NCBI RefSeq assembly: GCF_029632765.1
Contig: NZ_CP121247.1
Coordinates: 248,001-312,000, forward strand
Origin: Arcanobacterium wilhelmae
GTDB lineage: Bacteria > Actinomycetota > Actinomycetes > Actinomycetales > Actinomycetaceae
Direction of reading: 5' to 3'
Length of the DNA stretch: 64,000 nucleotides
The position numbers were made by a program, and so were the translations under genes. Shown here in pieces: positions 1 through 64,000 of the stretch. A model generated the notes under the pieces. It was not told where the DNA came from, made no database searches, and was given only the letters and a program-made list of their open reading frames with translations. Position 1 is the first letter of the stretch, and each line of letters begins with the position of its first letter.

Positions 1-1
1 G

Positions 2-2845
2 TTCCGGCTCGTGCCGCCCACCGAGCTTGAGGATTATCTCGCACAAGTGTGTGCGAACGAGGGGATCGAGGCGCCGCGCGAGGTGCTCAGCCTGGCCGTG
101 CGCGCCGGAACTGGCTCCGTGCGCGACACCATGTCCGTCCTCGACCAGCTCATCGGCGGCTCTGTTGGCGGCCGGCTTGATTATGAGCGCGCAGTGGCGC
201 TGCTCGGCTACACGTCGGCGGCGCTGTTGGACGACGCCGTCGCCGCAATCTCCGCCCGCGACGGCGCTGGGCTTTTCGGCGTCGTCGATTCCGTGGTCAA
301 GAGCGGGCACGATCCGCGCCGGTTCGTGGAAGATCTGCTTCAGCGCCTGCGCGATCTGATGATCATCGCGCTCACCGGCGAGGCCGCCCGCGATGTGTTT
401 GTGGCGGTTCCCGATGATCAATACTCGCGCATGGTCCAGCAGGCGATGGCTCTCGGCGCCGGGCGCGCCTCGCGCAGTGCGGATTTGACCAACGAGGCGC
501 TCTCCCAGATGGTGGGCGCCACCGCGCCCAGGCTCCAGCTCGAACTGCTCTGTGCACGGCTGATCGTGGATGAAGGGCCTGCCGCGCCACACGACGCCGG
601 TGCTTCCGCTGGCGCGAGTGCCGCGGCTGGCGCTGGCATGGGTGGTGGCCATGGGCGAGCCGTGCCGCCTCCCGCTGATCTTGCGCGCTTGAAGAAGCCA
701 AGCCCACAGGAAGCTGCCCGTGCCGCCGCGCATCCTGAGGCTGCGCGCGGGGGAGCGCAAGGTCAAGGCGCGCCGCAGGCGGCCGGAGCGCAGGCGGCTG
801 GCGCTGGCCAGGCGCCGATGGTTGGCATGCCACAGGAAACCCCACGCGAAGGCGGCCCTCAGGCTGAAGCGCCCCAACGCAAGATGTCGAATGTTGCGCC
901 CCAGAACCGTGCGATGCCAGCAATGCCGGGTATGAGCGAGCAGCCTGCTGCCGGTACTCAGGCGCAGCCGCAACTCCGCGAGCACACCATACCTCAGCCG
1001 CAAACCGAGTCGAAGCCCACTCCGGTACCTGCCAAAGGCGCAGCGCCGGCGTCGGGAGAGCAAGGGCAGGCGCAAGCTCAAGAAGTGCCTGAGGGGCGGC
1101 AGGAGCCGCGACAAGTTGAACCACAACAGCAGCCGGGCACGCCGGCGGGAGCCGGGGCACCGGCGTCGGCGGAACAGCGCGCTGATATGCCGTCGGGGGA
1201 GCGTCCTGCAGGCAAGCCAGCCGTAGATCCGAACCGGGCGCTCGCGGCCGTGCGAGGGCGCTGGGTAGACGTACTCGAGGCAGTGAAGGAATCATCGAAG
1301 GTTGCGGGCTCGCAACTCGTCGCCTCCGCAGGGCCGATCGCCTTCGAAAACGGCACCCTCGTGATCGGGTTCGAACAGCCGGGCCTCGCGAACGCCTTCG
1401 GGCGTCACACGGGCGAAGTGAGTGACGCGATCGGGCGTGTGTTTGGCAAGCCGCTCCCCGTTGAGGCGCGAGTCGGAGGCGAAGGCGCAGGTAGCGCGGG
1501 TGGGCGTCCGCAGCCGAGCGGCCCGCAGGGCGGTGGCTCGCAAGGTGAGCGTCCGGCGCCGGGAGGGCCGCGCCCAAAAGCTGAGGCCGCGCAGGCCGCG
1601 GCCCCCGCAACTGAAACCACAAACGACCACGAGGATGCACAGCGCGCCACTACCGCACCCGCGTCGGGAGCGGTCACTGGCAGTGCCGAAAAGGAACCAG
1701 CGGCTCGAAAGTCCGGGGACAACGAAACCGGCGTGGCTGTTGCCGTGGGGGAGAGCGCTGGCCAGATGTCCGCCGTCGCGGGCGGTGCGGAGGCGGAACA
1801 TACGGCCCACGAACTGCCGCTAGCAACGTCGGCCGCGGAACACAATCGTGGAAACACACAGCCAGGCGTGCTCGGCGAGCCGAACGACGGGCTCGACGAG
1901 CCCGTCCACCCCGAAGACGATCCCGTCTACCACCAAGACCCATCCAAGGAACCCGAAGCCCAGGCGCTTGCTGACCCGGCCGGCGTCCTCGCCGGACTGT
2001 TGGACGGAAGCGTGCAATTCGCTGGAGAGGATCACACGCGTGAAACCCGGCCGATGGGAATGAGCGGTCAGGGTACTCCGGCGCGGTCGGCACAGCCGCC
2101 CGAGCCCACCCTCGACGTCCCCGTTCACGCGGATCCGGTCCACGAGCAGGAGCCCGTCCCCGGCTACGAATACATTCCGCCCGAATTCGAGCCAGCGCCA
2201 GAGGAAGAGTTCGAGCCCTACAACCCCGCGATGTACGAGCGCGGGGAGTCGGCTGGGAGGGCGGCAGGTGCCGGCTTGGGTGCGGCCGGTGGGTCTGCGC
2301 GTTCGGAATCGCCGGACGCAGGTGCGGGTGCGAATGCGGCCCAACCGCCAGCGCCCACCGCGGGGGACGCGATTGGCTCGGCGAACGAAACCCCGTTCTA
2401 CGCCCAGAATATGCCAGCCCCGCCGCCGCTCACCATGCCCGGCCGCGAGCAATCGGCCGCGAGCCCGGCCAACCAGCCCACGGCCGAGAACCATGTACCG
2501 ATGTCGGGCGGTGTAGACGCTACCGGAGCGGCCGCGTCGGCATCGCCAGGGGTGGCTGAGGCACCGGCGTCGAGCGGGACGGATGATTTCCTCGCCAACG
2601 CGGCGCGGATGCTCGGGCGCGCGCCGGAACACACCTCGTCGCATATGCGGGGCGGCACGATCGACGCGAGCAAGCTCGCCGCCGCGCACCAAAACGACCC
2701 CGCGCCGGAGGAAACCGACGGCTGGGACGAAGTCTCTGAAGACGATCCGGAAGTGTCCGTGGCCGACAACGCCGGCGTCAACATTCTCGTCGAGCAACTC
2801 GGCGCGCAAATCGTTGAAGAAATCCCGATGGAAGAAGGGCGCTAA
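2..2845 (+). CDS. dnaX: DNA polymerase III subunit gamma/tau, 5'-truncated
   Basis: Clamp-loader ATPase subunit of the replicative polymerase. The frame is open from the first bases of the window, so the start and the P-loop region lie upstream. What is seen begins within the AAA+ module: a sensor/lid region with [14 protein letters not shown], then the helical clamp-loader domain to about residue 190. A very long Ala/Pro/Gly/Gln/Glu-rich linker follows. It is interrupted near 1225-1480 by a folded segment ([14 protein letters not shown]...) typical of the tau C-terminal part. The last residues ([20 protein letters not shown]) form a conserved-looking tail. The visible part alone is about 947 residues, longer than most DnaX proteins, because of the linker. 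The stop TAA overlaps the recR ATG by one base, which suggests translational coupling. Identity is secure from the residual domain plus recR. Confidence 0.93.
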
Positions 2846-3468
2846 TGGCCGGAGTCTACGACGGCGCAGTACAACAACTCATCGACGAACTCGGGCGACT
2901 GCCCGGCGTCGGGCCGAAAAGCGCCCAGCGCATCGCCTTCTACCTGCTCGAAGTGGAGGCTACCGAGGTGGACGCCCTGGTTGCCGCGCTACAAGCCGTG
3001 AAAACCAAAGTGCGCTTCTGCTCCATCTGCGGCAACGTCACCGAAAACGAGATCTGCTCCATCTGCGCGGACCCGCGCCGGCTGGACTCAGTGATCTGCG
3101 TGGTCGAAGAAGCCAAAGACATCGTCGCGATCGAACGCGCCCGCGAATACCGCGGCCGATACCACGTGCTCGGCGGCGCGATTGATCCGATCGCGGGCGT
3201 CGGGCCAGATCAGCTGCGCATCCGGGAGCTATATGCGCGGCTCGGGGGCGGTGAGGTGAAGGAAGTGATCCTCGCGATGGATCCGAACGTCGAAGGCGAA
3301 GCCACCGCCACGTACCTCTCGCTGAATCTCGCGCACATGGGAGTGATCGTCTCGCGCCTCGCCTCCGGACTGCCAGTGGGCGGCGATCTCGAATACGCCG
3401 ACGAAATCACTATCTCGCGCGCCCTCGAAGGCCGCACCCGCATCAGCGAGCCGGCTACAGGGGCGTAA
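2845..3468 (+). CDS. recR: Recombination mediator RecR
   Basis: RecR works with RecO (and RecF) to load RecA onto SSB-coated single-stranded DNA during gap repair. The 207 residues are normal for the family. Order seen: an N-terminal helix-hairpin-helix ([20 protein letters not shown]), a four-cysteine zinc finger ([16 protein letters not shown]) near residues 57-72, then a TOPRIM domain with [12 protein letters not shown] and [15 protein letters not shown]. The ATG overlaps the dnaX stop (TAATG), the common bacterial dnaX-recR pair. Nothing is missing or odd. Confidence 0.97.
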
Positions 3469-3576
3469 CCATCCGCGGGAGCGCCTACCCGCCGGCGTCG
3501 GGAGCTACTTCGGGCGAAAACCAGAGGCCACACGCGAGCCTGTGCGGGCGCGAGCCGGCCCACCGGCGTCGGTGAC

Positions 3577-3681
3577 CGGACGTGTAAAGAAAAGTGGAAA
3601 AGTTTTACACGTCGGTGGGGACGTGTAAAAAAATCACCGAATTTTTTACACGTTTGGTGGATGTGTAAAAAATCTTTACAC
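3577..3681. repeat. Fic-flanking direct repeat, left copy (GTGTAAA palindrome array)
   Basis: This 105-bp element holds three inverted-repeat units: ACGTGTAAA/TTTACACGT arms at 3580-3588 and 3604-3612, again at 3621-3629 and 3645-3653, and GTGTAAA/TTTACAC at 3663-3669 and 3675-3681. The arm spacings are 15, 15 and 5 bases. It ends 5 bases beyond the fic stop codon. The right copy (4796-4901) has the same orientation and differs by three substitutions and one extra A. The half-site array looks like a set of protein-binding sites. It could also terminate fic transcription. Confidence 0.9.
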
Positions 3682-3686
3682 GATCC

Positions 3687-4772
3687 TTAGCGAGGCAACG
3701 GAGTATGGAACAGAAGCTCCAGGTATGGGCGGTTGGTGAACACAACAGCTCGCCCCTCACGTGACCGCTCCAAAACGCCAAGTGTTTCAAGTTCCGCGGC
3801 CCACTTCGTCGCCGTTGGGCGGCTGACCGAGCCCGAGGTCATCAGATCGTCGTAACGCAAATAGGGCTTCTCGAAAAGCACATGTGCGAGATCACGCGCC
3901 GGCATCGACGTTGCGCGCAACTCGGCAATGACGTTGTCCAACATGTCTCGGATTGTCTTCACCAAGGAAGTGAGCCAATCTGAAGTGACTGTGACCGCGT
4001 TCAAAATGAACAGGATCCACTCCTCCCATGCGCCGTCTTGCGTCACGCCGTTCAAGAGCCGGTAATACTCATCCTTATGCTCCACGATGTATCCCGACAG
4101 GTACAGCACTGGAAGGTCGAGCAGCTGCTCGTTCACGAGGTAGAGCACGTTCAAGATACGCCCAGTGCGCCCGTTTCCGTCGGGGAATGGATGAATTGCC
4201 TCGAACTGGTAGTGGAGCATCGCTAGTTTGACAAGAGGGTCGAAATCCCTGTTTTCATGCAGGAACTTCTCCCACGCATTGAGATGCCCGCTAATCACAT
4301 CCTTACCTTCCGGAGGCGTGTAGATGCGCCTGTGGGAAATTGGATTGCCGATAAAAGTTCCCGTGCCCGAGCGAAGATCCGTCTCGATGCCGCGAATCGA
4401 TGTGCACACCGTTTTTGCAGTGTTGATGCTTAGCGGGCGGCGGCGGATCGCCTCGAGACCGTCGTAAAGAGCGGTGCGATATCGTAGAGCCTCGCGGGTT
4501 GCGGGCGTAGTTGGGCCAACCTCGGAAGCTGCACGGAAGAGCTCGTCGTTGGTTGTCACGATGTTCTCAATCTCGCTCGATGCCTGTGCCTCGAGGAGTG
4601 GAATCGCGTGGATCAGAATCGAAGGATTTGGAAGCATTTGCGAGGTCGCATTCGCTTGCGCAAGTGCGCGTGCTGCAGCGATCGTTGCGCGCGATAGGCG
4701 TAATGAATGGAGCTCCTTCGCCGGAGGAAGCGCAGGGAGATTCTGGTAAGGCTGGTTAACGTCGATCGGCAT
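3687..4772 (-). CDS. Fic family protein with N-terminal inhibitory motif and C-terminal winged helix
   Basis: Fic enzymes move AMP (sometimes another nucleotide group) from a nucleotide onto a hydroxyl side chain of a target protein. The 361 residues show an N-terminal region with a class II-type inhibitory motif, SSEIEN at residues 65-70, fitting (S/T)xxxE(G/N). The complete catalytic motif HPFPDGNGRTGR lies at 194-205. A C-terminal winged-helix-like segment (DDLMTSGSVSRPTATKWAAEL) spans about 310-345. The gene therefore appears to encode an intact, self-inhibited AMPylator with its own DNA-binding-like domain. No antitoxin gene adjoins it. It sits alone between recR and pdxS and is bracketed by direct repeats; the right copy covers its promoter region 24 bases before the ATG. 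Autoregulation through these repeats is inference. The composition looks more AT-rich than the neighbours, consistent with acquisition. Confidence 0.92.
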   Translation of the reverse strand: MPIDVNQPYQNLPALPPAKELHSLRLSRATIAAARALAQANATSQMLPNPSILIHAIPLLEAQASSEIENIVTTNDELFRAASEVGPTTPATREALRYRTALYDGLEAIRRRPLSINTAKTVCTSIRGIETDLRSGTGTFIGNPISHRRIYTPPEGKDVISGHLNAWEKFLHENRDFDPLVKLAMLHYQFEAIHPFPDGNGRTGRILNVLYLVNEQLLDLPVLYLSGYIVEHKDEYYRLLNGVTQDGAWEEWILFILNAVTVTSDWLTSLVKTIRDMLDNVIAELRATSMPARDLAHVLFEKPYLRYDDLMTSGSVSRPTATKWAAELETLGVLERSREGRAVVFTNRPYLELLFHTPLPR

Positions 4773-4795
4773 GTGTGAATCGTAGCGGAGAAGGT

Positions 4796-4901
4796 CGGAC
4801 GTGTAAAGAAAAGTGGAAAATTTTTACACGTCGGCGGGGACGTGTAAAAAAAATCGCCGAATTTTTTACACGTTTGGTGGATGTGTAAAAAATCTTTACA
4901 C
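4796..4901. repeat. Fic-flanking direct repeat, right copy, over the fic promoter region
   Basis: This 106-bp element is a near-identical direct copy of 3577-3681. It has the same three GTGTAAA/TTTACAC palindromes; the first arms are at 4799-4807 and 4823-4831. It lies immediately upstream of the fic start codon at 4772 on the minus strand, so it occupies the place expected for promoter and operator. The two copies enclose the whole gene and nothing else. Confidence 0.9.
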
Positions 4902-5057
4902 ATCCAGGGCGGCCGCTGCCGCGTTTCTAGCCGGTGCGCGAGTCCTAGGCGCACTCGCGTATAGTTTTGTGCGGAAAACAAAGCGCAGCGCTATTGGAAC
5001 GCAACTAGCCCACCGGCGTCGGCGCAACCAGATCTACCTCACAAGCGAGGCAATCCA

Positions 5058-5929
<872 letters not shown>

Positions 5930-5933
<4 letters not shown>

Positions 5934-6706
5934 GCGTGAAAACGGTTGGCGTGCTCGCGGTGCAGGGCGCGTTCATCGAACACCGCAGGCGCCTCGAGGA
6001 GCTGGGGATTCGCGCGGTCGAGTTGCGCGGCGCGGCGGATGCCCGCCTCGAGCTGGATGGCCTGGTGTTGCCTGGCGGCGAATCCACCGTGCAGTCGAAG
6101 CTGTTGCGCGAACTGGACATGTACGAGGCTCTCGAGGGCGCGCTCGCGGCCGGAATGCCGGTGTTCGGCACGTGCGCCGGGCTGATTTTGTTAGCGCAGC
6201 GCGTGGAAAACGGCTCGGTTTCGGGGGTTTCGGGCGCCGCGGTGACGACGTCCGAGGTTGTGGTGAACGGTTTCGCGACGATGCCGGTTACCGTGGTCCG
6301 CAACGCGTACGGCCGCCAGCTCGGCAGCTTCCACATCGACGACGGACGGTTCTTTCCCGACGACGCCGGTGCTGGAGCCGGCGTAACACGCGCAGCTGAC
6401 GCCGTGGAGGGGCTCGACGCCAGTGCCGCGGGTGACTCGACGCAAACGAATGCCGCTGTAGCGGAAGCCCGCCACGAAGGAAACCGGGCAGGCGGCGAAA
6501 CCGGAGCTCCGGCGTCGCGAAACATCCCGATGACGTTCATCCGTGCGCCGCATATTTCGCACGCCGACGAGGGCGTGCGTGTGGTCGCGGAATTGCCGAA
6601 TGGGACGTCGGTGGCCGTGCGCTACGAAAACCAGATCGGCGCGACGTTCCATCCCGAACTCGACGACGATCTGAGTATCTACGAACTGTTCGCACGCATG
6701 CTGTGA
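5930..6706 (+). CDS. pdxT: PLP synthase glutaminase subunit, with a large insertion
   Basis: A class I glutaminase that hydrolyses glutamine and channels ammonia to PdxS. The GTG start at 5930 overlaps the pdxS TGA, so translation is probably coupled. Catalytic features are present: GGES at 49-52, the nucleophile Cys82 in FGTCAGL, and the His241/Glu243 pair in TFHPEL. The length is 258 residues against roughly 190-200 for the family. The surplus is one low-complexity Ala/Gly/Thr/Glu-rich segment at about residues 142-198, between GSFHIDDG and MTFIRAPH. It lies away from the catalytic residues, so the enzyme is probably active. The insertion contains the CCGGCGTC/GACGCCGG motif common in this window. 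Confidence 0.96.
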
Positions 6707-6762
6707 CTCGCAGATTCCCGCGGGAGGAACGGCCGCGGGAGAACGTGGCCGCGCGGCGCAAA

Positions 6763-6803
6763 ATGCTGGTGGGGAGGTTGCAACGCAACGTCCCCACCAG
6801 CAT
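6763..6803. terminator. Bidirectional hairpin between pdxT and the DUF4032 gene
   Basis: A perfect 13-bp stem (ATGCTGGTGGGGA at 6763-6775 with its complement at 6791-6803) encloses a 15-base loop that can pair further. The two flanking genes converge here. There is no clear T-run, so terminator function is inferred from position and stem strength. Confidence 0.65.
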
Positions 6804-6808
6804 AAACG

Positions 6809-6893
6809 CGAGCCGGGTGCCGGCGTCGGCGTCGGGAATGACGCGAGCCGGGCGTCGGCGTCGGGAATGACGCGAGCCGGGCGTCGGCGTCGG
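6809..6893. repeat. Tandem 29-bp repeat, about 2.9 copies
   Basis: A full 29-bp unit at 6844-6872 is followed by a partial copy at 6873-6893. It is preceded by a variant copy with a short insertion at 6809-6843. Each unit contains CGAGCCGGG followed by duplicated GCGTCGG. It ends 3 bases before the stop codon of the minus-strand DUF4032 gene. Confidence 0.85.
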
Positions 6894-6895
6894 CA

Positions 6896-8152
6896 CTAAT
6901 CCATCACAACGGGAATCGAGGTGGTCTCCGTCTGCGGAATCAGCGCCTGCTCGTCCGGGCGATGAACCAGCACGTCGTTGATATACGACTGGATCACCTC
7001 ATCCATCGGCACGTCGTGGCCGGCCTTCTCCGACATGTACCAGCGATGCTCGAGCACCTCGTGGAAAATTTCCGCCGGCTGTAACTTACCCGCGAGATCG
7101 CGCGGGATCGCGCTCACCGTCGGCTCGAAAACCTCCGTGATCCACTGATGCGCCACCACGGATAGCGGCAAAGAATCACGGCCCGTGAGCGTACGATACG
7201 AATCCAAATCGTTCATCATGCGCCGAGCCTGCTGCTCCTCCACATCCATGCCCGTCAAGCGCATGATCTGGCGCGAATAATGCCCGGCGTCCACCACCAT
7301 CGGCTGGATCGAGAGCTGAGTGCCACCAATATCCGTGGTCATCGACATCTCGCCAACATCGAAACCCAACTGGTTCAGGCGGTTAATACGCTCATCCACA
7401 CGCCAACGCTCCGACAGCGAGAACGATTCCTCCGCCGTCAGCTCAGCCCACAGTGCATGGTAACGCTCCTCGAAACGATCACCCACCGCGATCGCGTCGA
7501 ACTCCTCGTCCAGGATCCCGCCCGCCTGAAGATCCATCAACTCGCCAATAATATTCGTGCGGGCCACATCAATATCGTAGGAGCGCTTGCGCGGGGAAAG
7601 ATTCGCCTCCAGCTCACCCGTTTCCGCGTCCACAAGGTAAGCCGAGTATTCGCCGGCGTCGCGCCGGAACAACGTGTTAGAAAGGGAAACATCACCCCAG
7701 AAGAAACCAATCAAGTGCAAACGAACCATCAGCACTGTGAGCGCATCGATCAGGCGGCCCACCGTTTCCGGGCGCATCGTGGACTGCTGGGAGAAAATCG
7801 CGCGGTAGGGCAGCGAATACGGCAGGTGATGCGTGATGAGCACGGCGTTCAGAGGCTCACCGGAATCGTCGTAGCGGCCCGTGATCGCGGCGAGTGCTTC
7901 CACACATGGGGCGTCGATGCGGTCCAGATCGCGCAACATCTCGTACTCGTGCAGTGCCACCTCCTCGCCGATCTCCTTGATCGCGATAATCTCGCCCTCG
8001 AGGTTCACGAAGCGCACTACGTGGCGGGAAATGCCGCGCGGGAGCGTGGCGATCAGATCTTCTGGCCACTCCTCGAGCGGAATGTTCCACGGCAGATCGA
8101 GTAGCGCCGGCACAACCTTTGCCGACGTAATCTGGAGCGCCTTTTGTGGCAT
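6896..8152 (-). CDS. DUF4032 domain protein, kinase-like
   Basis: An actinobacterial protein of 418 residues with no established function that I know of. The N-terminal phrase DLPWNIPLEEWPEDLIATLPRG and RHVVRFVN are hallmarks of the DUF4032 family. A central stretch, GFFWGDVSLSNTLF followed by YLVDAETGEL, resembles the catalytic loop (GDxxxxN) and metal-binding Asp of eukaryotic-like or lipopolysaccharide kinases. ALHEYEML and VIAIKEIGEEVA may correspond to the nucleotide-binding lobe. A phosphotransferase fold is therefore plausible, but this is inference. It is transcribed alone, convergent with pdxST, with a strong hairpin at 6763-6803 downstream. Confidence 0.88.
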   Translation of the reverse strand: MPQKALQITSAKVVPALLDLPWNIPLEEWPEDLIATLPRGISRHVVRFVNLEGEIIAIKEIGEEVALHEYEMLRDLDRIDAPCVEALAAITGRYDDSGEPLNAVLITHHLPYSLPYRAIFSQQSTMRPETVGRLIDALTVLMVRLHLIGFFWGDVSLSNTLFRRDAGEYSAYLVDAETGELEANLSPRKRSYDIDVARTNIIGELMDLQAGGILDEEFDAIAVGDRFEERYHALWAELTAEESFSLSERWRVDERINRLNQLGFDVGEMSMTTDIGGTQLSIQPMVVDAGHYSRQIMRLTGMDVEEQQARRMMNDLDSYRTLTGRDSLPLSVVAHQWITEVFEPTVSAIPRDLAGKLQPAEIFHEVLEHRWYMSEKAGHDVPMDEVIQSYINDVLVHRPDEQALIPQTETTSIPVVMD

Positions 8153-8242
8153 TCGCTGATCCTTTCACTTGCGTGTTCTGGGCTTAGTCTACCCGGACGA
8201 GGAGGGGTTGCGGCTCTGGGTGGTGGTAAGGACATGCTGTCT

Positions 8243-8309
8243 AAAATGAGTGCGCGTTTGAGTATCTGTGGAACGCGAGGCCGCGGATGCGCAAATCGAC
8301 ACTCATTTT
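8243..8309. repeat. Imperfect inverted repeat AAAATGAGTG ... CACTCATTTT
   Basis: Perfect 10-base outer arms at 8243-8252 and 8300-8309 extend imperfectly inward to about 23 bases. The element lies in the 302-base gap between two minus-strand genes, 5' of the DUF4032 gene. It could be an operator or an old terminator. Apart from this and the hairpin at 8330-8364 the gap shows nothing gene-like. Confidence 0.6.
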
Positions 8310-8329
8310 GGGCGGGTGGGCACAGCGAA

Positions 8330-8364
8330 GGGGCCGGAGCTGGATTGTTTCCAGCTCCGGCCCC
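8330..8364 (-). terminator. Terminator hairpin downstream of the ABC ATPase gene
   Basis: A perfect 15-bp stem (GGGGCCGGAGCTGGA at 8330-8344, complement 8350-8364) with a 5-base loop. It lies about 90 bases past the stop of the minus-strand ATPase gene. Confidence 0.75.
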
Positions 8365-8454
8365 TTGGCGTTCACACCTGCGGGATGCATTCCCGCGGGG
8401 AGCGTGATCCTCGCTCGGCCGTGTGGTTACTCGACGTGGCGGAGCAAGTTATCT

Positions 8455-9579
8455 TCAGTCGCCCAGGCGGTTACCCGACGCGGCGGAGAAGAAGTGTGCG
8501 TGCTCAAGCTGTGGACGCAGATACACGACAGTGCCCGGGAGCGGGTTCATCGTCGGAGGTGTACGCACGGTCACGATGTCCGAGTTATCGCCCGAACCGA
8601 AGCGCTCAGCCTCGCGCTCCTGGCCAAGAATGTGGCCGTGCACGTATGCATCCGAGCCGAGGCCCTCAACGAAGGTCACCTTCAGCGGGATCGAACCCTC
8701 AGCCTCTGCCACCACATCAAATGCCTCAGGGCGCAGACCAACGATGATCTTGCCGCCATCTTCGGCGGTCACGCCCGCCTTGATGTTGGCCGGAACAGGG
8801 ATCGATGCGTCGCCGAAGCGGGCCACATCGCCATCGAGAGTCCACTGGCCGAGGTTCATGGCCGGCGAGCCGATGAAGCCTGCAACGAACGCATTCGCCG
8901 GACGCGAGAACATCTCTGCCGGGGAAGCAACCTGCTGGAGCACACCGAAGTTCAGCACGGCGATGCGATCGCCCATGGTCAGAGCCTCGGTCTGATCGTG
9001 GGTCACGTACACGGTGGTAATGCCGAGTTCGCGCTGGAGCGAGGCGATCTGGGTACGGGTCTGCACACGCAGCTTCGCATCGAGGTTCGACAGCGGCTCG
9101 TCCATGAGGAACACCTGCGGCTCACGGACGATCGCGCGGCCCATCGCAACACGCTGACGCTGACCGCCAGACAGTGCCTTCGGCTTGCGCTCAAGGTATG
9201 GAGTGAGATCGAGAATCTCTGCGGCCTTCGCCACGCGCTCCTTGATCACGTTCTTATCCACGCCGGCGATCTTCAGGGCGAAGCCCATGTTCTCGCCAAC
9301 AGACATGTGAGGGTAGAGAGCGTAGTTCTGGAAGACCATAGCGATATCGCGATCCTTCGGGGAGACGTCCGTGACGTCGCGATCCCCAATAAAGATCTTT
9401 CCGGAATTCACATCCTCCAGGCCTGCGAGCATGCGCAGTGCGGTTGACTTGCCGGAACCCGACGGGCCGACGAGAACCAGGAACTCGCCGTCGGCGATCT
9501 CGAGGTTCAGGGAATCAACTGAAGGATTGGGGTTTCCCGGGTAGATACGGGTAGCGTTTTCGTAAGTAACGGTTGCCAT
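8455..9579 (-). CDS. ABC transporter ATP-binding protein, UgpC/MsmK/MalK type
   Basis: ATPase subunit for carbohydrate or glycerol-phosphate importers, possibly shared by several permeases because no permease or binding protein is adjacent. Seen in 374 residues: Walker [10 protein letters not shown] at 38-46, Q-loop VFQNYALYPHMSV, signature LSGGQRQR, Walker B VFLMDEPLSNLD, the H-loop in YVTHDQTEA, and a C-terminal TOBE/MalK-type regulatory domain. The start at 9579 (MATVTYENATR) is supported by the ribosome-binding site GGAGGG seven bases upstream; the frame stays open further up but without family similarity. It is monocistronic, divergent from the kinase gene at 10083. Confidence 0.95.
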   Translation of the reverse strand: MATVTYENATRIYPGNPNPSVDSLNLEIADGEFLVLVGPSGSGKSTALRMLAGLEDVNSGKIFIGDRDVTDVSPKDRDIAMVFQNYALYPHMSVGENMGFALKIAGVDKNVIKERVAKAAEILDLTPYLERKPKALSGGQRQRVAMGRAIVREPQVFLMDEPLSNLDAKLRVQTRTQIASLQRELGITTVYVTHDQTEALTMGDRIAVLNFGVLQQVASPAEMFSRPANAFVAGFIGSPAMNLGQWTLDGDVARFGDASIPVPANIKAGVTAEDGGKIIVGLRPEAFDVVAEAEGSIPLKVTFVEGLGSDAYVHGHILGQEREAERFGSGDNSDIVTVRTPPTMNPLPGTVVYLRPQLEHAHFFSAASGNRLGD

Positions 9580-9743
9580 TGCTGGTCCCTCCACCGGCAG
9601 GTACGTGCCGGACGATCCGAGTGAAAGGTGCCTATATATAAAAGACACGATGCCCACGTCGGTGTGAGCACCGTGACGATTTTCGCATATTTTCGCGCCC
9701 AGGTCTACCTCAATTGATGTTTTCGGGGAGCAAGCTGGTGCAG

Positions 9744-9804
9744 AACTCAATCAGTTTGTTGAGGCGTTGCGTATGTGGCAACGCCTGGCTGATTTGAGGG
9801 AGTT
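9744..9804. repeat. 61-bp hairpin repeat, copy A
   Basis: Begins AACTC and ends GAGTT. The centre is a stem of AGGCGTTGC with its complement GCAACGCCT around a 7-base loop. It is identical over 61 bases to copy B (9846-9906) and similar to copy C (35412-35472), which has the same length. It lies in the 503-base intergenic region between two divergent genes. No open frame or transposase is associated. It looks like a REP/MITE-type dispersed element. Confidence 0.9.
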
Positions 9805-9845
9805 GTGCACGGGTGCGCTGACGTCGGGGCGTGGTTTGCGTGCGT

Positions 9846-9906
9846 AACTCAATCAGTTTGTTGAGGCGTTGCGTATGTGGCAACGCCTGGCTGATTTGAG
9901 GGAGTT
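9846..9906. repeat. 61-bp hairpin repeat, copy B
   Basis: Identical to copy A over all 61 bases and in the same orientation, 102 bases downstream. The sequence 5' of the element (GCGTGCGTAACTC) and 3' of it (TGCACGG) is shared with copy C, so the mobile or duplicated unit may be slightly longer than 61 bases. Confidence 0.9.
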
Positions 9907-9910
9907 ATGC

Positions 9911-9960
9911 ACGGCAACGGCAACGGCAACGGCGACGGCGACGGCGACGGCGGCGGTGGT
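9911..9960. repeat. Simple hexanucleotide repeat (GGCAAC/GGCGAC)
   Basis: A run of GGCAAC and GGCGAC hexamers directly follows hairpin copy B, about 120 bases before the kinase start. It could vary in length by slippage. Any promoter effect is unproven. Confidence 0.7.
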
Positions 9961-10082
9961 GCACCTTCCGACGGTGGGGTGTCGGAAGTGATCGCGAAAA
10001 AGTGTCGTACCCCTGGGGTGTACTTATTTCACGCGGTAAAAGCGTCCGGATGCGGCACAATGGGAGGAGGTTTTCGGAAGGA

Positions 10083-11879
10083 ATGAACGTGGAACGTCAA
10101 GAAATCGGCGGATACCGCCTGATCGAGCGGATCGGCGTGGGTGGGATGTCGACGGTCTACGAGGCTGTCGACGGCGGAGGGGAGCGTGTTGCGCTTAAGC
10201 TCCTGCATCCGGCGCTCGCGGCGGATCCGCGTGCGCGCGAACGGCTACGCCGCGAAGTTGCGATGATGCAACGCGTTCATGGGCGTTTTGTTGCGCAGAT
10301 TTTGGATGCGGAAACGGAAGAACCTGATGTTTTTATTGTGACCGAGCTGATTGATGGCCCCACACTTGAACAAGATGTGGCTGAGCAGGGCGTGTTCACG
10401 GGTGCGGATTTGGCGCAGTTAGCCCAAGAGCTAGGAGAGGCTTTGGAGTCGATCCACGCGGAGGGCGTGCTCCACCGAGATCTCAAGCCCTCAAACGTGA
10501 TGCTCGGCGAGGATGGGCCGGTGCTGATCGATTTCGGCATCGCCCAGCTGGGAGACGATCTGAGGCTCACACAAACTGGATCACTCACACATACGCCGGG
10601 GTGGGCGGATCCGCGGGTGATCCGCGGATCCGCCCCCGATGAACTAGCCGATTGGTGGTCGATGGCTGCGGTTCTCGCGTTCGCGGCTACGGGCCGGCCG
10701 CCGTTCGGCCGTGGGAATACGCCTGCGGTGATGAACCGTGTGCTCCGAGGCGAGGCGGATCTCGAGGGCCTGTCGGAGCCGTTGGCCGCAGCGTTCCTCT
10801 CGGCGCTCTCTGCGAATGAAGGCTCACGAATCTCGTACGCCACGCTCACCCACATGCTTGCAGATCCCGGATTCGCCCCTGCGATTCCTGTTGAAGGCAT
10901 GAGCGCAGATCCCGCAGGCCACACGCAGGTGGTGAACGCGAGTGAGGTTGAGCGCCCCGCCGAGGCTCCGAGATTCACCCCGGTGGAATCACAGGCAACT
11001 CGCCAGTGGGATCCGGAAGAAGAAACAGATCCGGGCGCCACGATCGAGTGGGATCGCGAGGCCGAGGAGCAGTGGGATCCTGATTCGACACGGATAGCAC
11101 CGCTCCCACGCTTTCCCGAGAATGGCTTACCGTCGTCGGTGCACGAAGTGGATACCGCTGTTCCCGATCCTACCCAGGTGATGGCGTTGCCTCATATTCA
11201 GAAGCCGATTCCTGAATCGTACGAACCTCAAGGACGCATGGGGCCATACCCTCCCGTTCCGGCGGAACCCGAACTGGCCCCTGAAGCCATGTCGACTCTC
11301 CCAGCAAGCGTGCCCTATTGGACGAAACCACCGCGCACGTTCCCACTGTTCTTCCTCATCGTGGGTGTGGCGCTCGCGCTTCTTGGTGGGATATATCCCT
11401 GGCTGACGCTTTCAGGAGTGATTGCGGTGCTGTGGTTTGTTGACGTCGTCGGAGATACACGCGAGGAACTCATGGGGCGCAGGTACCGCAGGGGTGGGCC
11501 ATACTCGGGAGAATCGGTCCGCTCTGTGGCGCGATTACCATGGGCGTTCGTTACAGGTGCGCTCCGGATCGCGCTGTCCGCGCTCGTCGGCGGTGGCGTA
11601 GCGATCGGGATCGGCTGGCTGCTGGCCCGCATGGATCTGGCACGCTCGCGGCCGCTGTACACCGCCGTCGTCGCGATCGCACTGGTGATGATGTGGGCGT
11701 TCGCCGCGTCGCATAAGGCGCGAGAGGGCGCCCGGCACGTGATGGAGAACGTTGCACCCACTACCGGATATCGGATGTTGTGGGTGCTCATGGCGATCGT
11801 CGCGGCCGTCGGTGCCTTTGCCTACTGGGGAAGCGGAAGCTCTGTCAGTTTTGTGCCTATCGGCCACACCTTCTTTTAG
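10083..11879 (+). CDS. Membrane-associated Ser/Thr protein kinase (PknB-like kinase domain)
   Basis: A Hanks-type kinase domain occupies about residues 5-265: glycine loop IGVGGMSTVYEA, the ATP lysine in VALKLLHP, catalytic loop HRDLKPSNVML, and metal-binding DFG in VLIDFGIAQ. An acidic, Pro-rich juxtamembrane linker follows (about 270-420). The C-terminus has four or five hydrophobic segments (for example FLIVGVALALLGGIYPWL). This differs from PknB, which has one TM segment and extracellular PASTA repeats; no PASTA domain is present. The start is ambiguous: ATG 10083 abuts GGAAGGA, while GTG 10089 has six-base spacing to it and MERQEIGGYRL fits the family. Substrates cannot be read from the sequence. 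The gene stands alone between a repeat-rich gap and the DsbA-like gene. Confidence 0.92.
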   Translation: MNVERQEIGGYRLIERIGVGGMSTVYEAVDGGGERVALKLLHPALAADPRARERLRREVAMMQRVHGRFVAQILDAETEEPDVFIVTELIDGPTLEQDVAEQGVFTGADLAQLAQELGEALESIHAEGVLHRDLKPSNVMLGEDGPVLIDFGIAQLGDDLRLTQTGSLTHTPGWADPRVIRGSAPDELADWWSMAAVLAFAATGRPPFGRGNTPAVMNRVLRGEADLEGLSEPLAAAFLSALSANEGSRISYATLTHMLADPGFAPAIPVEGMSADPAGHTQVVNASEVERPAEAPRFTPVESQATRQWDPEEETDPGATIEWDREAEEQWDPDSTRIAPLPRFPENGLPSSVHEVDTAVPDPTQVMALPHIQKPIPESYEPQGRMGPYPPVPAEPELAPEAMSTLPASVPYWTKPPRTFPLFFLIVGVALALLGGIYPWLTLSGVIAVLWFVDVVGDTREELMGRRYRRGGPYSGESVRSVARLPWAFVTGALRIALSALVGGGVAIGIGWLLARMDLARSRPLYTAVVAIALVMMWAFAASHKAREGARHVMENVAPTTGYRMLWVLMAIVAAVGAFAYWGSGSSVSFVPIGHTFF

Positions 11880-11945
11880 GTTAAACTTTCAACTGAAATC
11901 TCTGGATGGAGCTCGAACCCGGCGTCGGGCGGAAGGAAGGACACC

Positions 11946-12788
11946 ATGGCATCCAAGCGAACCCCAGGCACCTCAACCACAAAGCTTTCGAAGGAAGAGC
12001 GTCGCACAGCAGCGCGCGAGAAAGCTCGCGCGCTCAAGGCGGCAGAGGCAAAGCGCGCCAAGCGCAACAAGATCATCGGCATCATCGTTTCGATCGTCGT
12101 CGCGATCGCCGTCATTGCCACCACGATCGCGATTCTCACCACCAACTCGAATGAGGCGAAGTATGGCGGCACTGCCCGTCCGCTCGAAGTGAAGAACGTC
12201 GATAAGGATTACGGAATCTCTGTGAACTCCAAGGGTGAGGCTGGCAAGAAAGAAGAAGGCAAGCCGGAAGTGGCAATTTATGCCGATTTCCGCTGCCCGT
12301 TCTGCCAGCAGCTCGAACTCGCCAACAAAGACGCGATCAACTCCCATAGCGCAGACGGCTCGGTGAACTTCAAGTTTTACCCCGTGAACATTCTGCGTCA
12401 GCCATTCTCGGATACCGGTGCGGCAGCCATGTTCTACACCGCCACCTACGCGCCCGAGATCGCGCGTCCGATGTTCGAGGCCCTCATGGAGGAAGGCGCG
12501 AAGACCCCAGAAACCTCCGCCACCCAGGCAACCCCGGAAGATGCGGTGAAGGTTGCCAAGAAGCTCGGAATGAAGGAGAAGGATCTGGAGGATATGGCCG
12601 CCACGATCACCTCCTCTGAGTGGGTGAACTACGTTTCTGAGGCCACACAGTCCTTCGGTAAGGCCGGCTATAACGCCACCCCCACGGTCACCGTGGACGG
12701 CAAGAAGGTCGACGTCGCGATCGCGCAGTTCCCGCAGATGCTCGCGGACGTCGCGGCTGGCAAGCCGATCCCACCGGCCACTCAGTAA
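11946..12788 (+). CDS. Membrane-anchored DsbA-family thioredoxin-fold protein
   Basis: Predicted extracytoplasmic thiol-disulfide oxidoreductase. The N-terminus (about 40 residues) is highly basic, then one TM helix (IIGIIVSIVVAIAVIATTIAIL, about 43-64) anchors it. The thioredoxin fold contains the active site CPFC at 117-120 (ADFRCPFCQQLE) and a probable cis-Pro loop in NATPTVTVDG. Such proteins help fold disulfide-bonded exported proteins in Actinobacteria. A good ribosome-binding site (GGAAGGA) precedes the ATG. It may be cotranscribed with the kinase gene 66 bases upstream. A strong hairpin at 12931-12977 follows. Confidence 0.92.
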   Translation: MASKRTPGTSTTKLSKEERRTAAREKARALKAAEAKRAKRNKIIGIIVSIVVAIAVIATTIAILTTNSNEAKYGGTARPLEVKNVDKDYGISVNSKGEAGKKEEGKPEVAIYADFRCPFCQQLELANKDAINSHSADGSVNFKFYPVNILRQPFSDTGAAAMFYTATYAPEIARPMFEALMEEGAKTPETSATQATPEDAVKVAKKLGMKEKDLEDMAATITSSEWVNYVSEATQSFGKAGYNATPTVTVDGKKVDVAIAQFPQMLADVAAGKPIPPATQ

Positions 12789-12930
12789 TCGAAGAAAACT
12801 CCATCGACTGGTCGCGCGATAGCACATGCGCAAGGCCCAGGCTCCGCACTGAGCCGGCCAAGGCGATAAGCCAGCCATTTCACATGAAACCGCGGTCGCA
12901 CGTACGCTGATCGCGCCGGCCCTCTGGCCA

Positions 12931-12977
12931 CAGAATGAGGCGGGGAGCGCATAACTAGCGCTCCCCGCCTCATTCTG
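12931..12977. terminator. Long perfect hairpin downstream of the DsbA-like gene
   Basis: A 20-bp perfect stem (CAGAATGAGGCGGGGAGCGC, 12931-12950; complement 12958-12977) with a 7-base loop. It separates the DsbA-like gene from tRNA-Thr. Confidence 0.8.
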
Positions 12978-13016
12978 GCAAAATGTTCCCCGTTGGCCAG
13001 GCATTGCCCGGCCCAT

Positions 13017-13089
13017 GCCTCCTTAGCTCAGTTGGTAGAGCATCTGTCTTGTAAACAGAAGGTCGTCGGTTCGAGTCCGACAGGGGGCT
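13017..13089 (+). tRNA. tRNA-Thr (anticodon TGT)
   Basis: A full cloverleaf can be drawn: acceptor GCCTCCT (13017-13023) pairs with AGGGGGC (13082-13088), the D-arm is TAGCTCAGTTGGTAGAGCA, the anticodon stem TCTGT/ACAGA holds TGT, and the T-arm contains GGTTCGAGTCC. CCA is not encoded. Confidence 0.97.
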
Positions 13090-13230
13090 CTCTTTTTTGC
13101 CCACTTTGCGCGGTTTTACGCGGGTGCAGTTTTTCTCCTCAACCCTCCTGCACTCAGCCATCCGGAGCGTCACTTCTGGCATTCCTAGGCGCTTCCTTAT
13201 GCCGCGCATCTGCACAACTATCTATACAAC

Positions 13231-13266
13231 GCGTGCCGTGGCGGGGTGAAACCCGACACGGCACGC
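13231..13266 (-). terminator. Hairpin downstream of the proline-rich membrane protein gene
   Basis: GCGTGCCGTG (13231-13240) pairs with CACGGCACGC (13257-13266). It lies 19 bases past the stop of the minus-strand gene ending at 13285. Confidence 0.65.
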
Positions 13267-13284
13267 AATCACGCTTCTGCCAGG

Positions 13285-14637
13285 TCAGAACGTCTCAGCC
13301 TGTGCTCGCTTCACACGGAAACCGTTACCAGTGAGCTCATTCCAGCATTCGATGCCACCGAACTCCGATGTGGTGCAGGCAAATCCGTTATTCGCGATCT
13401 GGGAATCGTAGGGCACCACCGTGGAGGAGGAGACCTGCGAATCACAGTGCAACTTCACTTCGCCGGCCGTGTTCACTGTGAGAGTCTGTGGCTTGCCCTC
13501 ACACGAGGAAGGCTGCGACGGGAAGTTGTAGCCCTTGATCGTGCACGAAACCGAATCGCCCTCGAACGAACACATAATGTTCTGCGCGTTGGTCGTGAAC
13601 GAGGAGTTATGGAGCGCGTCGCTCGATGCCGGGCGCGCCGCAGTGAGCCAGTCACCATTGAGTGCCGTCAGCTCGCTCGCGCTCGCCCCCTCGAGAGCCT
13701 TCTTCAGGCCAGCCGAATACGACTTCGGGCACGTGCCGTCGATGTCGCGCAGCGCATTCTTGACGGCAGATTCGTGCGCGGCATCCCACTCGCCCGCACC
13801 CACAACCGCCTTCACGTACGTGTCGATCGCGGCGGCGTCGCTATCGGGCGAGGCGCACCCAATGTTCTGTGCGAACGTGGCGATCGCGTTCGGTGAGGTG
13901 TCTTCGCCGGCGCCCGACGGCTGCTCGCTGGGTGTGGCCTGTGCGCTCGCGGTAGCTGCGGGCTCCGACAGACTGTGGTTCGTCAGGAGTACCGAGCGGA
14001 GCAGGTACGCCGAGATGCCGACGACTGCGATGACCAGCACTGCGACCAGCAGGTACAGCGGCAGGCGGCTCTTCTCGGCGGTTTGAGCCGACGACGCCGG
14101 TGCGGCGGCCTGTGCAGGTTCCGGCTGAGCCGTTGCGGCGGGCACGAACATCGGCGCGGTCTGCTCGGCAGCGGGCTGTGTGGGGGCCATCATCATTGTT
14201 GCCGGCTCGGAAACAACGGGTTCAGACACTGGTGCTGGTGCCGGAGCTGCCATCTGCGGCTGTGGTGCGACTGGCTCGGGCGTCGGCTGTGGTGCGACTG
14301 GCTCGGGCGTCGGCTGTGGTGCGACTGGCTCGGGCGTCGGCGGAACTGGAGCCTGCGGGGTGGGAGCCTGCGGGTACGGCTGTCCGTACGGAGCCTGGGG
14401 GTAGGGCTGGCCTGCCGGAGCGGGATAATACGGCTGGCCTGCGGGCATGGGCGGAACTGGAGCCTGCGGTTGCGGTGCCGCCGGGTAGGGCTGCCCGTTC
14501 GGCGTCGGCGCGGGTTCGTCCAGATAGTCGAACTCGCCACCGCCGGTCGGGAACTGTGCGGGCGGGTACGGGTACGACGGCGGTACCGGAGGCTGGCCCG
14601 ACGTCGGCTGCGGCTGTTGTGCGTTCTCGTTGCTCAC
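13285..14637 (-). CDS. Proline-rich single-pass membrane protein with cysteine-containing exported domain
   Basis: Function not recognised. The 450 residues split into a Pro/Gln/Ala-rich N-terminal half (about 1-190), a TM helix (LYLLVAVLVIAVVGISAYLL, near 195-215) and an exported C-terminal half. The exported part has paired cysteines (IMCSFEGDSVSCTIKGYNF, GFACTTSEFGGIECWN) and ends GNGFRVKRAQAETF; the pattern recalls small actinobacterial secreted domains of the DUF6636 sort, but I hold this loosely. Three perfect 27-bp repeats (14260-14340) encode PTPEPVAPQ units. The GTG start at 14637 has AAAGGAG upstream. It is divergent from 14882, whose product also has a Pro-rich cytoplasmic N-terminus, so the two may act together. 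Confidence 0.85.
   Translation of the reverse strand: MSNENAQQPQPTSGQPPVPPSYPYPPAQFPTGGGEFDYLDEPAPTPNGQPYPAAPQPQAPVPPMPAGQPYYPAPAGQPYPQAPYGQPYPQAPTPQAPVPPTPEPVAPQPTPEPVAPQPTPEPVAPQPQMAAPAPAPVSEPVVSEPATMMMAPTQPAAEQTAPMFVPAATAQPEPAQAAAPASSAQTAEKSRLPLYLLVAVLVIAVVGISAYLLRSVLLTNHSLSEPAATASAQATPSEQPSGAGEDTSPNAIATFAQNIGCASPDSDAAAIDTYVKAVVGAGEWDAAHESAVKNALRDIDGTCPKSYSAGLKKALEGASASELTALNGDWLTAARPASSDALHNSSFTTNAQNIMCSFEGDSVSCTIKGYNFPSQPSSCEGKPQTLTVNTAGEVKLHCDSQVSSSTVVPYDSQIANNGFACTTSEFGGIECWNELTGNGFRVKRAQAETF
14260..14340. repeat. 27-bp tandem repeat x3 inside the proline-rich gene
   Basis: Three identical 27-bp units (14260-14286, 14287-14313, 14314-14340), in frame and encoding PTPEPVAPQ on the minus strand. 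Copy number could vary without a frameshift. Confidence 0.9.
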
Positions 14638-14881
14638 GATTTCTCCTTTTTCCGTGGATATGTCAAACGATAGCGGCGAAAGCGTATAGAGGTAAAGCGC
14701 ACAAATAATGTGAAAGTCGGTAGAAGTCAGCGCAAATCGGCGGTTTCGGACATACGTCCCCAGAAAGTCGGATAATTATTGCGTAAAATTGCAACGCGGT
14801 AACTGCACACGTTACATATCTTTTATGAACGCAATGGGTAACCGCACACGTTCCCCATTCACTATCTACAAGGAGATTCCA

Positions 14882-15850
14882 ATGTCGACCACTCCGAACC
14901 CTGGAGATCAGCCTGCCCAGCCGCAGTATCCCGCGCAGCCTGGCCAGCCGCAGTATCCCGCGCAGCCTGGCCAGCCGCAGTATCCCGCGCAGCCTGGCCA
15001 GCCGCAGTATCCCGCGCAGCCTGGCCAGCCGCAGTACCAGGCACCTGCCCAGCCGCAGTACCAGCAGCCCTATCCAGGTCAGCCAGTGCAGCAGCCGGTC
15101 CAGCCCTACCCGGGTCAGCCGCAGTATGTGGCTCCGGCCGCTCCGGGCAAAGTTGGCGTGTTCTTCCAGACTTTCCTCGGGTCGCTTCGTCACATCTGGC
15201 AGGGCGCCGCGTTGCAGGGCGTTGCGTCGGTTATCCAGCCCAAGTACGGGCTCGCGGTTCTCGGTGTGTACACTGGGGCCCTCGCTTTCTTGTTCTCCAT
15301 TCTCATTGGGCGTTCCGCCACGATCGGCGCTGGTTTGGTATCGATGTTTGGCGGTATGTTCGGCGCTCCGACGAGCCAGTTGAACCGTATTGCTGATTCG
15401 TACATTCCGTACTTCCTACTTTCCTTTGGTCAGTGGTTCGGCATTCTCGCGATCCTGCTTGTGGGCATCGCGCTGATTTTCGTGATCCGCATCGCTTGCC
15501 TCATGATCGTTTTTGCTCGCCGCGGCTCGCGTTCGAATTTCCTGCGCCTGGCAACACTCTTCGGTTACAACGTGTCGCCCGTGATCGTGGCGCTTCCGGT
15601 TGTTCTTCTCGTGGCGCTCATCCCGTCTGCGGGTATGAACGGTTTCTTGATGCCGGTGTTCTTCTTCGTCCTGAGCTTTGCTGGCCTCCTGGCTGAGTTC
15701 CTCACCTACGTGTCGGTGAGCCGCGAAGGCCGTTTCCAGAAGTCCGCCGCTCTGCCGTACGTTGCCTCGTACGCGCTCTTTACCCTCGGTCAGTCCTTCG
15801 TGATCTGGGCGATGCTGAAGATCATGTTCGAGATCATGCGTCCGTTCTGA
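14882..15850 (+). CDS. Multi-pass membrane protein with Q-P-Y repeat N-terminus
   Basis: Function not recognised. The start at 14882 follows AAGGAG (14870-14875); the frame is open upstream but that part lacks support. The 322 residues comprise a Gln/Pro/Tyr-rich N-terminus of about 90 residues with four perfect QPQYPAQPG units, then four or five TM segments (for example [20 protein letters not shown] and [20 protein letters not shown]). The repeat-rich part is probably cytoplasmic. The next gene starts 21 bases after the stop and also carries a Pro-rich region, so the pair is likely an operon. Confidence 0.85.
14918..15025. repeat. 27-bp tandem repeat x4 in the membrane protein gene
   Basis: Four identical 27-bp units (starting 14918, 14945, 14972 and 14999), followed by a degenerate fifth. 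The unit encodes QPQYPAQPG. It is in frame, so slippage would change only tail length. Confidence 0.92.
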
Positions 15851-15871
15851 TTCAGGTAGAGGCAGAAGAAC

Positions 15872-17791
15872 GTGAAGAAAAAGTTAGGCGCGCTTGTTGC
15901 GCTTCTCCTCGCCTTCGCCTTGAGTGCCTGTGGTGCCAAGGTGAACACTGAGCTGAAAATGGAATCTCCGACGTCGGGTAAGCGAATCATTACGCTGGTC
16001 CTGCCTAAGCTCGACGAAAATGCTCAAAAGCAGGTCCACGGCGGCAACGACGCGATCGACAAGTCGATTCGCCGTCACCTTCCGAAGGAACTGACGTACT
16101 CCGGGTTAAAGAAGGACGGAGACAAAACAATCGCCACCTTCACCCTCGAGTTCGACAGCCTGGAAACCTACCGCGAGAAGATCAAGTCGGTGTTCTCGGC
16201 ATCCACCCAGGATGCCAACGCCGATCCGCAGATTGCGATCACGACGGAGGGGCTCGTCACCGGCGTGCAGATCAGCGAAAACTACGATTCTCTCGCCTTG
16301 ATGAAGTGGCTCCCGAATGGTCTCGTTGAAGATCGCGTTGTGGACGAAGATCAGCGCGGAAACGTGCTCGAAAACGGCGATTCGAAGGTGACGTTCGACG
16401 GGAAGGAACACAAGTCGGACGGCTCGCGCCTGCACATTGTTGACGTCAAGGATAAAGGCGTGAACGATCTTGCGATCGCCCTCGAAGAAGTCAAGGACGG
16501 GCTCGCGATCAGCGCGAACTTCGGATACCTTTCCGGTACTGATTACCCCAAGGACGAGCTGACGAAGTACATCGATTCGGTCAAGCCCGACGGCGCGGAG
16601 GTTGCCGATCTCTCCGGCGAGTTCCAGGGCGTGAAGGTTGCCTACACGGTGGCAAACCTCGACGAGGCGAATAAGTCGCTTGTCAAGCTTCTTGGCGATC
16701 CGTCGTTTGCGATCAAGGAGACCGCCGGTGTTCAAGAAGGCACCGGTTTTCCGACCCGTAAGATCGAAGCGCAAATGAACTGTGGCGGGGTGTGCTCGGT
16801 GACGAACCCGAACACGACCTTCACCTTCACCCCGGCCCAGGGCTGGGAAAATCACGGAAACGACAAGATCCATGGTAAGAACGGTGAAATCGACATGACC
16901 ATGAATCTGCTGTTCTCCGACGTGTCGGTTGATTCGACGCTCGGGATGGACGGCGGCACTGTGGTTGTGAAGATGTCGCTGCCCAAGGATGTTGCGCAGC
17001 GTGCTGGTGATGCCGTCAAGAGCATCGTCAACCGCGCTGACCAGGGCGAGCTTGAAAGCGTCGAGAGTGGCGACAAGGTGAACTACACGCTCACCTTAAA
17101 GGCAGATTCGAACGAGCAACTGAACAACATGCTCGGCCGATACGCGCCTGGTTCGGAGTTTGCGATTCGGGAGAATCCGGAGGCCGGGACGTTCACTGAC
17201 GGCGTCTACTTCTCCTACACGAACACCTTCGCTTCGACAATTGCCCTCGCCGAGGGGCAGGAGGTTAAGCAGACGTTCAGCCTTGACGGCTACAGTGTCG
17301 ACAAGAGCGCAGAATCTGCAACCGAGACTTCCACCACCGGCAATTTCGATGTGAGTGGAACCGCCTCGCGTATGGCGACCAGCGCCTGGATCACCCTTGG
17401 AGTGGTCGGCGCTCTCGTGCTGATCGCCGTGGGCCTGGGCGTGTGGAAACGCAAGGCAATCGCTGCGAAGCTCGCGGACATGAAGGAAAAGCGTGCCGCC
17501 GCAGCCCAGGAACGGGCTCGCGCCCAGGCGGAGGCGATGGCTGCTCAGCAGACCATGGCGGCCGGCTATCCGCAACAGGGCCAGCCGATGCCAGGCCAGT
17601 ACGGCCAGCCGGTACCGGCACAGGCTCAGCCTCCGTATCCGGGTCAGCCAGTGCCGCCGGCTCAGCCGATGGGCCAGCCGGTCCCGCCGATGCCGGGCCA
17701 GCCGATGCCGGGTCAGCCAGTGCCTCCACAGGCGCAGCCGGCACCGCAGCAACCTGTTGAGGGCGAGTGGTCGGAAAACGACCTCATGTAA
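15872..17791 (+). CDS. Large lipoprotein with C-terminal TM helix and proline-rich tail (LppM-like)
   Basis: The GTG start gives MKKKLGALVALLLAFALSAC, a type II signal peptide whose lipobox LSAC predicts lipidation. The next 470 or so residues are a predicted exported region beginning VNTELKMESPTSGKRIITLVL, which resembles the LppM domain of actinobacterial lipoproteins. A TM helix (AWITLGVVGALVLIAVGLGVW) lies near residue 515. It is followed by a basic Ala-rich helix and a Pro/Gln/Gly-rich cytoplasmic tail to residue 639. The protein would thus be anchored at both ends, by lipid and by helix. It is in an apparent operon with 14882. Its role is unknown; envelope or cell-surface organisation is a guess from topology. 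Confidence 0.85.
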   Translation: MKKKLGALVALLLAFALSACGAKVNTELKMESPTSGKRIITLVLPKLDENAQKQVHGGNDAIDKSIRRHLPKELTYSGLKKDGDKTIATFTLEFDSLETYREKIKSVFSASTQDANADPQIAITTEGLVTGVQISENYDSLALMKWLPNGLVEDRVVDEDQRGNVLENGDSKVTFDGKEHKSDGSRLHIVDVKDKGVNDLAIALEEVKDGLAISANFGYLSGTDYPKDELTKYIDSVKPDGAEVADLSGEFQGVKVAYTVANLDEANKSLVKLLGDPSFAIKETAGVQEGTGFPTRKIEAQMNCGGVCSVTNPNTTFTFTPAQGWENHGNDKIHGKNGEIDMTMNLLFSDVSVDSTLGMDGGTVVVKMSLPKDVAQRAGDAVKSIVNRADQGELESVESGDKVNYTLTLKADSNEQLNNMLGRYAPGSEFAIRENPEAGTFTDGVYFSYTNTFASTIALAEGQEVKQTFSLDGYSVDKSAESATETSTTGNFDVSGTASRMATSAWITLGVVGALVLIAVGLGVWKRKAIAAKLADMKEKRAAAAQERARAQAEAMAAQQTMAAGYPQQGQPMPGQYGQPVPAQAQPPYPGQPVPPAQPMGQPVPPMPGQPMPGQPVPPQAQPAPQQPVEGEWSENDLM

Positions 17792-17805
17792 CCCGCAGGG
17801 TCTGT

Positions 17806-17843
17806 GGAGCGCTGATCGTCACTACACCGACGATCAGCGCTCC
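17806..17843 (+). terminator. Terminator after the LppM-like gene
   Basis: Perfect 15-bp stem, GGAGCGCTGATCGTC (17806-17820) with its complement (17829-17843), 8-base loop, followed by TTT. Confidence 0.85.
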
Positions 17844-17981
17844 TTTCATCTGTCGCCCCTTATAATGAACACCAACGACAGCGTCCCGTTTTTCAGCCGA
17901 CGTCGACACCGACGCTAGCTTGGTGTGCAAACCCCGCCGGCGTCGGGAAAGCCGCCCCGCACCCAAACCGAGGGAGAGAAA

Positions 17982-18884
17982 ATGACCGATTCGAAAGTAC
18001 TGCTGTTCTACAAGTTCGCGCCACTTGCTGACCCGCTCGCCGTGAAAATGTGGCAGAAGGCGCTCGGCGAGAAACTCGGCCTGCGCGGGCGCGTTCTCAT
18101 TTCGAAGGACGGTATCAACGGGACTCTCGGCGGAACCGTTCAAGCATGCAAAGCGTACGTGAAGGAGCTCAAAAGCTATCCGCCGTTCGCTGGCGTCGAT
18201 ATGAAATGGTCCGAAGGAAGCGGGATCGGTGAGGATGGATTCTCACGCGATTTCCCACGCCTGTCCGTGAAAGTCCGCGACGAAATCGTGGCGTTCGGCG
18301 CGCCAGGCGAGCTCAAGGTCGGCCCCGACGGTGTGATCGGCGGCGGTATCCACGTCAAACCCGACGAGGTGGAAAACCTCATTCACGACAACCCGGATCT
18401 TGTATTCTTCGACGGCCGTAACAAGGTGGAATGGGAGATCGGCCGCTTCGAAGGTGCCATCGTTCCCGACACCACCACAACCCACGATTTCATTGCCGAA
18501 CTCGAATCGGGCAAGTTCGATGATATTAAAGACACACCGATCCTGACCTACTGCACTGGCGGAATCCGTTGCGAGGTACTCTCCGCTCTCATGAAGAACC
18601 GTGGTTTCACGCAGGTCTACCAGCTCGACGGCGGGATTGTGCGTTACGGCGAAAAGTTCGGTAACTCTGGCCGCTGGCAAGGCTCACTCACGGTGTTCGA
18701 TAACCGCGAAGTAGTGGATTTCGAGGGCGAGGCTGCCAAGCTCGCAACGTGCCATACATGTGGGGCGGCAGCCGGGAGGCTCCACAACTGCGACGAGCCC
18801 TCGTGCCGTACCCGTGTGCCGGTGTGTGAGGACTGCCTGAGCAAACCCGCATACTGCGACGAGCACGCAGCGCTCGCGGTCTGA
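17982..18884 (+). CDS. trhO: tRNA uridine(34) hydroxylase, rhodanese family
   Basis: TrhO (YceA) hydroxylates U34 of certain tRNAs, the oxygen-dependent route toward 5-carboxymethoxy- or methoxy-uridine. The 300 residues show the N-terminal domain (VLISKDGINGTLGG), the rhodanese domain with the catalytic-loop cysteine in LTYCTGGIRCE (near residue 190), and a C-terminal Cys/His-rich part (CHTCG, CDEPSC, CEDC, YCDEH) typical of the longer family members and probably metal-binding. The ATG at 17982 is preceded by GAGGGAGA; the frame extends upstream but family similarity starts here. It converges with ung. Confidence 0.93.
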   Translation: MTDSKVLLFYKFAPLADPLAVKMWQKALGEKLGLRGRVLISKDGINGTLGGTVQACKAYVKELKSYPPFAGVDMKWSEGSGIGEDGFSRDFPRLSVKVRDEIVAFGAPGELKVGPDGVIGGGIHVKPDEVENLIHDNPDLVFFDGRNKVEWEIGRFEGAIVPDTTTTHDFIAELESGKFDDIKDTPILTYCTGGIRCEVLSALMKNRGFTQVYQLDGGIVRYGEKFGNSGRWQGSLTVFDNREVVDFEGEAAKLATCHTCGAAAGRLHNCDEPSCRTRVPVCEDCLSKPAYCDEHAALAV

Positions 18885-19084
18885 ACGCCGGTTGAAGGTC
18901 CTGCGGGCAGGCTGATACTCGCTGCGCTGGCTTTTTCGCCAACTCAAATCGTGTTTCGAGAGAAATATTGGCCCAAAAATGCGATATGAGTGAGCCAAAA
19001 CGCAAGTTGCCGAAGTATGGCTCTGCGATGACGGTAGTGGGCCTGCGAGTATTACCCTGTGGAAGGAGCGGTGGCCCACCTCTC

Positions 19085-19753
19085 CTAGCGGCTCAAATCC
19101 CAATTGATCGGCTCGGCGCCCTGTGTGACGAGCAGGGCGTTCGCGCGCGTGAATGGGCGTGAGCCGAAGAAACCGCGTGAGGCAGACAGTGGTGAGGGGT
19201 GCGGCGAACGGATGATCGGAACGTCGGCGAGGAGTGGTGCGAGTTCTTGCGCCTGTTTTCCCCACAAAATCGCAACGAGGGGGAGTTCGCGGCGCGCGAG
19301 CACGCGGATCGCGTGGTCGGTGACGCGCTCCCATCCCTTTCCGCGGTGCGATGCTGGCTCGCCTGGGGTCACAGTGAGGACCCTGTTGAGGAGCATGACG
19401 CCGCGCTCGGACCATGGCGTGAGGTCGCCGTTTGGTGGCATCGGCACGCCCGTATCTTCGACCAGTTCTTTGAAAATGTTCGTCAGGCTTCGCGGGAGCG
19501 GGCGCACGTTCGCGTTGGCCGAGAAGCTGAGCCCGATCGGATGGCCAGGGGTGGGGTACGGGTCTTGCCCGACGATGAGCACTTTCACCTGATTGAGGGG
19601 GTATCGGAAAGCACGAAGCACGTTGGCCCCGTCCGGCAGGTATCCGCGGCCGGCAGCGTTTTCGGCGCGGAGGAAATCGCCCATCGCGTGGATGTCCGCC
19701 TCAACAGGAGCGAGTTCGCGCGCCCAGCCTGGATCAATGTTGTCGATGCTCAT
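19085..19753 (-). CDS. ung: Uracil-DNA glycosylase, family 1
   Basis: Removes uracil from DNA to start base excision repair. The 222 residues contain the catalytic water-activating motif [17 protein letters not shown], the MLLNRVLTV core strand, and the minor-groove loop [11 protein letters not shown] carrying the catalytic histidine. I chose the ATG at 19753 ([11 protein letters not shown]); an upstream in-frame start would add 40 unsupported residues. The region between this gene and trhO (18885-19084) shows no gene. Confidence 0.97.
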
Positions 19754-19994
19754 GGGCCTAACTTTACCGCGCTGGCGAGCGCCACCTGGTGGGGCGGGTA
19801 CCGTTCCAGCGTGCAATGCCGAGGGTGGAGCGTGGTCCGCTGATGCGTTGTGTCGGTAACGTTCGAGGCGCAAGCCAAAAACAGCAACCTACGGTGTAGT
19901 AACTTATGTGGTGACAGAAAACTCGGCTGTGACGGCTCATATCGTCATCAGACGGCTGAGGCGATCACTGTCTCGGATCGACCAAAGGAGAAAA

Positions 19995-20579
19995 ATGACC
20001 ACGAAAACGGCAACTATCGTCGCGAACCCGCTGCGCATTCAGGCCCTCCCGCTTGCTCAATCCGCAGCCCTCGTGATCGCGGGCGCGGCCGTGATTGCTC
20101 TCGCCTCACAGGTGAAGATCCCAGTTGGCCCTGTGCCGATCACGCTGCAGACTCTTGTCATTCCACTCCTTGCCCTTGCTTTTGGCCTCAGGCGCGGCGT
20201 TACCACCACACTCGTTTACATCGGCGTTGGCCTGGCGGGCGCGCCGGTCTTCGCAGGCGGCGCCGGTGGCACCTCGATTCTCGCTGGCGCAACTTTCGGC
20301 TACCTCATCGGCATGGTGGCACAGGCGGCGATCGTCGGCGCGATGTCGGATCGCGCGGTCACAACAGGTTGGCGTTACGCAGCTGGAATGTGTGCCGCGT
20401 TCGTGGCGCCGTTCGTTCCCGGGCTGATCTGGCTCGCTGTCTTCATGGGTAACGCAGCCACCTTCACCGGAGTGCTTGCCGCCGGCCTGCTCCCATTCAT
20501 TCCGGGGGAGCTCATCAAGGCCGCGATCGTCACGGGCTCGCTGCCTACTCTTCGCGCGCTCGGCCGTCTCGCCCGCTAG
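19995..20579 (+). CDS. bioY: Biotin transporter substrate-binding subunit BioY
   Basis: S-component of an ECF-type biotin importer. It is an integral membrane protein of 194 residues with about six TM segments. Recognisable family stretches are VKIPVGPVPITLQTL, GAPVFAGGAGG and FGYLIGMV. AAAGGAG lies just before the ATG. No bioM/bioN (ATPase and T-component) genes adjoin it, so it would rely on a shared ECF module encoded elsewhere or act alone. I found no clear biotin-repressor operator in the 241-base upstream gap. Confidence 0.95.
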   Translation: MTTKTATIVANPLRIQALPLAQSAALVIAGAAVIALASQVKIPVGPVPITLQTLVIPLLALAFGLRRGVTTTLVYIGVGLAGAPVFAGGAGGTSILAGATFGYLIGMVAQAAIVGAMSDRAVTTGWRYAAGMCAAFVAPFVPGLIWLAVFMGNAATFTGVLAAGLLPFIPGELIKAAIVTGSLPTLRALGRLAR

Positions 20580-20612
20580 AACGCCCACGCGCCTGGCGCT
20601 ATCGTTGAGGGC

Positions 20613-20975
20613 ATGAACGAACGCGAGGATCAACGAAGCGCGACCGAACCGGCTGAACCGACCGAGCCAGCCGAGCCAGCAGGTCTGACCAAGGCCGAAC
20701 TTCAGATCCTCGAGTTTGAAAAGTCGTGGCGAAAGATCGCGCGCGTCAAAGAGGTGGCGATCCGCGAAACGTTCCAAATCGCGCCGTTTGAATACTATCT
20801 GTGCCTCGGGCGTGTGCTGGATAATCCGGCGTCGTTTGCCGCGGAGCCTCAACTGGTGGGCCGCCTACGCGAGCTCCAGTGGAAGAAGATGCGCGAGCGT
20901 ACATCCGGTACTGGCGCTGTCGGGCGGCCTGCGCCAGACGCGGCGCCAATTGACGGGCTGGACGTCGAGGGCTAA
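20613..20975 (+). CDS. DUF3263 domain protein
   Basis: A small actinobacterial protein (120 residues). The core, LQILEFEKSWRKIARVKEVAIRETFQIAPFEYYLCLGRVLDNP, is the DUF3263 signature and looks like a helix-turn-helix, so DNA binding is possible. The N-terminus is Glu/Pro-rich and the C-terminus disordered. In Actinobacteria this gene commonly precedes a LytR C-terminal-domain gene, as here. Function is not established. Confidence 0.9.
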   Translation: MNEREDQRSATEPAEPTEPAEPAGLTKAELQILEFEKSWRKIARVKEVAIRETFQIAPFEYYLCLGRVLDNPASFAAEPQLVGRLRELQWKKMRERTSGTGAVGRPAPDAAPIDGLDVEG

Positions 20976-21061
20976 CTCGGGCTGGCACGTGACGCGTTCC
21001 CCTTTTGGGATCGGTCGTTGGTATCCCCTCACCGGCGGATTTTCACGGTAGGATTGCGATC

Positions 21062-21664
21062 GTGAACGATTTTCCTCAAGACGAATTCGACAAGCTTGCG
21101 TCCGAGCGTGGCTCGCTGGGTGCTCACCGTGCGCCCACGTCGTCGCGTAAGAAGTGGTGGTTGGCGTTGCTCGCAGTGGTTATCGTGATGCCGCTGCTGG
21201 GTGTTGCGTTTGGGTATTTCTATTCGACCCAGCAGGCCGCCCCGGTTCAGTCCGTTGTCTCTACACCGGCGTCGCAGGCGCCGTCCGCGCAGGCTTCTGC
21301 TCCGGCGTCGCTGGCTCCTGCCGAGCAGTCGAGCGCGGCTCCGAGCGTTGCTGAGTCGTCGCCGTCGCCGGCTGAATCCTCGGCCCCCGCCGACGTGAAC
21401 AAGGCGGCGTCGGTGATGCTGCTGAACGGCAAGGGTGTCAAGGGTTACGCGGCGCAGCAACAGAAGGCGCTTGCGGCTGACGGTTTCACGAACATTGAGA
21501 TTGGCAACTATGCGAAGGGTACGCCGGCGGGCACCACGGTCTTCTATCGCGACGCGTCGCTGAAGTCCACGGCGGATGCTGTGGCGGCGAAGTTCGGCGG
21601 TGAGGCTGTCGAGTCGGCAGCGGCGGTTGGCGCTGGCGGCCAGATCGTTGTGGTTTTGCGCTAG
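21062..21664 (+). CDS. LytR C-terminal domain protein, membrane-anchored
   Basis: 200 residues from the GTG at 21062: a cytoplasmic N-terminus, one TM helix (WWLALLAVVIVMPLLGVAFGYF, about residues 29-50), an Ala/Ser/Pro linker (APASLAPAEQSSAAPS) and a LytR_C domain (SVMLLNGKGVKGYAAQQQKALAADGF...TTVFYRDASLKSTADAVAAKFGG). LytR_C domains occur alone or behind LytR-CpsA-Psr transferases that attach glycopolymers to peptidoglycan. An envelope role is likely but the activity is unknown. It follows the DUF3263 gene and ends in a terminator at 21678. Confidence 0.92.
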   Translation: MNDFPQDEFDKLASERGSLGAHRAPTSSRKKWWLALLAVVIVMPLLGVAFGYFYSTQQAAPVQSVVSTPASQAPSAQASAPASLAPAEQSSAAPSVAESSPSPAESSAPADVNKAASVMLLNGKGVKGYAAQQQKALAADGFTNIEIGNYAKGTPAGTTVFYRDASLKSTADAVAAKFGGEAVESAAAVGAGGQIVVVLR

Positions 21665-21677
21665 GGCAGCTTTCGAG

Positions 21678-21709
21678 AAAGGGTACCAGGTTTTCCTGGT
21701 GCCCTTTTT
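21678..21709 (+). terminator. Terminator after the LytR_C gene
   Basis: GAAAGGGTACCAGG pairs (one G-T wobble) with CCTGGTGCCCTTTTTC around a TTTT loop, with a T-run. A classic intrinsic terminator. It is the only feature besides the CIRCE sites in the 339-base gap before groEL. Confidence 0.9.
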
Positions 21710-21837
21710 CATTCCCGACGGCGGTGCGCGAGTGGCGCCCGAGGGCGCGGCGTTCGCGCCGGCCGGGGAACGCTCGGGGTGAGTTTATGGTCCGGTATCG
21801 CTTGCGGTGAAATGGGAATAGTGGCTCGGCGCATTCG

Positions 21838-23626
<1,789 letters not shown>

Positions 23627-23665
23627 TCCCAGTGATCAGATAAAGCACGCTTCGTGAAGCACGCG

Positions 23666-23699
23666 TGGAGGGCGGCGGATTTTCATCCGCCGCCCTCCA
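23666..23699. terminator. Terminator between groEL and the HD-like gene
   Basis: Perfect 15-bp stem (TGGAGGGCGGCGGAT at 23666-23680; complement 23685-23699), loop TTTC. The flanking genes converge. Confidence 0.85.
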
Positions 23700-23715
23700 T
23701 CATGTATTTGCGAGT

Positions 23716-24936
23716 TTAAAAATCATCCTCGATCGATTCCACTTTTTCCATCGTGGATGTTGGCCGCGGATCTTCCTTCTCTTTCGACGCCTCAGCCTCG
23801 CGTGCTTCCTCCGCTTTGCGTCGCTTCGAGTTGATCAGCTCCAGCGTATTGCGGGCGATCTGTTGACGCTTCGCGCTTTCTACTTCTGGGCCGGAAAGAA
23901 TCCTCGGTTGAACTCCAGGATCGAATGAATCATCGGGATCCTCCAAGGTAGAGCGGAACTCTTCAGCTGTCAGCCGCCGGAACGTGGCGGCCTCAACGGC
24001 GGCCACGTCGTCCGTCTCAGGCAGAGTCTGAGGCTCCTCCTCTGGTTCAGACTGGGCCAGTAGCTCGGCCGTGAGCTGTGCGCTTGGTTCCGCATCGGCG
24101 TCGTCGATCGGAATGTGCGTCTTCGCCGCAGACGAACCCGCCGGCGCCTCGGCGTCGACGGCAGGTAACTCGGCCGTCTGTGACGGCGACGGCTCATGCT
24201 GGGCAATCAGCGCCTTGATCCGCTCAAGCTCGGCGGCGGCGTTCTGGCGGGCTGTTTCCTCCCACGGGGCGGCGAGCGGCGAAATGAACAGGCGCTTGCG
24301 CGAAAGCAGACGTGTCAAAATACGCGAACGGGCACGGAAATATGCCGAATTATCCACGGCTGCATACTCTTCGCGGGTGAGGGCGTTGTACTTTTTGTAA
24401 CGTTTCGGATCGCAGGCGAGGACGCCGAGGTGTGCGTCGCGAAGCGCGATCTGATCCGAATCGATCGCGTCAAAGGTTTGGGTCTCGCCCAGCTGATTCG
24501 CAAACGACGAATGCCGGTGATGCAACGACGTAATCAGCGCCGCGATCGCTTCGCACGCCTCCTGCGGCACGCCGAGGCGGCTGAGCTCCGCACGAGCCAC
24601 ATCCGCGCTCGCCAGCTCATCCTCACCACCGTTATGGGCATATACCACCGAATCGTCCACGGAAAAAACTACGCCGTGATACCAGGTGGCGAGCCGAATA
24701 TAGTCCGGTTCGCGGGCCTCGGGTGCGAGTGTGTCCACTCGCTGAAGCATGTCCACAACGTGGGTCATGTTGTGAACCTTACGATCGGGCGTTGACCAAA
24801 TATCGATCAGTGCACGGCACGCGGCGGTCAGTTCCTCGCTCGTGGCCTGCGCGCCGACGTGTGTGGCGCTACGCACGAACGAGCGGATCACCCAATCGGG
24901 AACCGCCACGGTTGTGGTTTTGTCATTTTCGAGCAC
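23716..24936 (-). CDS. HD-superfamily-like protein with long acidic C-terminal tail
   Basis: The first 200 residues or so resemble predicted metal-dependent HD phosphohydrolases of the COG4339 kind: KVHNMTHVVDML (usual HN..H metal ligands), then ATWYHGVVFSVDD, then NGGEDELASADVARAEL. In that family the second motif reads WFHDxVY; here the aspartate is replaced by glycine (YHG), so metal binding may be altered or the activity lost. The remaining 200 residues are low-complexity, rich in Glu, Ala and Pro, with no recognised domain. The GTG start at 24936 lacks a strong ribosome-binding site. It is convergent with groEL. Confidence 0.78.
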   Translation of the reverse strand: MLENDKTTTVAVPDWVIRSFVRSATHVGAQATSEELTAACRALIDIWSTPDRKVHNMTHVVDMLQRVDTLAPEAREPDYIRLATWYHGVVFSVDDSVVYAHNGGEDELASADVARAELSRLGVPQEACEAIAALITSLHHRHSSFANQLGETQTFDAIDSDQIALRDAHLGVLACDPKRYKKYNALTREEYAAVDNSAYFRARSRILTRLLSRKRLFISPLAAPWEETARQNAAAELERIKALIAQHEPSPSQTAELPAVDAEAPAGSSAAKTHIPIDDADAEPSAQLTAELLAQSEPEEEPQTLPETDDVAAVEAATFRRLTAEEFRSTLEDPDDSFDPGVQPRILSGPEVESAKRQQIARNTLELINSKRRKAEEAREAEASKEKEDPRPTSTMEKVESIEDDF

Positions 24937-25057
24937 CTAGGAAGTCTAGCCGTTTCGGTACCGCGTAGAGAAGTTTGTGGCAGGGAAATCACTGTGAAGT
25001 GGGGCGGGACGCGGTAGAAATCCGTCATCGTTTGCGTGAATGTTCTAAGTTAGAAGC

Positions 25058-25834
25058 GTGGAGAATTTTCGTGGAAAGCGCGCCCTGATCACCGGGGGAA
25101 CGTCGGGCTTGGGGCTCGAGTTCGCCCGCCAGCTCGCACGGCGCGGCCTGGATATCGTGCTGGTGGCGCGCAATGTGGCGCGCTTGGAGGAGGCGCGCGG
25201 CGAAATTGAGGCGCTGGGAAGCACGGTGGAAACGTTGAGCGCGGATCTTTCCACTCCCGACGGCGTTCGTGCGGTTTCTGCGCGGCTCGCAGGGGATCCC
25301 GAGATTGATTTTTTTGTGAATAATGCGGGCGCTGGTTTGTATACGCGGCTCGCGCAGGCGGATTTTTCGCAGTTCCGCGAGGGGCTGCAGGTGATGGCTC
25401 TCGCTCCGATGGAGCTGGGTGGCGTTGCGGCGGCCCGGATGAAAGAACGTGGGCGTGGAGTGATCGTGAATACGGTGTCGATGGCCGCGGTTGCGCCGAT
25501 GGGCTCGTATTCCACGGTCAAAGGTGCGCTCAAGATTTGGTCTGATTCTTTGGCGATCGAGCTTCAGGGCAGCGGCGTCCAGGTGGTCACTTTCATGCCG
25601 GGCTGGGTGCACACCGAGTTCCATGCGCGCACCGGCGTCTCGAATTCGTCGATCCCCGGGTTCTTGTGGATGGATGCGCCAGCCGTCGTCGCGGCCGCTC
25701 TGGCAGACGTCGACTCCGGCCGTTCGCTGTCAATCCCATCGAAACGTTACAAGGTGCTCGGTTTTCTTGCCCAGCATGCGCCACGCGCGCTGGTGGCGAA
25801 GGCCGTGCGGAAGCTGAATAAGGGGCGTCGATGA
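25058..25834 (+). CDS. Short-chain dehydrogenase/reductase
   Basis: NAD(P)-dependent oxidoreductase of the classical SDR family, 258 residues. The Rossmann glycine motif TGGTSGLG lies near residues 11-18, the NNAG motif in DFFVNNAGAGL, and the catalytic Ser, Tyr and Lys in VSMAAVAPMGSYSTVKGAL. Substrate is not inferable. The stop overlaps the start of the acyltransferase gene (ATGA), so the two are translationally coupled. That suggests a role in lipid or envelope metabolism. Confidence 0.93.
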   Translation: MENFRGKRALITGGTSGLGLEFARQLARRGLDIVLVARNVARLEEARGEIEALGSTVETLSADLSTPDGVRAVSARLAGDPEIDFFVNNAGAGLYTRLAQADFSQFREGLQVMALAPMELGGVAAARMKERGRGVIVNTVSMAAVAPMGSYSTVKGALKIWSDSLAIELQGSGVQVVTFMPGWVHTEFHARTGVSNSSIPGFLWMDAPAVVAAALADVDSGRSLSIPSKRYKVLGFLAQHAPRALVAKAVRKLNKGRR

Positions 25835-26598
25835 GCGAAAATCAGCCGCGTAAACTGCATCCACTTGACGATTACCATTCGGGTTCCAAGCGCAACCAGC
25901 GCAAGGCCGTGCGCAAACTACTGACCCGCCCGGTGATCAACACGCTCCTGAACGCTACCGTGTGGGGTGCGCAGAACGTGGAAGGTCTCGAGGGTGCCTA
26001 TATTTGTGTGGGCAACCATTCCTCGCACCTGGATGCGCCGATGGTGTTCTCGCTCCTTCCGGAGTTCATGGCTGAACGCATCGCAACGGGGGCGGCCGCA
26101 GATTATTTTTATCGCCGCAAGGGTATCTCGAAGCTTACGTCGATGTTTTTTAACACGTACCCGATCGAACGCAAAGGCAAGTATCACGGCCCGAATGCGG
26201 GGCGAGCGGCGGGAATGACGGGCCGCCTGCTCCGCGACGGCGTTCCGATTCTGATCTTCCCGGAGGGGACTCGTTCCCGCACTGGTCAAATGGGCCAGTT
26301 CAAGCCCGGTGCCGCGGCTCTCGCGATGAAGACACACGTGCCGATCGTGCCTCTCGGGCTTGCTGGCGGCCACGATGCGATGCCTGTTGGCCGTGTTCTG
26401 CCGAAGTTTGGGCGTCCTCCTGTGAGCTTGTATATCGGCAAGCCGATGTGGCCACTTGAGGGGGAGGCGCCGGAGGATTTCATGGCACGCGTTCGCGCAC
26501 ATATCGTGGCGATGTTGGACAAGCGCTCCGCGAATCCGGAGATGCTGCCGGAGAATGGGGAACAGGCCGAATCGGCGGGGCCTGCCGGCGAAGAATAA
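25831..26598 (+). CDS. 1-acylglycerol-3-phosphate acyltransferase-like protein (PlsC family)
   Basis: Transfers an acyl chain to a lysophospholipid or similar acceptor at the membrane. The 255 residues contain the acyltransferase box NHSSHLDAPM (HX4D), the FFNTYPIERKGKYHG block and the FPEGTRSRTGQMGQFKPG glycerophosphate-binding block, followed by VPIVPLGLAGG. It is coupled to the SDR gene by a four-base overlap. Several PlsC-like enzymes usually coexist in actinobacteria, so the exact acceptor is uncertain. Confidence 0.93.
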   Translation: MSENQPRKLHPLDDYHSGSKRNQRKAVRKLLTRPVINTLLNATVWGAQNVEGLEGAYICVGNHSSHLDAPMVFSLLPEFMAERIATGAAADYFYRRKGISKLTSMFFNTYPIERKGKYHGPNAGRAAGMTGRLLRDGVPILIFPEGTRSRTGQMGQFKPGAAALAMKTHVPIVPLGLAGGHDAMPVGRVLPKFGRPPVSLYIGKPMWPLEGEAPEDFMARVRAHIVAMLDKRSANPEMLPENGEQAESAGPAGEE

Positions 26599-26617
26599 CC
26601 GTCCGTGTGTGATCCAC

Positions 26618-26658
26618 AACGGTGGGGCCGCAGCCTCGCAGGCTGCGGCCCCACCGTT
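26618..26658. terminator. Bidirectional terminator between plsC-like and sensor kinase genes
   Basis: Perfect 18-bp stem (AACGGTGGGGCCGCAGCC at 26618-26635; complement 26641-26658), loop TCGCA. The flanking genes converge. Confidence 0.88.
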
Positions 26659-26677
26659 TCGCTTTTTACGCCGCCTT

Positions 26678-28228
26678 TTACATCCGGGCGACGAACGTCT
26701 TCGCGAGGTCCGGCGCCGTGAACGCCCCAGTATGTTGATGCGATTTTTGTGGCTCGCTCTTTTCCATCAGGCGCGGGAACTTGAGCCGGATCGTGAGCCC
26801 GCCTCCGGGCGTTTCTGCCACTTCGGCGTCGCCGGAATGGGCCGCCATGATCGCCTGGACGATTGCCAAGCCGAGCCCGGAGCCTCCTGATTCGCGCGAA
26901 CGTGACGTGTCGGTTCTGAAGAAGCGTTCGAATACTCGCGAGCGATTCTCTTCAGGGATTCCCGGCCCGTGGTCGCGAACCTCAACGATCGCGCAGTCCG
27001 TGCGCTCGCGTGATTTGCCCACGGCAACCTCCACGGGTGTTCCCGACGGCGTATGCGCACGAACGTTGGACAGCAGGTTGGAGACGATCTGGGTGATCTT
27101 TTCTTCGTCGCCGATAATCATTACGGATTGCGGATCCCCTCCATCGAGGTTCGTCACCTCGATGGGATAATCCGGTGCTCGTACTTCGAAATCGGAGACG
27201 GCGTTGAGTGCCACCGAAGCAAGGTCGACGTCGGAATAGTTGAGTTTTCGCCCTTCGTCGAGGCGTGCGAGCTGGAGCAAATCCTCAACGAGGTGCCCCA
27301 TGCGGGTGGATTCTGATTCGATACGGCTCATCACGTGGCCCACCTGTTCGGCTGGAACGCCGCCCATGCGGTAGAGCTGTGCGTAGCCGTTCACGGACGC
27401 AAGCGGAGTTCGCAGTTCGTGGGAGGCGTCTGAAACGAACTGCTTCATCTTGCGTTCGGAAGCTTCTTTCGCTTCGAAGGATTCCTGAATCTGGGCGAGC
27501 ATGACGTTGATCGACCGCCCCAGCATGCCGACTTCGGAACCGGACGGGCCGGACGGCACACGCCGTGAAAGGTTGCCGTTTGCGACGTCGCGGGTGGCTA
27601 CTTCGATCGCATGCAGGCTGCGTAGCTGGCGGCGGATCATCAGAACTGAGACAGCACCGCCGAGCACGCCGAGAACCAGTTCGAACGCCACGAGCATTTG
27701 GAGCAGGTTCGTGACTGCTGCATCAACAGTGCCCATCGGTAGGCCGATGAGGACAGAGCCGATCGGTTCCTGGGTTTGTGGAGAAACCATCGGCACGGAA
27801 ATGATTCGCCATTCCAAATGGTCTTTCGTGCCGGGAACTGTGATCGGATCGAGATGCTTGTGTTGCGAGAGGGCATAGGAGTTCGCAGGTTCGCCAAGTG
27901 CACGGCGCACGGAATCTCCAACAACGACGATCGGTTCGACGTTGTTGTAGACGACGTACACAAAGTACTCCGATGGCAAGATCTGCTTATATGCAGACGG
28001 GGGAACTTCTCTGCCGCGCGGAGGGGCAATCTGATCAAGGGTTTGAGACGCGATCTCGGTACCCGACGTGGTGAGCTCGGAGTCGATCTTTTGGGTGAGA
28101 TACGTGCGCAACGTTTGAGCTCCGATGAAGGAGATCAAGATGAACACGACGAGCAGGAGTGCCATGAAGGTCACTCCAAGCTTGAACGAAAGAGTTCGAT
28201 ACCACCGAGGGGGATCGTGGGGACTCAT
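26678..28228 (-). CDS. Sensor histidine kinase
   Basis: Membrane sensor of a two-component system, 516 residues. TM1 at about 15-37, an extracytoplasmic sensor region to about 172, TM2 at about 174-197, HAMP to about 253, then HisKA with the phosphoacceptor His270 in SDASHELRTPLASV. The HATPase_c domain has an N-box (QIVSNLLSNVRAHT), G1 (RDHGPGIP), an F-box and G2 (GSGLGLAIVQA). It starts 7 bases after its response regulator, so the two are one operon. The stimulus cannot be read from the sequence. Confidence 0.96.
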   Translation of the reverse strand: MSPHDPPRWYRTLSFKLGVTFMALLLVVFILISFIGAQTLRTYLTQKIDSELTTSGTEIASQTLDQIAPPRGREVPPSAYKQILPSEYFVYVVYNNVEPIVVVGDSVRRALGEPANSYALSQHKHLDPITVPGTKDHLEWRIISVPMVSPQTQEPIGSVLIGLPMGTVDAAVTNLLQMLVAFELVLGVLGGAVSVLMIRRQLRSLHAIEVATRDVANGNLSRRVPSGPSGSEVGMLGRSINVMLAQIQESFEAKEASERKMKQFVSDASHELRTPLASVNGYAQLYRMGGVPAEQVGHVMSRIESESTRMGHLVEDLLQLARLDEGRKLNYSDVDLASVALNAVSDFEVRAPDYPIEVTNLDGGDPQSVMIIGDEEKITQIVSNLLSNVRAHTPSGTPVEVAVGKSRERTDCAIVEVRDHGPGIPEENRSRVFERFFRTDTSRSRESGGSGLGLAIVQAIMAAHSGDAEVAETPGGGLTIRLKFPRLMEKSEPQKSHQHTGAFTAPDLAKTFVARM

Positions 28229-28235
28229 CGGCGCC

Positions 28236-28979
28236 TCACTTTGATGCGCGAAGAACGTAGCCGATGCCGCGCTTGGTGTGGATCAGGGGAACAAATTCTG
28301 CAATCTCTTGTGGGGAAGTGAGGCCGAGAGCCTCAGGGGTGTCCATCTTGCGGCGCAGGTAGGAAATGTACGACTCCACGATTGAGGCTTCGCCCACCCA
28401 GTTGTAATCCCACACGTGGTCCAGGATCTGCATTTTGGATACCACGCGCTCGGAATTGACCATGAGATAGCGCAGGAGTTTGAACTCGGTGGGGGACAGA
28501 TCGATCTCGTGGCCCGCGCGAGTGACCTCATACGTATCCTCGTTGAGCACAATATCGGCGTACGTGAGCACTGCTGTTTCCGGCATGGTGGCGGTGGTGC
28601 GGCGCAGCACCGTGCGGATGCGCGCCACGACTTCCTCCAGTGAGAAGGGCTTGGTGATGTAGTCATCGCCGCCCACGGACAGGCCTTGGAGTTTGTCTTG
28701 CAGATCGTCCTTCGCCGTCAGGAAGACGACCGGAAGCGTGGAGTGGTGTTCGCGTAAGAGGCGAAGCACTTCGAAGCCGTCCATGTCGGGGAGCATGACG
28801 TCGAGTACCACAATATCGGGAGCGAAAATGGCCTGCTGCTTGAGCGCTTCAGCGCCGTCGGCAGCTGCAGCGACATCGAAGCCTGCGAAACGCAGGGAGG
28901 CGGAGAGGAGTTCACGGATGGTCGGCTCGTCGTCGACAACGAGGATGCGAGCCTCCGGTTCAGAATTCTGGACTGTCAT
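28236..28979 (-). CDS. OmpR-family response regulator
   Basis: 247 residues. The receiver domain has the acidic pocket (VVDDEP), phosphoacceptor Asp60 in VVLDVMLPD, Thr88 and Lys110 (ITKPFS). The C-terminal winged-helix DNA-binding domain contains IDLSPTEFKLLRYLMVN and ends in GIGYVLR. It is the cognate partner of the kinase directly downstream. Three direct CTGGAA-type repeats with exact 11-base phasing lie just upstream, a typical binding arrangement for this family, which suggests autoregulation. Confidence 0.97.
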   Translation of the reverse strand: MTVQNSEPEARILVVDDEPTIRELLSASLRFAGFDVAAAADGAEALKQQAIFAPDIVVLDVMLPDMDGFEVLRLLREHHSTLPVVFLTAKDDLQDKLQGLSVGGDDYITKPFSLEEVVARIRTVLRRTTATMPETAVLTYADIVLNEDTYEVTRAGHEIDLSPTEFKLLRYLMVNSERVVSKMQILDHVWDYNWVGEASIVESYISYLRRKMDTPEALGLTSPQEIAEFVPLIHTKRGIGYVLRASK

Positions 28980-29001
28980 GTCCCTATTCTTACCAGCATT
29001 T

Positions 29002-29029
29002 CTGGAAGTCTGCTGGAAGTTTTCTGGAC
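29002..29029 (-). promoter_or_regulatory. Three 11-bp-phased direct repeats upstream of the response regulator
   Basis: CTGGAA at 29002-29007, CTGGAA at 29013-29018 and CTGGAC at 29024-29029, each start 11 bases from the last. The block begins 22 bases upstream of the regulator's ATG. OmpR-type regulators bind such half-sites one helical turn apart. Confidence 0.7.
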
Positions 29030-29252
29030 GCGTAAGACGTGTTTTGGAAACAATACGTGCCCGACGCCGGTGGGAAGAGGCTGCACCATACGCACCACGG
29101 GCTCGCGCGGGGAGCCCGCGCTCGAGGCGCGTGTCGATTCTGCCACGCGCTCACTAACCCCGAGTCGCCCGAAGTGTGTGTGGCTTCGCGAGCGCGCGAC
29201 GCCGGTGCGCATGTTGCGTCACATACGCAAGCACCGTTTCCGACTGCTTGCG

Positions 29253-29816
29253 TTAGATAAACTCCAGCGGGTCGAACTCTTCGACGTCCATCACGTGGAT
29301 GCGCGAGAGCGGCTGGTTGAAGGCGTGAACGTCGTATTCCAGATCGATGATGGTCAGGCCCTGATCTTGGAGGGCTGCGAGCGAGGTGGAGAGGAACTCG
29401 CGGAAACACAATACCGCCACACGGTGGCCGGCGGCGAGGAGCTCCTCGATCTGGGGCAGATAATCGGCGTCGTGTGAGCCGAGCACAATATCCGTGCCGG
29501 GCTTCGTTTGAGCAATCGCTTCGAGCGTGCGCTGGATTCCTCGATCCACCACCTTGACTTCGGGATCCTCAGAGGTGAGAAGGAGTGGGCGCCAGCCGAT
29601 TGCGGTGAGTGCCTGCACGAACGAGGTGGCGATCTTTTGGGTAGCGTTCAAAAAGAACAGGCCGGAAAGAGAATCATCTTCCGACGGCTCATCACGCCAC
29701 GGGTCGAAATCGAGAACTCGATCCCAGCGGGGGCGCTCTTCGCCACGCGGAGCTCGCCCCAAAATGTTGACGCCTAACGTGGCGTCCAGGTTTTCGCCGT
29801 CGATAAGAAAATACAT
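29253..29816 (-). CDS. NYN domain protein, predicted ribonuclease
   Basis: 187 residues of the NYN (PIN-like) nuclease fold. Acidic catalytic candidates are in the first strand (FLIDGENLDA), in KVVDRGIQRTLEAIA, and in GSHDADYLPQIEELLAAG. The last follows the usual SxDxDF/Y pattern of NYN/LabA-like proteins. It is a single-domain protein, probably cytoplasmic; the RNA target is unknown. It stands alone between the two-component operon and the pspA group, with 273 gene-free bases on the regulator side. Confidence 0.88.
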   Translation of the reverse strand: MYFLIDGENLDATLGVNILGRAPRGEERPRWDRVLDFDPWRDEPSEDDSLSGLFFLNATQKIATSFVQALTAIGWRPLLLTSEDPEVKVVDRGIQRTLEAIAQTKPGTDIVLGSHDADYLPQIEELLAAGHRVAVLCFREFLSTSLAALQDQGLTIIDLEYDVHAFNQPLSRIHVMDVEEFDPLEFI

Positions 29817-29943
29817 GCCATCATTCTAGGCCGTCCGCGCAGTTCGCGTTGAAAAAGGCTGCGAAAGCTGTGGCCGTGCAAGGAAAATCGCTGTGGCCAG
29901 CCAGGCATGAAAACTGGCGACAATATGTGCTTCACAGCAAAAA

Positions 29944-29976
29944 CGGGGAGGGTTCGGCGCAGCCGAGCCCTCCCCG
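29944..29976 (-). terminator. Terminator of the TPM/pspA group
   Basis: A 15-bp stem with one G-T pair (CGGGGAGGGTTCGGC, 29944-29958; 29962-29976), loop GCA. On the minus strand it is followed by TTTTT. Confidence 0.9.
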
Positions 29977-29998
29977 AAAATCGCTGGGAGATCAATGA

Positions 29999-30754
29999 TC
30001 AGTATGAGGTGAAATCCTTGCCCTCGATCTCCTTCACCGGTTCGCCAGCCTGGAGAGCCGCGAGGCGCGCCTCAACTTCGCTCATATCCTTTGAGGATTC
30101 GAGTTCGGCGAACTGTGCATCGAGCGAGGACTGCGCAACCTCGGCCTTGCCGAGCGCGAGGGCCTCTTCGCGGCGCACCTTCTCCTCGAAGCGGCCGAGC
30201 TCCGACGTGGGATCGAGCACGTTGATGGCGGAGATCGCATCCTGAACCTTGTTCTGAGCTGCGGCGGTCTTCGAACGCGCCACAAGCTGATCGCGCTTCG
30301 ACTTGAGCTCATCAAGCTTGCCGCGCATCACGTTCAGACCGTCCTTGAGCTTGGCCACAACCTCTTCCTGTGAGGCGATAACCGGCTCCGCCGCCTTGGC
30401 TTCGCCCTCGGACTGGATCTGCTTCTCGATGGCGATCTTGGCGAGGTTATCGAACTTCGCGGCGCCGTCTTCGTTGCCGGCTTCGCGCATCTGCTTGGCT
30501 TTGGCAACAGCAGCGGCGGCCTTCTGGCCCCACTCGCGTGCCGATTCCACATCTTCCTTGTAGTCCGACTGTGCGAGGCGCAGGTTACCGACGGTGACCG
30601 CAACGGCATCTTCTGCTTCGGCGATCGAGTTGGTGTAATCGCGCACCATCTGATCGAGCATCTTTTGCGGATCTTCGGCGCGATCGAGGAGCGCGTTGAC
30701 GTTGGCCTTTGCGAGCTGGGCGATACGGCCTAGGATCGACTGCTTTTCTGCCAT
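29999..30754 (-). CDS. PspA/IM30 family protein
   Basis: A 251-residue coiled-coil peripheral membrane protein of the ESCRT-III-like PspA/Vipp1 family, which protects or remodels the inner membrane under stress. The N-terminal amphipathic helix (ILGRIAQLAKANVNALLDRAEDPQKMLDQMVRDY) is diagnostic; the rest is heptad-rich helix. The ATG has AAAGG upstream. It lies downstream of the TPM-domain gene on the same strand (103-base gap), a pairing known for PspA homologs. Confidence 0.95.
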   Translation of the reverse strand: MAEKQSILGRIAQLAKANVNALLDRAEDPQKMLDQMVRDYTNSIAEAEDAVAVTVGNLRLAQSDYKEDVESAREWGQKAAAAVAKAKQMREAGNEDGAAKFDNLAKIAIEKQIQSEGEAKAAEPVIASQEEVVAKLKDGLNVMRGKLDELKSKRDQLVARSKTAAAQNKVQDAISAINVLDPTSELGRFEEKVRREEALALGKAEVAQSSLDAQFAELESSKDMSEVEARLAALQAGEPVKEIEGKDFTSY

Positions 30755-30857
30755 GGTTTGCCTTTCGTTGAAGTATGTGCGCCTTGCGAAAGACGCTTAC
30801 GGGTAATTTTACTGAGGATTGTTTGCGGATGTGGGCATCTTCGCGCGTGGCCGAACC

Positions 30858-32765
30858 TTAGAACTTCAGCGACCCTCCGCCGCCGCCGCCGAAGGAACCG
30901 CCACCAAAGCTTCCGCCGCCGAAGGAACCACCCCAGCTTCCGCCACCCCAGCTTCCGCCCGAGCGGTGACCGGAGGAGGAGATTCCGTTCAGAATACCGC
31001 CGATAATCATGCCGGTGAGGAGGTCGTTACCTCCTCCTCCGCCTCGGCGCTGGTCGGCGTCGTTGTAGCGGATATCGTTGCGAGTTGCAGCGAGCGCACT
31101 CGAGGACTGCTCGACGGCGGAGCGCGCGTATTCTGCCTTCGCCTCGAGTTCCGTTTCACGCGTAGCCTGGGCGAGCGCCGTGCGCGCCCGGGCGAGTAGG
31201 GTGCGGGCGTCCGCTCCGACGGCGGCGCGGTAGGTGGAGATCAAGGAGTCGGTTTGCGCGATGTTTTCCGTAGCCGTGCCCATATCGGATTCGATGCGCC
31301 CCTGGGTTCGCCGACGCTGATCGTCGGCCGCGCGCACGCCCGTCAGCGCCAGGTCCAACGCTTCTTCCGCCGTGCGCAGATCACGTTGCAACGTGAGGAA
31401 ATCGTTGTCTGCGCCAACGCGCGCCAGCACCTTCCGCGCCTCCCCGGCCCGGGCGCTAATCGCCTGATCTCCACCTCCCAGCCGTTCGGCGTCGGCGACG
31501 TCGGAGGTGAGCGACGCAGCCGCGGCCGCGACAGCCTCCTTCGCACCCGCAATCAAACCCGGCGCCTGATCGACGCTCGCAACGAGATCCGACGCCTGCC
31601 CGATCGCTCCCTCGGCGAGCTGAGCGTAGGGAACCGCCTTGTTCTTCTCACCCTTCTCGGCAAGCTCAGTACCGGTGGTGATCGACTCGCCAGAAGCCGC
31701 GAGCAAGCCCTCCACCTGATGTGGAATGTTTTCGAAACTCACCAGCATTTGAGGTGCGTACGAGCGCCTCAAATCCTCAATCTTCTTCGCCACCAGCGGC
31801 AGCCCGCTCGAAATCTCCGAGCTGCGCTGCGTGAGCTCAGCGAGCTTCTCGTCCACGCGGCGAGCCAACGCACGAAGCTCCGAGAACGCCTTCTGGTGTT
31901 CGGCAAGTACCCCCTGCACTGATTTTGAAAGCTCCAAAATCTTGCCGTTCATCTCGCGCTGCTCGGCCGGAGTTTCTGGATCGTCGTCGCCCAAGAGCTT
32001 TTGAAGCATGAACGCCTCGTGTACCTGGCCCTGAGCGCCTGCAAGCGCAGTGGTGAACTTCGCCGTGGCCTCCACCCCGAATTCAGCCTTCGCGAACTCG
32101 AGCTCGGCTAGCGCCGAACGGAGGTTATCGTCCGCGTCCAGCAGCGCTGCTGAGGCCTCCTGCGCAAGCTTTTCGATATTCGCGCTTTCCATCTTCTTCT
32201 TGTTGCGCGCCTTCACGCGCGAGACGGCAAACACTCCCGCACCGACGGCGAGCGCACCACCCGCGATCGGAACAATCGGCGGGGTCGAGCCACCATGCTC
32301 CACCGTGGAGCCGTCCATTGCAGAGGTCACGTTCTGTGCGAGCTTCTGGATTCCCACATCCCAATTCTTGTTTTTGAACTCTGCCAATACTTCATCGCTC
32401 AGCGACTGCTGCAACACTGCGGCTGTTACGCCGTCATACCCGTCAAGCGCATAGAAGCCAATATCGCGGGTTTTCGTCGCGATCGCAACGAGCCCCTGTC
32501 CTTGCTTCAACCCCGACTTCTCGGCTGTGTCCTTCGCCCAGCTTTCCGAGTTCATACCGGAGAAATCATCCACGATCACTACGTACAAACCCGTGTTCGG
32601 CACCCGCGCCACTGAGTTATATGTGGCGGCAGAATCAACAACAACGCCCGATTCGTCAACGAAATGAGCCTCAACACCATGCGGCTCCACCGCAAAAGCG
32701 GCCGCTGGCCACAACACGCCAACCACCACCGCGGCACCGGCAGCGGCCTTTGCCAATCGAAACAC
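30858..32765 (-). CDS. TPM-domain membrane protein with Gly/Ser-rich tail
   Basis: 635 residues from a GTG with AAAGGAGG upstream. A signal peptide (LAKAAAGAAVVVGVLWPAAAFA) leads to a TPM domain (about 30-155; VPNTGLYVVIVDDFSG, GQGLVAIATKTRDIGFYAL), then a TM helix near 165-185 (VPIAGGALAVGAGVFAVSRV). A long cytoplasmic coiled-coil follows, and the tail is built of GGSWGGGS and FGGGS units. TPM domains are linked to membrane quality control in plants and occur beside PspA in bacteria. A joint membrane-stress role is inferred from the neighbourhood. Confidence 0.92.
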   Translation of the reverse strand: MFRLAKAAAGAAVVVGVLWPAAAFAVEPHGVEAHFVDESGVVVDSAATYNSVARVPNTGLYVVIVDDFSGMNSESWAKDTAEKSGLKQGQGLVAIATKTRDIGFYALDGYDGVTAAVLQQSLSDEVLAEFKNKNWDVGIQKLAQNVTSAMDGSTVEHGGSTPPIVPIAGGALAVGAGVFAVSRVKARNKKKMESANIEKLAQEASAALLDADDNLRSALAELEFAKAEFGVEATAKFTTALAGAQGQVHEAFMLQKLLGDDDPETPAEQREMNGKILELSKSVQGVLAEHQKAFSELRALARRVDEKLAELTQRSSEISSGLPLVAKKIEDLRRSYAPQMLVSFENIPHQVEGLLAASGESITTGTELAEKGEKNKAVPYAQLAEGAIGQASDLVASVDQAPGLIAGAKEAVAAAAASLTSDVADAERLGGGDQAISARAGEARKVLARVGADNDFLTLQRDLRTAEEALDLALTGVRAADDQRRRTQGRIESDMGTATENIAQTDSLISTYRAAVGADARTLLARARTALAQATRETELEAKAEYARSAVEQSSSALAATRNDIRYNDADQRRGGGGGNDLLTGMIIGGILNGISSSGHRSGGSWGGGSWGGSFGGGSFGGGSFGGGGGGSLKF

Positions 32766-32951
32766 CAGCGAACCTCCTTTGGTATCTTGCCCACAAATCT
32801 ACCAAGCCTACCGACGTCGCGCCGCTTCCGTTTCGCTCCAAGCGGCACACCGGCGTCGGTAAAAAGGTGCGCAAAGTGCCATAATAGGGGGACGTAGTTT
32901 TATCTGTCCGCGGGCCTGCCGCGGCAAACACACAAGAAAGAGAGTGAAGCT

Positions 32952-33329
32952 GTGCCTACCGGAAAGGTGAAGTTCTTCGACGAATCGAAGGGGTTCGGTT
33001 TTATTTCTGGCGACGACGGCGAGTCCGTGTACCTGCCCGCGAGTGCGTTGCCGATCGGTGCGCGCGTGAAGGCCGGTACCCGCGTTGAATACGGAGTTGG
33101 CGAAACACGCCGCGGTCCGGCAGCGCTCTCGGTTGACGTGATTGCAAAGCCAGCCTCACTGGCGGCGGCCGCGCGCCGCAAGCCGGAAGAGATGCGCCCC
33201 CTGATCGAAGATCTCATTAAGATCCTCGATTCGGCGTCCGAACAGCTCCGTCGTGGCCGCTATCCAAAGGACGGCCCGCGGATCGCCATGGCTTTGCGCG
33301 CTCTCGCAGAGGATTTTGATGTCGAATAA
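32952..33329 (+). CDS. Cold-shock domain protein with C-terminal extension
   Basis: RNA/DNA-binding OB-fold protein. Residues 1-67 hold the cold-shock domain with RNP1-like GKVKFFDESKGFGFISGDDG and a degenerate RNP2 region. The remaining 58 residues (RKPEEMRPLIEDLIKILDSASEQLRRGRYP) form the extension typical of the larger actinobacterial CspB-type proteins, against about 67 residues for a simple Csp. The GTG start at 32952 is preceded by AGAAAGAGAG. The stop overlaps the DUF3027 start by 11 bases, implying coupling. Confidence 0.94.
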   Translation: MPTGKVKFFDESKGFGFISGDDGESVYLPASALPIGARVKAGTRVEYGVGETRRGPAALSVDVIAKPASLAAAARRKPEEMRPLIEDLIKILDSASEQLRRGRYPKDGPRIAMALRALAEDFDVE

Positions 33330-34113
33330 TCGTATTACGCCAGGTGATCGCCCGGTGAAAGACAAACTGCTCGGCGCCGCCGTCGAGCAGGCTCGTGCCG
33401 CCATCGTTGAGGTGACGAAGGAAGCGAATATTGGCGAGCACGCTGGCATGGTCCAGGAAGATGATCGCGTGATCACTCATGCCTTCGAGTGTCTCCTGCC
33501 CGGGTATCAGGGCTGGTTCTGGAGTGTCACACTCACGCGCGCGCCGCGCTCAAAGAAGGTCACAGTTTCGGAAGTCGTGATGCGCCCAGGGCCGGAGGCT
33601 CTGCTCGCGCCCTCCTGGGTTCCGTGGGCGGATCGGCTCAAGCCAGCGGACGTTTCACCCTCGGATCGCCTCCCGTACAACCCAGATGATCCGAACCTGG
33701 CGCCAGTGGAAGATCCTGATCTGGATCAGGGTTTTGAAGCAACGGGGATCGATGCAGACGCGTCGGCAATCTTCGAACTCGGGCTCGGCCGCAAGCGCGT
33801 CATGTCCGACGCCGGGCGCGCCGCCACCTTCCGCCGCTGGTATCGCGGCGACGGTGGCCCGCGCAACCAGGCCACCCGTGATGCGAAGGCCCCCTGCGCT
33901 ACCTGTGGATATTTCCTGCGCATGGATGGTTCGGCCCGTGCACTGTTCGGCGTCTGCGGCAACGAGTGGTCGGCGTTTGACGGCCACGTAGTCTCCCTCG
34001 ATCATGGGTGCGGTTCGCATTCGGAAACGGATACTCCCAAGCGCACGCCGCTGTGGGATCCGAGCGAGCCGGTCCTCAACGATCGAGATCTCGAAATTAT
34101 CGAGGAAAAGTAG
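33319..34113 (+). CDS. DUF3027 domain protein
   Basis: An actinobacterial protein of 264 residues without an assigned role. The N-terminal part (HAFECLLPGYQGWFWSVTLTRAPRSKKVTVSEVVMRPG and LLAPSWVPWADRL) is the DUF3027 core. A C-terminal metal-binding-like segment follows (CATCGYFLRMDG, GVCGNEWSAFDGHVVSLDHGCGSH), with four cysteines and two histidines that could coordinate zinc. The ATG lies inside the csp 3' end. manA starts 3 bases after the stop, so csp, this gene and manA form one operon. Confidence 0.9.
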   Translation: MSNNRITPGDRPVKDKLLGAAVEQARAAIVEVTKEANIGEHAGMVQEDDRVITHAFECLLPGYQGWFWSVTLTRAPRSKKVTVSEVVMRPGPEALLAPSWVPWADRLKPADVSPSDRLPYNPDDPNLAPVEDPDLDQGFEATGIDADASAIFELGLGRKRVMSDAGRAATFRRWYRGDGGPRNQATRDAKAPCATCGYFLRMDGSARALFGVCGNEWSAFDGHVVSLDHGCGSHSETDTPKRTPLWDPSEPVLNDRDLEIIEEK

Positions 34114-34116
34114 CCG

Positions 34117-35343
34117 GTGGAATTTCTCGCCGGTCAGCCCAAGCACTACTCGTGGGGGTCGCGAAGCGCGATCCCCACGATGTTTGGTTTACCGGCGGGG
34201 GATCAGCCAGTAGCCGAACTGTGGCTGGGTGCCCACCCGCTGGGCCCGGCGCTCCTCGGCCGGGAGTTCACTGCCGCTTTCGGGCGCGAGGTGGGCACCG
34301 GCGTCGTCGATCTTGCCGCGCACGTAGCAGGTGCGCCCGAGCGCGTGCTGGGCGCCGACGTCGCGCGCCGCACCGGCGGCACACTACCGTTCCTGTTGAA
34401 ACTGATCGCCCCCGCGGAGCCGCTCTCGCTCCAGGTGCACCCCTCGATCGCTCAGGCGCGCGCTGGTTTCGCGGCAGAAGAGGTGGCCGGCGTTCCTTTC
34501 GATTCGGCTGCGCGTAACTACAAGGATCGCAACCACAAGCCGGAGCTCGTGTATGCGCTGACCCGGTTCGAAGCCGTGGTGGGGTTTCGGTCGCCGCGCC
34601 GGATCCTCGGAGTGCTTGCCGGGCTCGATACGCCTCTCACGCGCCGGCTTGCGCAGTTTGTGGAGGAGCAACCCGACGCCGGTGGGGTGAAGGCTGCGTT
34701 CGAATGGCTGTTGTCGGCGGGTTCGCGCCCGACTGCTCAGGCGGTTGCCGAAGTGGCGGCCGCGTGTGAGGTGCGCCCTGCCGAGGAAAGCCCGTCGCCG
34801 CGCGCGGACCGCATTGTCGCCTACCTGTCGCAGTTTTACCCTGGCGATCCGGGCGTGGTCGCGTCGTTGCTTCTCAACCCGGTTACTCTCGCGCCGGGCG
34901 AGGCGATGTTTACGCCCGCCGGCACTGTGCATGCGTATCTTTCGGGGATGGGCGTGGAGGTGATGGCCGCCTCCGATAACGTGATGCGCGCCGGGCTTAC
35001 CCCCAAACATGTGGACGTGCCGGCGCTGCTCTCGGTGTTGGATACGGTGGCTGCGCCGCCGATCCGCATTGCACCCGAGCGGGTCAGCCCCGTGCAGTCC
35101 ACGTTCTATGCGCCGGTGGACGATTTTGAGCTCTCGGTGATCACGCTTCGCGACGCTTCAAGTTGGACGCGTGTTCGCGGTTCTGGCCCGCGCATTCTGC
35201 TGTGCCTGGAAGGTGCCGCGCAGATTCACAGCGCCGGGGGAGTGCTGACGATGAACACTGGTTCCGCTGTTCTCGTGGAAGCCGCCGACGCCGGGGTGGA
35301 GCTTCGTGGGGCCGGCAAGTTTGTGCAGGCGGACGTGCCCTAA
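34117..35343 (+). CDS. manA: Mannose-6-phosphate isomerase, class I
   Basis: Zinc enzyme interconverting mannose 6-phosphate and fructose 6-phosphate, feeding GDP-mannose and glycoconjugate synthesis. The 408 residues start at GTG 34117. Metal ligands are visible in SLQVHPS (Gln/His), NHKPELVYALT (Glu) and GTVHAYLSGMG (His). The MEFLAGQPKHYSWGSRSAIP start and AELWLGAHPLGP are family hallmarks. It is the third gene of the csp-DUF3027 operon; no further mannose gene is adjacent. Confidence 0.96.
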   Translation: MEFLAGQPKHYSWGSRSAIPTMFGLPAGDQPVAELWLGAHPLGPALLGREFTAAFGREVGTGVVDLAAHVAGAPERVLGADVARRTGGTLPFLLKLIAPAEPLSLQVHPSIAQARAGFAAEEVAGVPFDSAARNYKDRNHKPELVYALTRFEAVVGFRSPRRILGVLAGLDTPLTRRLAQFVEEQPDAGGVKAAFEWLLSAGSRPTAQAVAEVAAACEVRPAEESPSPRADRIVAYLSQFYPGDPGVVASLLLNPVTLAPGEAMFTPAGTVHAYLSGMGVEVMAASDNVMRAGLTPKHVDVPALLSVLDTVAAPPIRIAPERVSPVQSTFYAPVDDFELSVITLRDASSWTRVRGSGPRILLCLEGAAQIHSAGGVLTMNTGSAVLVEAADAGVELRGAGKFVQADVP

Positions 35344-35411
35344 AGCTGGCGGTGCGGCTGCAGTGTCTGCGGTTGGACTGAGGGCGGGGCCCGCGCCTGA
35401 GGTGCGTGCGT

Positions 35412-35472
35412 AACTCTGTCAGTTGGTTCAGGCGTTGCGTATAGAGCAACGCCTCGCGGGATTGATTGAGTT
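35412..35472. repeat. 61-bp hairpin repeat, copy C
   Basis: The same 61-base length, AACTC/GAGTT ends and AGGCGTTGC/GCAACGCCT core stem as copies A and B near 9.8 kb, with about a dozen differences. The left flank GCGTGCGT and right flank GTGCACGG are shared too. Within the 323-base gap between manA and the permease gene this and the promoter at 35630 are all I see. Confidence 0.88.
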
Positions 35473-35629
35473 GTGCACGGGCTTCCCGACGGCGGGGCCT
35501 GGTTGCGAGTGGGCGGGGTGGAGACGCGTGGTGAAGGCCACGAAACGGGTAGAAATGGCGGAAAGTCGCCACTTCGTCGTCGGGCGTTCGGAATGTGAGA
35601 CGCAAGCCGTTCGCATAGTGGACACTGGC

Positions 35630-35658
35630 TTGTCTCGTGTGTGGGTGCGAGCTACAGT
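35630..35658 (+). promoter_or_regulatory. Candidate promoter of the purine permease gene
   Basis: TTGTCT (35630-35635), 17 bases, TACAGT (35653-35658). A start site 6-8 bases on would fall almost on the GTG at 35667, predicting a leaderless or near-leaderless mRNA. That fits the absence of a ribosome-binding site. Confidence 0.5.
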
Positions 35659-35666
35659 TGCCGTAC

Positions 35667-37142
35667 GTGAGTACTTCTATTGCAGAAAAGCAGAGCCCTG
35701 CTGCGGCCGGCTCAACCTCGTCCATTGATCGCCTCTTCCGCATCTCGCGCCGAGGCTCCACGCTCGCTACGGAAATCCGCGGCGGCATCGTCACGTTCTT
35801 CGCGATGGCCTACATCCTCGTGCTAAACCCCCTCATCCTGCAGGGCCCTGATTCCACCGGGCACTACCTCGGCGGCGGAACCGCGCCGAATATCCCCGCA
35901 ATCGCTGCGGGCACTGCACTCGTTGCCGGCGTGATGTCGATCCTCATGGGCTCGATCGCGAACTACCCGATCGCGCTTGCGGCCGGCCTCGGCCTGAACT
36001 CGATGGTGGCCTCCACGATCGTCCAGATCCCCGGCATGACCTGGGCAGACGGCATGGGCATCATTGTGATCGAAGGTTTCGTGATCCTTCTGCTCGTGCT
36101 CACTGGCCTGCGCGAAGCGATCTTCCGCGCCGTGCCGCGCTTCCTGCGCGCTGCGATCTCCGTGAGCCTTGGCCTGTTTATTACGCTGATCGGCCTGCTC
36201 AACGCTGGCCTCGTCCACACCTTCCCCGGTGGCTTGTCGTTCGGTATCAACGGCTCGGTTGGCTCGTGGCCGCTCGTCGTTTTCGTCTTCGGCGTTGTGG
36301 TGATCATTGTGGGCCTCATCCGCAAGATCAAGGGTGCCGTGCTGTGGGGCATCCTCGCCGCCACTGTGTTTGCCCTCATTGCTGAGGCGATCGGACACTT
36401 CGGCGTTCGTGGCGACAAGAACCCGATGGGCTGGGCGCTCACCGTTCCAGCGCTCAATGGTTCGCCGGTGAACCTTCCCGATTTCTCCACGCTTGGCCAG
36501 TTCTCTGTGGTTGGCCCGTTCCAGAAGGTGGGCGTGGTTGCGGTTGCCGTGCTCGCGTTCTCGATTCTCCTGTCCGACTTCTTCGACACTCTCGGCACCA
36601 TGATCGCCGTCGGAACCGAAGGTGGCCTCCTCGACAAGGAAGGCAACCCGCCGTCGGCCCGCCAGATCCTCATTGTTGATTCGATGGGTGCGATGGCTGG
36701 TGGTCTTGGTGGCGTGTCGTCAAACACCGTGTTCGTGGAGTCGACTACCGGCGTCGCCGAAGGCGCCCGTACCGGAATCGCGCCGATCGTGACAGGCACG
36801 CTGTTCCTCCTCGCCACGTTCCTCTCGCCGCTGTTCGCGATGGTGCCGAACGAGGCGGCCGCGCCCGCGTTGGTAACCGTCGGCTTCCTCATGATGCAGC
36901 AGGTGGTGGATATCGATTGGAAGGCGCTCCACATCGCGATCCCGTCGTTCATGACGATCGCCATGGCTCCGTTCGCCTTCTCGATTTCTGTGGGTATCGG
37001 CGCCGGCTTCCTGACCTACATTCTCGTTGAGGTGGCGCGCGGCAAGGCCCGCAACATTCACCCGCTGATGTGGGGCTCGGGCGTGGTGTTCGTGGTGTAC
37101 TTCCTCCTCGACCCGATCCAGAAGCTCCTCGGCGTTGCCTGA
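35667..37142 (+). CDS. NCS2-family purine permease (AzgA/PbuG-like)
   Basis: A cytoplasmic-membrane importer, probably for hypoxanthine/guanine/adenine. From GTG 35667 it has 491 residues and about 12 TM segments. Family-typical parts: GGIVTFFAMAYILVLNPLIL near the N-terminus, ALAAGLGLNSMVA, the half-helix region LLSDFFDTLGTMIAVGTEGG and VESTTGVAEGARTG. No purine enzyme or purine-riboswitch-like leader adjoins it. A terminator follows at 37183. Confidence 0.94.
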   Translation: MSTSIAEKQSPAAAGSTSSIDRLFRISRRGSTLATEIRGGIVTFFAMAYILVLNPLILQGPDSTGHYLGGGTAPNIPAIAAGTALVAGVMSILMGSIANYPIALAAGLGLNSMVASTIVQIPGMTWADGMGIIVIEGFVILLLVLTGLREAIFRAVPRFLRAAISVSLGLFITLIGLLNAGLVHTFPGGLSFGINGSVGSWPLVVFVFGVVVIIVGLIRKIKGAVLWGILAATVFALIAEAIGHFGVRGDKNPMGWALTVPALNGSPVNLPDFSTLGQFSVVGPFQKVGVVAVAVLAFSILLSDFFDTLGTMIAVGTEGGLLDKEGNPPSARQILIVDSMGAMAGGLGGVSSNTVFVESTTGVAEGARTGIAPIVTGTLFLLATFLSPLFAMVPNEAAAPALVTVGFLMMQQVVDIDWKALHIAIPSFMTIAMAPFAFSISVGIGAGFLTYILVEVARGKARNIHPLMWGSGVVFVVYFLLDPIQKLLGVA

Positions 37143-37182
37143 CGCTGGTGGAGCCCCAGCTCGCGTGGTGGTGAAGCTGGGA

Positions 37183-37217
37183 GGGAGCCGGATGTGTTGT
37201 GAGCGCGTCCGGCTCCC
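37183..37217 (+). terminator. Terminator after the purine permease
   Basis: GGGAGCCGGA (37183-37192) pairs with TCCGGCTCCC (37208-37217), followed by TTT. The 3' arm and its tail are imperfectly duplicated just downstream (about 37225-37245). Confidence 0.82.
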
Positions 37218-37254
37218 TTTATTTTGGGCGTGTCCGGTTCCCTTTATTAATAAT

Positions 37255-37310
37255 AAGGTGAGCGCCGACGTCGGGCGGGCTGGTACGTAAGGTGAGCGCC
37301 GACGTCGGGG
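37255..37310. repeat. Short direct repeat with GACGTCGG cores
   Basis: AAGGTGAGCGCCGACGTCGG occurs at about 37255 and again about 35 bases later, between the permease terminator and the DtxR-family gene. Confidence 0.75.
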
Positions 37311-37395
37311 TCGGGGTTATGCCCGTGGCGACGTTTGCGCGAGAAAAGTTCGCGAAATCGGTAAGCTGAGGACAGACTTTGTGAAAGGACAAGCC

Positions 37396-38082
37396 GTGAG
37401 CGACCTTATCGATACCACTGAGATGTACCTCAAGACGGTCTATTCGCTGATCGAGGAGGGTACTCCTGCGCTCCGCGCGCGAATTGTTGAACGACTTGGA
37501 CAGTCTGGACCTACAGTGTCTGAAACGATCGCGCGCATGGAACGCGACGGTCTTGTGGAGCTCGATGGGCGCCAGATTCACTTCACTGCCCAGGGGGTGA
37601 ACCGTGCGGCGCATGTGATGCGCCGGCACCGTGTGGCTGAGCGCCTGATGAACGACGTTCTTAAGCTCGATCTGGAACGTATTCACGACGAGGCATGCCG
37701 TTGGGAGCACGTGATGAGCGACGACGTGGTGGAAAAAATCGAGCGCTTCCTTGATTCGCCCACCACGGATCCCTTCGGTAACCCGATTCCGGACGCGCAG
37801 GCGCACGATCCAGCCGAGCTTTCTGGGAAGGCGGCAGGGTTGCTGAGTTTAACCCAGGTGATGGAAGGCCTCGGGGATGGCGAGAAAGTGCGTGTGAAAG
37901 TGGCGCGGCTCGGGGAGGTCGTTCAAGACGATCCCGAGATGATCGCAATGGTCACCGATTTGGGAATCCTCCCAGGAAAAGAGTTGGTGGTGAGTGCCGC
38001 GCAGGTTCGCACTGATCTGGGAGAGTTGATCGAGTTCTCACCGCACGTTCGCCATGCGGTGTTTGTCGAGCGCGTGAACTAG
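37396..38082 (+). CDS. DtxR/IdeR-family metal-dependent repressor
   Basis: Iron- or manganese-dependent transcriptional regulator, 228 residues. GTG 37396 (MSDLIDTTEMYLKTVYSL) is chosen because it aligns with the family start and has AAAGGA upstream; the frame is open five codons further. The winged helix (LGQSGPTVSETIARMERDGLVEL) binds DNA. The dimerisation/metal domain contains RHRVAERLMNDVLKLDLERIHDEACRWEHVMSD, with the Cys, Glu and His ligands of DtxR. The C-terminal SH3-like domain is present (KVRVKVARLGEVV...FVERVN). A possible target site is upstream of the cytochrome-b5 gene at 56738. Confidence 0.95.
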   Translation: MSDLIDTTEMYLKTVYSLIEEGTPALRARIVERLGQSGPTVSETIARMERDGLVELDGRQIHFTAQGVNRAAHVMRRHRVAERLMNDVLKLDLERIHDEACRWEHVMSDDVVEKIERFLDSPTTDPFGNPIPDAQAHDPAELSGKAAGLLSLTQVMEGLGDGEKVRVKVARLGEVVQDDPEMIAMVTDLGILPGKELVVSAAQVRTDLGELIEFSPHVRHAVFVERVN

Positions 38083-38146
38083 ATCTCTGGTGTAGTGGCG
38101 GCGCTCACCTGAAATCTGGGAATTTAGTGGGAATTCCAGATGAATT

Positions 38147-38172
38147 GTTATAGAACTGTGACTTTTCGATAA
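38147..38172 (+). promoter_or_regulatory. Direct-repeat element upstream of NlpC/P60 gene 1
   Basis: GTTAT (38147), GTGAC (38158) and GATAA (38168), spaced 11 and 10 bases. The same order and spacing recur upstream of the paralog at 39271. It resembles tandem half-sites of an OmpR-type regulator; MtrA is the natural candidate because it controls NlpC/P60 genes in other Actinobacteria. Confidence 0.55.
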
Positions 38173-38235
38173 CAGCTTGCTAGTGTCTCATTTTGTGGCG
38201 CTCCTACTAGGGGCGGATGAAGGAGAATGACACTT

Positions 38236-38982
38236 ATGGCAAAGCACGCAATGGCCCCGGAGCATGGCACAGTTACTCGTTATGGAGTTGCCGGCGCCGC
38301 ACTCGCTTCCGTTGCTGGGGTTTTCGTCGGAATGTCGAGCCCTGCGGCCGCTGATACTCATACTGATGCCGCAAAGCGCGCAGTTGTTCCAACAACCGTG
38401 GAGGTGGCCACCGCTCAAGCGGCTTCAACCGTGAAGGTTGAGACCGCCGAGGTTGGCAAGTGGGAAATCGCCAAGGTTGATTTCGATGCCAAGGCTGCTC
38501 CGGAACCTGTTGCTGATCAGCCCGAGCAGTCGGCACCTGAGGCTGAAAATCAGGCCCCGGCGCCGCGCGCGCAGCAGAGCCGTGCAACCCAGCGCAATGA
38601 TGCTGCTCCGGCGAACAAGGCGAAGGCTGCCGCACCGCGCGTGGTGGGCAGTGGAAACTCGGCCGTTGTTTCGATCGCTCGCCAGTACTCCGGCGCTCCC
38701 TACCGCTCGGGTGGTGCCACTCCAGCTGGTTGGGATTGCTCGGGCTTCACTTCTTACGTGTTCGCGCAGGCAGGCATTCATCTTCCTCGCACTTCGGGTG
38801 CGCAGCGCTCGGCTGGCACTGTAATTCCGGCGTCGCAGGCTCGCCCGGGTGACCTGGTGTGGTGGCCGGGCCACGTAGGTATCTACACGGGGAATGGTCA
38901 GCACATTGCAGCTCGTAACCCTGCCGCTGGCACCTATGAAGGCCCGGTGTACGGTAACCCGACTTATGTTCGTGTGGGCTGA
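38236..38982 (+). CDS. Secreted NlpC/P60 peptidoglycan hydrolase 1
   Basis: Predicted D,L-endopeptidase that cleaves peptide stems. ATG 38236 is preferred because AAGGAG (38220-38225) is correctly spaced; an ATG at 38227 is too close to it. 248 residues: signal peptide (VAGAALASVAGVFVGMSSPAAA), an N-terminal segment with the phrase EIAKVDFDAKAAPE, an Ala/Pro/Glu linker, and the NlpC/P60 domain. The nucleophile is in GWDCSGFTSYVFAQAG, the His in WPGHVGIYTG, and a third polar residue lies in GNGQHIAARNP. Followed by a terminator. Its paralog starts at 39377. Confidence 0.94.
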   Translation: MAKHAMAPEHGTVTRYGVAGAALASVAGVFVGMSSPAAADTHTDAAKRAVVPTTVEVATAQAASTVKVETAEVGKWEIAKVDFDAKAAPEPVADQPEQSAPEAENQAPAPRAQQSRATQRNDAAPANKAKAAAPRVVGSGNSAVVSIARQYSGAPYRSGGATPAGWDCSGFTSYVFAQAGIHLPRTSGAQRSAGTVIPASQARPGDLVWWPGHVGIYTGNGQHIAARNPAAGTYEGPVYGNPTYVRVG

Positions 38983-39006
38983 AATTTAGCTTTCAAATAT
39001 TGAGCG

Positions 39007-39043
39007 CGGTGGGCGCGAGAGGAAAAACCTCTCGCGCCCACCG
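39007..39043 (+). terminator. Terminator after NlpC/P60 gene 1
   Basis: Perfect 16-bp stem, CGGTGGGCGCGAGAGG (39007-39022) with its complement (39028-39043), loop AAAAA. Confidence 0.87.
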
Positions 39044-39270
39044 TTGCATTGTGTGCGGGGTTGGTGTGTGAGGAAGTGGGATGAGGGGTGGTTTGGATGT
39101 TTTTCTGGGGTGTGCTAGGTAAGAAATCCAGGCCAGATTTCCTCCTCGGGGATGACGAAAAACGCCAATGTCTCACTACGTAACATTGTTGCGTCCCCCA
39201 CAGTGGTACCGTGGAAACCGCGATATCTCGCCAAAAAATATCTTCAATAAAATGAAATGTTTACCGAATC

Positions 39271-39315
39271 GTTATAAACGGGTGACAAATTGTTATCGGG
39301 CCGTTACTCTAATAT
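39271..39315 (+). promoter_or_regulatory. Direct-repeat element and -10 box upstream of NlpC/P60 gene 2
   Basis: GTTAT (39271), GTGAC (39282) and GTTAT (39292) have nearly the spacing of the element at 38147 (11 and 10 bases). A good -10 candidate, TAATAT (39310-39315), follows, about 60 bases before the ATG. The rest of the 394-base gap shows only the upstream terminator. Confidence 0.55.
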
Positions 39316-39376
39316 CTGGAAAGAAAGATCGGTCCCCCATCGATCTCGTGTGGAAATAACGGAGAGTTACTAAACT

Positions 39377-40141
39377 ATGGCAGGGCGTCATTCGCTTCTC
39401 GAGAAGAAGAACTTGAAGGATTCAGCCGCGTTCCGCGGATTTGCGATCGCCGGCACTGTGGGTGTTATTGCAGGTGCGGGAATGCCTTCGGCATTCGCAA
39501 CAGATGGTCAGGCCGATACCGCGTCGAAGGATGCGCTCGTTAAGCCAGCTACCGTGAAGGTGGATACCAACGCCACCTCGCAGGGCGCCCAGAGCGTCGA
39601 GGTAAATACTTCGGCTACTGGCGAGTGGAAGATTGCCAAGGTTGATTTTGATGCCAAGGCTGCTCCGGAGGCTCCGCAGACTGAAGATGCTCCGGCCGCA
39701 GATCAGGGTGGAGATGCGGTTGCGGCTACCGCGGTCCGTACGGCTACCTCGTCGGCTCGGGCTCCTCAGGCGCCTTCGGTCGCCCCGCGTGGGGCGGTTG
39801 CTGGCTCGTCGGTTGTAGCAACTGGCCTTTCACTCCAGGGTGTGCCTTACGTGTGGGGTGGCACCACTCCTGCTGGCTGGGATTGCATTGGCTTTGTCCG
39901 TTACGTGTTCGCACAGCATGGGGTGAGCATCGGTTCTGTTCCGTCGGCGGTTCTGTCGGTTGGCCGTCAGGTTCCTTACTCGCAGGTCCAGCCGGGTGAC
40001 ATCCTCTACTGGCCAGGCCACGTGGCGATCTCCCTTGGAAATGGTCAGAATGTTGCTGCGTGGAATCCTGGAATGGGTACTCGCGTTGGCCCGGATTCGT
40101 GGGTCGGCGGCACTCCGATCGTGATTCGCGTGGGCGTATGA
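39377..40141 (+). CDS. Secreted NlpC/P60 family protein 2, divergent paralog
   Basis: 254 residues with the same plan as gene 1: signal peptide (AIAGTVGVIAGAGMPSAFA), the near-identical phrase WKIAKVDFDAKAAPE, a low-complexity linker and an NlpC/P60 domain. The nucleophile context is GWDCIGFVRYVFAQ (Ile in place of the usual Ser after Cys) and the His is in WPGHVAISLG. Where gene 1 has GQHIAARNP this one has GQNVAAWNP, so the third active-site position differs. It may have a different substrate or reduced activity. A strong terminator follows at 40149. Confidence 0.92.
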   Translation: MAGRHSLLEKKNLKDSAAFRGFAIAGTVGVIAGAGMPSAFATDGQADTASKDALVKPATVKVDTNATSQGAQSVEVNTSATGEWKIAKVDFDAKAAPEAPQTEDAPAADQGGDAVAATAVRTATSSARAPQAPSVAPRGAVAGSSVVATGLSLQGVPYVWGGTTPAGWDCIGFVRYVFAQHGVSIGSVPSAVLSVGRQVPYSQVQPGDILYWPGHVAISLGNGQNVAAWNPGMGTRVGPDSWVGGTPIVIRVGV

Positions 40142-40148
40142 CACTTTG

Positions 40149-40184
40149 AAAATTGGGAGGTACCTCAGGTACCTCCCAATTTTT
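40149..40184. terminator. Terminator after NlpC/P60 gene 2
   Basis: Perfect 15-bp stem (AAAATTGGGAGGTAC at 40149-40163; complement 40169-40183), loop CTCAG, T-run included. Confidence 0.9.
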
Positions 40185-40386
40185 ATGTCTGCGCCCGGTT
40201 GTTGGTGCGCCTTGCCCAGCGGTGGGCTGCTCGGCAAGCCTTCCTACGGAGCCGTACTTTCGTCCCCGACGTCGGGGAAGTGCAGGCGGAACTGGCGTAT
40301 CGGCGTCGCTCCAACGATCGTCACGTGTATCACATTTGCGGTGGGCGTGAGATAATGGGAGTGTCCAAACGGAAAAGGAGAATCCC

Positions 40387-41292
40387 ATGCATGACAACGT
40401 GGTTGTGGTTGGAATTGATGGTAGCGAGCCTTCGTACGCGGCTCTCGAGTGGGCGCTGAACCAGTCGAAGGAGCGCGGTGCGCGCCTGCATTTGGTGTGT
40501 GCGTTCGAGTTGCCGACGTATGCGACTGCCTCGGTCTCCCCGATCCCTCAGGATTCGGGCCAATATTTGCGCGATGCTGCTGAGGGAATGCTGAGCAAGG
40601 CTGTCGAGATGGTTGATGGGCACGGCGTGGAGGTGACCTCGGCGCTGGAGTTTGGTGATCCTACTGAGATTTTGACGGAGCTTTCGAAGAAGGCGGCTCT
40701 GGTGGTGATTGGCGGGCGTTCGACCCGGAACAAGTTCTCGGATCGTCTGTTGCGTACCGCGTCGAGCGCCGTTCCTGCATACGCGTACTGCCCGACGGTG
40801 GTGGTGCCGTTCCATCATGAGCGCAAGTTCCAGCCGATCGAGCATATCGTGGTTGGTGTAGACGGCTCAGAGCACGGCCGGCGTGCGTTGCAGCGTGCCG
40901 TGTGGGAGGCAGACCGTTGGGGTGCACGTCTGACGGTTCTCTCGGCGATCCCGATCGCGTATAACCCGGGCATGAATGCCGTGGTGTCGGATGAGGATAT
41001 TCTCGCCGATGCTGAGAAGGAGATCCGTGCGGAGATCGATTCGGTACTTGAGGGGCGCGATGTGAAGATCAATGTGCACGCGCAGCGCGGTAATCCGTCG
41101 TACGTGTTGCCGGAGTTTTCGAAGATGGTGGATCTTGTGATTGTTGGGACGCGTGGCCGTGGCGGCATCGCGGGTTTGCTACTCGGCTCTACCTCGCAGA
41201 TGGTGTTGGGGCAGGCTGAGTGCCCAGTGATGGTTGTTCCGAAGAAGGTTCGCGACGGCGACGACGTCGGTCCGTCCAAGCGCGCCGAGTAG
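40387..41292 (+). CDS. Universal stress protein, tandem UspA domains
   Basis: 301 residues with two UspA folds (about 1-145 and 155-290). The second has an intact ATP-binding motif, GTRGRGGIAGLLLGS (G-2x-G-9x-GS). The first has GGRSTRNKFSDRLLRTASSAV, which lacks this spacing, so only one half probably binds ATP. These proteins respond to hypoxia, starvation or redox stress in actinobacteria. AAAAGGAG precedes the ATG. It is monocistronic with a terminator at 41318. Confidence 0.95.
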   Translation: MHDNVVVVGIDGSEPSYAALEWALNQSKERGARLHLVCAFELPTYATASVSPIPQDSGQYLRDAAEGMLSKAVEMVDGHGVEVTSALEFGDPTEILTELSKKAALVVIGGRSTRNKFSDRLLRTASSAVPAYAYCPTVVVPFHHERKFQPIEHIVVGVDGSEHGRRALQRAVWEADRWGARLTVLSAIPIAYNPGMNAVVSDEDILADAEKEIRAEIDSVLEGRDVKINVHAQRGNPSYVLPEFSKMVDLVIVGTRGRGGIAGLLLGSTSQMVLGQAECPVMVVPKKVRDGDDVGPSKRAE

Positions 41293-41317
41293 CCGGCTGG
41301 CGCACGGCGCGTGTTTG

Positions 41318-41356
41318 CGAAGGTGGCGAGGCTGGTGCCTCGCCACCTTCGTTTTT
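41318..41356 (+). terminator. Terminator after the universal stress protein gene
   Basis: Perfect 14-bp stem (CGAAGGTGGCGAGG, complement at 41338-41351), 6-base loop, followed by TTTTT. Confidence 0.92.
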
Positions 41357-41388
41357 GTTGCGGGTTTCGGGTATGCTGGAACGGCCCT

Positions 41389-41461
41389 GCCTCCGTAGCT
41401 CAGTGGATAGAGCACCGCTCTCCTAAAGCGGGTGTCGGCGGTTCGATCCCGCCCGGGGGCG
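41389..41461 (+). tRNA. tRNA-Arg (anticodon CCT)
   Basis: Acceptor GCCTCCG (41389-41395) pairs with CGGGGGC (41454-41460). The anticodon stem CCGCT/AGCGG holds CCT and the T-arm contains GGTTCGATCCC. CCA is not encoded. It reads the AGG codon. Confidence 0.97.
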
Positions 41462-41540
41462 CTCAAGCGCTCGCGCACTTCCTTTTCCGCTCTCGGCGCG
41501 GTAGCGCCGCTTTCTTGGCGGCGTTGAGTATCGTTGTGGT

Positions 41541-44500
41541 GTGAGTCCATTTTTTCGTCGTAAGAAGTTGAAGTCCGAACCGGAGGCTGAGGTGCAGCCG
41601 ACGCCGGTGGAGCCCCTTGCGCCCGAGGGCGATGAGGGTGATGTGAAGGCGGTGGTCGCGCCGCAGATCACGCTCGCTGATCGAGCAAGCCGCGATGAGT
41701 TGGTGAGTCAGGCTTTGCGTACCTGGCATGAGGAGCTGTGGAAGCGCGCCGCTGCTGCTGACGATGCTGCCCAGGTGGAGGTTCGCCGTTCGAGCGTGGA
41801 TTTGACGCACGCGCATCCGACGGGTTCAGCGATGTTCTACTCGCACGGGATCACGAAGTTGTCGCTTCTGGTCCGTGAGGATCGCGCTCTTGCTCAAGCT
41901 CGTGAGGCGCTGGCGCGGCTGCGTGATCGGATCGCGCAGATGAGTGCCTCCCATGGGCATGCTCCGCTCTCACTCGCGTTTGGCGAGTTCACATGGACTG
42001 ACATTGCGCAGGCGCAGGAGTTGGTGGCGGACGAGTACGAGCTCACCACCGAGCTTCATTTGGACGAGGCTGAGGTTGAGCTGGAGCCGGCGGAGGCGGC
42101 CGTCGAGTTGCATGAGCCTGTCGTCGTCACGGAGCCGGCACTGCTGCGCCAGGTGAAGCTGGAGTTTTTGGAGGGCGAGGATGCTCTGATCCAGTTGCAA
42201 CATCTTGTGGAGATTAATCCGGTGGTGTTGCGCGCGTTGCGCGAGAACGGTGCGACGGGGGAGAACATTGCGCAGGTGCGTGAGCTTGCGGCGGCAGGCG
42301 ACGCTGATGCGTTGCTCGCGCGCTTGGTGGACTTGGCGCGCGTGTATCTTCCTGGTTTTGGTTTCGAAGAACGGGCGCTACTGGGCTTGTTTGCACGGCC
42401 GGAGCGCGCGATGCTGGTGGATTTGGAGGCGATTGCGCCGTATGTGCGCACGTCTGGCGTGCTGGCGGCGCTCGCGGGCGACGAGGAAACGGCGCAGCTA
42501 ACGTCGTCGCCGATCCCTGCGGGGGATCGCGAGGATCGAGCTCCGGAGGCGGAGCGCGGCGCGGGTGATCACGACGTCGATGAGTTGCATGCTGTGGAGG
42601 CTGTGGCGAGCGGCCGGTCGTTCGTGTTGGATACGCCGCCGGGGTCGGAGAAGTTTTCCACTCTTGCGTCGATCGCTGCGGATCGGGCCGCGAGCGGCGC
42701 GTCAGTACTGTTTGTTCCCACGGATGAGGCGTCGGCCCGTGAGTTCGTGGCGCAGATGCGCCACGAAGGCCTCGATGATCTGTTGTTGGATTTGACCGAC
42801 GCCGAAGGTGCACCGCGCCGTATCCGCGAGGGTTTGCGTCTGGAGTTACCCAAGTTCGACGTCGACGAGGTGCTGGACGTTCGAGACAAGCTGGTGCGCG
42901 TTCGCCGCGTTTTGGGTGAGTTTGTCGATGATCTGCATGTGGCGGATCCGGAGTGGAAGCTTTCGATCCATGATCTGTTAGAGAAGCTTGCGCAACTTAC
43001 GGCGGATCCGAACGGCCCGGCAACCCGTGTGCGTTTGGGGAGCGAGGCCGTGTCGATGCTGCGTAATGAGGGCATGGATTCGGTCAAGGCGAAGTTTGCG
43101 AAGGCTGGGGAGCTGGGCGCTTTTAACCAGGAGTTCGCGCGTAGTGCGTGGGCTGGCTCGAAGATTTCCGACGTCGCTGAGGGGACCCGCGCCGTGGAGG
43201 AGGCTCGCCGCCTGCACGAGGTGTCGTTGCGCGCGGTGATCGCGCAGTCTTCGCGCGCCGCGGGGGAGACTGGCTTGACCCAGGCTCGTACGCTCGCCGA
43301 GTGGTTCGAGCAGGTGGACGTGCTCTCCGGCGTCGCCGAATCTTTGGACACGTTCGTTCCAGAGATTTTCGAGACTTCCGCGATGGATATGGTGATTGCG
43401 ACGGCGTCGAAGGAGTGGCGCGTGGCGAACGGCCACCAGATGAAGCGCGGGGAGCGCCGCCGGTTCCGCCGGCAGGCGCAGGATCTTGTGCGCCCCGGTG
43501 TCGTGGTGAACGATTTGCATGCGGAGCTGACACGGGCGCAGGAGCGTCGCGAAGTGTGGCGCCGTTACGCAACGGAGGGCGGCTGGCCGCGTCTTCCCGA
43601 CGGCATGGGGCAGATTCGCGTGATGCGCGAGGAGGTGGAGCGTGATCTGGACGCGCTCTCGGCTCATCTGGGCGGCGAGGATCTGGCGTCGATGCCGTTT
43701 GAGGCTTTGCAAGAGCGGCTTGCGGCGCTGGTCGCCGACGCCGATCATATGAGTTCTTTGCCTGCTCGGAACGCGATTGTGGACGAGTTGGATCGGTTTG
43801 GCTTCGGCGAGTTGCTGCGCGACATGGTTGGCCGTGGCGTTCGCGCCGAGGAATCGGGCGGGGAGCTGGAGCTCGCCTACACCTCGAGCGTGTTTGAGCA
43901 GTTGATCGCGAAGTCGCGGGTGCTGGCGAAGCTTGCGCCGGCAGACGTGTCGAACTTGTTGGAGCATTTGCGTTACCTGGATCAGCGCCACGTGCGTTCG
44001 CTCGCGGCGCCGGTGATGTTGGCTGCTGTGAAGCGTGGCCGCGAGGTGATGCGCGAGGCGAAGTCCGACACTTTGAAGCTCGATGCTCAGCTTGATGAGC
44101 GTGGGGTTGGCGGTTTGCATGATCTGATCGCGATCTATTCGCGTATCGTGCTGGCTGCGCGTCCTGTGTGGGTTGCGCCGCCGACGGTGGTGGCCGAGCT
44201 GGTTCCGCCGATGCCGTGGGTTGATGTGGTGATGGTGGAGGCCCCGGAGGCCGAGTCGGTTGCTGGCGTTGTGGCTTCGCTGGTGCGCGGCCGCCAGGTG
44301 GTGGTTGTGGGCGATACGCGCCGCGGCGCCGAGATGGAGGGCGCGCCAATTACCGATTTCGCGGGTGTTCTTCCTGTGATCGAGTTGCCTGCGAATCGTG
44401 CGGTCTACAATTCGCTTGCTGCGCGTGCGCTCATGACGCACGGCTACGCGGATGTTCTCGCGCCGGTTCCTGCGCCGCATGGGGGTTCGTCGTCGCGCCT

Positions 44501-46259
44501 GGTCCAGGTGGATGGCCGTGGGGTTCCGGCGTCGGGTAGCGACGGTGCGATCGAATCAACCCAGGTCGAGGTCGACGCCGCTGTGGACGCTGTTCTCGAG
44601 CATGCGATGTCACGCCCGGGCGAGAGCCTGGCGGTGGTGGGCATTTCGACGTCGCACGCGAACCGGATCCGAAGCGCTGTGAGCGCGCTCGCGGAGCGCT
44701 CCACCGACGTCGCCGCCCTACTTTCTGCTCCGGAACCGCTGGTTGTGGTGGATGTTGCGGGTGCGCGCGGCGTGCGCCGCGACCACGTAATCTTGTCTGT
44801 GGGTTTTGGAAAGACAGTGCATGGGCGGGTGCTCCACTCGTTCGGTGTGCTGGCGACGCCTGCTGGCACGCGCGGCTTGATCGATGCGATTGAGGCGCCG
44901 AGGCGCGAACTGACCGTGATTTCTTCGTTGGCGCCGGGCGAGATCCGCAAGGATCGCCTGTCGACGTCGGGTCCGAAGCTGCTCGCGGATCTTCTTGATG
45001 CGGCCTCCGGTTCGGCTGATGTTCCGAGTGGTCACGAGGGCGCCTCGGAGCCACTTCTTGAGGATTTGAAGCGGCGCGTGGAGGCCGACGGCTGGGTTGC
45101 GCAGCTCAACTACGGCTACGAAGGTTCCGTGTCGATTCCGCTGGTTGTGGGCCATCCGGACATTCCGGGCACGTGGGCTGTGGCTGTGGTGTTCGACGAC
45201 GATTCGTACGTTGCCGAGAAGTCGTTGCGTCGCCGTGATCGGTACCGTGTGGAGATGCTCGAGGTGCGCGGCTGGCGTGTCCATCAGACGTTCTCGACGT
45301 CGTTGTTTATTGACCCTGCTGGTGAGGCGGAGCGCGTTGGTGCTCTCATGCGTGAGGTTCACGAACGTTACAACCCGGTTGCGGTTGTAGTTCCGGAGCT
45401 CGACGACGACGGTTGGGGCGAGGTTGTGGCCGACGAAGCGGTGTCGGATCATGCCGTTTCGGAGCTGATGCCGCGCGTGTTGCCGCGCGGGCCACGGCCT
45501 GCTGTGACGCCGGGGCTTGCGCTCGCGGCTTATACTGACGATCAGCTCGACGAGATGGCCGCGTGGATCGCTTCCGACGGGGTGCCTCGCGACAACGAGC
45601 AGTTCATGGACGCGTTGCGTGCGGAGCTCGGGCTGACGCGGCGTGGCGGCCAGACCGACGCAGTGCTCGGAAACGTTGTTCGCCGCTGCGGCCAGGTGGC
45701 TGGCGGTGCGAGTGAGGAGCAGATCGCTCAGGCGCAGACGGCGCAGGCTGAGGCCGATGTAGCACAGGCTGAGGTTGAGGCCGCAGAAGAGCTTGAGCGC
45801 AGGGAGTTGATTGAGCCGGAGGAGCCCGCCGTTGACGAGCCTGGACTCGGGGGTGAGGAATCGGAGGAGCCCGCCGTTGACGAGCCTGGACTCGGGGGTG
45901 AGGAATCGGAGGAGCTCCTTGAGCAAGAGGCCGAGTTCGAGACCGAAGAGGATCTCGAGGCGGAGGCTGAGGCAGAGCTTGAGCATCGTGAGGCAATCGA
46001 GCCGAATCCCGGCGAACCAGAAATTGGCGAGTCTGAGGGCGTCAAGCCCGAGTCGCCGGTTGAGGAGGAGCTGGAGGCTGAGGAGGAGCTTGAGGTTGAG
46101 GCTGAGGAGGAGCTAGAGCGGCGCGAGCTGATCGAGCCTGGTGACACGACACCAGAATCGGTGGCGGATGCTGTTTTGGTTGAAGACGAGCCCGAAGCCG
46201 GCATGGAGAAGACGGACGGCCTGGTACTCGACGACGATCCCATATTCGAGGAACGCTGA
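41541..46259 (+). CDS. Degenerate SF1 helicase-endonuclease-like protein (pseudoenzyme)
   Basis: 1572 residues. The architecture follows large DUF4011-type SF1 helicases with a C-terminal MTES_1575-type nuclease, but every catalytic motif is altered. Walker A appears as PPGSEKFST (366-374) where GxGK(S/T) is expected. Walker B is VVMVEAPE (around Glu900) where DEAS is usual. Motif III is GDTRR (924-928) where GDxxQ is usual. The last motor motif reads GLIDAIEAPR in place of NVAVTRAR. In the nuclease region (about 1180-1270) ECDG is replaced by FDDD at 1218-1221, although LEVRGWRVHQTFSTSLFIDP is kept. The frame is intact and the codon use ordinary, so the protein seems maintained. The C-terminal 200 residues are an acidic Glu-rich tail with a 45-bp duplication. 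It lies beside tRNA-Arg and is coupled to a 73-residue gene by TGATG. The family call is from motif alignment by eye. Confidence 0.8.
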   Translation: MSPFFRRKKLKSEPEAEVQPTPVEPLAPEGDEGDVKAVVAPQITLADRASRDELVSQALRTWHEELWKRAAAADDAAQVEVRRSSVDLTHAHPTGSAMFYSHGITKLSLLVREDRALAQAREALARLRDRIAQMSASHGHAPLSLAFGEFTWTDIAQAQELVADEYELTTELHLDEAEVELEPAEAAVELHEPVVVTEPALLRQVKLEFLEGEDALIQLQHLVEINPVVLRALRENGATGENIAQVRELAAAGDADALLARLVDLARVYLPGFGFEERALLGLFARPERAMLVDLEAIAPYVRTSGVLAALAGDEETAQLTSSPIPAGDREDRAPEAERGAGDHDVDELHAVEAVASGRSFVLDTPPGSEKFSTLASIAADRAASGASVLFVPTDEASAREFVAQMRHEGLDDLLLDLTDAEGAPRRIREGLRLELPKFDVDEVLDVRDKLVRVRRVLGEFVDDLHVADPEWKLSIHDLLEKLAQLTADPNGPATRVRLGSEAVSMLRNEGMDSVKAKFAKAGELGAFNQEFARSAWAGSKISDVAEGTRAVEEARRLHEVSLRAVIAQSSRAAGETGLTQARTLAEWFEQVDVLSGVAESLDTFVPEIFETSAMDMVIATASKEWRVANGHQMKRGERRRFRRQAQDLVRPGVVVNDLHAELTRAQERREVWRRYATEGGWPRLPDGMGQIRVMREEVERDLDALSAHLGGEDLASMPFEALQERLAALVADADHMSSLPARNAIVDELDRFGFGELLRDMVGRGVRAEESGGELELAYTSSVFEQLIAKSRVLAKLAPADVSNLLEHLRYLDQRHVRSLAAPVMLAAVKRGREVMREAKSDTLKLDAQLDERGVGGLHDLIAIYSRIVLAARPVWVAPPTVVAELVPPMPWVDVVMVEAPEAESVAGVVASLVRGRQVVVVGDTRRGAEMEGAPITDFAGVLPVIELPANRAVYNSLAARALMTHGYADVLAPVPAPHGGSSSRLVQVDGRGVPASGSDGAIESTQVEVDAAVDAVLEHAMSRPGESLAVVGISTSHANRIRSAVSALAERSTDVAALLSAPEPLVVVDVAGARGVRRDHVILSVGFGKTVHGRVLHSFGVLATPAGTRGLIDAIEAPRRELTVISSLAPGEIRKDRLSTSGPKLLADLLDAASGSADVPSGHEGASEPLLEDLKRRVEADGWVAQLNYGYEGSVSIPLVVGHPDIPGTWAVAVVFDDDSYVAEKSLRRRDRYRVEMLEVRGWRVHQTFSTSLFIDPAGEAERVGALMREVHERYNPVAVVVPELDDDGWGEVVADEAVSDHAVSELMPRVLPRGPRPAVTPGLALAAYTDDQLDEMAAWIASDGVPRDNEQFMDALRAELGLTRRGGQTDAVLGNVVRRCGQVAGGASEEQIAQAQTAQAEADVAQAEVEAAEELERRELIEPEEPAVDEPGLGGEESEEPAVDEPGLGGEESEELLEQEAEFETEEDLEAEAEAELEHREAIEPNPGEPEIGESEGVKPESPVEEELEAEEELEVEAEEELERRELIEPGDTTPESVADAVLVEDEPEAGMEKTDGLVLDDDPIFEER
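45819..45908. repeat. 45-bp in-frame tandem duplication in the acidic tail
   Basis: Two identical 45-bp units (45819-45863, 45864-45908) encode EEPAVDEPGLGGEES twice. Confidence 0.92.
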
Positions 46260-46480
46260 TGGGCACACGCCAGGGCAAGCGCGTGATCGCGCTCTCGCGG
46301 GTGGATCGGGAGAAGCTCGAACGTGGTGAATTCACTAGCCCTGAACAGGCCGTGCATCAATGGGACCACACGGCTGGCGGCGAGAGGGCTCGCCGCCAGC
46401 CGGCACGAGACGAAGCGCGATTCACTCCCCACGAGAAGGATCTTCTGCGGGAGGTCCCGCCGCATTTCGGCAAGATCTAA
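46259..46480 (+). CDS. Small hypothetical protein coupled to the helicase-like gene
   Basis: Not recognised. 73 residues, basic and polar, starting MGTRQGKRVIALSRVDREKLERGEF and ending LLREVPPHFGKI; no TM segment. The ATG overlaps the previous stop (TGATG), and the local codon use matches its neighbour, so I take it as real. It may be a partner of the large protein, but nothing in it says how. Confidence 0.65.
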   Translation: MGTRQGKRVIALSRVDREKLERGEFTSPEQAVHQWDHTAGGERARRQPARDEARFTPHEKDLLREVPPHFGKI

Positions 46481-46536
46481 AAGATTGTGATGTTCAGCTA
46501 GGTCGCGAGCGCTCCATCGCATGTGTGCAACATCGT

Positions 46537-46592
46537 GGTGGCTGGTGGCTGGTGGCTGGTGGCTGGTGGCTGGTGGCTGGTGGCTGGTGGCT
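46537..46592. repeat. Heptanucleotide repeat (GGTGGCT) x8
   Basis: Eight perfect tandem copies. The array is intergenic, between the 3' ends of the 73-residue gene and mscL. Confidence 0.95.
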
Positions 46593-46617
46593 GGAGAGCT
46601 CGGGCGCTGTGAAAATA

Positions 46618-46654
46618 AAAATTGGTGGTGGCCAAGCGGCCACCACCAATTTTT
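46618..46654. terminator. Bidirectional terminator between the 73-residue gene and mscL
   Basis: Perfect 16-bp stem (AAAATTGGTGGTGGCC at 46618-46633; complement 46638-46653), loop AAGC. T-runs on both strands. Confidence 0.92.
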
Positions 46655-46691
46655 GTTACGTGCCCGTTGAACACGGGAACGCTGGGTTTGC

Positions 46692-47066
46692 TCAGTTCTG
46701 GCGAGCCAGAAGATCGCGGATCTGGGTGAGGAGCACGACGTCCTCAGTCGGAGCAGCCTCTTCAACAACGGCCGGCTTGCGCATCTTGTTGATCGGCACA
46801 ACCACGAAGAAGTAGAGGGCGGCAGCAACGATCAGGAAGTTCACCAGAGCGGTGATGATCGCGCCCGGCATCACGGCCGACTCGCCAATGTGGAACATGA
46901 GAACCGAATCGAAGTTCGGCTGGCCGAACAGTCCAGCGATGATCGGCATGAGGAACTTCTCGTTGAGAGCGGTCACAACCTGGTTGAAGGCAGCACCGAT
47001 GATCACGCCGACGGCGAGATCCACCACGTTACCGCGGGTAATAAATTCCTTGAATCCCTGAAGCAT
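46692..47066 (-). CDS. mscL: Large-conductance mechanosensitive channel
   Basis: Pentameric osmotic-release channel. 124 residues from ATG 47066 (MLQGFKEFITRGNVVDLAVGVIIGAAFNQVVTAL), preferred over an upstream ATG because AAAGGA lies at the right distance. TM1 holds the conserved NVVDLAVGVIIG pore region, TM2 is IITALVNFLIVAAALYFFVVV, and the C-terminal helix ends in LLTQIRDLLARQN. It begins the cluster that continues with the SAF, 5-FTHF cyclo-ligase and moeA-like genes. Confidence 0.97.
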   Translation of the reverse strand: MLQGFKEFITRGNVVDLAVGVIIGAAFNQVVTALNEKFLMPIIAGLFGQPNFDSVLMFHIGESAVMPGAIITALVNFLIVAAALYFFVVVPINKMRKPAVVEEAAPTEDVVLLTQIRDLLARQN

Positions 47067-47120
47067 GGGAAATCCTTTCGTCAAAACATTTGTGCAGGTG
47101 TATTGGAAAAAGGCGAAAAT

Positions 47121-47783
47121 TTAAACGGCGAGGACCGCCGTTAGAGGCGTCCTCGCTCCAATTCCAAGGACTACTCTAGCTTCTTCTTTCGAAATTGAAA
47201 GATAAAATACTGTGGTGTTATCCACTTTTGTGAAAAATGTGCTCCCGCTATTTTTGACTGCTTTACCTACGATCGTTGCTTTTTGCGCGACAAGCCTTGC
47301 TTGAGGATCTTTCTCAAGATCGCTTGCTGGTGCATACAGGCTCACCTGTGCACCTACCTCGAGTAGATCACCCGAATCGACAAGTGGGACGGCTGCAATC
47401 ACCGAGCCAGGCGGAGCGTTTTTCGTGAACCCTGAATCCAACACCTGCTCCCTCAAAACTGGCGCACCTTGTGGAACCGGCGCAACGAGGTGTTTACCCT
47501 CGACCACCTTAAGATCTGTCACTAATTTTTCTGCGAATGAAGGCGGAACCTCAGCAAACGCCAGATCTTTCGATGATGCTACTTGGCCTGCCGTAATATC
47601 CCGAGCCGCGACCACTACTCTCACTGTTTGAGGCCCCTCGCCGCTCACTGCCGTGACCGCGGACTGAGCACCGATCGCGAGCACCACTGCCAGCAACACG
47701 TACCGCCACCGCCACAATGCTGCACGCATCGGCGACGCCGAACGAGGCCGCGCAGGTACCTGTGTGTTCCCAAAAATCTTCAT
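47121..47783 (-). CDS. SAF-domain membrane protein (CpaB/RcpC-like)
   Basis: 220 residues. After a basic N-terminus comes one TM helix (WRYVLLAVVLAIGAQSAVTA, near 26-45), then an exported SAF domain (VRVVVAARDITAGQVASSKDLAFAEVP ... LVAPVPQGAPVLREQVL). Such proteins resemble the CpaB/RcpC Flp-pilus factors, but no tad genes are present. In other Actinobacteria this gene sits between mscL and the 5-FTHF cyclo-ligase gene, as here. Role unknown. Confidence 0.88.
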   Translation of the reverse strand: MKIFGNTQVPARPRSASPMRAALWRWRYVLLAVVLAIGAQSAVTAVSGEGPQTVRVVVAARDITAGQVASSKDLAFAEVPPSFAEKLVTDLKVVEGKHLVAPVPQGAPVLREQVLDSGFTKNAPPGSVIAAVPLVDSGDLLEVGAQVSLYAPASDLEKDPQARLVAQKATIVGKAVKNSGSTFFTKVDNTTVFYLSISKEEARVVLGIGARTPLTAVLAV

Positions 47784-47958
47784 GCATCAAGCATGGGCGA
47801 TGCGTCATCTTGAGATCACCACGCGCTGGCGCGCTGTGGAAAAATCGGGCGCACCACGCCGCTGTGGAAAACTTTTCCGGGCCTGCGCGCGCTTGCACAA
47901 CAACGAAACCCACACACCGCCGTCGGGAAAACGCTCCCCGACCAGGCAAAAAGCCCGC

Positions 47959-48582
47959 CTACGGGAGTTCCGTCGCCACCACGCGATCGGGCAAAATCAC
48001 AAACGGAATCCGCACATCGTTTTCGTCCTGAGGAAGATCCGCCTCCACAAACTCCTCAGGGAAAATCATCGCGCCGATCCGCGCGCGCCCGCTCGCCAAC
48101 TTCAATGCGCGATCGTACCAGCCGCCACCTTGGCCAAGCCGCGCGCCAGCGTGCGAAACCGCCAGTGCGGGGATAATCAGCGCATCGACGTCGGCCAAAA
48201 TATCGTTATCAAACGCCGGCCCCGTCGGCTCCGGAGGACGCCCCGGCGCCATCTCCTCCAAATCATCCAGGCCACGGAAATAGCCCCACGCCCGCGTCAG
48301 CCCCGGCCCGAGCTTCGGCAAAATCACGCGCTTACCAGAATCCGCAATCGCCTGAATCAGCCCATGCGAGGGCGGCTCCTCATTCACCGAAACGAACGCC
48401 GCTACCAACTCGGCGCCATTAATAAACTCAAGCGCTGTGGCAATCCACTGATCCTCGAGCTCCTCACGCTTCGCCGCCGAACGCGCGGCACGGGAGGTGC
48501 GAACAATCGGACGAATCTGCTGCTTTGCCTCCTCCGGATCGAGGTGGGACACATCGGGAAAGCTCAACGTCGAGTGGTTCAT
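47959..48582 (-). CDS. 5-formyltetrahydrofolate cyclo-ligase family protein
   Basis: ATP-dependent conversion of 5-formyl-THF to 5,10-methenyl-THF, returning a storage folate to one-carbon metabolism. 207 residues, normal length. The diagnostic ATP/folate loop is ARLGQGGGWYDRAL near the C-terminal third, and the basic N-terminal region (IRPIVRTSRAARSAAKREEL) fits. It is divergent from the moeA-like gene with a 99-base spacer that must hold both promoters. Confidence 0.93.
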   Translation of the reverse strand: MNHSTLSFPDVSHLDPEEAKQQIRPIVRTSRAARSAAKREELEDQWIATALEFINGAELVAAFVSVNEEPPSHGLIQAIADSGKRVILPKLGPGLTRAWGYFRGLDDLEEMAPGRPPEPTGPAFDNDILADVDALIIPALAVSHAGARLGQGGGWYDRALKLASGRARIGAMIFPEEFVEADLPQDENDVRIPFVILPDRVVATELP

Positions 48583-48681
48583 ACCTCTATTGTGTCATAC
48601 CGGCCGTCTCGAACGCGCGGCGGTGCGGGCGCACGTTCGGCGCCTCCGGTAGGCTTGGGGTAAACGCACAAGGAGGAGCAG

Positions 48682-49890
48682 ATGAAAACCATCGAGCAGT
48701 TCAAAGAAGAGTGCTTCGACGTTTCGAACCCGCAGCCGCCGTTCGCCGTGGCACTGTCCGACGCAGTCGGCACGATCGTCGCCGACGACGTGCGCTCCCT
48801 TGTGGACGTCCCCCAAGCTGACCTCGCTGCCCACGACGGCTACGCCGTTCGCTACGGCGATATCGCCGGCGCCTCACCAGATTTTCCTGTGAAACTTCCT
48901 GTGACGGAAGAAATCCGGGCCGACCAGTTCAACCCCGCTGCGCTCGCGCCCGGCACCGCGATCCGCATCTCCTCCGGCGCGCGCCTGCCCAACGGGGCAG
49001 ACACCGTCGTCTCGCTGGAAGACACCGACGCCGGCCGAGCCGAAGTGCAGATCCGCCACGCCGAAGAACACGCCAACATCCGCCGCCAGGCCGAAGATCT
49101 CGAAGCCGGCGAGGTGATAGTTCGTCAAGGCCTGCGAGTGGGCTCGCGGCAAGTTGCGCTCCTCGCCTCCGCAGGCCACGCCCGCGTGCTCGTCCATCCG
49201 CGCCCACGCGTCGTCGTTATGTCCATCGGCGACGAACTCCAAGAACCTGGCAACCCCGCCGTCGCCGGAAAAGTCTTCGACGCCAACTCCCACGCACTCG
49301 CCTCCGCCGTCGCCGACGCCGGTGGAGACGTCTTCCGAGTCGGCGCCGTCTCCGACGACAAACGTACCCTGCGCGAAATGCTTGAAGACCAGCTCGTGCG
49401 CGCCGACATCATCATCACCACCGGGGGGCTCTCCTACGGCGGGGGCGACACCTTGAAAGAAGTACTCGCCCCGCTCGGCACCGTCCGATTCGACAATGTT
49501 GCGATCTCGCCCGGCCGCCAATTCGGTGTCGGCCGGCTCGAAGAGACCACAATCTTCTGCCTGCCCGGTTCACCGGTTGCAGCGCTGACGAGCTTCGAAG
49601 TGTTCATCCGCCCAGCGCTGCGCAAAATGGCCGGATACCAGCATGTTGAACGTCGCGCCATCACAGCCCGCGTCGATTCCGCATGGGTTTCACCCCAGGG
49701 CGTGGTCGAATACGTGCGCGGCAAAGTCCTCGGCGCGCCCAGCGCCGGCTATCACGTCACCCCGATGGGCGACCCCTCGCGCCAGCTCCTGACCGGACTT
49801 GCCGATGCCAACTGCCTCGTCGAAGTCCCCGCCGACGTCACACAAATCAACGTTGGAGACGAGCTGGCCTGCTACGTCCTGGACCGCTAG
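48682..49890 (+). CDS. MoeA/gephyrin-like protein, probable Glp
   Basis: 402 residues with the full MoeA domain order: domain I/II (DVPQADLAAHDGYAVRYGD, RISSGARLPNGADTVVSLED), the MoCF domain (VVVMSIGDELQEPG, IIITTGGLSYGGGDTLKEVL, CLPGSPVAALTSFEVFIRP) and a C-terminal beta-barrel. MoeA inserts molybdate into molybdopterin. No other molybdenum-cofactor gene is in the window, and the neighbourhood (5-FTHF cyclo-ligase, then a membrane protein at 50068) is that of Glp, the gephyrin-like division protein of corynebacteria that binds FtsZ and the receptor GlpR. The division role is inferred. AAGGAGGAG precedes the ATG. Confidence 0.9.
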   Translation: MKTIEQFKEECFDVSNPQPPFAVALSDAVGTIVADDVRSLVDVPQADLAAHDGYAVRYGDIAGASPDFPVKLPVTEEIRADQFNPAALAPGTAIRISSGARLPNGADTVVSLEDTDAGRAEVQIRHAEEHANIRRQAEDLEAGEVIVRQGLRVGSRQVALLASAGHARVLVHPRPRVVVMSIGDELQEPGNPAVAGKVFDANSHALASAVADAGGDVFRVGAVSDDKRTLREMLEDQLVRADIIITTGGLSYGGGDTLKEVLAPLGTVRFDNVAISPGRQFGVGRLEETTIFCLPGSPVAALTSFEVFIRPALRKMAGYQHVERRAITARVDSAWVSPQGVVEYVRGKVLGAPSAGYHVTPMGDPSRQLLTGLADANCLVEVPADVTQINVGDELACYVLDR

Positions 49891-50067
49891 AGCAAGCGAG
49901 CCACGACGTCGGGGTACAAGTTGTGTCCCGGCGTCGCGCGTATGGGCGAACGGTGAGCTCCGACGTCGGCGACGTTCGGACGTGAACGGCTCGTCTGAGT
50001 CGGCGAAAAAGCAACACGCCACCGCCACCTAACCGCGAACGTGCGCGGAAAAACCTAAGGTAGGGGC

Positions 50068-51069
50068 ATGGAATTTAATGGCTACGCGGTCGCGGCCGCA
50101 GTGTTCCTCCTTCTGGGGGTCGTGGTTCCGCGATTCGCGTTGCGAAGGTCGGTGATCGCAGATTCCGCACTGGAAGAACGCTACAGCGAAGACCTTCGCA
50201 TCGTGAGGCAGCCGCGCCTCGCGATGGCCGACAGCGGTGAGAGCGGGACAATTTACACAACGGAGCGCACAATGGACCAACGGCAAAGGAAAATCTCCTT
50301 GAAAGAAGTGGCACGCGGGCGGAGCAAAGCACGCGCACGGATGGCCACTCGCGCCGCCTACCGCGCGCGCGGATACCTCGCCCTTGGTGTGGCCGGCGCG
50401 CTCGCGATCTCGCTCTGGATCGGCGTCGGCGCTGCCTCGCTCCCCACATGGCCCGCGATCATCGCAACCCTCGCAACCGGATTCGGGGCGATCGGGTTGG
50501 GATACCTTGTGAGTGAATGGACTGCAGGGGACGATGCCGACCGTGAAGAAATCACAACAGCCACCGAGCTTCTGGCACGAGCCAAGCGGCAGCGTGGGAG
50601 GGCACAAACTGATCGCCGCGAGCTCGCCGCCGAACCGGCTGAGGCCGTGGCACCCAATGCTAGCGTTGCGCCGGCCGTGGACGTCGAGCCGGATGCGAGC
50701 GCAACCGCCGACGGTGCCGGCGCAACGCATCAGAAGCACGAGCCTGTGCGCGAGGCTGGCGCCGGCGCAGTTGCACGGCCAGGAACCGCGCGTAAGCCGG
50801 CCGCGCGGGCGAAGATTGTTCGGCCCGCAGCGAAGGCGGAGACGCCGAGCTACACGCTCAAGCGTCGCACCGTTGCACCCTACGAGCCTGCGGTGGCGGA
50901 CGAGGCCCAGGTGCCGTTCCGCCCGAAGCGTGCTGGCGAACGTGTCGGGAACGCGCCCGTGCAGGCAGCGAACCCCGCGCCGGAGATGACTGGGCTCGAG
51001 GAGCTCCGCTCCGGGCTGTTGGCTGGCGGATCGACGTTAGACGAACTGCTTGCCAAGCGTAGGGCGTAG
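50068..51069 (+). CDS. Membrane protein with long cytoplasmic tail, candidate GlpR
   Basis: 333 residues. An N-terminal TM helix (GYAVAAAVFLLLGVVVPRFAL) is followed by a basic cytoplasmic-type segment, two more TM segments (YLALGVAGALAISLWIGVGAA, WPAIIATLATGFGAIGLGYLV, about 106-150), and a disordered Ala/Arg/Pro-rich tail. The tail ends in a conserved-looking helix, MTGLEELRSGLLAGGSTLDELLAKRRA. Topology and position after the MoeA-like gene match GlpR, the membrane receptor of the corynebacterial Glp division module. I did not recognise the family from sequence alone. The 177 bases between the two genes carry no other frame. Confidence 0.75.
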   Translation: MEFNGYAVAAAVFLLLGVVVPRFALRRSVIADSALEERYSEDLRIVRQPRLAMADSGESGTIYTTERTMDQRQRKISLKEVARGRSKARARMATRAAYRARGYLALGVAGALAISLWIGVGAASLPTWPAIIATLATGFGAIGLGYLVSEWTAGDDADREEITTATELLARAKRQRGRAQTDRRELAAEPAEAVAPNASVAPAVDVEPDASATADGAGATHQKHEPVREAGAGAVARPGTARKPAARAKIVRPAAKAETPSYTLKRRTVAPYEPAVADEAQVPFRPKRAGERVGNAPVQAANPAPEMTGLEELRSGLLAGGSTLDELLAKRRA

Positions 51070-51229
51070 GAAGTTTTTGGTGGAGGGCGCGGCTGTGGGC
51101 TGCGCCCTCCGATGTTTATGTACCGCGGGGTGGAGGGTGAAATTCGCTTGGCTGGGCGGGCGTGACGGATGAGACTCGCTCCGATTTGCGCAACTCCCAT
51201 CGGGTGGTGCTATAGTAAACGTGTTCTCA

Positions 51230-51305
51230 GGGGCTATGGCGCAGTTGGTAGCGCGTTTCGTTCGCAATGAAAAGGTCCGGGGTTCGAATCCCCGTAGCTC
51301 CACCA
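51230..51305 (+). tRNA. tRNA-Ala (anticodon CGC)
   Basis: Acceptor GGGGCTA pairs with TAGCTCC, D-arm GCGCAGTTGGTAGCGC, anticodon stem TTTCG/TGAAA with loop TTCGCAA (anticodon CGC), T-arm CGGGG/CCCCG. CCA is encoded (51303-51305), unlike the other two tRNAs here. Confidence 0.97.
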
Positions 51306-51308
51306 CTA

Positions 51309-51343
51309 GGACGCTCATTTTGATCCAAAATGAGCGTCCTTTT
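51309..51343 (+). terminator. Terminator of tRNA-Ala
   Basis: Perfect 14-bp stem GGACGCTCATTTTG (51309-51322) with its complement (51326-51339), loop ATC, then TTTT. Between this and 51547 the 314-base gap shows no gene or other structure. Confidence 0.93.
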
Positions 51344-51546
51344 GTTTTGGTACGTGGGCCAAAATTTGCTCGTGTGTGCCAAAATCGGACTATAGGACTG
51401 TGGGAGTGCTAGACGGTTTGAAGAGTTATGGCGTTTATGGCCACAGCTCCACTCGTTGACGAGGTCTACCCTGTTGTTTTCGTACACGCGATCAGCATCA
51501 CCACGTTACGGGCGAGGTAAATTTTGTATCATCTTCAGCAGCCTAG

Positions 51547-51587
51547 ATAACGAAGCCCGGACGGCTAGGCCGTCCGGGCTTCGTTAT
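51547..51587. terminator. Terminator of the MMPL transporter gene
   Basis: Perfect 18-bp stem (51547-51564 with 51570-51587; arm core CGAAGCCCGGACGG), loop CTAGG. It lies 33 bases past the minus-strand stop. Confidence 0.88.
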
Positions 51588-51619
51588 GTTTGTGCCGAGC
51601 GAGCTCGCTCGCGCACTCC

Positions 51620-54022
51620 TTACTTAGTGTCGGCAGGAACCTTGCGGGCCGTCCACGGCAACCAGATAGGCCGGCCGATGTCGTGCGTGATTCCCACAAT
51701 GGTGAGCGTACGCACGATGAACGTGTCGATGAGGATTCCGAGCGCAACAATCACGGCGAGCTGGAACATGAACAGCAGCGGCACGACCACGAGAGCGGCG
51801 AAGGTGGCTGCGAGGACGACACCGGCAGAGGTGATCACGCCGCCGGTCACGGTTGCGGCGCGCTTGGTTCCTTCGCGTGTTCCGTGTTTGAGGGATTCTT
51901 CGCGGGCTCGCGAGAGCAGGAAGATGGTGTAGTCCACGCCTAGTGCCACGAGGAAAACGAACGCGTAGATCGGGATGGAGGCGTCAGCGCCTGGGTGGTT
52001 GAGGATCTGGAAGAACAGGATCCCGGACAGGCCCATCGCGGCCGCGAAGCTCACGACGTTGACGGCGAGAACGATCAGCGGTGCGACGATGGCACGCAAC
52101 AGGATCATGAGCAGAACGGCGATCACGACGAGCACAACAGGGAAGATTTTGTTGAAATCGTTGTTCGCGGTGGTCTGCGTGTCCAAGGTTTCGGCTGCGG
52201 GGCCGCCAACAAGCGCACCCGCGTCGGCGTCGTGCGCGACGGATCGGATCGCCGTCACGACTTTCCCGGCTGCCTTATCTTCCGACGGCATCGTGGTGGT
52301 GACGTTGAGGAGTGCCTTCCCGTCGACGATCGTCGGCTCAGCGTTCGCTGCCGACGTCGGACGGCCCGCCGACGTCGGCGCCTGACCGGTTCCTTGGGGG
52401 CGGGCAGCTGCGCTTTCGCGCGCAGGCGCCTCACCGGCGTCGTTGGCGCCGGGGGTGCTACCGGCGGCCTCCGGGCGCCCGCCGACGCCAGCCGGAGCTC
52501 CAGATGCGCCAGCGTCGGTTGCGAACTCGACAGAGGCGACGCCGTCGAGGGCTTCGATGCGCTCCTTGAGGCTGTCGGCCTTGTCCTCGCGGACGACGAC
52601 GGTGGTGGGTTGGGATGAACCGGCGTCGAACTTCTCTTGCAGAACCTCGAAGCCGACCACGGCTTCGGGGGAGGAGGTGAACTGGTCGGTCGTTGAGGTG
52701 CCGTCGGCGGGGAAGGTGAAGAAAAACGCTGCCGAGACGGCAAGGGCTGCGAGCGTGCTGATCCACACTGGCCGGTCGTGGCGCGCAACGAAATTCGCCA
52801 CTGTGTTCCAGGCGCCGTGGCTCTTTTCGATCGCCTCAGCTTCGGAATCGTAGTGGGGAAGTTTTGCGGGCCAGAACAAGATCGAGGCCCGCTTTCCAGG
52901 CAACATGAGGATGCCGGGGAGGAGTGTGAGGGCGGCGAAGATGGCGAAGAGGATGCCGATCGCGGCGATTGGGCCGAGCGAGGCGGTTGAGGACAGATCC
53001 GAGAGCATGAGCGTGAGCAGTCCGCAGATCACGGTGCCGCCGGAAGCGACGATGGGTTCCCACGAGCCCTTCAATGCGGTGGCGAGAGCGTCGATCGGTG
53101 TAGCTTTGACCATCATTTCTTCGCGGTATCGGGCGATGAGGAGGAGGCAGTAATCGGTGGTCGCGCCGATCACGAGGATGGCGAGGATTCCCTGGGTTTG
53201 GCCGTTGAGCGAAAGGATGTCGTTCTTCGCCAGTTCGTAGACGACGAGCACCGCGGCGCACAGCGCTGCCATTGCCGTCCCGAGGACCGCGAATGGGAGC
53301 AAGAGTGAACGGTAGACGGCCACGAGGATGACGAACACGAGGCCGAGGGCCACGAGAAGGAGCGTGAGGTCGATGCCGGTGAAGGCGCTGCCGAGATCTG
53401 CGGCGAGGCCGACCGGGCCTGAGACGCGGACTGTGAGCCCCTGTTCCTGAGGGGCCGCGTCGTTGATCGTGGCGCGAAGTGCTGCGGTTGCTGAGTTGAT
53501 CCGCTTCTCGCCATCGGGTGAAAGTTCGGCCAGTTTGGCCGCATCGAGGCTCATCGGCAGCAGTGCGGCTGTTTTATCCTCGTTCGGAACAACGGGGATC
53601 ATGGGCGAGGTGAGAAGCTCGGAGAGTGCGATATCGCCGGGGATCTCGGCCGTGACCATGTTCTGCGAGAGGTTCTTGAGCCACGCGAGTTGGGAATCGG
53701 TCAGTTTTTCGTTTCCCGACGTCGACGCGACGACGAGCGCTGGGATAGTCGACGACGCGTTGAACTTGGTGGCTTCCTCCTTTGCGAGGGTGGATTCGGC
53801 GGTTTTGGGGAGGAATACTGCCTGATCGTTCTCCGAGACAGTCCCGATCTTTCCCTGTGCCATGCCGCCGAAGGCAAGGGCTGCGAGCCACAGGAGGAGC
53901 AGGAGAATCCTCAAGGGAACCGCCCGTCGTGATGCGAGGAATCCCATCACACGGTTGATGGGATTGGTGGGTTGAGCATCTAGCTGTGTGCGGCGATGCT
54001 GAGGATTTTCTACATGTGACAT
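51620..54022 (-). CDS. MMPL/RND-family transporter
   Basis: 800-residue membrane transporter in the MMPL group, which exports lipids, glycolipids or drugs. About 12 TM segments in two repeats. Characteristic intramembrane motifs are GATTDYCLLLIARYREEM in the first half and ALGVDYTIFLLSRAREESL in the second; the Asp-Tyr pairs act in proton coupling in this family. Two exported loops follow TM1 (about 50-190) and TM7; the second has a low-complexity Ala/Pro/Gly insertion (about 495-560) with several CCGGCGTC motifs. No regulator adjoins it. Substrate unknown. Confidence 0.94.
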   Translation of the reverse strand: MSHVENPQHRRTQLDAQPTNPINRVMGFLASRRAVPLRILLLLLWLAALAFGGMAQGKIGTVSENDQAVFLPKTAESTLAKEEATKFNASSTIPALVVASTSGNEKLTDSQLAWLKNLSQNMVTAEIPGDIALSELLTSPMIPVVPNEDKTAALLPMSLDAAKLAELSPDGEKRINSATAALRATINDAAPQEQGLTVRVSGPVGLAADLGSAFTGIDLTLLLVALGLVFVILVAVYRSLLLPFAVLGTAMAALCAAVLVVYELAKNDILSLNGQTQGILAILVIGATTDYCLLLIARYREEMMVKATPIDALATALKGSWEPIVASGGTVICGLLTLMLSDLSSTASLGPIAAIGILFAIFAALTLLPGILMLPGKRASILFWPAKLPHYDSEAEAIEKSHGAWNTVANFVARHDRPVWISTLAALAVSAAFFFTFPADGTSTTDQFTSSPEAVVGFEVLQEKFDAGSSQPTTVVVREDKADSLKERIEALDGVASVEFATDAGASGAPAGVGGRPEAAGSTPGANDAGEAPARESAAARPQGTGQAPTSAGRPTSAANAEPTIVDGKALLNVTTTMPSEDKAAGKVVTAIRSVAHDADAGALVGGPAAETLDTQTTANNDFNKIFPVVLVVIAVLLMILLRAIVAPLIVLAVNVVSFAAAMGLSGILFFQILNHPGADASIPIYAFVFLVALGVDYTIFLLSRAREESLKHGTREGTKRAATVTGGVITSAGVVLAATFAALVVVPLLFMFQLAVIVALGILIDTFIVRTLTIVGITHDIGRPIWLPWTARKVPADTK

Positions 54023-54207
54023 GCGCTCACACTATCAACACTTTGAGACATGCGTTCTTTTTTATGGAATTGTTCTCATGTGAATTGCCAATCGGAGCGG
54101 GTGCTTGTTCTGGTGCGGATCGCGGCACCTGGCTAGCGGCTATTGATGCGTTAGTAAGAGGTATATGTCCGCTGGGAGGCAGTGGAGCATGGTGAGTGCC
54201 AGCCCGG

Positions 54208-54238
54208 TGCGGGGAGATTGGTTGTCTTTCTCCCCGCA
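54208..54238 (-). terminator. Hairpin downstream of the TDT transporter gene
   Basis: TGCGGGGAGA (54208-54217) pairs with TCTCCCCGCA (54229-54238). A second stem TTGGCCCCG/CGGGGCCAA lies at 54293-54320, nearer the stop. These two hairpins are all I see in the 315-base gap before the MMPL gene. Confidence 0.6.
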
Positions 54239-54292
54239 TTTGCATCCCTACCGACGCTCCGCTCGCCAGTGCTGCAGGGGTGGGGACGCAAA

Positions 54293-54320
54293 TTGGCCCC
54301 GACGTCGTCGCCGGGGCCAA
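54293..54320 (-). terminator. First hairpin after the TDT transporter gene
   Basis: 9-bp stem TTGGCCCCG/CGGGGCCAA with a 10-base loop, 18 bases past the minus-strand stop at 54338. Confidence 0.65.
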
Positions 54321-54337
54321 CAATCGCGGTCCTGTTA

Positions 54338-55513
54338 CTACCAGGCCATCCCGCGCCGGCGGATGTTTACGGCAGATGCCACGAGGCACAGTGTGACCGT
54401 TCCCACCAGCACAAGCGTTCCGAACGCACCCACAGCCGTGAGTGCGCCGACGTCGGTGCCTTTCGCGAGTAGCGTGGCACCCAGCGCGAGCGTACCGATC
54501 GGGAACGTGAGCGCCCACCAGCCCGGAGCGAACGGCATGCGCCGAATAAACCCGCGCACAGTCACTACCAGCGCCCATGCGCACAGCGGGATCCCGACCA
54601 CAACCATGAACCAACCGTAGGTGTTCGCCACGCTCTGGGCGCTTGCTGCGAACTGTGGCAGGAGCATCTCGCGAGCTTGCGCCGCGATCGACTGCGCCGC
54701 CGCCGTCGACTGCCCGACCATTCCCAGCGGAATCCACGCGCTCGCGCTCGCGGCCAACGGCAGTGGCTCCACGCGCCAATGATGGTGGTAGGCCGTGGCA
54801 AATACAGCGATACCCAGGAAGAATGCCATGAAGAAGCAGGCTCCGCTGATCACCAGGAGCCAGAACTGGAAGGTGTCGGAGACGTGGGAGACGAGCCCGG
54901 CGCCCGTCGTCGCCGCAACCATCGGGCCCACAACCGCGAGCCCCCACACTGTCGTCGGGGAGCCGAGGTCCGTGCCGATCAACCAGATTGCGAAGCCGAT
55001 TGCGGCGGCCAAGCCGATCGCGGTGCCGATGATCCAGGTGACGGCGTCGAGTTGCCAGGCAGCGTCGGCGTATTGGGGCCAGTGCGCGGGCACAACCGCC
55101 GCAGTTGCCGAGCCGACCGACAAGATTCCCATCGAAACGGTGCCCCACATGGGGGTTTGTGTGGCGTCGCGGATCGTGGTTGTCAGGGCGTCGCGGGAGA
55201 TCGCGATGCGCACGATGTAACCGATGACAAGCGCGGCTAGCACGCCCCATGCGAGCACAAGCACGGCGACGGACGCCTGTCCTGCTCCGGGGAGGTTGCC
55301 CGTGTGAGCCTGAAGGAGGTTTGCGAGGATTGCGGTTCCCATCGCCGCCGGGAACCAGGCCGGCCCGATGGGTGGCAGTTTGTCGGAGTTCGGGTTCTTT
55401 TCCGACGCCGGTGCGCCCTTTTTGTTCGTTTCGGGTGCGTTGGGGTCGGCCGGGTCGGTGCCCGGCTGCGCCAGAGGGTACGAGGACTTCGCTGATTCGT
55501 TACTCACGTTCAT
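54338..55513 (-). CDS. TDT/SLAC1-family transporter (TehA-like)
   Basis: 391 residues with ten predicted TM segments after a polar Pro/Asn-rich N-terminus. The start of the channel domain, IGPAWFPAAMGTAILANLL, and the repeated helical hairpins fit the tellurite-resistance/dicarboxylate transporter (TDT) family, which includes TehA, Mae1 and SLAC1 anion channels. The substrate could be an organic acid, sulfite or another anion; the sequence does not decide. No partner gene (tehB) is adjacent. Confidence 0.88.
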   Translation of the reverse strand: MNVSNESAKSSYPLAQPGTDPADPNAPETNKKGAPASEKNPNSDKLPPIGPAWFPAAMGTAILANLLQAHTGNLPGAGQASVAVLVLAWGVLAALVIGYIVRIAISRDALTTTIRDATQTPMWGTVSMGILSVGSATAAVVPAHWPQYADAAWQLDAVTWIIGTAIGLAAAIGFAIWLIGTDLGSPTTVWGLAVVGPMVAATTGAGLVSHVSDTFQFWLLVISGACFFMAFFLGIAVFATAYHHHWRVEPLPLAASASAWIPLGMVGQSTAAAQSIAAQAREMLLPQFAASAQSVANTYGWFMVVVGIPLCAWALVVTVRGFIRRMPFAPGWWALTFPIGTLALGATLLAKGTDVGALTAVGAFGTLVLVGTVTLCLVASAVNIRRRGMAW

Positions 55514-55805
55514 ACAGCGTGCTCTTTATCGGCGGAGGCTTCCAGCTATGTCCACGAAAGATCCGCCACACTTTGGGCAATGAATGCGCGCGAGCCGGCC
55601 GGGCGAGGTGAGGTGAGAGATGTGCGTCAAACCGGCTGCGGCGTGAAGTGAAAATTTTTCGCCGTTCGGCGGGGAAAACTGACGGCTGTGGTACCTCCCA
55701 CCGCGCAACGGTCAGCGCGTTGGGCGTCGGTGGGGTACCGTTAGAGGCGTTCGCACATGAAGAAAATTCTCAGCCAACCGGCTGGAAGAAAGAAGTTTGG
55801 AGCGT

Positions 55806-56462
55806 ATGTTGATCGTCATCGGCGGCATGATCGGCGCAGGCAAGACCACGGTTGCTGAGCTGTTGGGCAAGAAGTACGGCTCCACGGTGCTCCACGAGAA
55901 TGTGGAGAATAACCGGATTCTGCCGCTGTTCTACACGGCGTCGAAGGAGGAGCAGGAGCGTAAGCGTTATTCGTTCCTTCTCCAGCTCGAGTTCTTGAAT
56001 TCGCGTTTCACGGACGTCAAGCGTGCGATGCTGTCGGGTGCGGACACGATCCTCGATCGCTCGATCTACGAGGATTGGTACTTCGCGAAGGTCAACACGG
56101 AGCTTGGGCGTATTTCGCCCGAGGAGTTCCACATTTATGAGGGCCTGCTCAACAACATGATGGAGGAGATCAAGGATCTACCGAAGAAGGCTCCGGATCT
56201 GTTCATCTACTTGTATGCGGATTTCGATACGATCATGGATCGTATTCATTCGCGCGGGCGCGATTTCGAGCAGGACGACGAGCTCACCTCATACTACCGT
56301 AAGCTCTGGGAAGGCTACGACGAGTGGGTGGACAACGATTACATCGCCTCGCCGGTTCTGAAGATCAACGTGGCCGAGCATGAGGTTGGCCTGGTTCCGG
56401 AGCAGCAGCAGTATCTGTTTGATCAGGTGGAGGCAGAGCTGAAGCGCCTGGGCGTGAAGTGA
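55806..56462 (+). CDS. Deoxynucleoside kinase (dAK/dGK-like)
   Basis: Phosphorylates deoxynucleosides with ATP for nucleotide salvage. 218 residues from ATG 55806; an in-frame TTG at 55797 is an alternative, since GGAG sits unusually close to the ATG. P-loop GGMIGAGKTTVAEL is followed by the acid HENVENN, the ERS/DRS motif in TILDRSIYEDWYF, and the LID-like arginines in IHSRGRDFEQDD. No nucleoside transporter is adjacent. A terminator follows at 56475. The 292 bases upstream show no gene. Confidence 0.93.
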   Translation: MLIVIGGMIGAGKTTVAELLGKKYGSTVLHENVENNRILPLFYTASKEEQERKRYSFLLQLEFLNSRFTDVKRAMLSGADTILDRSIYEDWYFAKVNTELGRISPEEFHIYEGLLNNMMEEIKDLPKKAPDLFIYLYADFDTIMDRIHSRGRDFEQDDELTSYYRKLWEGYDEWVDNDYIASPVLKINVAEHEVGLVPEQQQYLFDQVEAELKRLGVK

Positions 56463-56474
56463 GTTGAGTTGTGT

Positions 56475-56511
56475 AAGGGAAGGCGGCCTGCGTGCCGCCT
56501 TCCCTTTTTGC
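56475..56511 (+). terminator. Terminator after the deoxynucleoside kinase gene
   Basis: AAGGGAAGGCGGC (56475-56487) pairs with GCCGCCTTCCCTT (56494-56506), with a T-run. Confidence 0.92.
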
Positions 56512-56671
56512 CCGTCGACATCGCTGCGTTACCGACGTCGGTGTGCTGCTGTCGTGGTTGTTGGTGTTGCGTACGCGCGTCCCGGATGGTGGACGCGCAC
56601 CAGCGCGCTTTGTTGGCTGTGAGCGGACATGCAAACGCCGAAAATCCGCCATTTCGGGACGTTTTGGGTGG

Positions 56672-56690
56672 TTTGTGTAGCCTAACCTTA
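56672..56690 (+). promoter_or_regulatory. Candidate iron box (DtxR/IdeR site)
   Basis: TTTGTGTAGCCTAACCTTA matches the DtxR/IdeR consensus TTAGGTTAGGCTAACCTAA at 14 of 19 positions, with a near-perfect right half (AGCCTAACCT against AGGCTAACCT). It lies 48 bases before the start of the heme-domain gene at 56738. A DtxR-family regulator is encoded at 37396. Confidence 0.6.
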
Positions 56691-56737
56691 GGAAAATATC
56701 AGCCGTCTCCTAGGACTTAGGGCGTAGTGTTCCCGCC

Positions 56738-57526
56738 ATGAATATCCCACTTCATCCGCTTGCAGTGCACCTCCCGGTTGTGTTGGTGCCGCTTTCTGTT
56801 CTCTTCCTCCTGGCTTCCGTGGCAACCGCGCGCTGGCGCAATGTTTCCACCACGCTCGGGACGGTATTCGCGTGGGTTTCCTTCGCTGGCCTCCTTGTTG
56901 CGAAGGAAACTGGCGAGTCGCTGGCGCATGTGCGCGGCGTGCCGTCGGCTCACGAAATGTGGGCGGATTTCACTGTTGTTGCTGTTGGCCTACTTGCCGT
57001 GTTCGCGACGGCGTGGGCGCTCCCGTTGCTGCGTGAGCTTGGCAAGCCTGGGTTGACGAAGCTCGCCGACGCCGGTGCGAAGCTCGCGCCGATCGCCCGC
57101 GTTCTCGTCGCGCTCGCCGCAATCGCGTCGCTGGTGTTTATCGTGCTGGTGGGCCATTCCGGTGCGAGTGCAGTGTGGGACAAGCCCGCAGCTTCGGCTA
57201 CCGCAGCCCCGGCGTCGGCAGCTCCGGCGCAGGCCGCACCGGCAGCGTCGGCTCCTTCGGGCGCAACCAGCGCCCCGGCGTCGGCCGCGGATGGTTCCTT
57301 CACGATGGCGGAGATTGCGAAGCATAACAGTGCCGAATCGTGCTGGGTGGCGATTAACGGCACCGCGTACGACCTGACCACATGGATCAACCACCACCCG
57401 GGCGGGCCGGCCGTGATTGGCACCATGTGTGGCACTGACGGAACGGCCGCGTTCACCGTACAGCACGGCGGCGAGGGCGAGCCGGCCGCTGAGCTCGCGC
57501 AGTTCAAACTCGGGCCGGTGAAGTAG
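56738..57526 (+). CDS. DUF2231 membrane protein fused to a cytochrome b5-like heme domain
   Basis: 262 residues. The N-terminal half carries four TM segments of the DUF2231 type, opening IPLHPLAVHLPVVLVPLSVLF. An Ala/Ser/Pro linker follows (about 150-190), and the last 75 residues are a cytochrome b5-like domain: FTMAEIAKHNSAESCWVAINGTAYDL, the heme-ligand motif HHPGG, and a second ligand candidate in VQHGGEG. It is thus a predicted membrane redox protein, with b5 on one face and histidines near the membrane. A candidate iron box upstream suggests expression depends on iron. No reductase partner is adjacent. Confidence 0.9.
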   Translation: MNIPLHPLAVHLPVVLVPLSVLFLLASVATARWRNVSTTLGTVFAWVSFAGLLVAKETGESLAHVRGVPSAHEMWADFTVVAVGLLAVFATAWALPLLRELGKPGLTKLADAGAKLAPIARVLVALAAIASLVFIVLVGHSGASAVWDKPAASATAAPASAAPAQAAPAASAPSGATSAPASAADGSFTMAEIAKHNSAESCWVAINGTAYDLTTWINHHPGGPAVIGTMCGTDGTAAFTVQHGGEGEPAAELAQFKLGPVK

Positions 57527-57566
57527 TCTTTGTTGCCGGAGGGCCTGGCAGTTTGTTGTAGTTTTT

Positions 57567-57604
57567 CGGGTCCGGTTGCACTATGTGCAACCGGACCCGG
57601 TTTT
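57567..57604. terminator. Terminator between the b5 gene and pyridoxamine kinase
   Basis: Perfect 14-bp stem (CGGGTCCGGTTGCA at 57567-57580; complement 57586-57599), loop CTATG, then GTTTT. Convergent genes. Confidence 0.9.
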
Positions 57605-57621
57605 ATATAGATCTGTGTGCT

Positions 57622-58455
57622 TTACTTCGCGAGTTCGTTGATCAGCCAGCCGAGCTCCGGCTCGAACGCCGGGCCATACCAGTGGTTGTCCAGCGTGTGC
57701 GTGCGCTTGATGCATCGCAGAGTGAAATCGGCGGCGATACGCGCCGAATCGAACACTGAATGTCCATTCATTAGTGCGCCAACAAAAGTAGAAGAGTACA
57801 CATCGCCCGTGCCGTGGCTGCCGCGCTCCAGGCGCTCGTGCTCGTAGTAGGCGTATTCGCCGTTCTCGAACACCACCACGCCGGTGGTTTCCGGAGAGTA
57901 GGAAATACCCGTAAGAATCACGGTTTTCGCGCCGCGCTCGGTGAGCTTCGCGAGCAGCTCGTTGATGAACGCGCGATCGTAATCCTCGCGGTACTCGGTT
58001 TCGGTAATGAGGCAGGCCTCGGTGATATTGGGCAGAATGATGTCCGCCGAGAAGGCGAGACGGCCCATGGCTTTCGCGAACGCCTCGTCAAAACCTGGGT
58101 AGAGCTTGCCGGCGTCGGCCATCGCCGGATCCACAATAAACGGCGCACCTTCGCGCAGCAGCGAATCGGCGATGGATTTGACGTAGTCGATCTGCTTCTC
58201 GGAGCCGAGGTAACCGGTGTAGAGTGCCGCGAAATCCAGGACCTCCTTCTTCCAGTGCGCCTCGATCGCAGGCATATCGTCGGTCAGATCGCGGAACGTG
58301 TAGCCGGTGAAACCACCAGTGTGTGTGGAGAGCACAGCGGACGGCAGGATCGACGTCTCCTGCCCGCACGCCGAGAGGATCGGCAGTGCCACCGTGAGCG
58401 AGCACTGGCCCACGCCCGAAATGTCCTGGATCGAAAGAATGCGGTTATACGCCAT
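57622..58455 (-). CDS. Pyridoxamine/pyridoxal kinase
   Basis: Ribokinase-fold enzyme phosphorylating pyridoxal, pyridoxamine or pyridoxine for PLP salvage. 277 residues from ATG 58455 (MAYNRILSIQDISGVGQCSLTVALPIL), which has AAAGGAG upstream. Family hallmarks: STHTGGFTGYTFRDLT, FIVDPAMADAGKLYPGF, DIILPNITEACLIT and the anion-hole/catalytic GSHGTGDVYSSTFVGA. With pdxST at 5058 the window encodes both synthesis and salvage of B6. It is monocistronic. Confidence 0.94.
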   Translation of the reverse strand: MAYNRILSIQDISGVGQCSLTVALPILSACGQETSILPSAVLSTHTGGFTGYTFRDLTDDMPAIEAHWKKEVLDFAALYTGYLGSEKQIDYVKSIADSLLREGAPFIVDPAMADAGKLYPGFDEAFAKAMGRLAFSADIILPNITEACLITETEYREDYDRAFINELLAKLTERGAKTVILTGISYSPETTGVVVFENGEYAYYEHERLERGSHGTGDVYSSTFVGALMNGHSVFDSARIAADFTLRCIKRTHTLDNHWYGPAFEPELGWLINELAK

Positions 58456-58539
58456 CGGTGATTCTCCTTTGTTTGACGTTCGGCACAACTTTACTCGGTT
58501 CGGTGCGGGTTTCGCGCCGGTAATCGGGGGCTTGGCACG

Positions 58540-59688
58540 TCACCCGCGTACTGCCCGTCCGAGCGGGGCGAGCAGGCGTTTCGCGACGATAGCGAGTGCG
58601 GCAGTCGCGACGAGGGCGAGGACGGGGTACGTGAACCGGGCCCCGGCGTCGCCAAGCATGCGGTCCAGTACGATCATCGGCAAGTTTTGCACGGTGTAGA
58701 GCCAAAAAAGGTTCTCGCCGCACCACTCGAGCGGGCGGGAGCGCAACGGGAATCGGGCGAGGACCGACACGATCGTGAGAGCGAACGCGATCGACTCCAT
58801 GCCGAACACGAAAAAATGCGGCCGATCCACGAGCGAAAGCCCGTACGTGGCGGCAAGTGGGACGGTGAGCGCGGCGAGCCAGCCCGGCGTCGTCACGACG
58901 AGACGCGTGTATGCTGGGCGTGCCAGCGCAAGCATCATGCCGGCCGGGAAGCATAGCATCGAATAAAACGTGTAGTGCTGGTTGGGTTTTTGTGTGGACA
59001 TCCAGAGCTCGAATAATGCCACAACCAGCGTAAACGCAGCGACGAGCACCCATGTGCGGGCGGGGGAAGCGCCGGGGCTCCACACGCCGACCCTCTCGGC
59101 GCCGCGGAAAACCACCCACGTCAGCGCCCACAGCGCCAAAATTGCGAAAATATACCAGCTCGCGTTCGCGAGCGAAAACCAGCCGAACATCGCAAAGAAA
59201 GCGTATGTTGCCGAAACTGGCTCCGGGCCGATCATCGCGAGGACAAGGTAGCACGCCGTGATCGGGATGAACTGGGCGAGCGTGGCGCCGATGCGCGCAC
59301 GCGGAATCGTGCGTGCATAACCCGATTTGCTCGCGAGCGACACCATCATCCCGTATCCCGAGAAGAGCAGGAAACAGGCCACCATCAGCTGTCCAAGCTG
59401 GGAGATGAGCCAAAGCATCCCGCCGTCGCTCCAGGGTGTAGTGGGGTAGTGCGCCGTGACGTGCGAGGCGAACACAATCATGATGAAGACGCCGTTGACG
59501 GCGTTCGTTTGGCTGCGGGAGAGGAAGTGGGTCGCTGTGGCGGCGGGGTTAGCGGTGGTGGTCTGGTTGGTTGGGGTGGCGTGGTTGCTTGGGGTGGCGG
59601 TGCCAGTGGGTGTGGCAACGCCGGTGCGACGGCCGTTCCAGATGCCGTGGAGCGTGAGTGCGACGATCAGCGCGAGAAAGAGGTTCAC
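58540..59688 (-). CDS. Acyltransferase-3 family membrane protein
   Basis: Integral membrane acyltransferase of the OafA/NodX group, which acetylates surface sugars or similar molecules. From GTG 59688 it has 382 residues and about ten TM segments. TM1 (LFLALIVALTLHGIWNG) is followed by a Thr/Ala/Pro/Asn-rich linker of about 35 residues, then QTNAVNGVFIMIVFASHVTAHY, which places the conserved histidine in the family core, and FSGYGMMVSLASKSGYARTI. A longer N-terminus (up to 59799) is open but lacks support; no strong ribosome-binding site helps. Substrate unknown. Confidence 0.85.
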   Translation of the reverse strand: MNLFLALIVALTLHGIWNGRRTGVATPTGTATPSNHATPTNQTTTANPAATATHFLSRSQTNAVNGVFIMIVFASHVTAHYPTTPWSDGGMLWLISQLGQLMVACFLLFSGYGMMVSLASKSGYARTIPRARIGATLAQFIPITACYLVLAMIGPEPVSATYAFFAMFGWFSLANASWYIFAILALWALTWVVFRGAERVGVWSPGASPARTWVLVAAFTLVVALFELWMSTQKPNQHYTFYSMLCFPAGMMLALARPAYTRLVVTTPGWLAALTVPLAATYGLSLVDRPHFFVFGMESIAFALTIVSVLARFPLRSRPLEWCGENLFWLYTVQNLPMIVLDRMLGDAGARFTYPVLALVATAALAIVAKRLLAPLGRAVRG

Positions 59689-59923
59689 GCGTGGAATTTT
59701 AGCGGTTGGAGTGGGCTGTACTCGTGGCTCCTCAAATTTTGGTCGCTTTTTTGTGGGCTCGAGCCGTATATGGCCCTGAGTCTTGATTTTTGCGCCCAAA
59801 ATTTTCAGTGCACGAGGTAGCTCACAGCCCCTGGGGGCTCAGACGGGATGGCGTAAAAGAGTGGTTAAGGTGCTTGTTGTCAAAATTGGTAGAAACTGTA
59901 GTTTGCCTTGCTCGGTGCCGAGT

Positions 59924-59970
59924 ATTACCCTGTAATCAAGAAATCCAGCACGTGATTATTACCCGGTAAC
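59924..59970 (+). promoter_or_regulatory. Two short palindromes upstream of the PadR gene
   Basis: ATTAC-CCT-GTAAT (59924-59936) and TTACCCGGTAA (59959-59969) lie about 100-145 bases before the PadR start. The 13- and 11-base palindromes share TTACC. They could be regulator sites; there is no direct evidence. Confidence 0.4.
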
Positions 59971-60070
59971 CGAAGTGTTCGCCAAAAACTGTCGCAGGCT
60001 ACTCGTACGGTGAATTGCATCCCCGATGAAGCGGCGAGTGGCGAACCGAAGGTGGAGAAAGGAGGCCCAG

Positions 60071-60736
60071 GTGGCAGTTCGAGATGTGTTGCTGTGGCTG
60101 CTCGCAGAGCAGCCACAGCCGGTGTATCAACTGCGCGATGAATTCGAGGCGCGCACCGATCACATCTGGCCCATGAACGTGGGGCAGGTGTATCAAACAG
60201 TCCGCCGGCTTGAGCGTGATGGACTCGTTGAATCCCTTGGCGAGGTTGAGGGCAAAAGCGGCGAAACGTATGCGATCGCCGGCTCTGGGCGCGAGGTGCT
60301 TGATACGTGGCTTGCGGCTCCGATCCTGCGGCCGCGTGATGAACGCGACGATCTGGTCATGCGCATCGCGGTCGGCGCCGGAGCGGCGCGAAACCTCACA
60401 GCCGATATTCACGCTCAGCGCATGGCCACGCTCGCCGAGATCCGTGCGATGACGAAGGAGCTCTCTGGAATCCCGGAGGAAAATCTCACCGCCCAGCTCC
60501 TTGCCCAGCGCCGCATTTTCGATCTGGAAGCGCAAGGCCGCTGGCTCGATCACATTGAACGAATCATTGCCCGCCACGCCGCGGCACAGCCGGATGCCGG
60601 CGATCCGCCCCCTGGCGCCCGCGCAACGACAATTGAACCCAACGCGCCCGCGCGCACCGGCGTCGCCGATCCGGCGGCGAACTCCCACTCGGGCGGCAAC
60701 GGGGCCGCTCACAACCGCAGCACTGAAAGGTATTGA
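60071..60736 (+). CDS. PadR-family transcriptional regulator
   Basis: 221 residues from GTG 60071, seven bases after AAGGAGG. N-terminal winged helix ([45 protein letters not shown]) then the PadR C-terminal dimerisation helices (about 85-165) and a disordered Pro/Ala tail. PadR regulators often control the ABC exporter downstream. Here the gene ends 1 base before an ABC ATPase start, but that transporter is broken (see 60738). Confidence 0.93.
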
Positions 60737-60737
60737 A

Positions 60738-61097
60738 ATGAGCAACGTCATTACGATGGAGAACGTCACGAAGATTCACCGCTCAGGCGCAGATGAGGTC
60801 CGCGCCCTTGACGGCGTGAGTGCGGGGATTCGCACCGGTGAGTTTGTGGCGGTGATGGGGCCGAGCGGTTCGGGAAAGTCCACGTTCCTCAACGTGATTG
60901 GTGGGCTGGATGCGCCAACGTCGGGCAAGATTTTTGTAGACGGGCAAGAGATCACTGCCGTGTCGATCAAGATCCCATACTATGGCGGTGATTGTGATTG
61001 TTGGCGTAGTGGCGCTCGCGGCTGCCTCGCCGGTGTTCATTCGCGTAGCTGCTTGGGCGTTCCACTGGAATGTGGCTGCGAAGATGGCGGGCCGTGA
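60738..61097 (+). pseudogene. ABC exporter ATPase, N-terminal fragment (deletion)
   Basis: Starts as a LolD/MacB-type ATPase: [28 protein letters not shown], Walker [10 protein letters not shown] at 41-49, then [17 protein letters not shown]. Similarity stops at about residue 76 (near 60965). The Q-loop, signature, Walker B and H-loop are all missing. The frame continues with unrelated residues to a stop at 61097, overlapping the permease fragment in another frame. This is an internal deletion, not a simple frameshift. Confidence 0.88.
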
Positions 61098-62253
61098 TCT
61101 GGTGCGTAACAGTTTTCGATCGTCGGCGGCGGTGGCGGCGATCATGGTGGGCGTGATCCGTGCGACCATGGCGGGTGCGTTCTCGGCGTCGACGCTGAGT
61201 GCACAAAATCGTCTGCAATACCCAGGGCTCGAGCGTGGGGAAGTTTTGTATACCCTTGCCTACGAATCAGTGGGTGGAAACGACGCCGACGTGCTCAAAA
61301 TGGCTGTGGATCGCGCGAATTCCGTTCGGCCGGTGGCCTCGTCGCAGATCGTGTATTCACCGTTTTTCGATCAGAAAACGATCGTCGAGCCAGTCGCGGG
61401 AGAAGAGCCACAAAAGCGCCCAGCGTCGAAATGGGCGAATTCGCCAGGAGTTGGTGAGGGGCTCGGGTTCGGGAGCCGGGTCATGGTGGTTGAGCCAGGC
61501 GATGTTGGTGGTATGAATTTCATTCCAGATCAGAATAAGCCTGCGGCTAAGGTTGCCCTTGAACGCGGCGAAGTACTGACATTTGATGATGTGAGTAAGC
61601 CGCTCGAGTTTCTACCGTGGGGCGAAAGTGTGGGGTCGAGTGAGGGAACGCCGCTCGGTGTTTCGCAGGCTCCACTGATGGAACGCAATTATGGTGTGAA
61701 TGCCCTGATGACTCCCGCTACCGTGAAAAAGCTTGGCGGAACCGTGCGAGCAACGGCTATTCGGATCACGTTCGAGCAGCCAATCACCTTGTGGGATAAC
61801 CGTGGCGCTTTACGTCAAGCTCTTCAGGGCGACGGCGCGGAAGTTCAGGCTGCGGTGATCGCGGCACCCGAGTATGAGCAGTTTACGTCGTGGCTTGTGA
61901 TTTGCCTGATCGCTGGAGGTGCTGCGGTTTTCGTGGCCATGATCGTGGTGGCAATGAGCGCGCGGGCGGCCCGGCAAGATATGGACACAGTGGAGGCGCT
62001 CGGTGGTGCGCCAGGTTTCCGGCGGGCGTTCTCGTCCTGGCACGGGGTGATTACGGCGGTTGCCGCTGTTGTTCCGGGGGCCCTGGTGGGCGAGTTTGGT
62101 GTGTGGCTGGCGCGTAACCGCATGGAGATTTCGGAGATAGGCTACGAACCGCTTGCAGTTGTGCTGATTGGGGTAGTCATTGTTGCGGTCACAGCGCTAG
62201 CTGGCGCGATCTTCCCGCCTGGGCGAGGGGTACTCACCCGCCGCGCCGACTAG
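60982..62253 (+). pseudogene. FtsX-like permease, C-terminal fragment
   Basis: The second half of an ABC exporter permease of the FtsX/MacB kind: a TM helix ([18 protein letters not shown]), a typical [23 protein letters not shown] segment, an extracytoplasmic region and the last three TM helices (WLVICLIAGGAAVFVAMIVV, GVITAVAAVVPGALVGEFGV, LAVVLIGVVIVAVTALAGAI). The N-terminal permease half and most of the ATPase are gone; the junction is near 60965-60980. A fortuitous ATG at 60982 opens a 423-residue frame, so a truncated protein could still be made, but without an ATPase. Confidence 0.85.
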
Positions 62254-62260
62254 GTGGTGT

Positions 62261-62311
62261 GTGGTGGCGTGCTAATATTACCACGCCACCACATGTCTTG
62301 ATAATATTAGC
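62261..62311 (+). promoter_or_regulatory. Interlocked inverted repeats in the AAA ATPase promoter region
   Basis: GTGGTGGCGTG (62261-62271) pairs with CACGCCACCAC (62282-62292). Overlapping its loop, GCTAATATTA (62271-62280) pairs with TAATATTAGC (62302-62311). The second arm contains a -10-like TAATAT at 62302-62307, which would start transcription close to the ATG at 62315, so the mRNA may be leaderless. The two stems are mutually exclusive. It may also end transcription of the permease fragment. Confidence 0.6.
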
Positions 62312-62314
62312 AAT

Positions 62315-63577
62315 ATGAGAACTCCGCTTGATTCGCCTTTTAGTCCTGGCTCTGATGTTGTGCCGCAGGTATGGGCTGGGCGCGCTCGTTTCCTCGCGGA
62401 TTGGCGTGATGTGCTTCGCCCGAGGCGAGTGGCGGGAATCCATGAGCGTGCCCGAACAATCCTCGGTGAGGCTGGTTCGGGTAAATCTGCGCTCGTACGT
62501 CGCATTGCGCAAAGTGCACGCGACCAGGGGGATTGGGTCACTGAACAGATTCGGATCCCGGCAGGCGGCGATCCGCTCAAGCGTGTAGCCGAGGCGCTCC
62601 TCGGGCTCGCGGCGCAGGCTGGTCTGGTCGTCGCTACCGAAAAGCGAATTTCCGCGGTGCTGGCACGTGTGCAGGCCGTTGCCGTGGGCGGCGCATCAGT
62701 CACGTTTCGGGAAGCGGAGGGCGTTGAGGCGTACCGTGCACTCACGGAACTTTTGATTGAGCTCGGGCGTGCTGCGATCGCTCGCGCCAACACGATGGTG
62801 GTGGTCCACGTCGATGAAGTTCAAAACATCACGGATACCAATGTGCTTTCGCAGCTCCTTGTCGCCTTCGGGGATGCTCTCGCGTATGAAGAACCAGTGA
62901 AAGCTCCTGGCGGTTATGAGGCGTCGCGAGCCTTGCCGATCGCTATCTACCTGACGGGTTTGCCAGAGTTTCTCGATATGGCTGGCGCTCGCGTGGGTGC
63001 AACCTTCGCGCGCCGGTTCCAAACGGGAACTCTCGAATCTTTGGATGTCGAAAGCCTCGTTGAGGCACTCTATCCGTTCATTTTTGACGGGTGGGAGATC
63101 GCGGATCCAGATGGCGGGATTCGGAGAATCTCGATGGAGGTTCCGGCGGCCACGAATATTATTCGGTACTCGTGCGGTGAGCCCTTCTTGTTCCAGCTCG
63201 CCGGCGCGAACGCCTGGTATGCGGGAACAGGTGATGTGATTACGGAAGAGGATGTTGAACGTGGCTGGGCGCATGCCGCACCGGAAGCGGAAGCGCATGT
63301 GCTGAGAATCCTGGAGCGCCTACCTGCGCGTGAACGCGAGTTCCTTGAGGCGATGGCGGCGTTGCCGCCTCAGCAGCGCCAGCTTCTCACCATCGCGAAA
63401 GCGCTGGGTTACGCCACTTCAGCGAAGGTGGGGACAACAGCGCGCAGGCTTGAAACCCAGCGCGGGATCATTGCCCGCGGCACCCAGTACCGTTTCACCA
63501 ACCAGGCGGTGGAAGCGATGCTCAGCTCCGGCTGGCCCTACGAGGCTCCGCCCTTGCGCAATCCGCATGAGCGTTAG
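62315..63577 (+). CDS. AAA/STAND-like ATP-binding protein with C-terminal winged helix
   Basis: 420 residues. Walker A GEAGSGKSAL at 51-60, Walker B VVVHVDEVQNI near 165, and a sensor-like IAIYLTGLPEFL. These fit AAA_16-type ATPases related to Orc/Cdc6- and TnsC-like switches. The C-terminal part (LPPQQRQLLTIAKALGYATSAKVGTTARRLETQRGIIARGTQYRFTN) reads as a winged helix, suggesting nucleic-acid binding. No transposase, toxin or partner gene adjoins it. No ribosome-binding site precedes the ATG, in keeping with leaderless expression. It lies in an accessory-looking region after a decayed transporter. Confidence 0.82.
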   Translation: MRTPLDSPFSPGSDVVPQVWAGRARFLADWRDVLRPRRVAGIHERARTILGEAGSGKSALVRRIAQSARDQGDWVTEQIRIPAGGDPLKRVAEALLGLAAQAGLVVATEKRISAVLARVQAVAVGGASVTFREAEGVEAYRALTELLIELGRAAIARANTMVVVHVDEVQNITDTNVLSQLLVAFGDALAYEEPVKAPGGYEASRALPIAIYLTGLPEFLDMAGARVGATFARRFQTGTLESLDVESLVEALYPFIFDGWEIADPDGGIRRISMEVPAATNIIRYSCGEPFLFQLAGANAWYAGTGDVITEEDVERGWAHAAPEAEAHVLRILERLPAREREFLEAMAALPPQQRQLLTIAKALGYATSAKVGTTARRLETQRGIIARGTQYRFTNQAVEAMLSSGWPYEAPPLRNPHER

Positions 63578-63622
63578 CCTTCGCGGAACACTGCGAAAAA
63601 CTGAATCAACCTCGTAAAATAA

Positions 63623-63684
63623 AAAGTGGAGGCGCCGCCGTCCCACCAGGAAGAAAGCCAGGGAAGGCTGGTGCCTCCGCTTTT
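63623..63684. terminator. Terminator-like hairpin after the AAA ATPase gene
   Basis: AAAGTGGAGGC (63623-63633) pairs, with one wobble, with GCCTCCGCTTT (63673-63683). The internal CACCAG/CTGGTG pairs too, and a TTTT tail follows. Confidence 0.75.
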
Positions 63685-63702
63685 GTTGTGGATTGTTGTA
63701 TG

Positions 63703-63755
63703 TAAACGCCGGGTGGGGCGATCGGAAAATTTCCGATCGCCCCACCCGGCGTTTA
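63703..63755. repeat. 53-bp perfect palindrome (26-bp arms)
   Basis: Arms 63703-63728 and 63730-63755 are exact reverse complements around a single A at 63729. Each arm carries the core CGCCGGGTGGGGCGATCGG. Probably a strong bidirectional terminator, but longer and more perfect than the others in the window. The 320-base gap 63578-63897 holds only this, the previous hairpin and the next inverted repeat. Confidence 0.93.
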
Positions 63756-63806
63756 GGTGAAATTATCTTGCGGCCCTTTGAGTGGATGACCGCGGCTACT
63801 TGCTTA

Positions 63807-63887
63807 AGCTAAAATTTTGGTTCGAAAAATTGACGATCAACGCCATATAGAGTTCCGAGCCTCAAAAAACGAACCAAAATTTTAGCT
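63807..63887. repeat. 18-bp perfect inverted repeat with 45-base loop
   Basis: AGCTAAAATTTTGGTTCG (63807-63824) and its exact complement (63870-63887). It lies just past the stop of the minus-strand fragment at 63898. Transcribed from that strand, the first arm is followed by TTTTTT, so it may be a terminator or a recombination-type site. Confidence 0.85.
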
Positions 63888-63897
63888 GCGCGGAGTA

Positions 63898-64000
63898 TCA
63901 GCTCTGGAACTCTGAGGCGCGGTCCTTTGCTCCGCGCACGAGGATCTCCAAGCGGTCCTGCGTGATCTTGCCGATCTCGGCCAGGGCCATCATGTTCTCA
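63898..64000 (-). CDS. C-terminal fragment of an unrecognised gene
   Basis: The minus-strand frame enters from the right edge and ends at TGA 63898-63900. It encodes at least 33 residues: ENMMALAEIGKITQDR, then LEILVRGAKDRASEFQS. Codon use matches a real gene of this genome. Helical and charged; I do not recognise the family. The start lies outside the window. Confidence 0.7.
   Translation of the reverse strand, partial: ENMMALAEIGKITQDRLEILVRGAKDRASEFQS

What the first reader, a model, noticed from the sequence alone, without database searches (positions are those of the whole stretch)
3577..4901. Fic gene bracketed by two direct copies of a 105-bp GTGTAAA palindrome array
A single self-inhibited Fic AMP-transferase (motifs SSEIEN and HPFPDGNGRTGR intact, C-terminal winged-helix-like region) is enclosed, to within 5 bases at the stop and 24 at the start, by near-identical direct repeats. 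Each repeat has three GTGTAAA/TTTACAC palindromes with spacings 15, 15 and 5. One copy occupies the promoter, the other the 3' end. Two readings are possible: an autoregulated toxin-like gene whose product or partner binds both ends and loops the DNA, or a cassette that moves or excises by recombination between the repeats.
Basis: partly seen in the sequence, partly recalled or inferred. Interest (0 to 1): 0.8.

Follow-up and report, generated by a model that had tools for sequence, protein, structure and literature searches.

The report
SoFic-type gene between two operator arrays
A one-gene bacterial antiviral toxin appears to read short DNA words through its own tail domain, and here and in many other bacteria the block of words in its promoter is repeated behind the gene, which probably keeps the gene under its own control and may let it be lost cleanly, leaving one empty block behind.

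Summary
In detail: a minus-strand SoFic-type fic gene (3687-4772) lies between two 96%-identical direct arrays, U at the promoter (4796-4905) and D at the 3' end (3577-3686). Among 105 distinct relatives, matched RTGTnnn/nnnACAY pairs spaced exactly 5 or 15 occur upstream in 66 and downstream in 26; 18 have both, always sharing an nnn word. One residue of Fic's own winged-helix domain (319) tracks nnn: proline with TGTAAA in 12 of 12 loci, and in none of the other 61 typed. So the arrays are very probably Fic's operators. U abuts a leaderless promoter (30 of 38). D lacks a -10 (17 of 19), yet its half-sites are conserved. Excision has partial support: of 200 family genomes, 10 hold a solo array and no fic at E<=1e-50, and in one genome a single array joins the outer flanks of two arrays of a relative. 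No solo array was seen near pdxS in 7 genus relatives. Binding, AMPylation and D's role are inferred. Fic autorepression is known (CccR); the operator code, bracketing and solo arrays were not found in the papers searched.

The parts
3687..4772 (-). fic gene, 361 aa, SoFic-type (Fic_N, Fic, SoFic-like_C)
4796..4905 (.). array U: six GTGTAAA half-sites in three inverted pairs (spacers, read from the ATG, 15, 16, 5), promoter side
3577..3686 (.). array D: six GTGTAAA half-sites in three inverted pairs (spacers 15, 15, 5), directly behind the stop codon; direct repeat of U
4779..4807 (-). predicted leaderless promoter: TTTACA (-35, inside the last half-site of U) - 17 nt - TACGAT (-10)
   Evidence: consensus match only
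3729..3899 (-). codons of the SoFic-like_C (winged-helix) domain, residues 292-348
3816..3818 (-). codon of Pro319, the residue that tracks the half-site word
4158..4193 (-). codons of HPFPDGNGRTGR (Fic catalytic motif, residues 194-205)
   Evidence: motif role recalled
4563..4580 (-). codons of SSEIEN (N-terminal inhibitory motif, residues 65-70)
   Evidence: motif role recalled
2845..3468 (+). recR, convergent neighbour beyond array D
5058..5933 (+). pdxS (SOR/SNZ), divergent neighbour beyond array U

Best explanation
The gene is a SoFic-type, N-terminally self-inhibited Fic adenylyltransferase. Each GTGTAAA is a half-site read by the recognition helix of its own C-terminal winged-helix domain. 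As a dimer it binds inverted pairs spaced 5 or 15 (one DNA turn apart). Bound to U it covers the -35 region of its leaderless promoter and represses itself. D is a second binding array of the same specificity without a promoter: it adds binding sites (insulation, titration or looping) and, as a direct repeat, lets the gene be lost by homologous recombination, leaving one array. Shown by sequence: arrays, spacing rule, position over the promoter, recognition code, D conservation, solo arrays. Inferred: binding, repression, dimer geometry on DNA, AMPylation, anti-phage role, any benefit of D, and how the deletion happens.
For: Spacing rule: 104 of 115 upstream pairs and 37 of 40 downstream pairs have spacer 5 or 15 out of 30 allowed; six control windows (184 kb) hold 4 pairs, 2 of them 5 or 15. 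Same word on both sides in 18 of 18 loci; 0 of 20,000 shuffles reach this, best 13. Residue 319 has the highest mutual information with the word of all columns; Pro separates TGTAAA loci from the rest in 73 of 73, next best column 94.5%; V only with TGTTCA (5), I only with TGTATA (3). Of 20 further loci two have Pro319 and both have TGTAAA-N15-TTTACA, one as TTGTAAA. Promoter: TANNNT starting at -14..-10 in 30 of 38 loci, shuffles mean 3.9, max 9. D half-sites: 13 of 555 positions differ between U and D against 130 of 1245 other aligned positions. D has a -10 in 2 of 19, U in 33 of 60. Solo arrays. Precedent: CccR autorepression (PMC9755527, passages).
Against: No binding or expression data. 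The code is not one-to-one: Gln319 goes with CGA, ACN and TAA words. On the tree there are only 4 independent changes to TGTAAA; all 4 go with Pro, but the sign test cannot reach significance (p 0.125). 31 of 105 loci show no exact pair on either side, 48 only upstream, so D is not needed for a SoFic gene. Two-sidedness changes at least 14 times on the tree. The U/D comparison treats positions as independent, and half-sites were partly defined by their conservation. No structure model was obtained.
Confidence: 0.8

Rival explanations
1. The array-fic-array unit is a mobile cassette moved by a dedicated recombinase or transposase that uses the arrays as its sites, much as integron cassettes or trans-mobilised elements do.
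For: Patchy distribution: 27 of 200 family genomes, 4 of 9 genus genomes, with the loci read standing in different places (window, G006, G007). The shared U/D segment ends near the array edge in many loci. In genus g12 arrays also stand beside other toxin genes. On some plasmids fic overlaps a resolvase gene.
Against: No recombinase beside fic in the window. No target duplication that stands out (the 15-nt GCCCACCGGCGTCGG at 3558 and 5008 shares a core with 23 sites in the window). In G006 the insertion is several kb, not one gene. The arrays are positioned as operators at the promoter. No circular form was searchable.
Confidence: 0.15
2. D is a relic: a tandem duplication of [array + fic], or an older fic unit, lost its second gene, and the left-over array is decaying and without function.
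For: D is missing in most loci. In L102 and L108 the repeat reaches well beyond the array on its 5' side (250 and 156 bp). The two copies are always direct.
Against: D half-sites differ from U less than other positions do (13/555 against 130/1245). No second fic-like piece was found in the 119 loci except a broken single gene, L124. In most two-sided loci the repeat does not reach the start codon.
Confidence: 0.25
3. The two arrays are joined by a DNA loop through Fic dimers or higher oligomers, giving tighter repression or blocking transcription from neighbours.
For: Same word and spacing on both sides. D has operators but seldom a -10. SoFic is a dimer in crystals (PMC12249575, part 1 and passages; PMC10628234, passages).
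Against: Looping does not explain why every informative pair is direct, as the sites themselves are palindromic. 48 of 105 loci have pairs only upstream. No tetramer evidence was seen.
Confidence: 0.3
4. The arrays are a genome-wide repeat family (REP- or MITE-like) that happens to flank fic.
For: They are palindromic and occur as solo copies in 10 of 200 family genomes.
Against: Only two copies in the own genome. 16 of the 26 genomes with array-like sites carry fic beside them. The word tracks the Fic recognition helix.
Confidence: 0.03

Closest known systems
SoFic one-gene anti-phage system (PADLOC SoFic; PDB 3eqx, 3zcn; EcSofic, PMC12249575)
   Same: Full-length similarity over the catalytic and C-terminal domains (PADLOC E 8e-105; PDB chains E 1e-100 to 1e-102); class II Fic with N-terminal inhibitory motif.
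   Different: The passages seen describe no operator for SoFic, and PMC10628234 says that SoFic DNA binding had not been shown. E. coli has the 47-aa AS1 gene behind fic, where the window has array D. The window protein scores 424 bits against the NCBIfam equivalog cut-off of 550.
CccR of Yersinia pseudotuberculosis (PMC9755527, passages)
   Same: Fic enzyme with a C-terminal DNA-binding domain that represses its own promoter through an inverted repeat and needs its dimer to do so.
   Different: One inverted repeat AGATAATCAT-N26-ATGATAATCT at the promoter; the passages seen mention no second array behind the gene; half-site and spacing differ; a secreted T6SS effector.
CbFic2 of Coxiella burnetii (PMC10628234, passages)
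   Same: Class II Fic with a C-terminal winged helix; DNA binding raises its AMPylation activity.
   Different: Random DNA was used there; no specific site was reported in the passages seen.
Solo LTRs, and integron cassettes with attC sites (recalled)
   Same: A unit between two direct repeats whose recombination leaves one repeat behind (works like).
   Different: No integrase, no attC core and no target duplication seen; the arrays look like operators first. No membership is claimed.

Membership tests
SoFic (class II Fic) | Fic_N, Fic and SoFic-like_C domains above Pfam gathering scores | tested here: met
   79.2, 58.5 and 42.2 bits against 26.7, 24 and 27
SoFic (class II Fic) | PADLOC SoFic profile over the full length | tested here: met
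   E 7.7e-105, residues 10-354
SoFic (class II Fic) | NCBIfam SoFic equivalog cut-off (NF046030, 550 bits) | tested here: not met
   424.2 bits, so it is called SoFic-type here, not a SoFic equivalog
SoFic (class II Fic) | Intact N-terminal inhibitory motif and Fic catalytic motif | tested here: met
   SSEIEN and HPFPDGNGRTGR (motif definitions recalled)
SoFic (class II Fic) | AMPylation and phage defence | not testable with these tools
   bench assay needed
CccR-like autorepressor | Inverted repeats overlapping the own promoter, read by the own C-terminal domain | tested here: met
   by sequence only:
CccR-like autorepressor | Repression and DNA binding measured | not testable with these tools
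   bench assay needed
CccR-like autorepressor | Operator as in CccR (one pair, N26 spacer) | tested here: not met
   spacers 5 and 15, several pairs; works like CccR, not filed as CccR
Site-specific mobile cassette | Recombinase or transposase encoded in the unit | tested here: not met
   fic is the only annotated-size gene between the arrays
Site-specific mobile cassette | Empty site with one repeat at the orthologous place | tested here: inconclusive
   window locus: none seen; lysA locus of g12: single arrays, one with outer flanks of two arrays joined

The most novel reading that the evidence does not exclude
The SoFic arrays are both operator and recombination junction. Modules of a defence or toxin neighbourhood sit between direct arrays; Fic holds its own gene silent through them; recombination between arrays swaps or drops modules and leaves solo arrays. 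Because the toxin also reads the arrays, loss of the array DNA, as by a phage that degrades the chromosome, could free Fic and act as the trigger.
Probability: 0.2. Interest if true: 0.88.

Novelty: new variant of a known kind. Interest (0 to 1): 0.7.

Why it matters
It gives a directly testable answer to how a self-toxic one-gene defence system is kept silent: SoFic would be its own repressor, with operators that can be read from sequence and a one-residue recognition code. DNA binding by SoFic was called undemonstrated in 2023 (PMC10628234, passage). The arrays also give a sequence handle for finding lost SoFic genes (solo arrays) and for asking how defence genes turn over.

Tried and rejected
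Looked for known RNA families at the arrays: no Rfam match in 3000-5200 at E<=1. Terminator reading of D: no terminator-like site at D; the two listed lie at 3525-3547 and match the shuffle rate. The arrays fold well as RNA (z about -8), as any palindrome would. Virus link: 7 stretches matched patterns in viral contigs, none encodes a relative; one phage record at 38% identity. Repeats in L077 and L088 are not arrays; in L087 and L017 the best 500-bp alignment is another repeat. The empty-site test for G006 gave an island of several kb rather than a single-gene insertion; the G007 flanking gene was found in no other genus genome. Flanks of the six TGTCGA solo loci and of L153 (G080) gave no convincing shared locus with a fic-bearing relative (L191 and L214 gave weak translated hits that I judged unspecific). 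Pattern hits without the usual arrangement: 21 of the 33 genomes are neither fic-linked nor counted as solo; I looked at 7 of these loci, and they look like GC-rich chance or coding matches. The backward control pattern matched 6 genomes there and 1. Quality of the six TGTCGA solo arrays: one perfect N5 companion (L192), one mismatch or one odd end base in three (L191, L204, L214), a second N15 pair in L195, a degraded companion in L203. Structure prediction was asked five times and never ran.

Rows dropped: 14 of 119 loci with identical protein cores before the counts; L092, L124 and L137 before the protein alignment, which leaves 73 of 74 typed loci. Of the 22 loci given to the U/D tally, two (L055, L072) gave no array alignment; 'other' positions include flank beyond the arrays in L102 and L108. 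In one search, 83 of the loci then held were tested. A note gave the control as 7 genomes; the table shows 6. A note wrote 'no P in any non-AAA locus'; that refers to the 73 typed loci.

Full report
What is there. The fic gene runs 4772 to 3687 on the minus strand between recR and pdxS. Array U (4796-4905) is upstream and array D (3577-3686) directly behind the stop; both hold six GTGTAAA half-sites in three inverted pairs. They are direct repeats, 95.5% identical over 111 aligned columns. 12 of 13 GTGTAAA in the window lie in them. Full-length copies occur nowhere else in the own genome.

What the gene is. Pfam gives Fic_N, Fic and SoFic-like_C, PADLOC gives SoFic at E 7.7e-105, and the best solved relatives are SoFic chains. 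The NCBIfam equivalog cut-off is not reached (424 against 550 bits), so I call it SoFic-type. SoFic is reported as a toxic one-gene anti-phage system (PMC12249575, part 1 of 4 and passages). In E. coli a 47-aa antitoxin gene AS1 lies behind fic; in E. coli locus L180 a 47-aa GTG ORF starts at the last base of the stop, which I take to be AS1. In the window array D occupies that place.

The arrays belong to the gene family. I gathered 119 loci: 80 from genome contigs, 26 from the family, 12 from the class and the window; 105 have distinct protein cores. I counted exact pairs RTGTnnn...nnnACAY with spacers 1-30. Within 300 bp upstream 104 of 115 pairs have spacer 5 or 15 (66 loci); within 300 bp downstream 37 of 40 (26 loci). 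Six control windows of the same loci, 184 kb together, hold 4 pairs, 2 of them with spacer 5 or 15. 18 loci have pairs on both sides, 48 only upstream, 8 only downstream, 31 on neither. The word nnn differs by lineage: CGA, AAA, TCA, ACN, TAA, ATA and others. Both sides share a word in 18 of 18 loci (0 of 20,000 shuffles).

The protein reads the word. In 73 typed loci, residue 319, next to an arginine that is invariant in the 29-row alignment and in the stretch SRPTA of the window, has the highest mutual information with the first two bases of nnn of all columns. Pro319 occurs in the 12 TGTAAA loci and nowhere else; Val only with TGTTCA (5 of 5); Ile only with TGTATA (3 of 3); Gln covers CGA (35 of 37) but also ACN, TAA and single others. 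Four remote loci with TGTAAA (L064, L112, L123, L136) also have Pro. On a quick tree of the catalytic part there are 4 changes to or from TGTAAA and 4 of Pro; 4 of 4 independent pairs go together, too few for significance (p 0.125). In 20 further loci, Pro319 occurs twice: a Sphingobium plasmid with GTGTAAA-N15-TTTACAT, and a Hymenobacter plasmid with TTGTAAA-N15-TTTACAA (read by eye). Of the 16 with Gln, 11 have a pair with TGTCGA on at least one side, 2 have other words (L171, L228) and 3 none by that scan. That residue 319 lies in the recognition helix is inferred from the sequence pattern; the structure model could not be run.

U is an operator over a promoter. In 38 loci with an N15 pair at -62 to -48, a TANNNT starts at -14 to -10 in 30 (27 of them at -12); shuffled tails give 3.9 on average, at most 9. 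The last half-site then falls in the -35 region of a leaderless promoter. In the window these are TTTACA (4807-4802) and TACGAT (4784-4779) before the ATG at 4772. Measured from the last N15 pair, a -10 follows in 33 of 60 U and 2 of 19 D. In the window D lies between convergent genes, so it is not a promoter for either.

D is constrained and direct. Over the 20 of 22 loci with an array alignment, U and D differ at 13 of 555 half-site positions and 130 of 1245 others; positions are not fully independent, and half-sites were defined with up to one mismatch. The direct score exceeds the inverted score in all 20. The shared segment usually ends about 20-27 bases before the ATG, at the edge of the array; exceptions are L117 (reaches the ATG), L038, L042, L025, L090 and L019. 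In L102 and L108 it extends further upstream; L117 has three copies. The two-sided state changes 14 times on the tree, so it is gained and lost readily.

Solo arrays. In 200 family genomes RTGTAAA-N15-TTTACAY occurs in 14 (backward control 1): 10 beside fic, 4 (G019, G074, G080, G107) without it. RTGTCGA-N15-TCGACAY occurs in 33 (backward control 6): 6 beside fic, 6 solo with a companion pair or second pair at 30 or 40 bases (G096, G100, G112, G174, G194, G196; quality varies, see Tried and rejected), 21 others taken as chance. None of the ten is among the 27 genomes with a fic match at E<=1e-50, and none has a fic remnant within 1.5 kb by tblastn. More distant Fic genes in them are not excluded.

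The lysA locus of genus g12 (6 genomes; Pfam names, other names from reading translations). G051: RelB-ParE-type pair, U, fic, D, lysA, with a degenerate array before the pair. G074: an AbiEii-type gene and one array whose left flank matches the degenerate array of G051 and whose right flank matches D. G019: RelB-ParE-type pair, one array, lysA. G107: ParE-type gene, one array, lysA. G118: RelB-ParE-type pair and a short N5 piece. G091: no array. The G074 junction is what recombination between two direct arrays would give; the reverse, insertion at an array, would look the same. G019 and G107 lack a further 776 bp next to lysA, so they are not simple excision products of the G051 arrangement.

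The window locus. pdxS was found in 7 other genus genomes; none has an array pair within 1.5 kb, and in G002 recR and pdxS are neighbours without an array. So the unit came here with both arrays, or the arrays were lost elsewhere without trace.

Known and new. Fic autorepression through an inverted repeat is known for CccR (PMC9755527, passages). For SoFic, PMC10628234 (2023, passages) states that DNA binding had not been demonstrated. My literature searches (an open-licence library only) listed no paper whose shown text describes the operator, the code, the bracketing or solo arrays. Five papers were opened: four by passages only, PMC12249575 also by part 1.

Noticed in passing
L178, L172-L176 (lysA locus, genus g12): A hot spot before lysA holds different toxin or defence-like genes in each genome (RelB/ParE, ParE alone, AbiEii, fic), with arrays at several junctions.
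   Followed up: partly
L117:907-1465: Three direct arrays around fic and a 94-aa ORF (1032-1316, minus) with no Pfam match lying between the second and third array.
   Followed up: partly
L170:2501-4521, L225:1495-3530, L227:1486-3473: On three alphaproteobacterial plasmids fic overlaps a recombinase gene (Resolvase domain checked in L170) beside repC.
   Followed up: partly
L180 upstream of 3423; L229 upstream of 1480: Enterobacterial relatives have a long upstream ladder mixing ATGTCGA and ATGTTTA half-sites and no array behind fic in the loci seen.
   Followed up: no
L179:3441-5741: E. coli S10: fic annotated as frameshifted, followed by a second Fic family gene beside a MobH relaxase.
   Followed up: no
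L017, about -302 to -190 before fic and +257 to +370 behind it: A second, unrelated 114-bp direct repeat (91%) lies outside the two arrays of the Mobiluncus locus.
   Followed up: no
L016 / L099: A record titled Tissierella sp. is 100% identical over 4 kb to a genome that the tool places in the window's own family; the title is probably a misnomer.
   Followed up: no
window 3558-3572 and 5008-5022: A 15-nt GCCCACCGGCGTCGG stands on both sides of the unit, but its 10-nt core occurs 23 times in the window (both strands), so it is probably chance.
   Followed up: yes
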